DNA from: Verrucomicrobiales bacterium
GTDB lineage: Bacteria > Verrucomicrobiota > Verrucomicrobiia > Verrucomicrobiales > DEV007
Assembly: GCA_013213905.1 (NCBI GenBank)
Contig: JABSSQ010000148.1
Location: forward strand, 1 to 37,901
Reading direction: 5' to 3'
DNA: 37,901 nt
Under the pieces are notes generated by a model. The model was not told the DNA's origin, searched no databases, and was given only the letters and a program-made list of their open reading frames with translations. The position numbers and the translations under genes were made by a program. This document shows positions 1-37,901 of this stretch, in pieces (the stretch's first letter is position 1; each line of letters begins with the position of its first letter).

Positions 1-86
1 GTCAGACACCCGATGATACAAATCAGGATGCTGAGGAAGGGGAAAAGGTTGACCGAAGCGCCTTCGTCCTGTCCGCGTCTAGCCAT
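1..86 (-). CDS. ExbD/TolR-type biopolymer transport protein, N-terminal fragment
   Basis: This partial gene is too short for the ORF track and runs off the left edge. The minus strand from an ATG at 86 reads MARRGQDEGASVNLFPFLSI, then a hydrophobic run. That is the usual ExbD/TolR start: a short polar cytoplasmic tail, an N-L-x-P-F/L motif, then one transmembrane helix. ExbD proteins work with an ExbB/TolQ channel to couple the proton gradient to an envelope process. The gene starts 27 bp after the stop of the upstream MotA/TolQ/ExbB-like gene on the same strand, with AAGGC before the ATG, so the two very likely form one operon. Only 28 codons are visible, so the substrate system (Tol, TonB or other) cannot be told. 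Confidence 0.72.
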   Translation of the reverse strand, partial: MARRGQDEGASVNLFPFLSILICIIGCL

Positions 87-113
87 TCGAGAAGTTGCCT
101 TTTAGGGAAAGCG

Positions 114-1523
114 TCAGCCGCGGCTGAACAAGCCTTTCTTTTTCACCACGACCTGTTTGCCGTTCAGTTCCTTGAGGACGGTGTTAAGATTCTGGATGCC
201 TTCGGAAAGAGGTTTAACCTGAGTCTCAATCACCTGAGTCGAGTCTTTACGCAGGCGCTCGAGGCTGCCGAAAAATTCATCGTCCAGCTTCTTCTCGTAG
301 TTCTCGGCGCGGTCGCCGATGGCTTCGAGCTGCTTCTCCACCGCTGAGGCAACTTTCTCGTACTGCTTGGACTGGTTCTCCAGGCTTTCGGACATTCCTT
401 TTTGGACCCCTTCGAAGCGCGACATGATGTCTTTCTGGTTATTCGCCATCGCTTCTCCCACTGCCTGGAGCAATCCGGCATCAGAACCGAAGTCCTTACT
501 CGGACCGGCGTCTTTGAGACGCTTGAGGAGGTGGTCAATGCAGTATTCGTCGACGTCAGTGACGAGATCGTCTTCCTGGTTCTGCAGGGCAGCTGCCGGG
601 AAGCTGAGAAGGATACTGAAAACAAGCGCAAGTAGCGTGGTGTCGAAAGCCACACCCATTGACTCAAGAACTGTCAGGAGGGGGCCTTTGATTTCGCTCA
701 TATCGCCGCCTTCACCGGCGTTAAAAACCTCACCAAAGCCACCGATCGCGGCACCGATACCAAGAACGGTTCCGATGAAACCCATAATCGGGATCGCCCA
801 GAGGAAGACCTTTACCATGGCGTAGCTGCCTCCAACCTTTGCGGCGTCGATCTCGGATTGAGACGTGATCATCTGGGAAACGTCTTCGGTGTTCTGGCGC
901 ACATAGAAGAATTCGAGCGCCTTGCGGATCCGGTTCACGATGTAGGTGTTTCGCAGCGGAACCGGGAAGTTGATAATGTGCTCGTGAAACTCCTTGAGGT
1001 TCGAGGAATTGATTTCCTCGGAAATGTCAGTCGGCAGGGCCTGGATGAGCATGGCACGGCGCTGCTTCTGGAGGTTGATAACCTTGAGAATGAGAATGCC
1101 GAGACACCAGAACATGAGCAGTGTGGTGACGTACTGAGGCCATCCGCGGTTGGTGAAAAGCTCTTTCATGTAGGCTCCGATACCCATGGTGGCTTCGGGA
1201 TCTGTTGGTGGATCAGGAAGCAGCCACATGACTACGAACCAAAGGAAAGTCGCGCCGACGCCGATTCCACCGCCAATCCAGATGTTCACTGCGGACGGGT
1301 GGGGGCCGTGCGGAGTCGAAGAAATGTCGAGCTCGTCATGATGCATGGGCTCCTCACTGGAGGTATCTTCCATGGCATCGTGATCGCCCTCGGTAGGCGG
1401 CGGCGGGCCGAAATCTTCCGGGATCTGGATACGGGTCGAACAACCCGGGCATTTTACTGTTTTACCTGCCAGGTCGGCTTCGGCCTGGAGCGTGATGCTG
1501 CAAGTAGGGCAAACAAAATTCAT
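114..1523 (-). CDS. MotA/TolQ/ExbB proton channel family protein with N-terminal zinc ribbon
   Basis: A 469-aa protein from the ATG at 1523. The track's 128-residue upstream extension is rejected because the family-like N-terminus begins at MNFVCPTC. Residues 1-35 form an MJ0042-like zinc ribbon (C5/C8 and C25/C28). An acidic linker follows, then hydrophobic segments near 78-103, 131-149, 234-262 and 293-313. The last two carry the MotA/TolQ/ExbB core (GFIGTVLGIGAAIGGF and a VAFDTTLLAL helix). The C-terminal ~100 residues are strongly coiled-coil and end in a basic tail. Such channels conduct protons as ExbB/TolQ pentamers with an ExbD/TolR partner, and the partner gene lies directly downstream. 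The zinc ribbon and long coiled coil are additions to the usual ~230-aa ExbB. Family membership is clear; the energised process is unknown. Confidence 0.85.
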   Translation of the reverse strand: MNFVCPTCSITLQAEADLAGKTVKCPGCSTRIQIPEDFGPPPPTEGDHDAMEDTSSEEPMHHDELDISSTPHGPHPSAVNIWIGGGIGVGATFLWFVVMWLLPDPPTDPEATMGIGAYMKELFTNRGWPQYVTTLLMFWCLGILILKVINLQKQRRAMLIQALPTDISEEINSSNLKEFHEHIINFPVPLRNTYIVNRIRKALEFFYVRQNTEDVSQMITSQSEIDAAKVGGSYAMVKVFLWAIPIMGFIGTVLGIGAAIGGFGEVFNAGEGGDMSEIKGPLLTVLESMGVAFDTTLLALVFSILLSFPAAALQNQEDDLVTDVDEYCIDHLLKRLKDAGPSKDFGSDAGLLQAVGEAMANNQKDIMSRFEGVQKGMSESLENQSKQYEKVASAVEKQLEAIGDRAENYEKKLDDEFFGSLERLRKDSTQVIETQVKPLSEGIQNLNTVLKELNGKQVVVKKKGLFSRG

Positions 1524-1610
1524 AGATGTCGATGAATTGGGGGAGGGACGAAACGGGCAGTTCTGAGCCCGAAAATCGCCGTGAACCGACGATGATAGGC
1601 GAGGAAATGA

Positions 1611-1631
1611 GAAATTTCCGAGAAAAATTTC
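1611..1631. promoter_or_regulatory. AT-rich inverted repeat in a divergent promoter gap
   Basis: GAAATTT, a 7-nt spacer and AAATTTC form a perfect 7-bp inverted repeat in the 163-bp gap between the divergent zinc-ribbon/ExbB gene and the hydrolase gene. The position suits an operator or an UP-like promoter element. No clear -35/-10 pair was assigned, so the role is a guess from position. Confidence 0.3.
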
Positions 1632-1686
1632 GAAAAATAAGTGGTGGGAGTGATAGCTTTTGAGCGTCCCAAAAGTAAGAACACTC

Positions 1687-3273
1687 ATGAGAGGATCCAT
1701 AACACGGTTTACATGGCAACTGGTACTCATCGCAGTACTGGCTTCCAACATGAGCTGTGCCTTGCGGGTCAAGGTCCGCGAGGACTGGGATGCCTCCAGG
1801 CAGACAGAAATTCCTCTCGACGAAGCGGCCGTGACCTGGCAGCAAATCAGGAAGGGGCAAATGCCCGCTCCGGAGCGGTTGACGGAATACAACACCGCCG
1901 TTCGCAATTCGGTCGTTCAGATCGGGGCGAATTGGGCGGAAGACCGGCCCCTCTCAGTTGTGACTACGGCCCAGGGAAATGTGAAGATTGAGGTGAGGGC
2001 AGATGATGTGCTGTCCCATCAACCTATCGACCAGGTCGTGCCGGCGGAATTCCTGCGTGTGAAACGGGGATTTGATTCTGATGTGTTTGTTGACGGGGTA
2101 GGGGCTCCACTGATCGTGCGCCAACCCAGAACCGACCAAAACCGAATGATCCCGGAATCAGGGCTCTGGTTTCCGGTAACGGCGGTATTGAATCTGGATA
2201 AACCGTCGCGACCTGTCCTCGAACTGATCGATCCAACCCGGCAACGGGTCCTTCCCTACGGAAATCCCCGCTTGGCCTTATCGGCGGACTACACGGCATC
2301 GTTTGCACGAGACTTCTATGACCGCCAGCGACTCATTCCTGATCTGGGCGCACTCTTTAAGTTCGAAAAATACGCTGACCGGATGGGACTCCATCGGGTG
2401 TCGTCATTTGATCCTGACAAACAGGTCTGCATTCTCATCCATGGAATTTACTCAAGTCCTTCAACCTGGGAGATCACGATCAACGAATTTTACAAGGACC
2501 CGGAACTGAGAGAGAAATACGAGTTCTGGACCTTTGGCTATCCGACCGGTGCCTTGATTCCCTACCTCTCTGCTGAGCTGCGGGATGACATTCGCAAGTT
2601 GAGGGCTTTTCGTGCGAGTGAGGGAGCGAGAGACAACTCGATGATTATCGTGGGGCACAGCATGGGAGGATTGCTAGCGAAATCGATGACCCAAAGTGGC
2701 GGTGACTCTGACTGGAATAAACTGTTCAAGGTTCCGATCGAAGATCTCAGGGTTTCCCCGGAGTACCGCGAGACCCTTCGGAGAATGATCTACTATGAGC
2801 CCATGCCGGGAATTGAGAAAGTGATCTTCTGTTCAACTCCACACCGGGGCAGTCGCATCGCCGCGAAACCCGGAGGCCAACTGGCGGCTACCCTGGTCCA
2901 GGTGCCGGTCAATCTCGCCCAGGCAGGATCAGAGATCCTGAATGATGCCGAACGTTCACTGACTCCGCTCGGGTGGCAGATTGCCAAAGGGAACGTCACC
3001 TCGATTAACCAGCTGCAACCGGGCTCCCCACTGACAGAAGGTTATCTGAACAAGCCGCTCAATCCCTCGGTGAGATATTTCTCCGTCATCGGAAGTAAGT
3101 TTTCTCCTGATAAAGAAGTCCCCCTGGAGAAGGTCACTGACGGAGTTGTTGATTATTCGAGTGCTCACATCGAAGGCGTTGAAGAGGAAGTCCTCGTTTA
3201 TGGTGTTCCTCATGGCATGCACCGGGAACCGGAAGGAATCATGGAGCTTGTTCGTCTCATGAAACTCCCGTGA
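1687..3273 (+). CDS. Membrane-anchored or exported alpha/beta hydrolase (lipase/esterase-like)
   Basis: A 528-aa protein. The ATG at 1687 is preferred to the track's TTG at 1660 because it opens directly onto a short basic stretch and a hydrophobic segment (WQLVLIAVLASNMSC), which reads as a signal or anchor sequence. The cysteine at 24 could be lipidated, but the lipobox (NMSC) is poor. The C-terminal half is an alpha/beta hydrolase: an ILIHGIYSS oxyanion strand, the nucleophile elbow GHSMGG with Ser near 325, an STPHRGS motif, then GVVDYSSAH (candidate Asp near 488) and HGMH near 508. PGAP1-like or triacylglycerol-lipase relatives act on ester bonds in envelope or extracellular lipids. The N-terminal ~250 residues are not recognised. 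The gene is monocistronic by spacing; substrate unknown. Confidence 0.8.
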   Translation: MRGSITRFTWQLVLIAVLASNMSCALRVKVREDWDASRQTEIPLDEAAVTWQQIRKGQMPAPERLTEYNTAVRNSVVQIGANWAEDRPLSVVTTAQGNVKIEVRADDVLSHQPIDQVVPAEFLRVKRGFDSDVFVDGVGAPLIVRQPRTDQNRMIPESGLWFPVTAVLNLDKPSRPVLELIDPTRQRVLPYGNPRLALSADYTASFARDFYDRQRLIPDLGALFKFEKYADRMGLHRVSSFDPDKQVCILIHGIYSSPSTWEITINEFYKDPELREKYEFWTFGYPTGALIPYLSAELRDDIRKLRAFRASEGARDNSMIIVGHSMGGLLAKSMTQSGGDSDWNKLFKVPIEDLRVSPEYRETLRRMIYYEPMPGIEKVIFCSTPHRGSRIAAKPGGQLAATLVQVPVNLAQAGSEILNDAERSLTPLGWQIAKGNVTSINQLQPGSPLTEGYLNKPLNPSVRYFSVIGSKFSPDKEVPLEKVTDGVVDYSSAHIEGVEEEVLVYGVPHGMHREPEGIMELVRLMKLP

Positions 3274-3334
3274 GATTATTTCTACGGCGCAATTATGCGG
3301 TTTCGAATCTGCGGGAACCCGCTAGCATTCGGTA

Positions 3335-4342
3335 ATGAAACTGATTTCGACTCTCTTCAGTGCCGTCGTCCTCACCGGGCTTGTCCTCGTGCTGGGCGGT
3401 AACTCCGAGGCCAATACTAAGGGGAAGATCGCTGTCCTTCTCGTTGATGGGCAGAATAACCACGCCTGGGTGGACACCAGCCCTGTGCTCAAGAAAATAC
3501 TCGAAGACACGGGCAAGTTTGAAGTGACGGTCAGCACCAGCCCGGCGGGCCTTCCTCGTGCGCCTCGCCCGCCTAAGGAAAAGACACCCGAGGCCAAGGC
3601 TAAGTTTGCTGAGGCAATGAAGGCCTGGGAAACCACGGTAGCTGAGATCAAGAAGACCAGCGCGGCTGAGTGGGAGAAGTGGAATCCTGACTTTGCTTCC
3701 TATGACGTTATTGTTTCGAACTACAACGGTCAGCTCTGGCCCGAAAAAGTTCAGCAGTCCTTCGAATCCTACGTCAAAGGCGGTGGCGGATTCGTCTCCG
3801 TGCACGCAGCCAATAATTCTTTTCCGGAATGGAAAGCCTACAATGAAATGATTGCGGTTGGCGGCTGGGGCGGTCGCAGTGAGCTTTCCGGGCCTTACCT
3901 GCGACTTCGCGACGGCGCATGGACCAAGGACATGACTCCCGGTAAAGGAGGCGCACACGGCAAGAAGCACGAGTTCGTGATCGAAACCCAAATGGCCGAT
4001 CACCCGATCACTGCCGGACTTCCCCGCAAATGGATGCACGCTACCGATGAGCTCTACGACCGACTGCGCGGGCCGGCAAAGAACGTGACGGTCCTCGCCT
4101 CCGCATTCGCCGACGAGGTCACCGGTGGCTCCGGAGAGAGCGAACCTATTCTCATGGTGATCGATTACGGGGATGGACGTGTGTTCCACACCACTCTGGG
4201 GCATGACACCACTTCCATGTCCGGAGTTGGTTTTGCTGAGTCACTCAAGCGTGGTACCGAATGGGCGGCTACCGGTCAGGTGACTTTCGAAGCCGTTTCC
4301 GCTGACGATCTTCCGGCTGACAAAGTGGCAATTCGCCAGTAA
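3335..4342 (+). CDS. Secreted ThuA-domain protein
   Basis: A 335-aa protein with a classical signal peptide (MKLISTLFSAVVLTGLVLVLGG) and predicted cleavage shortly after. The mature part is a ThuA/glutamine-amidotransferase-like fold: opening strand KIAVLLVDGQNNHAW, a YDVIVSNYNG strand, GGGFVSVHAANNSF near the class I GATase nucleophile elbow, and a late DELYDRL segment typical of the family. ThuA was named for trehalose utilisation, and exported copies are abundant in PVC bacteria, usually near carbohydrate genes. There is no Cys at the elbow, so amidotransferase chemistry is not expected. A charged insert at about residues 70-115 (PPKEKTPEAKAK) is a solvent-exposed addition. The neighbours do not reveal a substrate. 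Confidence 0.85.
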   Translation: MKLISTLFSAVVLTGLVLVLGGNSEANTKGKIAVLLVDGQNNHAWVDTSPVLKKILEDTGKFEVTVSTSPAGLPRAPRPPKEKTPEAKAKFAEAMKAWETTVAEIKKTSAAEWEKWNPDFASYDVIVSNYNGQLWPEKVQQSFESYVKGGGGFVSVHAANNSFPEWKAYNEMIAVGGWGGRSELSGPYLRLRDGAWTKDMTPGKGGAHGKKHEFVIETQMADHPITAGLPRKWMHATDELYDRLRGPAKNVTVLASAFADEVTGGSGESEPILMVIDYGDGRVFHTTLGHDTTSMSGVGFAESLKRGTEWAATGQVTFEAVSADDLPADKVAIRQ

Positions 4343-4362
4343 GCGGTGCGCCTGAAAAGGAA

Positions 4363-4391
4363 ACAGGGTTAGGTGCTGGGCCAAACCCTGT
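4363..4391 (+). terminator. Hairpin after the ThuA gene, possible terminator
   Basis: ACAGGGTT and AACCCTGT form an 8-bp stem with a 13-nt loop, 20 bp after the ThuA stop. The following T tract is weak (CTAAAGTTTT), so termination is plausible but not strong. The CAGGGTT/AACCCTG arms reappear upstream of pyrF. Confidence 0.4.
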
Positions 4392-4437
4392 CTAAAGTTT
4401 TGGCGGGACTGGAGAAGTCCTGCGGTTTAGGCCCGTT

Positions 4438-4878
4438 TTAGGCCATCACGGGATCAGGATCGCCCGGTGTGGCATCACCGGGATCGGTGGACTCACCCTC
4501 GGCTTTGCGGCGTTCGGCTCTGTCTTTGCGATCACGGATGATTGTCTCTGCCGCTTTGCGGCCGGCGTCAGTGCCTTCCTTAAATCCGTCACAAAGAGTG
4601 TCCGGCGTCAGCTCCTTGAGGAGGGCAGCCCCGAAAGCTGAAGCATAGGCCACGGCGTAAGCCACGTCGTGAACGCCCTGGGTAAGATCTTCCTTGGCCT
4701 TGGGGATTGCTTTGTCGAAAGCTTTGCGGGCGTCTTCGCTGCCGGTCTTGAAGGCATCCTGGACCGACTTGCCGAAGTCTTCGAAGGGACGGCTGGAATC
4801 TTCTGAGGCGTTCTTAGCCTCCGGATTTTCATCAGAAGGCTCGTTGATGGGAGGGGGAGTTTGGGAATCGTCGTTCAT
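4438..4878 (-). CDS. Small acidic helical protein of unknown function
   Basis: A 146-aa protein, not recognised as a named family. The first 30 residues are Pro/Glu/Asp-rich and look disordered. The middle (FEDFGKSVQDAFKTGSEDARKAFDKAIPKAKEDL) reads as amphipathic helix, followed by an Ala-rich stretch (HDVAYAVAYASAFGAALLKEL) that is weakly hydrophobic and could dip into a membrane. A basic helix (DRKDRAERRK) and an acidic tail follow. There is no signal peptide. Composition resembles apolipoprotein-like or YtxH-like amphipathic proteins, but this is only a resemblance. It lies between a convergent ThuA gene and the same-strand receiver gene, 84 bp after the latter's stop. The ORF has good coding character and a clean ATG at 4878. 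Confidence 0.6.
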   Translation of the reverse strand: MNDDSQTPPPINEPSDENPEAKNASEDSSRPFEDFGKSVQDAFKTGSEDARKAFDKAIPKAKEDLTQGVHDVAYAVAYASAFGAALLKELTPDTLCDGFKEGTDAGRKAAETIIRDRKDRAERRKAEGESTDPGDATPGDPDPVMA

Positions 4879-4962
4879 GGGAGTGGTGATGTTTTAGCGG
4901 TGACAGTTTTTACCGGTTTTCCGGCAATGACGATTACAAAGCCCACATTGGATTGTAACCCT

Positions 4963-5793
4963 TCACTCGGTGCCTGGTGAGGGAGGCGGCGCTGGGGAGG
5001 ACTTTCCGGTGACGGCTTCGACCAGGGTGCTCTTAAAGTTATCCCAGTGGGGAGAAACAGATTTGAACGCGCCGAACTCGGAGGCCAACCAGAGTGCTGC
5101 CACAGCCAGGATGCCGATCCAGAGCTTCTTCTTGCCGGACTTCTTGAGCGAATCGATCTGAGATTCCAATTCGGAAAGGCGGACCTCGTTGTTTGCCGCG
5201 ATCACCTCCATTTGTGCGATGCGTTGATCCGCATGACTCTCGGCAGAGGGTTCGGGAAGATTGTCAAAGAATCGGGGCTCCTCCTCATCGGGGTTGTCCT
5301 GTTTCGTTTTTGCCTTCTCCAGTTCGTCGTGAGCGGCAAGCATGAGGGGCTCCAGCATCTCAAACTCCACCGGTTTACTGAGAAATTTATTGGTCAACAG
5401 GGTCGGCGAACGAAAGTTGTAGAATTCCTCTTCCAATTCATCGGAAGGATACCCTGTCACCATCATGACACTGATTGGTCGGGGGCAACGGCTGCGGAGT
5501 TCTCGCAGAACTTCAATCCCGTCCATTCCCGGCATTTGATAGTCCAGCGTGACGAGTTCAATGGAATCGTCAGCTTCAATAAGGTCGAGGGCGTCCCTGC
5601 CGTTAGCGGCAGTGTAGACTTTTTCGAAGCCCACGTATTCCCGGAGAAAGGTCTTCAAACCGAGCTGAAACGCGGGGTCTTCGTCGACGATTAGGATTCC
5701 GGTAAGGGTGGGGGTAGAGGGTGCCTGGTTGGAAGCTGACGTGGCGTCATCTGCATCCAGAATCTGCCCTTGGGAAGGGAGGCCAATGCTCAT
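4963..5793 (-). CDS. Membrane-anchored response-regulator receiver protein without output domain
   Basis: A 276-aa protein with a CheY-like receiver at about 31-155. All core residues are present: acidic pocket D37/E38/D39, phospho-acceptor D84 in DYQMPGMDG, T113 and K140 (LSKPVE). An acidic linker and a coiled coil (about 186-222) follow, then one transmembrane helix (LWIGILAVAALWLASEF, about 224-241) and a short Pro/Ser-rich tail. There is no DNA-binding, GGDEF, kinase or phosphatase domain. By established receiver chemistry it should accept phosphate from a histidine kinase. Its tether suggests it works at the membrane, perhaps as a phosphate sink or docking regulator; that is inference. 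It is divergent from eboE. A hybrid kinase encoded at 22884-25955 is one possible donor. Confidence 0.85.
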   Translation of the reverse strand: MSIGLPSQGQILDADDATSASNQAPSTPTLTGILIVDEDPAFQLGLKTFLREYVGFEKVYTAANGRDALDLIEADDSIELVTLDYQMPGMDGIEVLRELRSRCPRPISVMMVTGYPSDELEEEFYNFRSPTLLTNKFLSKPVEFEMLEPLMLAAHDELEKAKTKQDNPDEEEPRFFDNLPEPSAESHADQRIAQMEVIAANNEVRLSELESQIDSLKKSGKKKLWIGILAVAALWLASEFGAFKSVSPHWDNFKSTLVEAVTGKSSPAPPPSPGTE

Positions 5794-5917
5794 GTGGAGT
5801 AGAGTGATGTCTTATTAGTGTCGTTAGAGTAGGCATGGAAGTCCAGTCCTGAATCCGCGAAGGTGCGGGATCCTTTGCCTTGCGGGGAATGGGGCTTTGC
5901 GCTTCCGTTTGGGTCTG

Positions 5918-7120
5918 ATGCGTCTGAAGCACAATATTGATCTCGGCTACTGCACCAATATCCATCGCGGGGAAACCTGGGAGGAGACTTTTGATGGTCT
6001 GCAGCGCTATACGGATGAGGTCAGAAAGCGCGTCAGTCCGGATCAACCCTACGGAATAGGCCTGCGCCTTGGGCACGATGCCTGCCGCGAACTGGCTTCA
6101 GATGCAGCGGCAAAAGACGGTTTCCGCAGGTGGCTCGACGATCGGAATGCCTACGTCTTTACGATTAACGGGTTCCCCTACGGCAAGTTTCACGGAAGCC
6201 GGGTTAAGGAGCAGGTATATGCGCCTGACTGGACGACCACTGAACGCCTCGATTACACGAAGCAGTTGTTCGACTTGATGGTGGAGTTGTCTCCCGGGGG
6301 ACAGTCGATCAGTGTCAGCACCGTCCCGGGCTCCTTTAAAGGTTTCATCAAACCGGAAACACGGCAGGAACAACTCGAGGCAATGTATCGCAACCTGACA
6401 GCATGTGCGGATCACATTGAGTCGCTGAGGGAGAAGACAGGGCGGGATATTCATCTCGGGCTCGAACCGGAGCCTCTTTGCCTGTTCGAGACAAGTGAGG
6501 AGACAATTGAGTTTTTCGATGGCTATCTGTCAGGGCGTGAAGGCGATGAGCGTTCACGAATCCTTTCCAATATCGGGGTGAACTATGACACCTGCCACCT
6601 CGCCATTGAATATGAGGATCCCGGGTCATCAGTTGAAGGCCTCCTCGATGCCGGCATCAGGATCAGTAAGATTCACCTCAGTTCGGCATTGAAGCTGACA
6701 CCCAACCCGGAGTCCGTGAAGCGCCTCGAAGCATTCCAGGATGAAGTGTATCTCCACCAGGTCGTGGTTCGGTCAGGAGATTCGGTGACGCATCGATTTG
6801 TGGATCTGCCGGATGCTTTCTCTTGGTTTGAGGAAAATTCTGCCAATGCCGGTGACGAATGGCGGGTTCATTTCCATGTGCCTCTGCACGCACGGGCGGT
6901 CGAGTATTTTGACGATACCCGTGATCAAATTTCCGGGGTGTTCCAATTGCTGAAGGATGCTTCCTCCACGGACGGAGAGTTGTTTTGCCAGCACTTCGAA
7001 ATGGAAACCTACACCTGGGAAGTGCTACCCGAGGAGATTCGTTCCCGGGATGTGGTGGACCAACTCGAGGCAGAATACGGCTGGACTCTCAGCGAATTCC
7101 GTCGCTACGGTTTGGCCTGA
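5918..7120 (+). CDS. eboE: EboE-like metabolite traffic protein (TIM-barrel sugar-phosphate isomerase fold)
   Basis: A 400-aa protein. The ATG at 5918 is chosen over the TTG at 5897 because the family starts shortly before the signature GYCTNIHRGETWEE. Other recognisable EboE blocks are PYGIGLRLG, FTINGFPYGKFHG, VYAPDWTTTERL and STVPGSFKG. These are followed by xylose-isomerase-like TIM-barrel metal-site elements (GLEPEPLCLFE, GVNYDTCHLAIEYED, SKIHLSSAL, HFHVPLH). In cyanobacteria and other phyla, ebo genes (eboA-F, with a UbiA-like EboC and a dehydroquinate-synthase-like EboD) help move secondary-metabolite precursors such as scytonemin monomer across the inner membrane. No other ebo gene is in this window, so here it stands alone. 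The C-terminus converges on a receiver gene (19-bp gap). The name is by motif recognition; enzymatic activity is unproven. Confidence 0.85.
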   Translation: MRLKHNIDLGYCTNIHRGETWEETFDGLQRYTDEVRKRVSPDQPYGIGLRLGHDACRELASDAAAKDGFRRWLDDRNAYVFTINGFPYGKFHGSRVKEQVYAPDWTTTERLDYTKQLFDLMVELSPGGQSISVSTVPGSFKGFIKPETRQEQLEAMYRNLTACADHIESLREKTGRDIHLGLEPEPLCLFETSEETIEFFDGYLSGREGDERSRILSNIGVNYDTCHLAIEYEDPGSSVEGLLDAGIRISKIHLSSALKLTPNPESVKRLEAFQDEVYLHQVVVRSGDSVTHRFVDLPDAFSWFEENSANAGDEWRVHFHVPLHARAVEYFDDTRDQISGVFQLLKDASSTDGELFCQHFEMETYTWEVLPEEIRSRDVVDQLEAEYGWTLSEFRRYGLA

Positions 7121-7138
7121 TAGACGTTTCGCCAGGAC

Positions 7139-7762
7139 CTACCACGGGTTTTCGGTGGGACCGTCTTCGCCGGGGCGATCGGGAAAAGAGAAATCGGGAG
7201 CAGATCCGTTGGCGCCGAAGCCTTCGTCGGCGCGCGGGCCGGGAGTGGCAAATGATCCGGCGTCACGCTCAGGAAGATCGAGAATCGGCTCCGACTTGTC
7301 GGCCGCTTCAGGCATGGAGCTGAAGTCTGGCAACTCTGCCGGGGGAGGAGCCGTTTCGATCTGGCGGGGATCGCTGTCGGAAAGGTCCGTGGGGGTGCTG
7401 GCGAGCTGCGCCTCGATGGTGTTCATGAGCTCGGTCAGCTGAACCGGCTTGGAAAGGATTTCGCTTTTGATTCCTCCTGTATCGGCGAGAGCTTGAGCTT
7501 CCCGTGCGATAGCTGTCAACAGGACCACGGGAATGTAGCGAAGTGAGAGATCGGAACGAAGGTCGGCGAGGACGCGTCCGCCGTCACGTTCAGGCATCAT
7601 CACGTCGAGAAGGATGAGATCCGGAAGGTGGTGACGGGCAGAGTTGATCGCAAGCAGGGGATTGTTCTCCACTACCGGCTCGTAGCCGAATTTGCTGAGG
7701 GTTTTTGCCAATAGTGTTGTCAGGGCAACGTTGTCGTCGATGATCTGGATCGTTGTCTTCAT
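7139..7762 (-). CDS. Response regulator: receiver domain with a disordered tail
   Basis: A 207-aa protein. Residues 1-120 form an intact CheY-type receiver: D9/D10, phospho-acceptor D53 in LLDVMMPERDGG, T83 and K105 (LSKPVQ). The remaining ~85 residues are rich in Pro, Asp, Glu, Ser and Gly (for example APPPAELPDFSS) with no recognisable output domain. It is thus a single-domain regulator with an extended linker-like tail, probably acting through protein contacts. It is transcribed from an AT-rich promoter region (7763-7850) carrying the motif TTATGGTAATT, which also precedes the pseudo-receiver gene at 8643. The stop lies 19 bp from the convergent eboE stop. Its kinase partner is unknown. 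Confidence 0.85.
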   Translation of the reverse strand: MKTTIQIIDDNVALTTLLAKTLSKFGYEPVVENNPLLAINSARHHLPDLILLDVMMPERDGGRVLADLRSDLSLRYIPVVLLTAIAREAQALADTGGIKSEILSKPVQLTELMNTIEAQLASTPTDLSDSDPRQIETAPPPAELPDFSSMPEAADKSEPILDLPERDAGSFATPGPRADEGFGANGSAPDFSFPDRPGEDGPTENPW

Positions 7763-7793
7763 TCAGAGTTCGAATCTCAAATATACATGAATA

Positions 7794-7820
7794 TTATGGT
7801 TTTTACAAAAATTACCATAA
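7794..7820 (-). promoter_or_regulatory. AT-rich promoter element with inverted repeat and TTATGGTAATT motif
   Basis: On the minus strand 7820-7810 reads TTATGGTAATT, ending about 48 nt before the ATG of the 7139-7762 receiver gene. It is one arm of an inverted repeat (TTATGGT, 13-nt spacer, ACCATAA). The same 11-mer in the same orientation lies about 43 nt before the start of the 8643 gene. This suggests a shared transcription-factor site or promoter element. Confidence 0.45.
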
Positions 7821-7880
7821 AAATTTTAAGAATATTGAAAGGAAAGTCTTGAAACCGCCGGCCCGCGGGGGATTTGGGCA

Positions 7881-7924
7881 AAAGAAAACCCGCTCCGGAA
7901 TGGCTACTGCCGTCCGGAGCGGGT
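7881..7924 (-). terminator. Intrinsic terminator of the cupredoxin gene
   Basis: ACCCGCTCCGGA (7888-7899) and TCCGGAGCGGGT (7913-7924) form a perfect 12-bp stem with a 13-nt loop. On the minus strand it is followed by TTTCTTT. It starts 24 bp downstream of the cupredoxin stop, a textbook rho-independent layout. Confidence 0.88.
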
Positions 7925-7947
7925 CTTAAAAAGTTCAGTGAAACGGA

Positions 7948-8409
7948 TTATTCCGCGACTTTCATCACACCGTTCATGATGGCCCAGTGGCCGGGGTAGG
8001 TGCAGATGTAGGGGTAGTCACCCGGCTCGGTAGGAGCGGTGAACTCAAGCACATCTTCAGCATCGGGCTGAACGAGTTTCGAAGCGAAGAGCACATCATC
8101 GGAATCCGGGACCGCGTGCTTGGTGGTGAGGAATTCAGGATCGGAGAGGCCTGCATTTGAAGCCATGCCCACGGCATCCTTGGTGCCGGGCTTGCAGATC
8201 AATATATTGTGAGGCTGGCGGGTAACGCTATCGCCGGGGTTGATCAGGGTGATTTTGACCTTCTGACCGGGCTTTACGGTGAATTCCTTCACATCGTAGA
8301 GGAATTGAACCTTGTCGGCGGTGATCGTAATTTCGAAGTCCTCAGCCACTGCGGTCAGGGAGGAGGAGAGGATGGCCACGGCAGCCAGGGCGAGCAGAGT
8401 CTTTTTCAT
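7948..8409 (-). CDS. Exported azurin-like type 1 copper protein (cupredoxin)
   Basis: A 153-aa protein with a Sec signal peptide (MKKTLLALAAVAILSSSLTAVAE, cleavage near residue 22). The mature domain is a plastocyanin/azurin-like beta-sandwich. Visible type 1 copper ligands are H67 in QPHN, C136, H141 and M145 in YICTYPGHWAIMNGVM. The Cys-His-Met spacing (C+5, then H+4) matches azurin. Cupredoxins shuttle single electrons in the periplasm, for example to cytochrome oxidases or denitrification enzymes. No oxidase or reductase gene is nearby, so the partner is unknown. It is flanked by two receiver-protein genes sharing a promoter motif, but it has its own terminator and appears monocistronic. 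In Verrucomicrobia similar domains also occur in larger haem fusions; this one is free-standing. Confidence 0.9.
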   Translation of the reverse strand: MKKTLLALAAVAILSSSLTAVAEDFEITITADKVQFLYDVKEFTVKPGQKVKITLINPGDSVTRQPHNILICKPGTKDAVGMASNAGLSDPEFLTTKHAVPDSDDVLFASKLVQPDAEDVLEFTAPTEPGDYPYICTYPGHWAIMNGVMKVAE

Positions 8410-8579
8410 AAGGATGTAGATGCTTTGGTATCAAAGGTAGCAGGCCTTTCGCGGCCCGCCGTCCCAAGAGCGGGACAATTTATGATACGAACGCCGGCAT
8501 GCAATGATCATCTATTGCTGAAATCCGCCTATGAGAAATTCTAAAAATTTTTAAAAAATGATTTGGAAAAAATTCAATA

Positions 8580-8615
8580 AACGGTAATTTTATGGTAATT
8601 CGACTATTTACCGTT
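8580..8615 (+). promoter_or_regulatory. AT-rich promoter with 8-bp inverted repeat and TTATGGTAATT motif
   Basis: AACGGTAA (8580-8587) and TTACCGTT (8608-8615) are perfect inverted arms with a 20-nt spacer. The spacer contains TTATGGTAATT at 8590-8600, identical to the motif upstream of the 7139-7762 gene and ending about 43 nt before the ATG at 8643. The surrounding 8530-8640 is extremely AT-rich compared with the genes. A regulatory role is inferred from repetition and position. Confidence 0.5.
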
Positions 8616-8642
8616 AATTTAATCCAATTTTATAAGTTTGAG

Positions 8643-9407
8643 ATGAACCGGGTTTTGATTGTTGCAGGAGAACGCACCACGGGTGAGCGATTTCAAGAGG
8701 CGCTGGGCCAAAGAGGTTACCAGACCGCTGTGGTTTGGAATCCCATGCAGATGGTGGAATTCTGCCGCCAGCACACCCCGGATATCATCGTGATGGATCT
8801 GGATCTTGCAGAGCACGGCCTCTGGAGCTCAATTCAGGCGGTAAAAGGAATGGGCACTCTGGCCAACATTCCGCTCTTCGGACTTTCATCGACCGGTCAC
8901 CCTCAGTTGCTTGAAAAAGCCAAGGCTGCCGGATTCTCAGCGGTTTACCCAACTCACGAGGGCACTCAGTCAGTGCTCGCAGCCCTGGAAGGACGTATGG
9001 AAGAGGAAAATGGACTCGAAGAAGAGCCCGAAGCTGACGTGGTCAGTCGCGACCCTTCATTGAATCGCCTACGCGGACTGACGCGAGACGTGATCAATAC
9101 AACGGTTCGGCTTAAAGCTCACATGGCAGAGTACGGTGCCGACGGTCCGGAACTGTTTGGATACATTGAGAGCGCTGGGATCGCGATTCGCAAGAAACTG
9201 AACACGGTTGAAGACTTTTCTCTCCACGACAAAGAGCTTCGTCACGACTTTCGCAACATGATTGGCTCAGTGACTGGATTCGCTGAACTCATCCTGATGG
9301 AGCCCGGTGTTTCTCCAGCGCCTGCTCAGGGGATGACCCAGCTTCGCGAGTGGTCCAAAGAGTTTGTCAACATTCTCGACGAGCAAAAGGCCGAAGCCAC
9401 CACGTAA
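8643..9407 (+). CDS. Degenerate receiver domain fused to an orphan histidine-kinase H-box helix
   Basis: A 254-aa protein. The ATG at 8643 is preferred to the track start because MNRVLIVAGERT begins the receiver fold. The receiver (1-118) keeps the candidate phospho-Asp D52 (IIVMDLDL) and a Ser at 82. It lacks the acidic pair of the pocket (A8/G9 instead of D/D or D/E) and the conserved Lys (YPTHEG instead of xKP). After an acidic linker, helices at about 138-195 lead to LRHDFRNMIGSVTGFAELI (H201), which closely resembles the HisKA H-box HDLRNPL-type segment. No N, G1 or G2 box follows, so it cannot bind ATP as a kinase. It may be a phosphotransfer or dimerisation partner for other two-component proteins. 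Function is inference; the domain readings come from motifs. Confidence 0.75.
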   Translation: MNRVLIVAGERTTGERFQEALGQRGYQTAVVWNPMQMVEFCRQHTPDIIVMDLDLAEHGLWSSIQAVKGMGTLANIPLFGLSSTGHPQLLEKAKAAGFSAVYPTHEGTQSVLAALEGRMEEENGLEEEPEADVVSRDPSLNRLRGLTRDVINTTVRLKAHMAEYGADGPELFGYIESAGIAIRKKLNTVEDFSLHDKELRHDFRNMIGSVTGFAELILMEPGVSPAPAQGMTQLREWSKEFVNILDEQKAEATT

Positions 9408-9527
9408 CCAGCTACGCCTGCCGGCTTCTTTTGGATAGGAGCCCTTCACGCCACGCGATATCGCTTGGCAGTGCTTCAGTTCAGTCCTAGCTTTCGACTA
9501 TGACCTCAAGGTTGGGGCGGCAGTCGA

Positions 9528-10517
9528 ATGAGAATAGGTATCACGGGAGCTCGAGGTTTTCTCGGGACGGCAATCACAGCGGAGGCAAAAAAACGCCACT
9601 GGGAGGTTGTTGGTTATACCCGCTTTGAGGGCCAGGAAGTGGAAGGGGCGGACGAAGTTCGCTCGATTCAGGATACTGAGGCACTCGACTTTTCGGATAT
9701 TGATGCGCTGATCCACCTGGCGGGTGAACCCATTGTCGGGCTTTGGACCAAAGAGAAACTCCGACGCGTCCGGGACAGTCGCGTTGATCTCACCAACGAT
9801 CTGGTCGAAGCCCTTGGCAGGCTCTCTGAAGAAAACCGGCCGAAGGTCCTCATCTCAGCTTCAGCGATTGGATTCTACGGGAACCGTGGAGATGAACTAC
9901 TCGATGAAGACGCCGATGTTGGTTTTGGATTCGTTCCGGAATTGTGCCGCGATTGGGAAGCTTCTGCCGGCGAGGCGAAACGTCTCGGAATTCGGGTGGT
10001 GACCCCTCGCGTCGGTTTGGTGCTCGGAGACCGTGGGTTGTTGCAGAAAATCCGGTTGCTGTTCAAGCTGGGCCTTGGCGGAAAGTTGGGATCCGGTAAC
10101 CAGTGGATGTCCTGGATCCACATTGATGATATTGCTGGAATCTTTGCGGAGTGTGTCGTCCAAACCGGGCTTCACGGGGCGGTCAACGCGGTCGGACCCA
10201 ATCCGGTGACAAATCGGGATTTTACGAAGACCTATGCCAGGGTCCTGAAACGTCTCGCCCCGTTTCCGGTGCCAAAATTTGTCTTTAACATGATGCCGGG
10301 CGGCATGGGCTGCCTCTTTCTGGACAGCCAGAGAGTTGAGCCTGTCGTGATGAATGCGTTCAGCTATGACTGGAAGTTTCCGGACCTGGAGAGCGCTTTG
10401 CGGAATGTGGAGGGGAAGGAGACCGTCGAGGAAGACGCCGCTGAGGCCGAGGCCAAGGTTGATCCTGAGGAGCCGGCGGACGATGATTCCCGCGAAGAAG
10501 AGGTTTCGGATTCGTGA
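9528..10517 (+). CDS. TIGR01777-family NAD(P)-binding epimerase (YfcH-like)
   Basis: A 329-aa atypical short-chain dehydrogenase/epimerase. It has an N-terminal Rossmann glycine motif (GITGARGFLGTAI), then ALIHLAGEPI, an ISASAIGFYGNRG segment carrying the SDR-like Ser and Tyr, and PRVGLVLGDRGLLQ. A C-terminal DUF1731-like stretch follows (NPVTNRDFTKTYARVLKR, then PFPVPKFVFNMMPGGMG). E. coli YfcH and plastid SulA-like proteins belong here; their substrate is not settled. The last ~40 residues are an acidic extension (TVEEDAAEAEAKVDPEEPADD) absent from typical ~300-aa members. It is followed 66 bp later by a same-strand HAD hydrolase gene and may be cotranscribed with it. The ATG at 9528 fits the Rossmann start. 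Confidence 0.88.
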   Translation: MRIGITGARGFLGTAITAEAKKRHWEVVGYTRFEGQEVEGADEVRSIQDTEALDFSDIDALIHLAGEPIVGLWTKEKLRRVRDSRVDLTNDLVEALGRLSEENRPKVLISASAIGFYGNRGDELLDEDADVGFGFVPELCRDWEASAGEAKRLGIRVVTPRVGLVLGDRGLLQKIRLLFKLGLGGKLGSGNQWMSWIHIDDIAGIFAECVVQTGLHGAVNAVGPNPVTNRDFTKTYARVLKRLAPFPVPKFVFNMMPGGMGCLFLDSQRVEPVVMNAFSYDWKFPDLESALRNVEGKETVEEDAAEAEAKVDPEEPADDDSREEEVSDS

Positions 10518-10583
10518 CGGGGTCGTGAGATCCTCGGCTGCAATCCGGCGGCTTTCGTGTTAGATTGCCGCCGTTCGAAGACT

Positions 10584-11462
10584 ATGGCTTCACCGCAGAA
10601 TACCATTGGGATCGTTTACGACTACGACCAGACTCTAAGCCCGACCTACATGCAGGACGAGGTATTGTTTCCCCACTTCGGGATCAATCCTTCGGAGTTC
10701 TGGAAACGTTGCAAGAAGCTGGTCGATGAGGACGGATACGAGAACGAGCTCGCCTATCTCAAGGCGATGATTGACTACCTCGAGATGGACGGTCCCAGCA
10801 ACGCGGATCTCGAAGAGCTCGGCAAAGGGCTGAAATTTTTCCCGGGTCTTCCCGGAATGTTCGACGAACTGGACACGCTCTTGACCGACGAGCATCGAGC
10901 CATGGGCGTGAACATTGAACATTACATTGTGTCCAGTGGCCTTAAGGCATTGATCGACGGGAGCGAGTTGAAGCCTCACTTCAAAGAGGTCTTCGGATGC
11001 GAATTCGCGGAAAACAGTTCAGGGCGTATTTCATTTCCTCGTCGTGTCATTTCCCACACGGCGAAGACGCAATATCTCTTTCGTATCAACAAGGGGATGC
11101 TCGATCCAACCGAGGATGTGAATGATCACATGCCTGATGAGTTGCGCCCCATTCCCTTTTCTAACATGATCTACCTCGGTGACGGGCCGACTGATGTGCC
11201 GTGTTTCACCGTGATGAATCGTTTTGGCGGCCACAGCATCGCGGTATACAACCCGAATGATGAATCGCGCACCAGTTTTCGAAAGGCGTTTCAGCTATCG
11301 GGTGTTTCCGGGCGGATTAAGTATATTGCTCCGGCAGACTATCGTCCTGGCAGCCATCTCCGCTTGATCCTCGAAGAGACCGTGTTGGAGATTGCGTCCC
11401 GAATTGTGGAGACGCGTCGGCGCGAGTTGATTGATGCCACCGTAGCGGCACCCACTCACTAG
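10584..11462 (+). CDS. HAD-superfamily phosphatase (phosphoserine-phosphatase-like)
   Basis: A 292-aa protein. The start is ATG 10584; the track's nine extra residues are not needed. HAD motif I is DYDQTL (nucleophile and acid/base aspartates), motif II is the Ser in YIVSSG, motif III is probably the Lys in HTAKTQYLF, and motif IV is [11 protein letters not shown] long helical cap (about 30-95) sits between motifs I and II, as in phosphoserine-phosphatase-type (HAD-IB) enzymes. The substrate cannot be deduced; SerB would normally be shorter. It lies 66 bp after the TIGR01777 gene on the same strand and converges with aroD. Confidence 0.82.
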
Positions 11463-11494
11463 TGAGTTAGAGCTGCCTATCACCGAGAGTGATG

Positions 11495-12184
11495 CTACAA
11501 GTCCGAGATCAGCCTGGTAAGATCTTCGGCTGACCACTGACCCGGGGCATTCGGTGTTTTGAGATAGCCGTAGTTGAGGCAGGAGCCTGCTTTGGCAAGA
11601 ACGAGGCGTGAGAGCTTTCCCAGCGGCCCCATTCCCATTGCAGATATGAGGCGTCCTTCGCTGCGGTGGTGTGAGACGAGTTCCGCGAGGTCGAAGAGGT
11701 CCGACATTTCCTCGATAACGATGGCGACTTTGGGCACCGAAGCACCAAGTTCGTAGGCCCGGTCGACTTTGGCGCGGATCGTGTCTAAACCGGGCCAGCC
11801 GCTGAAGTCGTGGAAGGAGGCGACGAGAACGGAATCATTCTCTTCAACCTTCGAGACGAAGCCGGCGAAGGCCTCTGATTCGAGCGAATTGATTTCCGTA
11901 TCAATCACTTCAGTGCCGCTCATGTGATCGGAATACAGGCCGACTCTAGCTTCATCATCGAGATCATTGGCACCACCTTCGTCGGGTCGACGAACGGTCA
12001 GAAGCGTTGGACGCTCGACGGTCCGCATCACCTTGGTCGATTGCTCGGCCAGCTCAACCAGGTTATCGAGGCGAAATTCGAGAATGTTCGAAGGAACGGC
12101 ATAACCCGCAGCGAGGAACTCGAGGTCCTCGGGCTGCGTGACTGTTGCGACGCTGAGCGGCTTTTCTGTGAGCGAGAGATTCAA
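11495..12184 (-). CDS. aroD: Type I 3-dehydroquinate dehydratase
   Basis: A 229-aa enzyme of the shikimate pathway that dehydrates 3-dehydroquinate to 3-dehydroshikimate through a Schiff base. Class I hallmarks are visible: EFRLD (36-40), TVRRP (63-67), IDTE (94-97), catalytic-type His at 125 in ASFHDFS, Schiff-base Lys at 152 in SVPKVAI, and the closing SAMGMGPLGKLSR. Length fits the ~230-250-aa class. The start codon is TTG; no in-frame ATG or GTG lies nearby and there is no clear Shine-Dalgarno. Most other shikimate genes are absent from the window. The gene is separated from the upstream Gfo/Idh/MocA gene by that gene's terminator, so it has its own promoter. Confidence 0.9.
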   Translation of the reverse strand: MNLSLTEKPLSVATVTQPEDLEFLAAGYAVPSNILEFRLDNLVELAEQSTKVMRTVERPTLLTVRRPDEGGANDLDDEARVGLYSDHMSGTEVIDTEINSLESEAFAGFVSKVEENDSVLVASFHDFSGWPGLDTIRAKVDRAYELGASVPKVAIVIEEMSDLFDLAELVSHHRSEGRLISAMGMGPLGKLSRLVLAKAGSCLNYGYLKTPNAPGQWSAEDLTRLISDL

Positions 12185-12240
12185 CTGATTAAAGAAAACG
12201 ATGATTTTGGCAGGAAATCAATTCGCATCTCAGTCGTTGA

Positions 12241-12273
12241 AAACAAAAGAGCCCCGTCGTGATGACGAGGCTC
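12241..12273 (-). terminator. Intrinsic terminator of the Gfo/Idh/MocA gene
   Basis: On the minus strand GAGCCTCGTC, loop ATCAC and GACGGGGCTC form a 10-bp stem with one T-G wobble, followed by TTTTGTTT. It starts about 30 bp after the stop at 12303. Confidence 0.85.
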
Positions 12274-12302
12274 TGTAAAAGAAAGCGGGGTGAGTTCACC
12301 AA

Positions 12303-13643
12303 TCAGGCGTCCGCAAAGACGGTGTCCTGGGTCTCGGCAACACCCGGAATTCGCATCGGGCGAATGACGAGTTCAGCCGTCATATCGACATTATCGGGAA
12401 CGAGCTTTTGATCCGCGTTCCACATGTCATCCCAGGTGATCCGCTTTCCGGAGTAGCAGGCGGTGCGTCCGAGAATGGCCATCACGGTGGAGTGGCCGAT
12501 CCATTCGGCATCATCCTTGCGATCGCCGGAGCGAATTGCCGCGAAAAATTCCTCGTGTTCGATGTCATACATGCTCTTCGGCGTGCGTGGCTTGCGGTAG
12601 GTCCAGGGATTCTCGCCGGCGATACTGGCCTTGCCCGGGGCAAACTTCGCAATGCCCTTGGTGCCGACGATGGTGTCACCGACCGTGTTGTATGACTTCA
12701 CGAACTGGCGCCACTCGCAATGAGCTTTGACGTCGTTGGGGTATTCGTAGGTGATGCTGAAATGGTCGTAAATATTGCCTTCGTTATTCGGACGGACGCG
12801 ACCGCCGCTACCGAAAGCGGCGACAGGATCAGCATCATTAAAGAGCCAACCGATCCGGTCGACGTTGTGGCAACCTTGCTCAACGATTCCGTCTCCTCCA
12901 AGCCAGGTGAAGTTGTACCAATTTTTGATCTGCCACTCGGTATCACTCATCCCGTCAGGTCGGGTCGAAGGATCGGGCATCGGTTTGACCGGACCTGCGT
13001 TGTAGTACGAATGAATGCTCTGAATGTCACCGATGGCGCCATCGTGAATTCGCTCGAACAGGGCACGACCAAGCTGGCTGTAGCGATAGCAAAAGCCACA
13101 TAGAACAGAGAGATCGTTCTCTGCTGCGATTTTGGCGGTTGCGAGGAAGTCCTTCACGCCGGCCATGTCCGTCGCGCAGGGTTTCTCAACGAACGCGTGA
13201 ACACCGGCATCGACGGCTGCCTGGAAATGCTGGGGGCGAAACCCGGGAGGCGTTGTCAGGAGCGCAACGTCGACGCCGGAATCGAGAACCTTCTTATAGG
13301 AATCGATGCCGCCGAAGATGCGGCTGTCGATGCTGTCAGAGACTTTACCCTGCGCCTCGGGAGATTTGCGGACGGACTGCAATTTATTTTCTGCCACCTC
13401 CAGGTAAAGGTCGCCCGCCGCCCAGAGTTCAACGTTGTCGTCGGCTTTGAGGGCATTCAACATGGCACCACCACCTCGTCCGCCGGTTCCAATGACGCCG
13501 ATCTTCAGCTTTTTATCGTTCGGGGCGCCGAGAGTGACTGACGGAAAGCCAATGGCGGTGCCAGCCGCGGCAGCTGCACCGGTGGTTTTGACAAAGTTGC
13601 GTCGTGAACTGTCGGTCGGGAAGGGAGTGTTAGTATCGCTCAT
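12303..13643 (-). CDS. Tat-exported Gfo/Idh/MocA family oxidoreductase
   Basis: A 446-aa protein from ATG 13643 (the track start 12 codons upstream is rejected). The N-terminus carries a twin-arginine signal (SSRRNFVKTTGAAAAAGTAIGFPSV), so it is folded with cofactor before export. The Rossmann motif KIGVIGTGGRGGG binds NAD(P). The family EKP motif (FVEKPCATD) provides the catalytic-type Lys, and GGDGIVEQGCHNVDRIGWL supplies a conserved His. A C-terminal Gfo/Idh/MocA beta-sheet domain follows. Exported members are very frequent in Planctomycetes and Verrucomicrobia and are linked to sugar or glycan modification; the substrate here is unknown. It ends at a clear intrinsic terminator. The 92 bp upstream separate it from the same-strand HAD gene. 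Confidence 0.9.
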   Translation of the reverse strand: MSDTNTPFPTDSSRRNFVKTTGAAAAAGTAIGFPSVTLGAPNDKKLKIGVIGTGGRGGGAMLNALKADDNVELWAAGDLYLEVAENKLQSVRKSPEAQGKVSDSIDSRIFGGIDSYKKVLDSGVDVALLTTPPGFRPQHFQAAVDAGVHAFVEKPCATDMAGVKDFLATAKIAAENDLSVLCGFCYRYSQLGRALFERIHDGAIGDIQSIHSYYNAGPVKPMPDPSTRPDGMSDTEWQIKNWYNFTWLGGDGIVEQGCHNVDRIGWLFNDADPVAAFGSGGRVRPNNEGNIYDHFSITYEYPNDVKAHCEWRQFVKSYNTVGDTIVGTKGIAKFAPGKASIAGENPWTYRKPRTPKSMYDIEHEEFFAAIRSGDRKDDAEWIGHSTVMAILGRTACYSGKRITWDDMWNADQKLVPDNVDMTAELVIRPMRIPGVAETQDTVFADA

Positions 13644-13770
13644 GGTAAGACAGGTAGTGGGAACCGTTGTTGCCCGCATCGGAAAACGTGTCTCAGGGCA
13701 CCAGTCGTGTCAAAACGGTGGGTGGGATGACTCCCTGTTCCCTTAAGGGACAGGTTGGTGTGATCCCGAA

Positions 13771-14367
13771 CTAAAGATGGGGAGAGACTTCGGTGAGGAA
13801 CGCCTCGTGATTGTTCAGGTCATAGGTGATCGAAGTGAACCCCGCCGCAATCCCCGCTGCAATATTCTCTGGCTTGTCGTCAATGTAGATCGTGTTAGCC
13901 GGGTCGAGATCCAGCGTTTTGATCGTGTGGATGAAAATCTTCGGATCGGGTTTCATGAGGCGGGCTTCATGAGAGTAGACTCTCCCATCGAAGAGACCGA
14001 AGACGGGGTAGTTGGCCTCGAAGAACGGCACATGGATTCCGTTTGTGTTGGATAAAAGGAATAGAGGTGAGCCGGCCGCTTTCTGCTTTTCGATGAACCG
14101 AACGATGGGCGTGTTCAGTTCAAAGATGTCGGCGATTGAGTCACGGAAGAATTCCGGTGTGCCACGGTAGCCGATCATGTTTGAAGCCTCGCTGATGAAC
14201 TCGTCGGTGGTCAGATCTCCGAGTTCGAGTGGGATTGAGAGCTCGGTGACGCGCTGCAGGGCTTCATCGGCAGAGACTTCGATGTGAGGAGCGAGCTTGC
14301 GGGCGGCAATGCCAAAGTCGAAAGCGATGATGACGTTGCCGACATCGAAAAGGAAAGCACGAGACAT
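13771..14367 (-). CDS. HAD-superfamily hydrolase, subfamily IA (YihX-like)
   Basis: A 198-aa hydrolase. Motif I is FLFDVGNVI, the D-x-G-N-V variant typical of YihX-like HAD-IA proteins, with D8 as nucleophile. A small helical cap follows. Motif II is LFLLSNTNG, motif III is the Lys of LMKPDPKIF, and motif IV is IYIDDKPENI with the metal-binding Asp pair. YihX dephosphorylates alpha-D-glucose-1-phosphate in E. coli, and other relatives act on different sugar phosphates, so the substrate is not assigned. It reads away from the hsp20 promoter region and toward the Gfo/Idh/MocA gene on the same strand. Confidence 0.87.
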   Translation of the reverse strand: MSRAFLFDVGNVIIAFDFGIAARKLAPHIEVSADEALQRVTELSIPLELGDLTTDEFISEASNMIGYRGTPEFFRDSIADIFELNTPIVRFIEKQKAAGSPLFLLSNTNGIHVPFFEANYPVFGLFDGRVYSHEARLMKPDPKIFIHTIKTLDLDPANTIYIDDKPENIAAGIAAGFTSITYDLNNHEAFLTEVSPHL

Positions 14368-14462
14368 GGGAAGGGAGCCTTAGACTGAATCAGATGGGCA
14401 AAGAGAAGTCAATTGGCCTGAAATTGTGTCAATCTGTCCCCACTGTTTGTCTCGGTCGTGCT

Positions 14463-14482
14463 GTCATTTGTGACAAAATGAC
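14463..14482. promoter_or_regulatory. GTCATTT inverted repeat in the divergent HAD/hsp20 gap
   Basis: GTCATTT and AAATGAC are perfect 7-bp arms with a 6-nt spacer, within the 260-bp gap between the divergent HAD gene and the hsp20 pair. It looks like a dimeric repressor site. It is not a CIRCE element (no TTAGCACTC arm) and no convincing sigma-32 promoter was found. Confidence 0.4.
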
Positions 14483-14545
14483 TCTATTTGGAGCCTGGAT
14501 GTCCTGATGGATTGTGTTGCAAGTCATTGATTGTTAGATGTTTGA

Positions 14546-14588
14546 AGTTCTTGATCGGTTGGCTGGCATGAAGGCTGCATCAAGAACT
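14546..14588 (+). other. Stem-loop in the predicted hsp20 leader
   Basis: AGTTCTTGAT (14546-14555) and ATCAAGAACT (14579-14588) are perfect 10-bp complementary arms around a 23-nt loop, ending 39 nt before the hsp20 ATG. If transcribed, this is a stable leader hairpin. Hsp20 leaders in other bacteria often carry RNA thermometers, but here the ribosome site is not inside the stem, so that role is only a possibility. Confidence 0.4.
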
Positions 14589-14627
14589 GGCGAGAGTAAA
14601 CAGAACTCAAACCCCATAGATATACCC

Positions 14628-15047
14628 ATGAAACTAGTTCGCTATCCCCATTCCAACTCCCTCTTCAGCGATTTTGACTCGCTGTTTGCAGATCATTTCC
14701 GGGCTTTCTCCCCGCTGCTTCGATCGACTCTGCGTTCCTCCACGTCGGCACCGTATTCCGGAGTCGAGTGGTATGAAAACGAAGAGAGCTACGTTGCTCG
14801 CGTGGAACTTCCCGGAGTGAAGAAAGAGAATCTCAAACTCGAGCTCGACGATGGCCTGTTGCGGCTCGCCTTTGAGCGGCGCCGGGGCCTCGACGAGGCC
14901 GGAAGTTTTGAGAAGCGTGAGCAAGTCCTCCGCGTCCCTGAGACCGTCAATCCCGATGGAATCTCAGCAAGCCTCGAAAACGGCATTCTCGAGCTCACCC
15001 TGGCGAAAGCTGACGAAGCCAAGCCGGTCCGAATTGAAATCAAATAA
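14628..15047 (+). CDS. Hsp20/alpha-crystallin small heat-shock protein, first of pair
   Basis: A 139-aa small heat-shock protein, an ATP-independent holdase that binds unfolding proteins in the cytoplasm. ATG 14628 is used because MKLVRYPHSNSLFSDFDSLF is a typical Hsp20 N-terminal arm. The track's 30 upstream residues are not Hsp20-like and overlap the leader hairpin. The alpha-crystallin domain spans about 42-133 (VEWYENEESYVARVELPGVKKE..., ISASLENGILELTLAK), and the C-terminus has an IXI anchor (VRIEIK). The second hsp20 starts 31 bp later with a good AAAGGAG site, so the two form an operon ending at the terminator near 15550. Upstream lie an inverted repeat and a stem-loop that may regulate it. 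Confidence 0.9.
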   Translation: MKLVRYPHSNSLFSDFDSLFADHFRAFSPLLRSTLRSSTSAPYSGVEWYENEESYVARVELPGVKKENLKLELDDGLLRLAFERRRGLDEAGSFEKREQVLRVPETVNPDGISASLENGILELTLAKADEAKPVRIEIK

Positions 15048-15078
15048 AACAATCCCCATCACGAAAGGAGAAATAACC

Positions 15079-15486
15079 ATGAGTGAAAAACAAGATTCAT
15101 GCTGCGGCGGAAGCTGCCACACCAGTGAAGTCGCGGAGACTGCGACTGAAAAACACAGCGGAGTCACAATCCGCCCTCATTACACTTCCCGCTACGACGA
15201 CGAAGCCTGGGAAGTGGCTGTAACGCTTCCGGGCGTAGCGAGGGACCAGGTCAATGTATCCATTGAGAACGAAATCCTCGAAGTTGAAGCTTCCCGGAGC
15301 AATCCCGTTCCCGAAGGCTGGCAGGCCCTGGGCGACTATCCAGTTGAGCGCCGTTACCAACTTCGACTCGATGTCGGCCCTGAGGTCGATCCGGAGCGAA
15401 TCTCCGCTTCCCAGGAGGACGGAGTCTTAACCCTCCGACTTCCGCTGAAGGAAGCGACCAAGCCAAGAACGATCGCGGTTAGCTGA
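15079..15486 (+). CDS. Hsp20/alpha-crystallin protein with Cys-rich N-terminus, second of pair
   Basis: A 135-aa small heat-shock protein. The start is ATG 15079, preceded by AAAGGAG at 7 nt; the long track extension overlaps hsp20-1 and is a shadow. The alpha-crystallin domain (about 32-130) is clear: DDEAWEVAVTLPGVARDQVNVSIENEILEVEA, then the ISASQEDGVLTLRLPLKE signature, and a C-terminal TIAV in place of IXI. The N-terminal arm is odd: MSEKQDSCCGGSCHTSEVAE has three Cys and one His within eight residues, like a metal-binding or redox patch. Paired Hsp20 proteins can form mixed oligomers, so a redox- or metal-sensing partner to the first is plausible but unproven. Confidence 0.9.
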   Translation: MSEKQDSCCGGSCHTSEVAETATEKHSGVTIRPHYTSRYDDEAWEVAVTLPGVARDQVNVSIENEILEVEASRSNPVPEGWQALGDYPVERRYQLRLDVGPEVDPERISASQEDGVLTLRLPLKEATKPRTIAVS

Positions 15487-15521
15487 AGTTTTCGGTTTCA
15501 TTATCTCATTAGCAAAGCCGG

Positions 15522-15557
15522 GCCGGGTATCTCTTGCAGATGCCCGGCCTTCTTTTT
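15522..15557 (+). terminator. Intrinsic terminator of the hsp20 operon
   Basis: GCCGGGTATC and GATGCCCGGC form a 10-bp stem with one T-G wobble around a TCTTGCA loop, followed by CTTCTTTTT. It lies about 35 bp after the second hsp20 stop. Confidence 0.88.
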
Positions 15558-15620
15558 GGGCCCGGGCGGAAGGAACGCAGGCGGGTTGCGCGAAGGAACC
15601 GGTTTTGCTAGGTTCGCGCG

Positions 15621-17123
15621 ATGCGGTGGATGTTTCCGGCATGTCCGACTTGGGGTTTCGTGGCTGGTTTGGCCGCGGGGCTCATTTGTGCTTCGGGCTC
15701 TCCTGCCCAGGATGCCACCAGTGGGGGCGGGACTTCAGCGGGGCAGCAAACTGCCCGCTCCTCTGTCGACGATGTGCGGCGCGCCGCTGAATGGGGCGAG
15801 TCCTACCAGATCCGGGCTTTTGGACAGAATCCCCAGGCCCGGGTCATGTTCAGCACGTTTGCCAACGACATCAGGGATTCATTCCGATCCTCGGTTTACC
15901 GGATCCGGCCCAACGGTCCCATCGTCAGGGGTGGCTGGGCCATTCCGATCGCGATCGAGCTTTGGGGAGATGCCCGCGATGTCTACATCGGCGAGGATGT
16001 GATCAATTCCCTGGAACTTCGCGCCGACAATCGAATCGTCGCGAAGATCTCGGTTCGGATGCACGATGAGTTTACCGAACGCCGGTTTCGCCTGGCCGTC
16101 ATCCGGGCTTTACTTGTGGACTTGATGCTGGCTCCATACGTAAAAGATCCGTCATTTCTTGAGGGCAAGGATCTCGAAGTCCCGGAATGGCTGGTTCACG
16201 GTTTCGACCTCTACATTGAGCATCGCGACGGCGGACGCCCCAGCGCTTACTTCGAAGGGATTCTCAAAAGCGGTCAGATGTTGAAGCCGGAGGAGCTCTT
16301 CGATGTGACGGATCCGGATTCTCTTGATCCTGTCAGTTACACCATTTTCCGGAGTTCTGCCGGAGCGATGGTGGCGGCCCTGATTGATCAGCCGGAAGGC
16401 GATCACGCATTAAGAACTCTGTTAGGCGACCTTCCCGGCACCGGGAGAAGAGCGATGGCACCTCTGCTTCGTCAGCATTTTCCTGCTTTCCGGGAAATGG
16501 ATGAAGGGATGGAGAAGTGGTGGGCTCTCCAGGTTGCCAGTTTCGGCCAGCAGCAGAGTTTCGAGTTCATGGAGTGGGATGAAACAGAGCACTGGCTGAA
16601 CGAAGCTCTCAGGGTGCGCTGGGCGCCGCAGGAAGCTCCGGCTGCGGAAAAGTCGAAGTCGGGCTTTTTCAATAAGTTTAAGAAAAAGCCGGAGCAGGCC
16701 GCGGCGGATCCCGGCTGGGAGGGCTCACTGGAGAACTACGCGGAATTTATGAAGCGGGATGGAGCGGTTGAGAAACTGGACCGTTGCTACATCCAGTTGC
16801 AGGCTCTCAAGCGGACTGGTTTCCCGCTTTACCGGCCGGTGTTCGACCGTTACTGCGCGGTTATTGAAAAGATCGCCAGCAAGAAGATCGAGGGAGTCGA
16901 TGCGGAGTTGGCCGACCTTCAGGAATTGAGAGGCAAGATTCGTAATACCCTGGTTCAGACATCCGACTATCTGAATTTCTTCGAAGCGACCAGGGCTCCC
17001 GAACGCAGCAAGGCTTTCGATGAGTATTCAAAGATGCGCCGGGAGCTCGAAGAGAAGCCGTCTCCAAGGCGAAACGATCGCATCACACGCTATCTCGACT
17101 ACCTTGAACCCGAATTCCGCTAG
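15621..17123 (+). CDS. Exported protein resembling a gluzincin peptidase without HExxH
   Basis: A 500-aa protein with a signal-peptide-like start (MRWMFPACPTWGFVAGLAAGLICASGSPAQ). No family is recognised with certainty. Around residues 185-200 it reads VPEWLVHGFDLYIEHR, resembling the PxWLxEGxAxY segment that follows the zinc site in gluzincin (MA-clan, peptidase_MA-like) proteins. The preceding helix, where HExxH should be, is RLAVIRALLVDLML, so the zinc ligands are missing. A Lys-rich linker (about 350-360) leads to a helical C-terminal domain. It may be a non-catalytic peptidase relative working in the periplasm. Its stop codon overlaps the rarA stop on the other strand (shared CTAG). Confidence 0.6.
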   Translation: MRWMFPACPTWGFVAGLAAGLICASGSPAQDATSGGGTSAGQQTARSSVDDVRRAAEWGESYQIRAFGQNPQARVMFSTFANDIRDSFRSSVYRIRPNGPIVRGGWAIPIAIELWGDARDVYIGEDVINSLELRADNRIVAKISVRMHDEFTERRFRLAVIRALLVDLMLAPYVKDPSFLEGKDLEVPEWLVHGFDLYIEHRDGGRPSAYFEGILKSGQMLKPEELFDVTDPDSLDPVSYTIFRSSAGAMVAALIDQPEGDHALRTLLGDLPGTGRRAMAPLLRQHFPAFREMDEGMEKWWALQVASFGQQQSFEFMEWDETEHWLNEALRVRWAPQEAPAAEKSKSGFFNKFKKKPEQAAADPGWEGSLENYAEFMKRDGAVEKLDRCYIQLQALKRTGFPLYRPVFDRYCAVIEKIASKKIEGVDAELADLQELRGKIRNTLVQTSDYLNFFEATRAPERSKAFDEYSKMRRELEEKPSPRRNDRITRYLDYLEPEFR

Positions 17124-18532
17124 GAGTTATCCTCAGTTGACTTCTCTTTGGTAGACGGATTGTTTTCCTCAAACTGCTTTCGCCAGTGATCCAGGCGTTC
17201 CGCGACGCGCTGCTCGAGACCATTGCTCGAGGGTTCGTAGTAAACGCGCCCTTCAGGCAGGTAAGCCTGGGGAACATAGCCATCCTCGTAGTCGTGACCG
17301 TAGAGGTAGGCGGTTTCGTCATTCTCAACCGCGCCGCCCTCGACGCCGAGTTTCTTCCTCGTCTTGGTGCGAAGATGAGGCGGGACGGCGAGCGTACGAC
17401 CTTCCGCAATATCCTTCATCGCTGCGTTGATCCCGGCGTAGGCCCGGTTGCTCTTGGGAGCGGTGGCAAGGTAAACGGCAGCGTGGGCGAGGGGAATGCG
17501 CGCTTCGGGCATGCCAATAAATTCAACCGCCTGCTGCGCGGCAACGGCGACACGGAGGGCGTTGCTGTCCGCCATGCCCACGTCTTCGCTGGCGGCGATG
17601 ACAATGCGTCGGGCAATGAATCGAATGTCTTCGCCGGCGTAAAGCATCTTGGCGAGCCAGTAGAGGGTCGCGTCCGGGTCGCAGCCGCGCATGGACTTGA
17701 TGAAGGCTGAGATCGTGTCGTAATGACCGTCTCCGTCGGCATCATAGACCACGGTCTTGCGTTGGATGGAGTCTTCCGCAACGGCGAGGTCGATGGTGAT
17801 TTCTCCAGTGTCTTCGTCTGGCTCGGTGGTGAGGACGGCCAGTTCAAAAGAAGTCAGCAGCTTGCGGGCATCGCCGTCGCACATGCGGACGAGGTGGGAG
17901 GCGGCATCATCGTGAAGATTGAGAGCCTTTTTTCCGAATCCACGCTCCGGGTCCTCGACCGCGGAACGCAGAAGCCCTGCGAGATCCTCTTCAGTGAGGG
18001 GTTCCAGTTGGAAAACCTGGCTGCGTGAAGTGAGTGGGCTATTGACGTAGAAATACGGATTGTGTGTCGTCGCGCCGATGAAACGAACCGTTCCTCGCTC
18101 GATGTGGGGGAGAAGAACGTCCTGCTGTGACTTGTTGAAGCGGTGAATCTCGTCGACGAAAAGGGTAGTCACTTCTCCGCGCGTCCGCTGAAACTGTCGG
18201 GCCGCTTCGACTGCCTTGCGGATCTCGGCGACGTTACTCTCAACGCCGGATAGGTTAATAAATCGCGATTCGGTCCGCTGGGCGATCAGTTCAGCGAGAC
18301 TGGTTTTTCCAACGCCGGGAGGTCCGTAAAAGATGAGAGAAGTGAAACGGTCCGCTTCAATCGCTCTCCGCAGAAGCCTGCCTTCGCCCAGGATGTGTTC
18401 CTGGCCAACGTATTCCTCGAGCACACGCGGACGCATCCTGGCAGCCAGAGGCATCGTAGGGGAGAGCTTTTGGGGGCCGGATGAGGCTGGTGAGGCCGTT
18501 TCCGCCTCCTGATCTGTGAAAAGATCGTCCAT
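17120..18532 (-). CDS. rarA: Replication-associated recombination protein A, AAA+ ATPase (RarA/MgsA)
   Basis: A 470-aa clamp-loader-like AAA+ ATPase that acts at stalled replication forks. After a ~30-aa variable head come LAARMRPRVLEEYVGQEHILG, Walker A GPPGVGKTS (70-78), Walker B TTLFVDEIHRF, sensor 1 FIGATTHNPYF, the arginine-finger/SRC-like LTSRSQVF segment, and the C-terminal tetramerisation domain (CDPDATLYWLAKMLYAGED, ASEDVGMADSNAL, PHLRTKTRKKLG, QAYLPEG). The N-terminal MDDLF may be a weak sliding-clamp contact (inference). It converges with the exported protein gene with overlapping stop codons, and has a 267-bp AT-rich upstream gap shared with a divergent gene. Confidence 0.95.
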   Translation of the reverse strand: MDDLFTDQEAETASPASSGPQKLSPTMPLAARMRPRVLEEYVGQEHILGEGRLLRRAIEADRFTSLIFYGPPGVGKTSLAELIAQRTESRFINLSGVESNVAEIRKAVEAARQFQRTRGEVTTLFVDEIHRFNKSQQDVLLPHIERGTVRFIGATTHNPYFYVNSPLTSRSQVFQLEPLTEEDLAGLLRSAVEDPERGFGKKALNLHDDAASHLVRMCDGDARKLLTSFELAVLTTEPDEDTGEITIDLAVAEDSIQRKTVVYDADGDGHYDTISAFIKSMRGCDPDATLYWLAKMLYAGEDIRFIARRIVIAASEDVGMADSNALRVAVAAQQAVEFIGMPEARIPLAHAAVYLATAPKSNRAYAGINAAMKDIAEGRTLAVPPHLRTKTRKKLGVEGGAVENDETAYLYGHDYEDGYVPQAYLPEGRVYYEPSSNGLEQRVAERLDHWRKQFEENNPSTKEKSTEDNS

Positions 18533-18649
18533 GGAACGGGTGAGAAATCAGGGTAGTCAGAATTTGGGCCTTGTAACGCGAATTCCCCGCCAAGGCAGGT
18601 TTTTCGGGAGCTGAGACCATTATTAGGCTTCAAAAACTGGGTCGGAAAC

Positions 18650-18745
18650 CCGAATAATTAAAATATTTTCAATAATTACAATAATTTATTTGATTATCCG
18701 TAAGAAAAGCCGTAGAATTTTAAAATAATTAAGAATCGTTAATTG
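18650..18745. promoter_or_regulatory. AT-rich divergent promoter region between rarA and an unknown gene
   Basis: This stretch is nearly all A/T (for example AAAATATTTTCAATAATTAC) inside a G+C-rich region. It lies in the 267-bp gap between divergently transcribed rarA and the 18800 gene. It probably holds the promoter of the 18800 gene and may include UP-like elements. No single -35/-10 pair was assigned. Confidence 0.45.
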
Positions 18746-18799
18746 TCCGAGCGCTGAACCGCTTCGCACGACCAACCATCCCCATCACCGCCGCAAATC

Positions 18800-19282
18800 A
18801 TGAATACCTTGATCCCCGATCTTGAGCAGTTCCAGTTGGAAGAACTGGGTCAGACCCCCGCGGTCGACAATCCGAATGCTGAAGTGAGCTTCAAAGTCGA
18901 TATCGAGCCCTCCCGCGTGACCCGTCGCGTGGTGGTCGGCATCCTCGATGAGAGCAAGAAGCGCGGTATCACTGTAGCGATTTACCCTGCCACGGGCGAA
19001 GTCTGCGACGTGACTAACGGTGGCGGTGTCATCGGATACCTTTCCAAGTCGCCTCTCAGCCCGGGGGTTCCGGTTCCCTGCGATCTGACTCTTTACCGCT
19101 TCGGAAAAAATTTCGTCTGCAGCGTTCGCATTCACGGGGAGATTTTCCTCTACCCGGCTTTCTCCATGGACGGAAATGCTCGTCTCACTGCCTTTGTCGG
19201 ACAGGAGAGCGAAGACGGCAATCAGGCACTGAGCTGGTCCCGCCTTCGTCTCGACGTGCTCGAACAGCCCGTCGCTGCGTAA
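18800..19282 (+). CDS. Conserved-looking small soluble protein of unknown function
   Basis: A 160-aa protein, family not recognised. It has no signal peptide or membrane segment. The core looks like alternating beta-strands (EVSFKVDIEPSRVTRRVVVGILDES, GITVAIYPATGEVCDVT, CSVRIHGEIFLYPAFSM, LSWSRLRLDVLEQP), suggesting a compact beta-sandwich. Codon choice is C-ending and clean, similar to nearby fusA, which suggests good expression. It has an AT-rich promoter region upstream and a strong intrinsic terminator 33 bp after the stop, so it is a single-gene unit. The opposite-strand ORF (18785-19444) is a shadow. Function is open. Confidence 0.75.
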   Translation: MNTLIPDLEQFQLEELGQTPAVDNPNAEVSFKVDIEPSRVTRRVVVGILDESKKRGITVAIYPATGEVCDVTNGGGVIGYLSKSPLSPGVPVPCDLTLYRFGKNFVCSVRIHGEIFLYPAFSMDGNARLTAFVGQESEDGNQALSWSRLRLDVLEQPVAA

Positions 19283-19314
19283 GCTAAGAATTTCATCTTT
19301 GTCGTTGGTATGTA

Positions 19315-19344
19315 AAACGGCGCGGGTTTCGATCCGCGCCGTTT
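19315..19344. terminator. Intrinsic terminator after the 18800 gene
   Basis: AAACGGCGCGG and CCGCGCCGTTT form a perfect 11-bp stem with an 8-nt loop. The plus-strand tail CTCGTTCT is a weak T tract; the minus side (TTTTACA) could also serve. Confidence 0.75.
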
Positions 19345-19477
19345 CTCGTTCTGTGGTGGGTAGTAGCGTATCGATACCTTCTGCGCGGCAATGGAGCTTC
19401 TCAGGGTGTTGTCTTTGATCGCGACGATCTTCAAACGAGTGCAAAACGCGGGGCAGGTCGTCACGTTGCCGCTACAC

Positions 19478-19509
19478 AAAAAAGCCGGACGTTTCCGCCC
19501 GGCTTTTTT
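19478..19509. terminator. Intrinsic terminator of fusA, bidirectional in form
   Basis: AAAAAAGCCGG and CCGGCTTTTTT form an 11-bp stem around a 10-nt loop, ending 23 bp from the fusA stop. The A/T flanks give a T tract in both directions. The ~130 bp between this and the 19315 terminator contain nothing recognised. Confidence 0.9.
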
Positions 19510-19531
19510 CGAATTGGTTCTGTGAAGACGC

Positions 19532-21610
<2,079 letters not shown>

Positions 21611-21756
21611 CTACCTGTTTAGTTTGGATTGGAACCGAATTTTCGAAGCGTATAGTTGTTCAAAGCAGCCGTAAGGCAACAGGGAATTCCCGTTTTATGA
21701 TAATTATTCTCGACGCCCCGATTGGGTTCGTTTAGAGGCGCGGGCTTCTAAAATGT

Positions 21757-22836
21757 TCAAAACAGCTCTTTTTGGCCTGGCAGGAGGCGGCGAAAGGCCG
21801 CGGTGGAGAGGGATTTGACGGGTTTTCCCAGTCCGTGACGGCGGATGGAAATCGCGATGAGGTGCTGAATTTGTTCCGCCAACGGTCCTCTACCCGTCAT
21901 CCTGGCGCCGAACTGACTGTCATTGAGTTGGCCTCCTCTAAGTTCCCGAATGCGGTCCAGGACCAGCTCCTTGCGTTCCGGGAAGTGCTGGTCGAGCCAA
22001 TCCGAGAAAATCTCCCGGACCTGGTAGGGGAGTCGAACCACGGATCCAGACGCAAATTGAGCCCCGCGTTCGGCCACCGCCTCGACGATTGCGGGGATTT
22101 CGTGCTCATTCAGGCCGGGGATAACGGGTGCGATGGAGATTCCGACGGGAATTCCGGCCCGGTGCAGCTTTTCCACGGCCTCCAGACGGGCCTGAGGACG
22201 CGAGGCACGAGGCTCGAGCAGGTTGCTCAGTTTCGGGTCCAGGCTCGTAATGGAGAGGACGACCGCGGCGGCGCCGTGCTCTGCGAGGCGGGAGAGCACG
22301 TCAATATCCCGGGTGACGAGGGCATTTTTGGTCACGATACCGACGGGATTCCTGAATTCGGCGAGGACTTCGAGGCACTGACGCGTGATTTGGAACTGTC
22401 GCTCGAAGGGTTGGTAACAGTCGGTAACACCGCTGCAAACCACGGACTGGGGCGTCCACGATTTGCGGGCGAGTTCCTGTTCAAGCAGTTCGGGGGCTTT
22501 CTCCTTCACCATGATGCGGGTTTCAAAGTCGAGCCCGGAATTGAAACCGAGGTATTCGTGGTAAGGGCGGGCATAGCAGTAGGCGCACCCGTGTTCGCAG
22601 CCTCGATAGGGGTTCACACTGCGGTCAAAACCGAGATCAGGGCTCTGATTGGATGAAATGATGCTCTTGCTGTCGTCGCGGTAGAACCGCGTTTTCGGGC
22701 GCCTCTCGACCGCGTCGGGATCAATCGCGGCGATTTCCTCCCAGGCTCCGGCATCCTCTTCGACGTGAAGTGGCTCAAAGCGGTTTCCGGGATTGGTCAC
22801 GGTTCCGCGCCCGTGGTTGGAGTAGGGAGACGTCAT
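21757..22836 (-). CDS. PA0069-family radical SAM protein
   Basis: A 359-aa protein from ATG 22836. The track's 70 extra residues overlap the kinase 3' end and are low complexity, so they are rejected. The start MTSPYSNHGRGTVTNPGNRFE matches the family opening (GRGxxxNPxNRFE). The [4Fe-4S]/SAM motif is CEHGCAYCYARP (CX3CX2C). Other typical blocks are NPYRGCEHGC, SGVTDCYQPFER, IVTKNALVTRD, VVLSITSLD and RPQARLEAVEKLHRAGIPVG. The family resembles spore photoproduct lyase in its radical SAM core, but its substrate is not established. It sits 47 bp after the hybrid kinase stop on the same strand and could be cotranscribed, though no functional link is evident. Confidence 0.9.
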   Translation of the reverse strand: MTSPYSNHGRGTVTNPGNRFEPLHVEEDAGAWEEIAAIDPDAVERRPKTRFYRDDSKSIISSNQSPDLGFDRSVNPYRGCEHGCAYCYARPYHEYLGFNSGLDFETRIMVKEKAPELLEQELARKSWTPQSVVCSGVTDCYQPFERQFQITRQCLEVLAEFRNPVGIVTKNALVTRDIDVLSRLAEHGAAAVVLSITSLDPKLSNLLEPRASRPQARLEAVEKLHRAGIPVGISIAPVIPGLNEHEIPAIVEAVAERGAQFASGSVVRLPYQVREIFSDWLDQHFPERKELVLDRIRELRGGQLNDSQFGARMTGRGPLAEQIQHLIAISIRRHGLGKPVKSLSTAAFRRLLPGQKELF

Positions 22837-22883
22837 GGACTGTTCTAGTGAACAGTCTTCAGCTGCCTTGTCAAGAGGTTGGG

Positions 22884-25800
22884 CTATCGATCGAGTCGGT
22901 TCTGGACTCGATCGTTGATGGCTGTGATGAGTTCGTCCGCAGACCTCTGGCCTTTCTTGAGAATCGTGGTGACGCGCTCTCGCAGGAAGGCCTGCTCCTT
23001 CTCCGACGGATCTTTCCCGGAGAGGACAATCACAGGAATCGAGCACAGATGCTCATCGGCCTGGAGCTTTTCGAGAAATTCAAAGCCGTCCATGACAGGC
23101 ATGAGCAAATCGAGGACGATGGCTGCCGGACGGGTTTTCTTCAGTAGATCAAGAGCCTCCGCTCCGTCGTGGGCCCGGGTGGTTTTCCAGCCGGCTTCAT
23201 CAAGGATGCGACTCATCGCCTTGAGGCTGGCTTCATCGTCGTCGACAAGGAGAAGGCTCTGACTGTTCGATTGGCCGGTCGCCCGTTCAATCACCCGACT
23301 GAGTCGTTTCATGTCGATGGGTTTGACGAGATAGTCCTCAACATCGAGCGCGCTGCCGTTTTCCTGCTCGGCCATGACGGACACCATGACCACGGGGATG
23401 GACTGGGTATCCTTTGACTCCTTGAGATGGTTGAGAACCTCCCAGCCATCCATGCCGCCGGGCATGACCACATCTAGGGTGATGGCATCCGGACGATGTT
23501 CCCTTGCCATTTCCAGTCCAGTGTTCCCGTCGACGGCGGCGAGGACGCGGTAACCCTGAGCTTCAAGCATACGGGTGAGCATTTCGCGAACTTTCTGATC
23601 GTCGTCGATGACCAGAATCGTCGCGTCGCGCGGGGTCGGACTGTCGCCATTGCTGGACGAAGGGCTGATCGGGCTGGTCTCCGGTGCCTCTTTCGATTCG
23701 TAGTGTTCGGACACCGGCTCGCACGGGAGGAAAATGCTGAAGTGTGTGCCTTTGCCCACTTCGCTGACAAATCCGATGCGCCCTCCCATCTGCGAAATCA
23801 GCTCCTTGCAGATTGAAAGGCCCAGGCCGCTGCCGCCGGCGTTGTCTTTCTTGTTTGAGACAAAGGGGACAAACGCCTTGGCCTGTTCTTCCGGGCCCAT
23901 GCCGCGTCCCGTATCCGAGACCGTGAATTCGACCCAGGCGGCATCATTGATCTCACGGGGGCGGGCATCCAGCGTGACGGTTCCCTCTTTGGTGAACTTG
24001 ATAGAGTTTCCAATGAGGTTGCCAAGCACCTGTCTGACCCGGCGATCGTCGGCAATAATAGAGGGAAGAGTATCGCTCCCGCTTTTGACGAAAGAGAGCC
24101 CCTTGTTCTTCGCCTCTGCCGCAAAGGTCTCCTCGAGGTCTTTGAGAAGGGAAGAGACCTCAATCTCATCCTTGCTGAGGGTCTCAGCGCCCATGATGAT
24201 TTTCTGGTATTCGAGAATGTCGTTCACCAGGTTCAGTTCCCGGGCGGCGTGGGCGTGAATGCGGTCGACGTCCTGGCTCTGCTCTTCATCGAGGTCGGAG
24301 AGGCGCAAAGCCTCCACCTGGAGAAAGATGGCATTGAGCGGTTGGCGGAGGTCATGGCTCACCTTCGCAACGAAGGCATCTTTCTCGTGACTCAGGGTCA
24401 TGAGCTTTTCGTAGGCTTTCTCCAACTCGCTGTTAGCGCGACGAAGTTCGCGGGTGCGATCACTGACGCGTTGTTCCAGTTCCTCCTGAAAGGCGATGAG
24501 CTCTTCGAAAAGGCGTTTCGAAGCGCGGGCGATGTCGCCGACTTCATCCTGGCGCTTGATGTCGAGGCCCCGGGCAAGGTCGGCGACCCTTTGATGGAAG
24601 GTTTCCCGCTTTGACTCGGTGATAGCCTGCGCCGTGCCGGTCATGCGTTTGAGCGGGCGAATGAAGTGCATGGCAATCAGAAACCCAATGAAACCAAAGC
24701 CGGCAGCGACGAAGATCGCGATGGTCTGAAGCGACAGCATCTCATAGGCGATGGAGGAGGCGAGCTCATCCTCAAGGACGGCGTAGTGGAGTAGATATTC
24801 CTGGGGCGCGCGGTATTGGCCAACGAGTGCACGAACGGTCCAGACACTGATCTGGTCGCACTCGACTCGACCACGCCAGTCGAGGCCGTCGAACTCCTCG
24901 CCAAAATTTTCTGCCAACGCTGCGGTGATACCTTCCTGAAGCTTATCCAGCTTTTCCTGTGAAGGCGCCAGCAGCCGGATTTCGCCGGCGTGGGTCGAGA
25001 GCCCGCCGAAGGTGCCATGTTCGTGAAGCTGAGTTCGCAGCAGGTCGGAAAAGTCGCCGAGCTCATTCGGGTCTGCGTTGCGAAGCGCCTCAGCGAAGCG
25101 CTCGTTGGGCAGGGCCTCCTGGAAATAGTAAGCTTTTTTCAGATCAATGACTTCCTGCCGAGCCAGTCGCTCTACCTTGGGTTCGACTTCGTCGGGCTGA
25201 GGATTGGCGGTTCTCTTCCGGGCGCGCTCGAGGGCTTCGTGGAGTTTCTCATCGTCGTGAAGGGAAAGAAAGATCTCGTCGTTGTCAGTGCCAGTCTCGT
25301 CTTCGTCGTGGCGGATGATTTGGTTCCCGTCGGCGTCTTCGAGGACAAGAAAGTGGCGCGGAGAAGTGACGGGCGGGATTGCCGTCATCATCCGCACATA
25401 GGCGGGCGTGCCTTCCTTTTCGCCGAGATAAGTCATTGCCCAAACGACCGGTGTCCAGCGCATTGCCGAATCGCCGCCGGGTAGGTCGAGCCGCTCCAGC
25501 TGGGTGCGCATAATGGGGGACAGGCGAACGCGAGGACCGGCTTCGGGGCCGGGGAGCCACGGCTCGCTCGTGGTCAGCCTGGCTTTCTCGGACAGGATAA
25601 TCGATTCAGAAGCTTCATCCCCGAAGGTGACGACCTCGACCCGAAGGTGATTCTTCCAGTAGCGTTTGCAGAGACCTCGAGCCAGGACGAGCAGCTTCTC
25701 CGGATCTGCATTGTCGGCGACGCTTTGTTGAAACACCTCGCTGTTCGCGATGCTATTGAGGTCGTCGCGCAGGCCGTCAATCTGGTCGATCATTTCCCAG

Positions 25801-25955
25801 GCCCGCAGTTCTGCTTCGTCGCCGAGATCGACCAGTTCGTGATCGCGAAGAACGGACTCCGCTTTGGAGGAAAGTACTTTTGCTACGAGCAGCGCAGACG
25901 CAGCCGTAGCCAGCATGACCAGCAAAGCCACTTTTCCTCGAATTCCAAAATACAT
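22884..25955 (-). CDS. Hybrid sensor histidine kinase with two C-terminal receivers
   Basis: A 1023-aa protein. ATG 25955 is preferred over the upstream TTG because it leads directly into TM1 (IRGKVALLVMLATAASALLVAK). A ~375-aa periplasmic sensing region follows (not recognised, helical N-part), then TM2 near 405-425 (TIAIFVAAGFGFIGFLIAMHF) and HAMP. A coiled coil precedes HisKA (KVSHDLRQPLNAI, His near 533). The HATPase has N-box RQVLGNLIGNSIKF, G1 DTGRGMG and G2 GSGLGLSI. Receiver 1 has IDDD and DVVMPGG with KP. Receiver 2 has LLVDDDE and DLLMPVMDG, and its Lys lies in LKKG. It should sense an envelope signal and phosphorylate downstream proteins, possibly via its own receivers and a phosphotransfer protein. 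No DNA-binding regulator is adjacent. Confidence 0.93.
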   Translation of the reverse strand: MYFGIRGKVALLVMLATAASALLVAKVLSSKAESVLRDHELVDLGDEAELRAWEMIDQIDGLRDDLNSIANSEVFQQSVADNADPEKLLVLARGLCKRYWKNHLRVEVVTFGDEASESIILSEKARLTTSEPWLPGPEAGPRVRLSPIMRTQLERLDLPGGDSAMRWTPVVWAMTYLGEKEGTPAYVRMMTAIPPVTSPRHFLVLEDADGNQIIRHDEDETGTDNDEIFLSLHDDEKLHEALERARKRTANPQPDEVEPKVERLARQEVIDLKKAYYFQEALPNERFAEALRNADPNELGDFSDLLRTQLHEHGTFGGLSTHAGEIRLLAPSQEKLDKLQEGITAALAENFGEEFDGLDWRGRVECDQISVWTVRALVGQYRAPQEYLLHYAVLEDELASSIAYEMLSLQTIAIFVAAGFGFIGFLIAMHFIRPLKRMTGTAQAITESKRETFHQRVADLARGLDIKRQDEVGDIARASKRLFEELIAFQEELEQRVSDRTRELRRANSELEKAYEKLMTLSHEKDAFVAKVSHDLRQPLNAIFLQVEALRLSDLDEEQSQDVDRIHAHAARELNLVNDILEYQKIIMGAETLSKDEIEVSSLLKDLEETFAAEAKNKGLSFVKSGSDTLPSIIADDRRVRQVLGNLIGNSIKFTKEGTVTLDARPREINDAAWVEFTVSDTGRGMGPEEQAKAFVPFVSNKKDNAGGSGLGLSICKELISQMGGRIGFVSEVGKGTHFSIFLPCEPVSEHYESKEAPETSPISPSSSNGDSPTPRDATILVIDDDQKVREMLTRMLEAQGYRVLAAVDGNTGLEMAREHRPDAITLDVVMPGGMDGWEVLNHLKESKDTQSIPVVMVSVMAEQENGSALDVEDYLVKPIDMKRLSRVIERATGQSNSQSLLLVDDDEASLKAMSRILDEAGWKTTRAHDGAEALDLLKKTRPAAIVLDLLMPVMDGFEFLEKLQADEHLCSIPVIVLSGKDPSEKEQAFLRERVTTILKKGQRSADELITAINDRVQNRLDR
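22888..22914. repeat. 10-bp inverted repeat inside the kinase 3' end
   Basis: CGATCGAGTC and GACTCGATCG are perfect arms around a 7-nt loop and overlap the last codons of the hybrid kinase. No T tract follows on the minus strand. It could be an mRNA 3' stabilising hairpin, an attenuating structure before the radical SAM gene, or chance. Confidence 0.4.
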
Positions 25956-26049
25956 CAGCTGTCTGAGTAGGACGAACTCAGTGTTCCATTGATTCAAAAA
26001 AACCGGAAGCCCAAATCATCCGGGTTGAGCATTTAGTTAGTCTGGCGGA

Positions 26050-26535
26050 TCAGGAGCGTTCCCAGGTGTCGGAGTCCCGGAGTCGCTTGATGCCGAAGAA
26101 GTCTTTGAAAACTCTCCGGAACACCTTCCGCTTAAATTTGGGAACCCCGCCGAGATCGAAGTGCTCCGGCTTGATCCACGTGAAATCGACGAACTCCTGC
26201 ACGTGCGCCTTGAGGTTGATGTCCTGCTTGGTGCCGTAGTAGTCGCAGAGAAAGTAGGTTTGGGTCTGACCGCAAAACTGTCCTTTCTTGAGGTGGCCGT
26301 TAGGAAACTTGTAACGGTAGTCCGTTCGACAGGAGATGATTCGGTAGAGATCCGGGCTGATTCCAGTCTCTTCCGCGACTTCCCGATAGAGTGCTCCAAT
26401 AAGATCCTCGCCCTTGTCCACACCTCCCTGCGGAAACTGCCAGCATCCACGATGGTCTTTCCTCTCAAAGATGAGGACCTTGCCGTTCTTCGGTTTACGA
26501 AGAATGACAGCGACGTTAGGGCGGTACGTAGCCAT
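26050..26535 (-). CDS. rppH: RppH-like Nudix hydrolase (RNA pyrophosphohydrolase)
   Basis: A 161-aa Nudix protein. RppH-type enzymes remove pyrophosphate from the 5' end of mRNA to start RNase E-dependent decay and can cleave diadenosine polyphosphates. The start MATYRPNVAVILRKPKNGKVLIFER matches the family (xYRPNVGxVL). The Nudix box GGVDKGEDLIGALYREVAEETGI has the full Gx5Ex7REUxEExGU pattern. The GCWQFPQGG and TYFLC segments and the tail FTWIKPEHFDLGGVPKFKRKVFRRVFKDF agree with RppH/Ap4A hydrolases. Length is near the usual ~160-175. It is divergent from the 26610 gene and lies 94 bp upstream of the hybrid kinase on the same strand. Confidence 0.88.
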   Translation of the reverse strand: MATYRPNVAVILRKPKNGKVLIFERKDHRGCWQFPQGGVDKGEDLIGALYREVAEETGISPDLYRIISCRTDYRYKFPNGHLKKGQFCGQTQTYFLCDYYGTKQDINLKAHVQEFVDFTWIKPEHFDLGGVPKFKRKVFRRVFKDFFGIKRLRDSDTWERS

Positions 26536-26609
26536 TTAGCGGAAACAAGGGTTGAACAACGCGCTAACGAAGATTTACAACGCGTTGCTACTTGTGAAAG
26601 ATAACAGCA

Positions 26610-27161
26610 GTGAACATTACGAAACGCAATTCTTATTTCGGAGGACTTCGCCTGACATTCGGGCTCATTCTTGCAGGTGTCATCCTCATCGTTTCCTTCG
26701 TCGTTTGGCAAACGCGACCGGCTCGCGTGGTCACGAAGAAGCAGGCTGACTTGATTTCAGGCATCGAGAGCCGGAATGTCGCGCGAATTCGACGGCTCGT
26801 TTCAGACAGCTACAATGACAAATGGGACTTTGATGCCGACGACGTCGCCGAGGCGGTGGTGGATGTCGGGAGCCAGTTCATGACCCTGGTGCTGACGCCG
26901 GAAGAGCAGGAGTTGCTGATTGAGGACGGTGCAGCCGTGGTCTCTGTCCGCCTCACAGTGAGCGGCAATGCGGTCGGGCCGGCCGGGGGTGAAGTGACTC
27001 GCCGGATCAACCGGCTGGAGGAACCGTTTCTTTTCACTTGGAAGAAAGAGACGTTTCTGCCGTCGAGTTGGCGGCTGGTGCAAATTCACCAGTCAGAACT
27101 GCCCTCCGAACTATACGGGTATGAACCCGGTGATATTCGCCGGGCCATGAGCGGGGAGTGA
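26610..27161 (+). CDS. Membrane-anchored NTF2/SnoaL-like protein of unknown function
   Basis: A 183-aa protein starting with GTG at 26610. The N-terminus has one transmembrane helix (LRLTFGLILAGVILIVSFVVW) after a short basic lead, so the rest is likely periplasmic. The mature part reads like a cystatin/NTF2-like fold: DLISGIESRNVARIRRLVSDSYNDKWDFDADDVAEAVVDVG, then paired strands (AAVVSVRLTVSG, FLFTWKKE) and WRLVQIHQ. This is the pattern of SnoaL/DUF4440-like proteins, but no catalytic residues were identified. It is divergent from rppH with a 74-bp gap. Not recognised further. Confidence 0.7.
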   Translation: MNITKRNSYFGGLRLTFGLILAGVILIVSFVVWQTRPARVVTKKQADLISGIESRNVARIRRLVSDSYNDKWDFDADDVAEAVVDVGSQFMTLVLTPEEQELLIEDGAAVVSVRLTVSGNAVGPAGGEVTRRINRLEEPFLFTWKKETFLPSSWRLVQIHQSELPSELYGYEPGDIRRAMSGE

Positions 27162-27328
27162 TTCAGAGGGAGCGGTCGAACCGGGCTGCCTGGTTTGTTC
27201 ACTTCTCGGGCACATTCTGGTTCCTGACGCCGCGAAAGTGAGGTTTGTGTCTGAGTGCTTTGCTCTGTTGCGCGGGTGATCGAACGGATTTGATTGAGCT
27301 CGCGGGCGGATTTCGCCTAGAGTGTGAC

Positions 27329-27571
27329 ATGACCACAGACTCACTGATCGCATTCTTTGGCTGGTGTTTTTTGATAAACCTGGGCCTGTTGATTTTTTCA
27401 ATGTTGGTGATGATGCTCTGTCGAGGTCGGGCCTTGCATCTTTATGGTAAAATATTCGGGCTTACTGAGGAGGAGGTCGGGAGCATCTATCTTCGCTGCC
27501 TCGCTTACTACAAGATAGTCATTATCGCTTTCAACCTCGTGCCCTATTTGGCACTCAGGGTTATCGCATAA
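27329..27571 (+). CDS. DUF6868-family small membrane protein
   Basis: An 80-aa protein from ATG 27329; the 28 extra track residues are not part of the family pattern. It has two hydrophobic helices (LIAFFGWCFLINLGLLIFSMLVMMLC and YYKIVIIAFNLVPYLALRVIA) linked by a basic loop (RGRALHLYGKIFGLTEEEVGSIYLRCLAYYK). The FFGWCFLINLGLL start and FNLVPYLALRV end fit what I recall of the DUF6868 family of short bacterial membrane proteins, whose role is unknown. It is followed 48 bp later by a MEKHLA-domain gene on the same strand. Confidence 0.75.
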   Translation: MTTDSLIAFFGWCFLINLGLLIFSMLVMMLCRGRALHLYGKIFGLTEEEVGSIYLRCLAYYKIVIIAFNLVPYLALRVIA

Positions 27572-27619
27572 AGCGTGGGCTATCGTTGCGAAGTGCGCGA
27601 CTGGCGATACGGTGGCGCG

Positions 27620-28090
27620 ATGCAATTTCCCGACGAGAGCAATGCCTTTCAGGCGCTTCATGTGAAGCTTCTTCTGCGAAGTTTCGAGGAGCTGACTGGA
27701 CGATCGTTAGTGACGCGATCCGGAAATGAAAGGGAGGATGCTCGCGCTCTTTTTACCTCTCCTTTTTTTGTCGCGTCCCATAACACGGAGGAAGATCCCG
27801 TGCTGACCTACGGAAATCAGACGGCTCTCGATCTTTTCGAGATGGAATGGGATGAGTTCACGTCAACTCCTTCTCGGTTCACCGCGGAGACTCCTGAGCG
27901 AGCCGAGAGAGAGCGACTGCTGGAAGCGGTCAGGACAAGCGGATTCATTGACGACTACTCGGGTATTCGGATCTCGAAAACCGGGAAGCGGTTCCTCATC
28001 AAGCAGGCTACCGTATGGAACCTGATTGATGAAACTGGAAGCCGGGTGGGTCAGGCGGCAACTTTTGCCGGCTGGGAGCCGTTGTCCTGA
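27620..28090 (+). CDS. MEKHLA-domain protein (PAS-like)
   Basis: A 156-aa cytoplasmic protein from ATG 27620. The pattern fits the MEKHLA domain: LLLRSFEELTGRSLV, ALFTSPFFVASHNTEEDPVLTYGNQTALDLFEMEWDEFTSTPSRFTAE, ERERLLEAVRTSGFIDDYSGIRISKTGKRFLIKQATVWNLID, closing in GQAATFAGWE. The domain is PAS-like and was first described at the C-terminus of plant HD-ZIP III factors; stand-alone bacterial proteins of this size exist with unknown ligand. It may bind a small molecule. It follows the DUF6868 gene by 48 bp. Confidence 0.85.
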   Translation: MQFPDESNAFQALHVKLLLRSFEELTGRSLVTRSGNEREDARALFTSPFFVASHNTEEDPVLTYGNQTALDLFEMEWDEFTSTPSRFTAETPERAERERLLEAVRTSGFIDDYSGIRISKTGKRFLIKQATVWNLIDETGSRVGQAATFAGWEPLS

Positions 28091-28164
28091 AACTTTCTGG
28101 TCAGGTAAGGGTTTCATGGATCGCGCATAGACAGTGCGAACGGTTTGCGATACCCTGCACCGAT

Positions 28165-28704
28165 ATGAAAATTCCCTCAGTCCTCGTTGTCCTTTTTACC
28201 CTGGCCCTGGGTTCCCTTTCTGCCCAAAACCAGCCCCAGACCCAGGAAGACGGTGCCTATGCCGGTATCGCCGGTTTCTGGGAGGTGGTGACTTCCAACG
28301 GACGATTCGTGGCCCGCCTTGATCAGATCGCTTCGGTGAGTCAGCACGAATACCTGATCGACGGAGGCATTCGTGTTTATGAGGTGACGGTCGACACTGA
28401 TGGTGCTCAGACGGCACGTTTTTACTACATCGAGTCAGTGAATGAAACCTCCTCGGTCACGACAGGCAGCGCGACGTTCAATCGCATCAAGGATCTCGCC
28501 AACCAGGCGACGGAGAAAGCGGGCATGGGTGACGTGGATTCCATCGTGACCAAGCATTATCCCGACACGACTCACGCGAAGACTTCCGAATACCGCATGA
28601 GCAACAAAGCTACCATCAGCCAGATCTACGATCACGTGCATCGCGTCTGGGCTGAAGAGCGGGGCCGCGGAAAGCAGAACAAGCTCATCATCCGCAACGG
28701 TTAG
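28165..28704 (+). CDS. Exported protein of unknown function
   Basis: A 179-aa protein with a clear Sec signal peptide (MKIPSVLVVLFTLALGSLSAQ, cleaved near residue 20). The mature part starts with a short disordered stretch (NQPQTQEDG). It then has strands around GFWEVVTSNGRFVARLDQIASVSQHEYLIDGGIRVYEVTVDTDGAQTARFYYIESV and a helical C-terminal half ending in basic residues. No family is recognised. The beginning resembles an exported small-domain protein that binds via a beta-sheet, but there is no ligand evidence. It is followed 39 bp later by the aldo-keto reductase gene on the same strand. Confidence 0.65.
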   Translation: MKIPSVLVVLFTLALGSLSAQNQPQTQEDGAYAGIAGFWEVVTSNGRFVARLDQIASVSQHEYLIDGGIRVYEVTVDTDGAQTARFYYIESVNETSSVTTGSATFNRIKDLANQATEKAGMGDVDSIVTKHYPDTTHAKTSEYRMSNKATISQIYDHVHRVWAEERGRGKQNKLIIRNG

Positions 28705-28743
28705 GTGCTGTTCACGTTCCCGTTTCTTTTCTGAGATTTCTCA

Positions 28744-29781
28744 ATGGAATACCGCGAGATCCCGCGTAGCGACCTCAAGGTCAGCCTGATCGGATTGGGC
28801 ACGATGACCTGGGGGGAGCAGAATACTGAGGCCGAAGGCCACGAACAGATGGACTACGCTCTCGAGCAGGGCGTCAACCTCTTCGACGTGGCTGAAATGT
28901 ATCCGGTCCCGCCGGTAGCGGAGACCTGTCACGAAACGGAAAGAATCATCGGGACCTGGTTTGCAGACCGGGGCAAGAGAGACCAGGTGATTCTTGCCAC
29001 CAAGGTGGTGGGCCCCGGAACCCATGTGACCCACATTCGCGACGGAGCCCGACTGGATCGCCCCAACATCATGACGGCGGTCGAAGGCAGCCTGAAGCGA
29101 CTGCAAACAGATTACATCGATCTGTATCAGCTCCACTGGCCCGATCGACCGGTGCCCCTGTTCGGTGGGCGTGATTACAATCCTCCGAGAAGGGATGATT
29201 CTGTTCCGATTGAGGAGACTTTGAAAGTTCTTGGCGAACTGGTGGCGCAGGGGAAAGTGCGTTACATTGGGCTTTCCAACGAAACCCCTTGGGGGGCGAT
29301 GAAGTTTCTTCAGGCTGCCGAGGGTTTTGGGTTGCCGCGGATCGTTACGATCCAGAACTCGTATAACCTCCTGAACCGAACCTTTGATGCCGGACTTTCG
29401 GAGGTGTGTCATTACGAGGACGTTCGTTCCCTGCCGTATTCTCCGCTGGCATTTGGGCGTCTCACCGGAAAATATCGTGGCGGGGTCATGCCGGATGGCG
29501 CACGACTGACCTTGTGGGAACGTTTCGCCCGATATAACGGACCCAACAGCGATGCGGCGATTGAAGAATACGCGAGAATCGCTGGCGAGGCCGGGATGAG
29601 TCTTACCCAGATGAGTCTGGCCTGGATCAATCAGCGCCACCACGTTGCCAGCAATTTGATCGGAGCGACGTCGATGGAGCAGCTCAAAGAAAACATCGCC
29701 AGTGTGGAGGTGAACTTGCCGGGTGAAGTGAGAAAAGCGATCGATACTGTTCATCACCGCTTCCCGAATCCGTGCCCCTAG
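28744..29781 (+). CDS. tas: NADP(H)-dependent aldo-keto reductase, Tas-like
   Basis: A 345-aa TIM-barrel oxidoreductase of the Tas/YgdS-like branch (E. coli Tas ~346 aa). The opening MEYREIPRSDLKVSLIGLGTMTWGEQNTEAEGHEQMDYALEQGVN is nearly diagnostic for Tas. The catalytic Asp and Tyr are in LFDVAEMYPVPP, the Lys in ILATKVVGPG, and the His in LYQLHWPDRP. NADP-binding C-terminal elements are LGKYRG-like (RLTGKYRGG) and LIGATSMEQLKENI. It reduces aldehydes or ketones; the physiological substrate is unknown. The same-strand SHD1 gene follows 77 bp later. Confidence 0.9.
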   Translation: MEYREIPRSDLKVSLIGLGTMTWGEQNTEAEGHEQMDYALEQGVNLFDVAEMYPVPPVAETCHETERIIGTWFADRGKRDQVILATKVVGPGTHVTHIRDGARLDRPNIMTAVEGSLKRLQTDYIDLYQLHWPDRPVPLFGGRDYNPPRRDDSVPIEETLKVLGELVAQGKVRYIGLSNETPWGAMKFLQAAEGFGLPRIVTIQNSYNLLNRTFDAGLSEVCHYEDVRSLPYSPLAFGRLTGKYRGGVMPDGARLTLWERFARYNGPNSDAAIEEYARIAGEAGMSLTQMSLAWINQRHHVASNLIGATSMEQLKENIASVEVNLPGEVRKAIDTVHHRFPNPCP

Positions 29782-29858
29782 GTGCTAATTCGGACCATCC
29801 CGGTCTGGCGCATTTTTTGACCGGCCTTCATCAGCAATTCGTCGTATACTGCCTTTCA

Positions 29859-31774
<1,916 letters not shown>

Positions 31775-31877
31775 GCAAAAAGCCGAGGGCTTTTGCCAGT
31801 GATTAGTCATTTGTTTTTGAAATGAGGAGCGCGGGTTTCCCGCGCTCTTTTTTGTAGCGGAAGATGCCAATTTTCCG
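31775..31877. repeat. Direct repeat copy A, behind leuB
   Basis: It begins immediately after the leuB stop. It reads GCAAAAAGCCGAGGGCTTTT, then GCCAGTGATTAGTCAT, a hairpin-terminator and GTAGCGGAAGATGCCAAT. Copy B (32601-32717) has the same order of elements with a few substitutions and a ~10-nt longer middle. Together the copies bracket vapBC. Confidence 0.85.
31827..31853 (+). terminator. Intrinsic terminator of leuB
   Basis: GAGCGCGGG, loop TTT and CCCGCGCTC form a perfect 9-bp stem followed by six T. It lies 52 bp after the leuB stop, inside repeat copy A. Confidence 0.93.
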
Positions 31878-31897
31878 GGCTCCGGGGATTGCTGATC

Positions 31898-31931
31898 TTG
31901 ACAAAAGAGACTTGATGTAAGAAAATCTTAC
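31898..31931 (+). promoter_or_regulatory. vapB promoter with overlapping palindromic operator
   Basis: A consensus -35 TTGACA (31898-31903) is followed after 17 bp by GAAAAT (31921-31926, 4/6 to TATAAT). The palindrome GTAAGA-AAA-TCTTAC (31917-31931) covers the -10 and ends 2 nt before the vapB ATG. Such placement fits autoregulation by an AbrB-type antitoxin. A start site near 31933 would leave almost no leader. Confidence 0.65.
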
Positions 31932-31933
31932 TC

Positions 31934-32176
31934 ATGACAACGGTCCTTTCACAAAAGGGGCAGGTCGTGATTCCGAGTGCGGTTCGGGAGCGGCTTTCTC
32001 TTGAAGCAGGAGACGATATGGAGATTCTTATCGAGGATGAGGACACCATCGTTTTGCGGCGCATTTCGCGCCGACCGAATGAAGGTCTGGTGGATCACCT
32101 CGTGACCTGTCCTGAGCCTTTTGACATCCCTGAGCGCTCGACCGAAGAAGCACGGGAGGTTGACCTGGCTCTATGA
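31934..32176 (+). CDS. vapB: AbrB-type antitoxin of a VapBC module
   Basis: An 80-aa protein. The N-terminal ~45 residues are a swapped-hairpin AbrB/SpoVT DNA-binding domain (TTVLSQKGQVVIPSAVRERLSLEAGDDMEILIEDEDTIVLRRI). The C-terminal part (DHLVTCPEPFDIPERSTEEAREVDLAL) should bind and neutralise the toxin. The gene overlaps the PIN-domain gene by ATGA (32173-32176), so the two are translationally coupled. The upstream palindrome is a likely autorepression site. No Shine-Dalgarno is visible. The module sits between leuB and pyrF and is bracketed by direct repeats, which suggests that it arrived as a unit. Confidence 0.92.
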   Translation: MTTVLSQKGQVVIPSAVRERLSLEAGDDMEILIEDEDTIVLRRISRRPNEGLVDHLVTCPEPFDIPERSTEEAREVDLAL

Positions 32177-32586
32177 GCTTGCTGGTCGATACCAATATCT
32201 TCAGCGAGCTGGTCAAGCCGACGCCGGATTCCGGTGTTATTGAGTGGGCACGTGAGCATCAGGCGGATTTTCATGTCTCCACTATCACGATTGGAGAATT
32301 GAAATACGGCATCGCTGTCCTTGAGGAGGGAAAGCGGAAAGAAGCGCTTCAGAAGTGGCTCAAAGAGACGTGCCGGATCATGGAGGGCCGCACCCTGTCA
32401 TTCAATCGTTCTGTTGCCTACGTGTGGGCAGATCTCCGGGCGTCGATGAAGCGGAGTGGTCACCGTATGCCTCTGGCCGACAGTTTGATTGCTGCCACGG
32501 CCAAGCGTCATCAGTTGGCGATTGCGACTCGCAACGTCGACGATTTCAACGGGACGGGTATACGAGTGGTGAACCCCTTTGATTGA
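32173..32586 (+). CDS. vapC: PIN-domain toxin ribonuclease (VapC)
   Basis: A 137-aa PIN-domain protein; free VapC toxins cut tRNA or rRNA and stop translation. Acidic Mg-site residues are visible: D6 in LLVDTNIFSEL, E42 in TIGELKYG, D103 in MPLADSLIAATA, and D123/D124 in TRNVDDFNG. Length is normal for the family. The start overlaps the vapB stop by 4 nt (ATGA), the usual arrangement. It ends 15 bp before repeat copy B, whose terminator serves it. Its antitoxin is VapB, encoded just upstream. Confidence 0.94.
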   Translation: MSLLVDTNIFSELVKPTPDSGVIEWAREHQADFHVSTITIGELKYGIAVLEEGKRKEALQKWLKETCRIMEGRTLSFNRSVAYVWADLRASMKRSGHRMPLADSLIAATAKRHQLAIATRNVDDFNGTGIRVVNPFD

Positions 32587-32600
32587 GTGGGCGGGCGTAG

Positions 32601-32717
32601 GCAAAAGCCGAAGGCTTTTGCCAGTGATTGGTCATTAGTGGTTAGAGATTAGTTTCGAATTCAGGAGTGCGGGTTTCCCGCGCTCTTTTTTTGTAGCGGA
32701 AGATGCCAATCTTCCGG
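32601..32717. repeat. Direct repeat copy B, behind vapC
   Basis: It has the same order as copy A: a GCAAAAGCC/GGCTTTTGC hairpin, GCCAGTGATTGGTCAT, a terminator hairpin, then GTAGCGGAAGATGCCAAT. The final part is a perfect hairpin (CGGAAGAT, GCCA, ATCTTCCG), which has one mismatch in copy A. The middle carries an extra TAGTGGTTAGAGATTAG-like stretch. Confidence 0.85.
32665..32692 (+). terminator. Intrinsic terminator of vapC
   Basis: GAGTGCGGG, loop TTT and CCCGCGCTC form a 9-bp stem with one T-G wobble, followed by seven T. It is the copy-B version of the leuB terminator. Confidence 0.9.
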
Positions 32718-32755
32718 CGGTCGCGGAGGACCGCGACCCTCCACGCCTTCGGCGT
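32718..32755. repeat. REP-like palindromes after repeat copy B
   Basis: GGTCGCGG-AGGA-CCGCGACC is a perfect 8-bp hairpin, followed closely by CGCC-TTC-GGCG. Together with the preceding CGGAAGAT hairpin they form a run of short G+C-rich palindromes, as in REP/BIME-type intergenic repeats. Only one copy of these two is in the window. Confidence 0.5.
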
Positions 32756-32813
32756 CAGCCAACCAAAGGCGAATCGCTAAAAACGAATCACTGACGAGGC
32801 GAAGGCTCGGAAT

Positions 32814-32870
32814 CAGGGTTGACTCTGCGACCTAACCCTGTTGAGTGCAGCACTGAACCCTGTTGGGTTT
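32814..32870 (+). promoter_or_regulatory. Alternative-pairing leader upstream of pyrF
   Basis: CAGGGTT (32814-32820) can pair with either of two AACCCTG copies (32834-32840 or 32856-32862). The second copy can instead pair with GGGTT (32865-32869). The pairings exclude one another, so this could act as an attenuator. No leader peptide or T tract was identified. Confidence 0.3.
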
Positions 32871-32883
32871 ACCTCTCGACTGC

Positions 32884-33669
32884 ATGACTTACGCCGACAC
32901 GCTCCGCCAACGAATCGCCGAGACTGGCAGCGCCCTTTGTGTGGGGCTGGATCCACGACCGGACCGTCATGAATCGGTCGAGGCGATTGAGTCTTTTTGT
33001 GAGCAGGTGATCGCAGAGACGGCGGAGTTTGCGGCCGTTTTCAAGCCGAACATCGCTTACTTCGAAGCTCTCGGTGTGGACGGTTACGCAATGATCGAAC
33101 GCCTCATCGGTAAGATGAAGGCGACGGGTGTTCCCATCGTGCTCGACGCCAAGCGTGGAGACATCGGCACGACCCAGGATCATTATGCGAAGGGCTATTT
33201 CGAAAACTGGGACGTCGATGCGGTGACCCTGAGTCCTTACATGGGCTTCGATTCTGTTGAGCCTTTTCTCAAATACCCGGGCAAGGGCGTTTACCTGCTC
33301 GGGGTGACTTCCAACGCGGGGGCCGCCGACCTCGAAACGCACGACCTCGCCAGTGGGCGCAAGGTGTTCGAGCTGGTTGGTGATATGACGACCCGGGCAG
33401 CTGACACCGCAGCGGGTGAGGGGAGTATCGGACTCGTCCTCGGCCTGACCAATGCCTCCGGCGAAGTCTTGGCCCGTATGCCCGACGTGCCGCTCCTGAT
33501 TCCCGGACTCGGCGCGCAGGGAGGAGACCTCGAAGCGCTTCGGGGTGCCGACCGGAGTGCGCCTTCTGTGATTAATGTTTCCCGCGGCATCCTCTATGCC
33601 GACTCAGATCAATCCTTCAGCCAACTAGCCAAAGATTATGCGGACCGAATTGCCAGCGTCACAGGATGA
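32884..33669 (+). CDS. pyrF: Orotidine 5'-phosphate decarboxylase (type 2 subfamily)
   Basis: A 261-aa enzyme that makes UMP from OMP. ATG 32884 is preferred because MTYADTLRQRIAETGSALCVGLDPRP fits the family start. The active-site block is PIVLDAKRGDIGTTQDHYA. Other type 2 marks are AVFKPNIAYFEALGVDGYAML-like, TLSPYMGFDSVEPF and GLVLGLTNASGE, closing LLIPGLGAQGGD and VINVSRGILYAD. Length fits the type 2 class (~260-280) rather than the shorter type 1. The last 32 nt overlap the pyrE start, giving translational coupling. The upstream 298-bp region holds repeat copy B and the alternative-pairing leader. Confidence 0.93.
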   Translation: MTYADTLRQRIAETGSALCVGLDPRPDRHESVEAIESFCEQVIAETAEFAAVFKPNIAYFEALGVDGYAMIERLIGKMKATGVPIVLDAKRGDIGTTQDHYAKGYFENWDVDAVTLSPYMGFDSVEPFLKYPGKGVYLLGVTSNAGAADLETHDLASGRKVFELVGDMTTRAADTAAGEGSIGLVLGLTNASGEVLARMPDVPLLIPGLGAQGGDLEALRGADRSAPSVINVSRGILYADSDQSFSQLAKDYADRIASVTG

Positions 33670-34240
33670 GACCATCGAACTGCTCAAGGACTACGGAGCA
33701 GTCGAAGAAGGTCACTTTATTCTCGCGAGTGGAAACCACTCCAACTACTACGTCAAAAAGGGCAAGCTCGTGCAGCACCCCTTTGAGCTGCAGCAGATGA
33801 TCGAGCAGCGCGTCGACGAGATGAAGGCGCTGGGACAGATTGACGTGGTCCTGAGTCCTGCCATGGGCGGTGTGCCCGTCGGTCAGCAAGTCGGGCTCGC
33901 CGTTCACGCCCGCACCATTTACGCCGAGCGAAACGCCGAGACCAACGAACTCGAGCTGAAGCGCGGTTTTGAAATCAAGCCGGGTGAGCGACTGCTTCTC
34001 GTCGAAGATGTCATCACGACCGGTGGCACCTTGCTTGAGTTGACTGACTTCATTGCTTCGCAAGGTGGCGAAGTGGCCGGAGTGTTTGTCGTGGTGAACC
34101 GCTCCGGCAAGGACAAGGTCGGTGATTTTCCCGTCGTATCCTGCATGGAGATCCAGTTTCCGGTGTATGCTCCGGACGAGGTGCCGGAGTGGCTTCAGGA
34201 GATTCCCGCAGTGCGCCCGGGAACGAAGAAGGTCGAATAG
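33638..34240 (+). CDS. pyrE: Orotate phosphoribosyltransferase
   Basis: A 200-aa transferase joining orotate and PRPP to OMP, the step before PyrF. The PRPP-binding motif is LLLVEDVITTGGTLLE. Other family marks are HFILASGNHSNYYVKKGKL (with the Lys-rich hood), VVLSPAMGGVPVGQQVGLAVH and YAERNAETNELELKRGF. The ATG at 33638 lies inside pyrF in another frame (32-nt overlap), so both adjacent steps are made from one transcript. The product ends at the 34260 hairpin region. The gene pair is typical for UMP synthesis. Confidence 0.95.
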   Translation: MRTELPASQDETIELLKDYGAVEEGHFILASGNHSNYYVKKGKLVQHPFELQQMIEQRVDEMKALGQIDVVLSPAMGGVPVGQQVGLAVHARTIYAERNAETNELELKRGFEIKPGERLLLVEDVITTGGTLLELTDFIASQGGEVAGVFVVVNRSGKDKVGDFPVVSCMEIQFPVYAPDEVPEWLQEIPAVRPGTKKVE

Positions 34241-34259
34241 GGGTTTAGGTATTTTGGTC

Positions 34260-34286
34260 GGAAGAGGCGCTGGCGCCCTTCCTTTT
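34260..34286 (+). terminator. Possible intrinsic terminator after pyrE
   Basis: GGAAG-A-GGCGC, loop TG and GCGCC-CTTCC form a 10-bp stem with one bulged A and a tight loop, followed by TTTT. It is 20 bp after the pyrE stop. The rest of the gap to guaB is the CTAAA repeat region. Confidence 0.55.
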
Positions 34287-34319
34287 AGGTGGCTGGGGGA
34301 GCGGGTTTCTCTCATTCTC

Positions 34320-34351
34320 CTAAATTGCTAAACTCCTAAAACCCTAAATAC
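34320..34351 (+). repeat. Four CTAAA units at 8-bp spacing
   Basis: CTAAA occurs at 34320, 34328, 34336 and 34344, exactly 8 bp apart with variable last three bases (CTAAATTG, CTAAACTC, CTAAAACC, CTAAATAC). It is upstream of guaB by about 55 bp. Function unknown; the minus strand reads as TTTAG repeats. Confidence 0.6.
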
Positions 34352-34406
34352 CTCCCAACGCGAAACTTTCGCTTGATCATCCTGCGGTCCCTCCTAAACA
34401 TTATCT

Positions 34407-35858
34407 ATGGGTGATCTTCCTCTTGGTCTCAGTTTTGACGACGTTCTTCTGGTCCCGCAACGCAGCGAGGTCCTTCCGGCTGAAGTCGATATTTCGACAC
34501 GGCTGACCAAAGATATTCCGCTGAATATTCCAGTAATTTCCTCGGCCATGGACACAGTCACCGAGGACGAGCTTGCCATCGCTCTCGCTCGCGAAGGCGG
34601 TATCGGGGTCATTCACCGAAATATGCCGATCGAGGACCAGGCAGACATGGTTGCCAAGGTGAAGCGATCCGAGAATACGGTGATCACCGATCCGTTTACG
34701 ATGTCGGCGGATCTGAATATTGCTGAGCTTCAGCGGATTATGTTCGAAAAGGGAGTGAATGGATTCCCTGTGGTCGACGATCAGAATGTTCTGATCGGCA
34801 TCGTGACGAGCCGCGATATCTGGCATATCGAGAACGAAAATGCGCCGGTCTCCGAAGTGATGACTCCGAAAGACCGCCTCGTCAGTGCTCCTGAAACCAC
34901 CGGCCTCGAAGAGGCCCGTCGCATTCTCCAGAAGAACCGCATCGAAAAACTGCCGCTCGTCGATACCGAGGGCAAGCTGGCCGGACTCATCACCGCTCAG
35001 GACATCGAGAAGCGGGACATGTATCTCAATTCTGCCAAGGATGACCACGGCCAACTCCGCGTTGGCGCGGCCATCGGGGTGGGCGAAGACTATTTTGAGC
35101 GTGCCAAGGGCGTGATCGAAGCCGGCGCTGACGCCGTCTTTATCGACGCCGCGACGGGACATACCGAGCGTGTGCTCTCCGTGATCGAGCGTCTCAACAG
35201 CGAATTCGGCAAGCCGGTTGTCGCCGGAAACGTGGTCACCGCCGACGGTGCTGCCGATCTCATCGCTGCCGGTGCTGCCGCCGTGAAGGTCGGAGTTGGG
35301 CCCGGATCGATCTGCACCACTCGCGTCATTGCCGGGGTGGGAACGCCGCAGTTCAGTGCGATCAAGAATGCGGCCAAGGTTTGCCGCGACGCCGGTGTGC
35401 CTCTCATTGCTGACGGTGGGATTCGCTACTCAGGCGATGTGGTCAAGGCCATGGCTGCCGGAGCTGACCTCGTCATGCTCGGATCGCTCCTGGCGGGTTG
35501 TCGCGAGAGTCCCGGCGAGATGGTCAATTACCAGGGACGCGCCTGGAAGGAATACCGTGGCATGGGATCGCTCAAGGCGATGCGCAAAGGCTCCGGTGAC
35601 CGCTACGGTCAAAACTCATCCGGTAAGCTGGTGGCCGAGGGCGTTGAGGCCCGGGTTCCTTACCGCGGTCCGCTGGCTGATACGGTCTTCCAGCTTCTTG
35701 GCGGTCTTCGCAGCGGCATGGGTTATGTCGGTGCTGAGAACCTCCAGTATCTCCGCGAGCGGGCTAAGTTTGTTCGCATTACGCCCGGTGGCCTCAAGGA
35801 GAGCCACGCGCACGACATCACCATTACCGAGGAACCGGTCAACTACCAGACCAGCTAA
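34407..35858 (+). CDS. guaB: Inosine-5'-monophosphate dehydrogenase
   Basis: A 483-aa enzyme that oxidises IMP to XMP with NAD, the committed step to GMP. The start ([34 protein letters not shown]) is standard. Two CBS domains occupy about 92-205 ([71 protein letters not shown]). The catalytic loop [18 protein letters not shown] holds the active-site Cys near 304. The IMP site is [30 protein letters not shown], and the flap has [21 protein letters not shown]. Purine nucleotides likely control it through the CBS pair. guaA follows 56 bp after a 20-bp palindromic terminator. Confidence 0.97.
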
Positions 35859-35877
35859 CTTATCGGGCTGCCCGTTG

Positions 35878-35899
35878 AAAGGGGCGGCCGCCCCTTTTC
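35878..35899 (+). terminator. Palindromic terminator between guaB and guaA
   Basis: AAAGGGGCGG and CCGCCCCTTT make a 20-bp perfect palindrome (with NotI-type GCGGCCGC at its centre), followed by TCTTTTTC. It can fold as a hairpin with a GGCC loop. It probably makes guaB the better-expressed gene or ends guaB transcription. Confidence 0.85.
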
Positions 35900-35914
35900 T
35901 TTTTCTATTCTGCC

Positions 35915-37435
35915 ATGGAACATCCAATCGCCGTTATCGATTACGGATCTCAGTACACTCAGCTCATTGTGCGTCGCATTCGTGAACTGGGATACTTTTC
36001 CCGCCTTTATCAGCCGACTGAACTTCGCGAGACGGGTTCTCCCGCTGCCGTGATCCTTTCAGGTGGGCCGCGCTCGACCCTGGAGGATGATGCTCCCGAT
36101 ATCGATTTTGAATATCTCCGGGAAATGGGAGTTCCGGTGCTGGGTGTTTGTTACGGCATGCAATTGCTGAACGGGAAGTTCGGCGGCACGGTCGCTCCCG
36201 GAAACACTCGTGAGTACGGTCCTGCCACGCTCATGATCGAGGAGGGCGTCGACGGAATCTTCAACGGCCTCAAGGGACATTCCCAGATCTGGATGAGTCA
36301 CTCCGACACCGTGAGTGAACTCCCTGAAGGATGTGAAGTGATGGGCCGCAACCTCGATGGTGTGCCGGTGGCACTGCGCTGGAATGAGCGCTTCTTTGGT
36401 ATCCAGTTTCACCCTGAGGTGTCTCACACCGATGAGGGCACAGACATTCTGAGGAACTTCCTCGACCGGGCCAAGGACCTGCCGACGTTTAAGATCGATT
36501 CGTTCAAGGACGAGTTGGCCGCCAAGGTTCGCGACGAAGTCGCGGGTCGAAAGGTGGTCTGTGGCGTTTCCGGTGGTGTTGATTCTTCCGTGCTCGCAGC
36601 GTTGTTACACGAGTCTAAGGTTGATACCCGCAACATTTTCGTCGATACCGGTTTACTGAGAAAAGACGAAGCCGCCGAGGTGAAGTCCCTCTTTTCCGGT
36701 ATCGGGATCGAGATCGAGACAATCGACGCGTCCGAGAGGTTTCTCTCGGCGCTCTCCGGAGTGACTGATCCTGAGGAGAAGCGCCGCATCATTGGCCGCC
36801 TCTTCGTCGATGTCTTCTTTGATGCCGTGGGTGATGATGTTGAACTGCTAGCGCAGGGCACGCTTTATCCGGACGTGATTGAGAGCGCCACGAGCGGTTC
36901 GATTGCCTCGACGATCAAGACACACCACAACCGTGTCGATCGCATCATGGAGCTGAAGGAGCAGGGCCGTGTCATCGAGCCGCTCGACGAACTCTTCAAG
37001 GATGAAGTCCGGCAACTCGGTCGAGTCCTCGGGCTTCCCGAGCGAGTTGTTGGTCGCCACCCTTTCCCCGGTCCCGGACTGGCAGTTCGCTGCCCCGGTG
37101 AGGTGACCGAGGAGAAGCTGAAGATCATCCGCGAGGCCGACGATATCTTTATCGGGCTGCTCCGCGAACGTCACTGGTATGATTCCGTGTGGCAGGCCTA
37201 TGCTGCTCTCATTCCAACCAAGACCGTCGGGGTCAAGGGAGACGAACGCAGCTACGAGTATGCTCTCAGCTTGCGTGCTGTGACCAGTGAGGATGCCATG
37301 ACCGCTGAGTGGGTGCATTTGCCCTACGAGCTTCTTGGCGAGATTTCCAATCGCATCCTCAATGAAGTGCCCGGCGTGAACCGCGTCCTCTACGATATCT
37401 CCACCAAGCCGCCTGCGAGCATTGAGTGGGAGTGA
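35915..37435 (+). CDS. guaA: GMP synthase (glutamine-hydrolysing)
   Basis: A 506-aa two-domain enzyme converting XMP to GMP with glutamine and ATP. The N-terminal glutamine amidotransferase has Cys79 in GVCYGMQLL and the HPEV motif (FHPEVSHTDEGTDIL). The ATP-pyrophosphatase has the P-loop GVSGGVDSSVLAALL near 216-230. Dimerisation and GMP-binding C-terminal blocks are GRHPFPGPGLAVRCPGE, TVGVKGDERSYEYALSLRAVTSEDAMTAEW and NEVPGVNRVLYDISTKPPASIEWE. The ending in TIEWE-type residues shows that the C-terminus is complete. It begins 14 nt after the terminator palindrome and T tract and may have its own promoter in that gap. Confidence 0.97.
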   Translation: MEHPIAVIDYGSQYTQLIVRRIRELGYFSRLYQPTELRETGSPAAVILSGGPRSTLEDDAPDIDFEYLREMGVPVLGVCYGMQLLNGKFGGTVAPGNTREYGPATLMIEEGVDGIFNGLKGHSQIWMSHSDTVSELPEGCEVMGRNLDGVPVALRWNERFFGIQFHPEVSHTDEGTDILRNFLDRAKDLPTFKIDSFKDELAAKVRDEVAGRKVVCGVSGGVDSSVLAALLHESKVDTRNIFVDTGLLRKDEAAEVKSLFSGIGIEIETIDASERFLSALSGVTDPEEKRRIIGRLFVDVFFDAVGDDVELLAQGTLYPDVIESATSGSIASTIKTHHNRVDRIMELKEQGRVIEPLDELFKDEVRQLGRVLGLPERVVGRHPFPGPGLAVRCPGEVTEEKLKIIREADDIFIGLLRERHWYDSVWQAYAALIPTKTVGVKGDERSYEYALSLRAVTSEDAMTAEWVHLPYELLGEISNRILNEVPGVNRVLYDISTKPPASIEWE

Positions 37436-37624
37436 CGCGGCGAAGCTGTGTCCAGTGAGTGGTGAGTAGTCAGTAGTGGATAGTGGGGCAGAGTTGCCTG
37501 CTGACTATTGATTTGTTAGAAGCAGGGGGGAGATTCTCTGTGAGGTGGTGATCAGTTGGGTCTTGTTGGGTCCGGCTGCCGTTTGGGCCGATTGATTTCT
37601 GGAGACGGATTTTGAGCCGCTTGA
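37436..37624. other. Intergenic stretch, low-complexity AGTGAGTGG-type sequence
   Basis: No gene is seen. 37450-37490 reads GTCCAGTGAGTGGTGAGTAG then TCAGTAGTGG, a low-complexity run resembling the GCCAGTGATTGGTCATTAGTGG piece of repeat copy B. It may be a decayed further copy. The rest holds no clear hairpin, terminator or promoter. Confidence 0.4.
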
Positions 37625-37891
37625 GAAGTGGTTGGAAAAGAGAGTTTTGAGGTGGATTACCAAAATATGCCTCTCCAGTTGGTCTTCGATCAGGTCCCGC
37701 TGAATGACATCTTCTATCAGTTCGAATTTAAGCAATGAAAGTGGGAGCCGTTTTCTTTGACGGATTCGGATATTTCCCGCCGGGAATTGCTCCGCAAGAT
37801 TGCCGAATTTTACGAATTTGATATGTCGGTGAAACTGAGTGCGGGTGGCGAACCTGAAGCGGTCATTGTGGCGGACTGTGATCCGAAATAG
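37625..37891 (+). pseudogene. Stop-interrupted ORF, possible secretin/STN-like remnant
   Basis: One frame reads VDYQNMPLQLVFDQVPLND, IFYQFEFKQ, then TGA (37736-37738), then continues as KWEPFSLTDSDISRRELL, RKIAEFYEFDMSVKLSAGGE, PEAVIVADCDPK and TAG (37889-37891). Protein-like composition continues on both sides of the stop. NMPLQLVFDQVPLNDIF resembles the short strand/helix repeats of STN or secretin N-domains. Upstream frames are also closed by stops; the neighbouring frame at 37602-37655 reads ETDFEPLEKWLEKRV, hinting at a frameshift. The simplest view is a decayed gene. A real gene with sequencing error, or TGA readthrough, is less likely. Identification of the family is weak. Confidence 0.45.
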
Positions 37892-37901
37892 TCAGCTTCG
37901 A

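Follow-up and report, generated by a model that had tools for sequence, protein, structure and literature searches.

What does a protein do that joins a receiver domain to the H-box of a histidine kinase without carrying an ATPase domain? The question is raised by an open reading frame at 8643..9407 (+) in a 37,901-nucleotide stretch of DNA from a Verrucomicrobiales bacterium (contig JABSSQ010000148.1 of assembly GCA_013213905.1; hereafter the window), originally predicted to encode a pseudo-receiver fused to an orphan H-box helix. The reading frame is real: it specifies 254 amino acids plus a stop codon, and the positions of its start (M at 8643) and stop are kept across orthologues. A longer start at 8592, present in the list of open reading frames, was rejected because it is not conserved in orthologues.

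Architecture and distribution of the receiver-DHp protein

A domain search of the 254-residue protein gave no match to HATPase_c (CA). The reading frame ends 53 residues past H201, orthologues stop at the same place, approximately 50 residues past their histidine, and the CA domain is absent from all of them, which bears out the predicted lack of ATP-binding boxes. With no ATPase domain and a conserved stop, the protein is unable by itself to make phospho-histidine from ATP. The next gene downstream encodes an NAD-dependent epimerase/DUF1731 protein; most of the genus has an epimerase gene in this place, and elsewhere the genes found there are unrelated. In the AlphaFold2 model of the whole protein (33-row alignment, mean pLDDT 87), residues 1-122 form a receiver fold, a linker at about 122-129 is poorly predicted, and the C-terminal half consists of helices at 138-163, 168-186, 197-218, and 225-253.

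A search of 142 relatives returned matches at E<=0.001 in 67 of them, the weak ones being other receivers. Within the window's genus, 32 of 34 genomes match (G018 solely as a contig-edge fragment), and convincing orthologues were also found in several other genera of the family. The loci retrieved are titled Verrucomicrobiales, Akkermansiaceae, Verrucomicrobiia, and similar. One record titled Halieaceae holds a fragment (L030:72-374) 84% identical to the window protein; its contig is probably mis-binned.

Alignment of 12 intergenic regions, together with further loci, revealed a conserved 41-nt element upstream of the gene (TTGGAAAAAATTCAATAAACGGTAATTTTATGGTAATTCGA; 8563..8603, +). It lies 40-80 nt before the start, is strongly conserved within the genus, less so in other genera, and occurs as a single copy in the genome. 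The element matched no Rfam RNA family and is likely a promoter or operator of the receiver-DHp gene.

A degenerate receiver domain

The N-terminal domain (residues 1-122; 8643..9008, +) matched Pfam Response_reg (PF00072) at E=8e-6, below the curated cut-off, and both Foldseek and the model assigned it a receiver fold. Foldseek with the full model retrieved receivers and PorX-like proteins, the matches being driven by this domain. An ungapped alignment to DivK placed A8-G9 (followed by E10) at the acidic pair and T104 at the conserved Lys, whereas the phospho-acceptor Asp52 and S82 at the Thr/Ser site are retained. The set of five active-site residues (DD, D, T/S, K) is thus incomplete, with exactly the losses of acidic pair and Lys that had been predicted, and, the CA domain being absent as well, the proposal that the protein counts neither as a kinase nor as a standard response regulator is supported. 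The term pseudo-receiver itself is a matter of degree: it fits the missing acidic pair and Lys, but Asp52 (codon 8796..8798, +) is retained in most members. Of 40 relatives, 35 have Asp at this position, four have Asn, all of them loci of genus g3, and one has Gly.

On a quick maximum-likelihood tree, whose counts are approximate given some long branches, no change falls on H201, four fall on the Lys position, and two or more on Asp52. Sister lineages (such as L022, L024-L029, L031, L033, and L062) carry Lys104, which points to its probable loss in the core of the window's genus. Pseudo-receivers can work by binding or via their oligomeric state, and phosphorylation may be inefficient in those that retain the Asp (PMC12632262).

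A conserved histidine module related to the kinase DHp domain

The HDFRN stretch with H201 was located exactly where it had been predicted, in an R200-H201-D202-F203-R204-N205 motif (9240..9257, +; H201 codon at 9243-9245, +) that is identical in 40/40 long relatives; H201, whose variation among orthologues would have spoken against the original prediction, is invariant. Across these 40 sequences, mean pairwise identity was 45% in the receiver, 49% in the first hairpin, 65% in the DHp part, and 81% in the H-box helix. RHDFRN has stayed invariant while the receiver drifted and Asp52 was lost twice, which argues that selection acts on the histidine module. In a wider set of 24 members that includes stand-alone proteins, R200, H201, N205, and G212 are invariant, position 202 holds D in 23 members and E in the remaining one, and 22 members have R at position 204. 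The DHp signature of a histidine, an acid at +1, and an Asn/Thr at +4 is accordingly present throughout (H 24/24, D/E 24/24, N 24/24).

Pfam HisKA (PF00512) matched 22 of the 24 members (best 1.8e-7), confirming the proposed relationship on the HisKA side, although the window sequence on its own reached E=0.15, below the cut-off. SPOB_a matched eight of the 24 (best 2.6e-4). A search of the phylum with the module profile mostly found ordinary kinases with a CA domain of their own, judged by ORF length and sequence, and the DHp segments of these kinases served as the hhalign comparison set. The hhalign probability was 98.7% over both DHp helices; this value is partly circular since the kinases were chosen by the module profile, while the Pfam HisKA result is independent of it. 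By these profile comparisons, the two-helix hairpin at residues 197-253 (9231..9401, +) is homologous to the HisKA/DHp domain. When the module profile was run against the sequences of solved structures, only chance matches came up, including one histidine kinase at E=0.35.

The module also occurs without a receiver, in stand-alone proteins of about 110-135 amino acids, for example in genus g18 (L084-L088 and L090). The predicted fusion of a receiver to an H-box is real, and the module that holds the H-box forms a family.

These comparisons bear on two readings in which the protein has no catalytic role. A decayed, functionless fragment of a hybrid kinase might look degenerate in its receiver and fall below the HisKA threshold, as the window sequence does. 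Orthologues of the same length with the same stop in dozens of genomes, the extreme conservation of the H-box, and the conserved upstream element are at odds with decay, and this cross-species conservation already refutes a reading that we regard as next to impossible. The receiver-DHp protein is a conserved DHp-without-CA family of Verrucomicrobiales, not a broken kinase. It could, on the second reading, be a non-catalytic adaptor or decoy that sequesters receivers through its DHp-like face; the degenerate receiver would suit such a role, and PhyT sequesters PhyR in addition to transferring phosphate (PMC5898713). A binding surface, however, does not require an invariant histidine, acid, and Asn, and all catalytic DHp positions are retained here, which makes an adaptor improbable in our estimation.

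A predicted four-helix bundle in one chain

The DHp hairpin is preceded by a second two-helix hairpin (residues 138-186; 9054..9200, +), which we call the partner hairpin on the basis of the models. No homology between it and the DHp hairpin was detected, and an origin by internal duplication was rejected (hhalign Prob 8.6%). Modelled alone with AlphaFold2, the C-terminal part folded as four helices in one chain (pLDDT 95.8, pTM 0.87). The structure prediction suggested in the original note thus yields a four-helix bundle, but places it within one chain, so that a dimer is not needed to build it. On a helical wheel, H201 points 174 degrees away from the hydrophobic direction, and N205 and G212 also lie on the far side; H201 is accordingly predicted to be exposed on the face of the bundle. 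A Foldseek search with the module returned nothing significant, the best TM values being those of designed or unrelated four-helix bundles.

The module as predicted, with four helices bundled in one chain and its histidine exposed, also resembles a classical HPt domain (PF01627). The two differ in that the receiver-DHp module carries the motif HDxRN and is related in sequence to HisKA; Pfam Hpt matched neither the window protein nor any of the 24 family members, and a classical HPt identity was therefore rejected.

Neighbouring receivers and the scarcity of classical HPt domains

Nearby receivers had been put forward as partners, and a canonical one does adjoin the gene across much of the genus. 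This divergently transcribed, stand-alone receiver of 207 amino acids (7139..7762, -; Response_reg E=1.6e-14) is a candidate partner, with DD, D, T, and K intact in its full-length orthologues. Its orthologue (E<1e-30) is present in 22 genus genomes and adjoins the receiver-DHp gene in 21 of them, all but G020. The divergent gap measures 210-1142 bp (genus plus L062 of another genus), and the adjacency persists in loci without the intervening cupredoxin gene (L012, L025, and L027). L064 has another receiver protein as its divergent neighbour, one that looks PhoB-like by eye. Among the closest relatives, G011 and G022 have no good match to the neighbouring receiver and G014 has only a remnant of it (L001:6805-7029 and around), while the receiver-DHp gene is intact; this partner is hence not obligate. 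A link to the hybrid kinase at 22884-25997, which had also been suggested as a partner, was dropped: the kinase and receiver-DHp genes lie about 15 kb apart in G012 but on different contigs in G021, G028, and G032.

Two further genes were noted in the window. One (4963-5793, -) encodes a canonical receiver, after which a coiled-coil-like stretch and a hydrophobic segment of membrane-like character can be made out by eye; its orthologues occupy the same place in many genus loci. The other (27575-28090, +) encodes a PAS-like MEKHLA-domain protein of 171 amino acids (Pfam E=6e-56).

The window genome encodes 19 HisKA domains over the cut-off and approximately 10 kinases that carry a C-terminal receiver within the same reading frame. 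Its single Pfam Hpt domain is fused in a hybrid of 1126 amino acids. Hpt had no match in 18 of the 34 genus genomes, among them G012 (93% complete), which encodes about eleven hybrids with C-terminal receivers. Such hybrids were common in the genus genomes checked. The scarcity of Hpt beside many hybrids makes kinase-derived phosphotransferases plausible, with none proven, and the hybrid-kinase receivers may also act without any HPt.

Another phosphotransferase candidate came to light. The L124 protein (L124:2773-3531, -; G000:C56:41275-42030) is sensorless, about 250 amino acids long, and combines an HKxNN DHp with an HATPase_c domain that retains GLGLT but has a degraded G1 box (SNTGS or RNTS). 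The family is order-wide, with matches in 61 of 67 relatives, the weakest matches being other kinases, and it is a candidate ChpT-like pseudo-kinase.

The L124 protein also bears on whether the receiver-DHp protein might be the acceptor half of a split histidine kinase, with a CA domain on a different protein phosphorylating H201 in trans. CheA3/CheA4 offer a precedent, EnvZ works with its DHp and CA as separate polypeptides (PMC3591291), and the HD/E motif is intact. No orphan CA gene, however, adjoins the receiver-DHp gene in any locus inspected, and L124, the sole sensorless CA protein found, has its own DHp and the degraded G1 box. We consider a split kinase a shade less credible than an adaptor.

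Proposed function

Our leading, still tentative reading, to which we give not quite even chances, is that the receiver-DHp protein descends from a kinase DHp and transfers phosphoryl groups in the manner of Spo0B or ChpT, lacking a CA domain entirely and bearing a degenerate receiver at its N-terminus. We infer its chemistry, its partners, and the role of its pseudo-receiver as follows. By analogy with Spo0B, ChpT, and PhyT, H201, on the exposed bundle face, would accept phosphoryl from a receiver phosphorylated on its Asp, the candidate donors being the stand-alone receiver at 7139-7762 and the C-terminal receivers of hybrid kinases, and would then hand it to another receiver. The pseudo-receiver might gate access to H201 or dock partners, and N205 could additionally confer phosphatase activity.

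HisKA proteins depend on the acid at H+1 as kinases but not as phosphatases, and their phosphatase activity depends on the Asn/Thr at H+4 (PMC3510030). The receiver-DHp protein has both residues, so that it may serve in a relay or as a phosphatase. The protein might thus be mainly a response-regulator phosphatase, in which N205 positions a water molecule against the phospho-Asp of a partner and phospho-histidine is not made. The invariance of N205 agrees with this, and some clostridial phosphotransfer-type proteins are phosphatases (PMC11210211). The acid that a phosphatase could dispense with is nonetheless kept as D or E in every member, a point in favour of phosphotransfer, and we judge a mainly phosphatase role unlikely while taking it seriously. 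The phosphotransfer reading has further points against it: the Asn at H+4 fits a phosphatase equally by sequence, L124 could instead be the general phosphotransferase, and the HisKA match of the window sequence alone is below the cut-off.

Relation to known phosphotransferases

The Spo0B/ChpT type is marked by a kinase-derived DHp and no working autokinase, and the receiver-DHp protein combines DHp homology with an absent CA domain. Spo0B of Bacillus sporulation is likewise a kinase-derived DHp hairpin whose histidine shuttles phosphate between receivers; it partners a stand-alone receiver, Spo0F, and has its SPOB_a profile matched by part of the present family. The Spo0B bundle is built from two subunits (PMC3433190), whereas the receiver-DHp protein is predicted to supply four helices in one chain, with a receiver fused in front and nothing after the hairpin. 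ChpT of Caulobacter is a kinase-resembling histidine phosphotransferase without ATP autophosphorylation (PMC3433190). Unlike the receiver-DHp protein, it is dimeric with an atypical Bergerat domain, a layout to which the L124 family is closer. PhyT of Sphingomonas has kept its DHp, lost kinase activity, and passes phosphate from the stand-alone SdrG to a response regulator (PMC5898713), but it is membrane-anchored with a degenerate ATPase domain, in contrast to the soluble, receiver-fused protein described here, which has no ATPase domain.

HisKA proteins without HATPase are a known kind that has been counted before: they make up 3.66% of HisKA proteins, and 1.7% have the HE/DxxN/T motif (PMC3591291). 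The present family shares this motif and the missing HATPase with these candidate split kinases. That survey was a bulk count without family description, and the receiver fusion, the partner hairpin, and RHDxRN are particular to the receiver-DHp family. In the open-licence literature we found no account of such a receiver fusion, of a predicted one-chain bundle with a partner hairpin, or of a Verrucomicrobiales family of this kind with a stand-alone form.

A broader proposal, which we offer as doubtful and with distinctly less confidence than the phosphotransfer reading, is that a lineage-specific one-chain RHDxRN module arose from a DHp hairpin by losing the CA domain and gaining the partner hairpin, and that it replaces classical HPt domains in Verrucomicrobiales phosphorelays under the control of a fused receiver whose own phosphorylation is being lost. 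If true, this would be a further route from kinase to phosphotransferase, through complete loss of the ATPase domain and a one-chain bundle, and would help explain how phosphorelays are completed in a group with many hybrid kinases and few HPt domains. The receiver-DHp protein and its neighbouring stand-alone receiver form a small, soluble, and directly testable pair.
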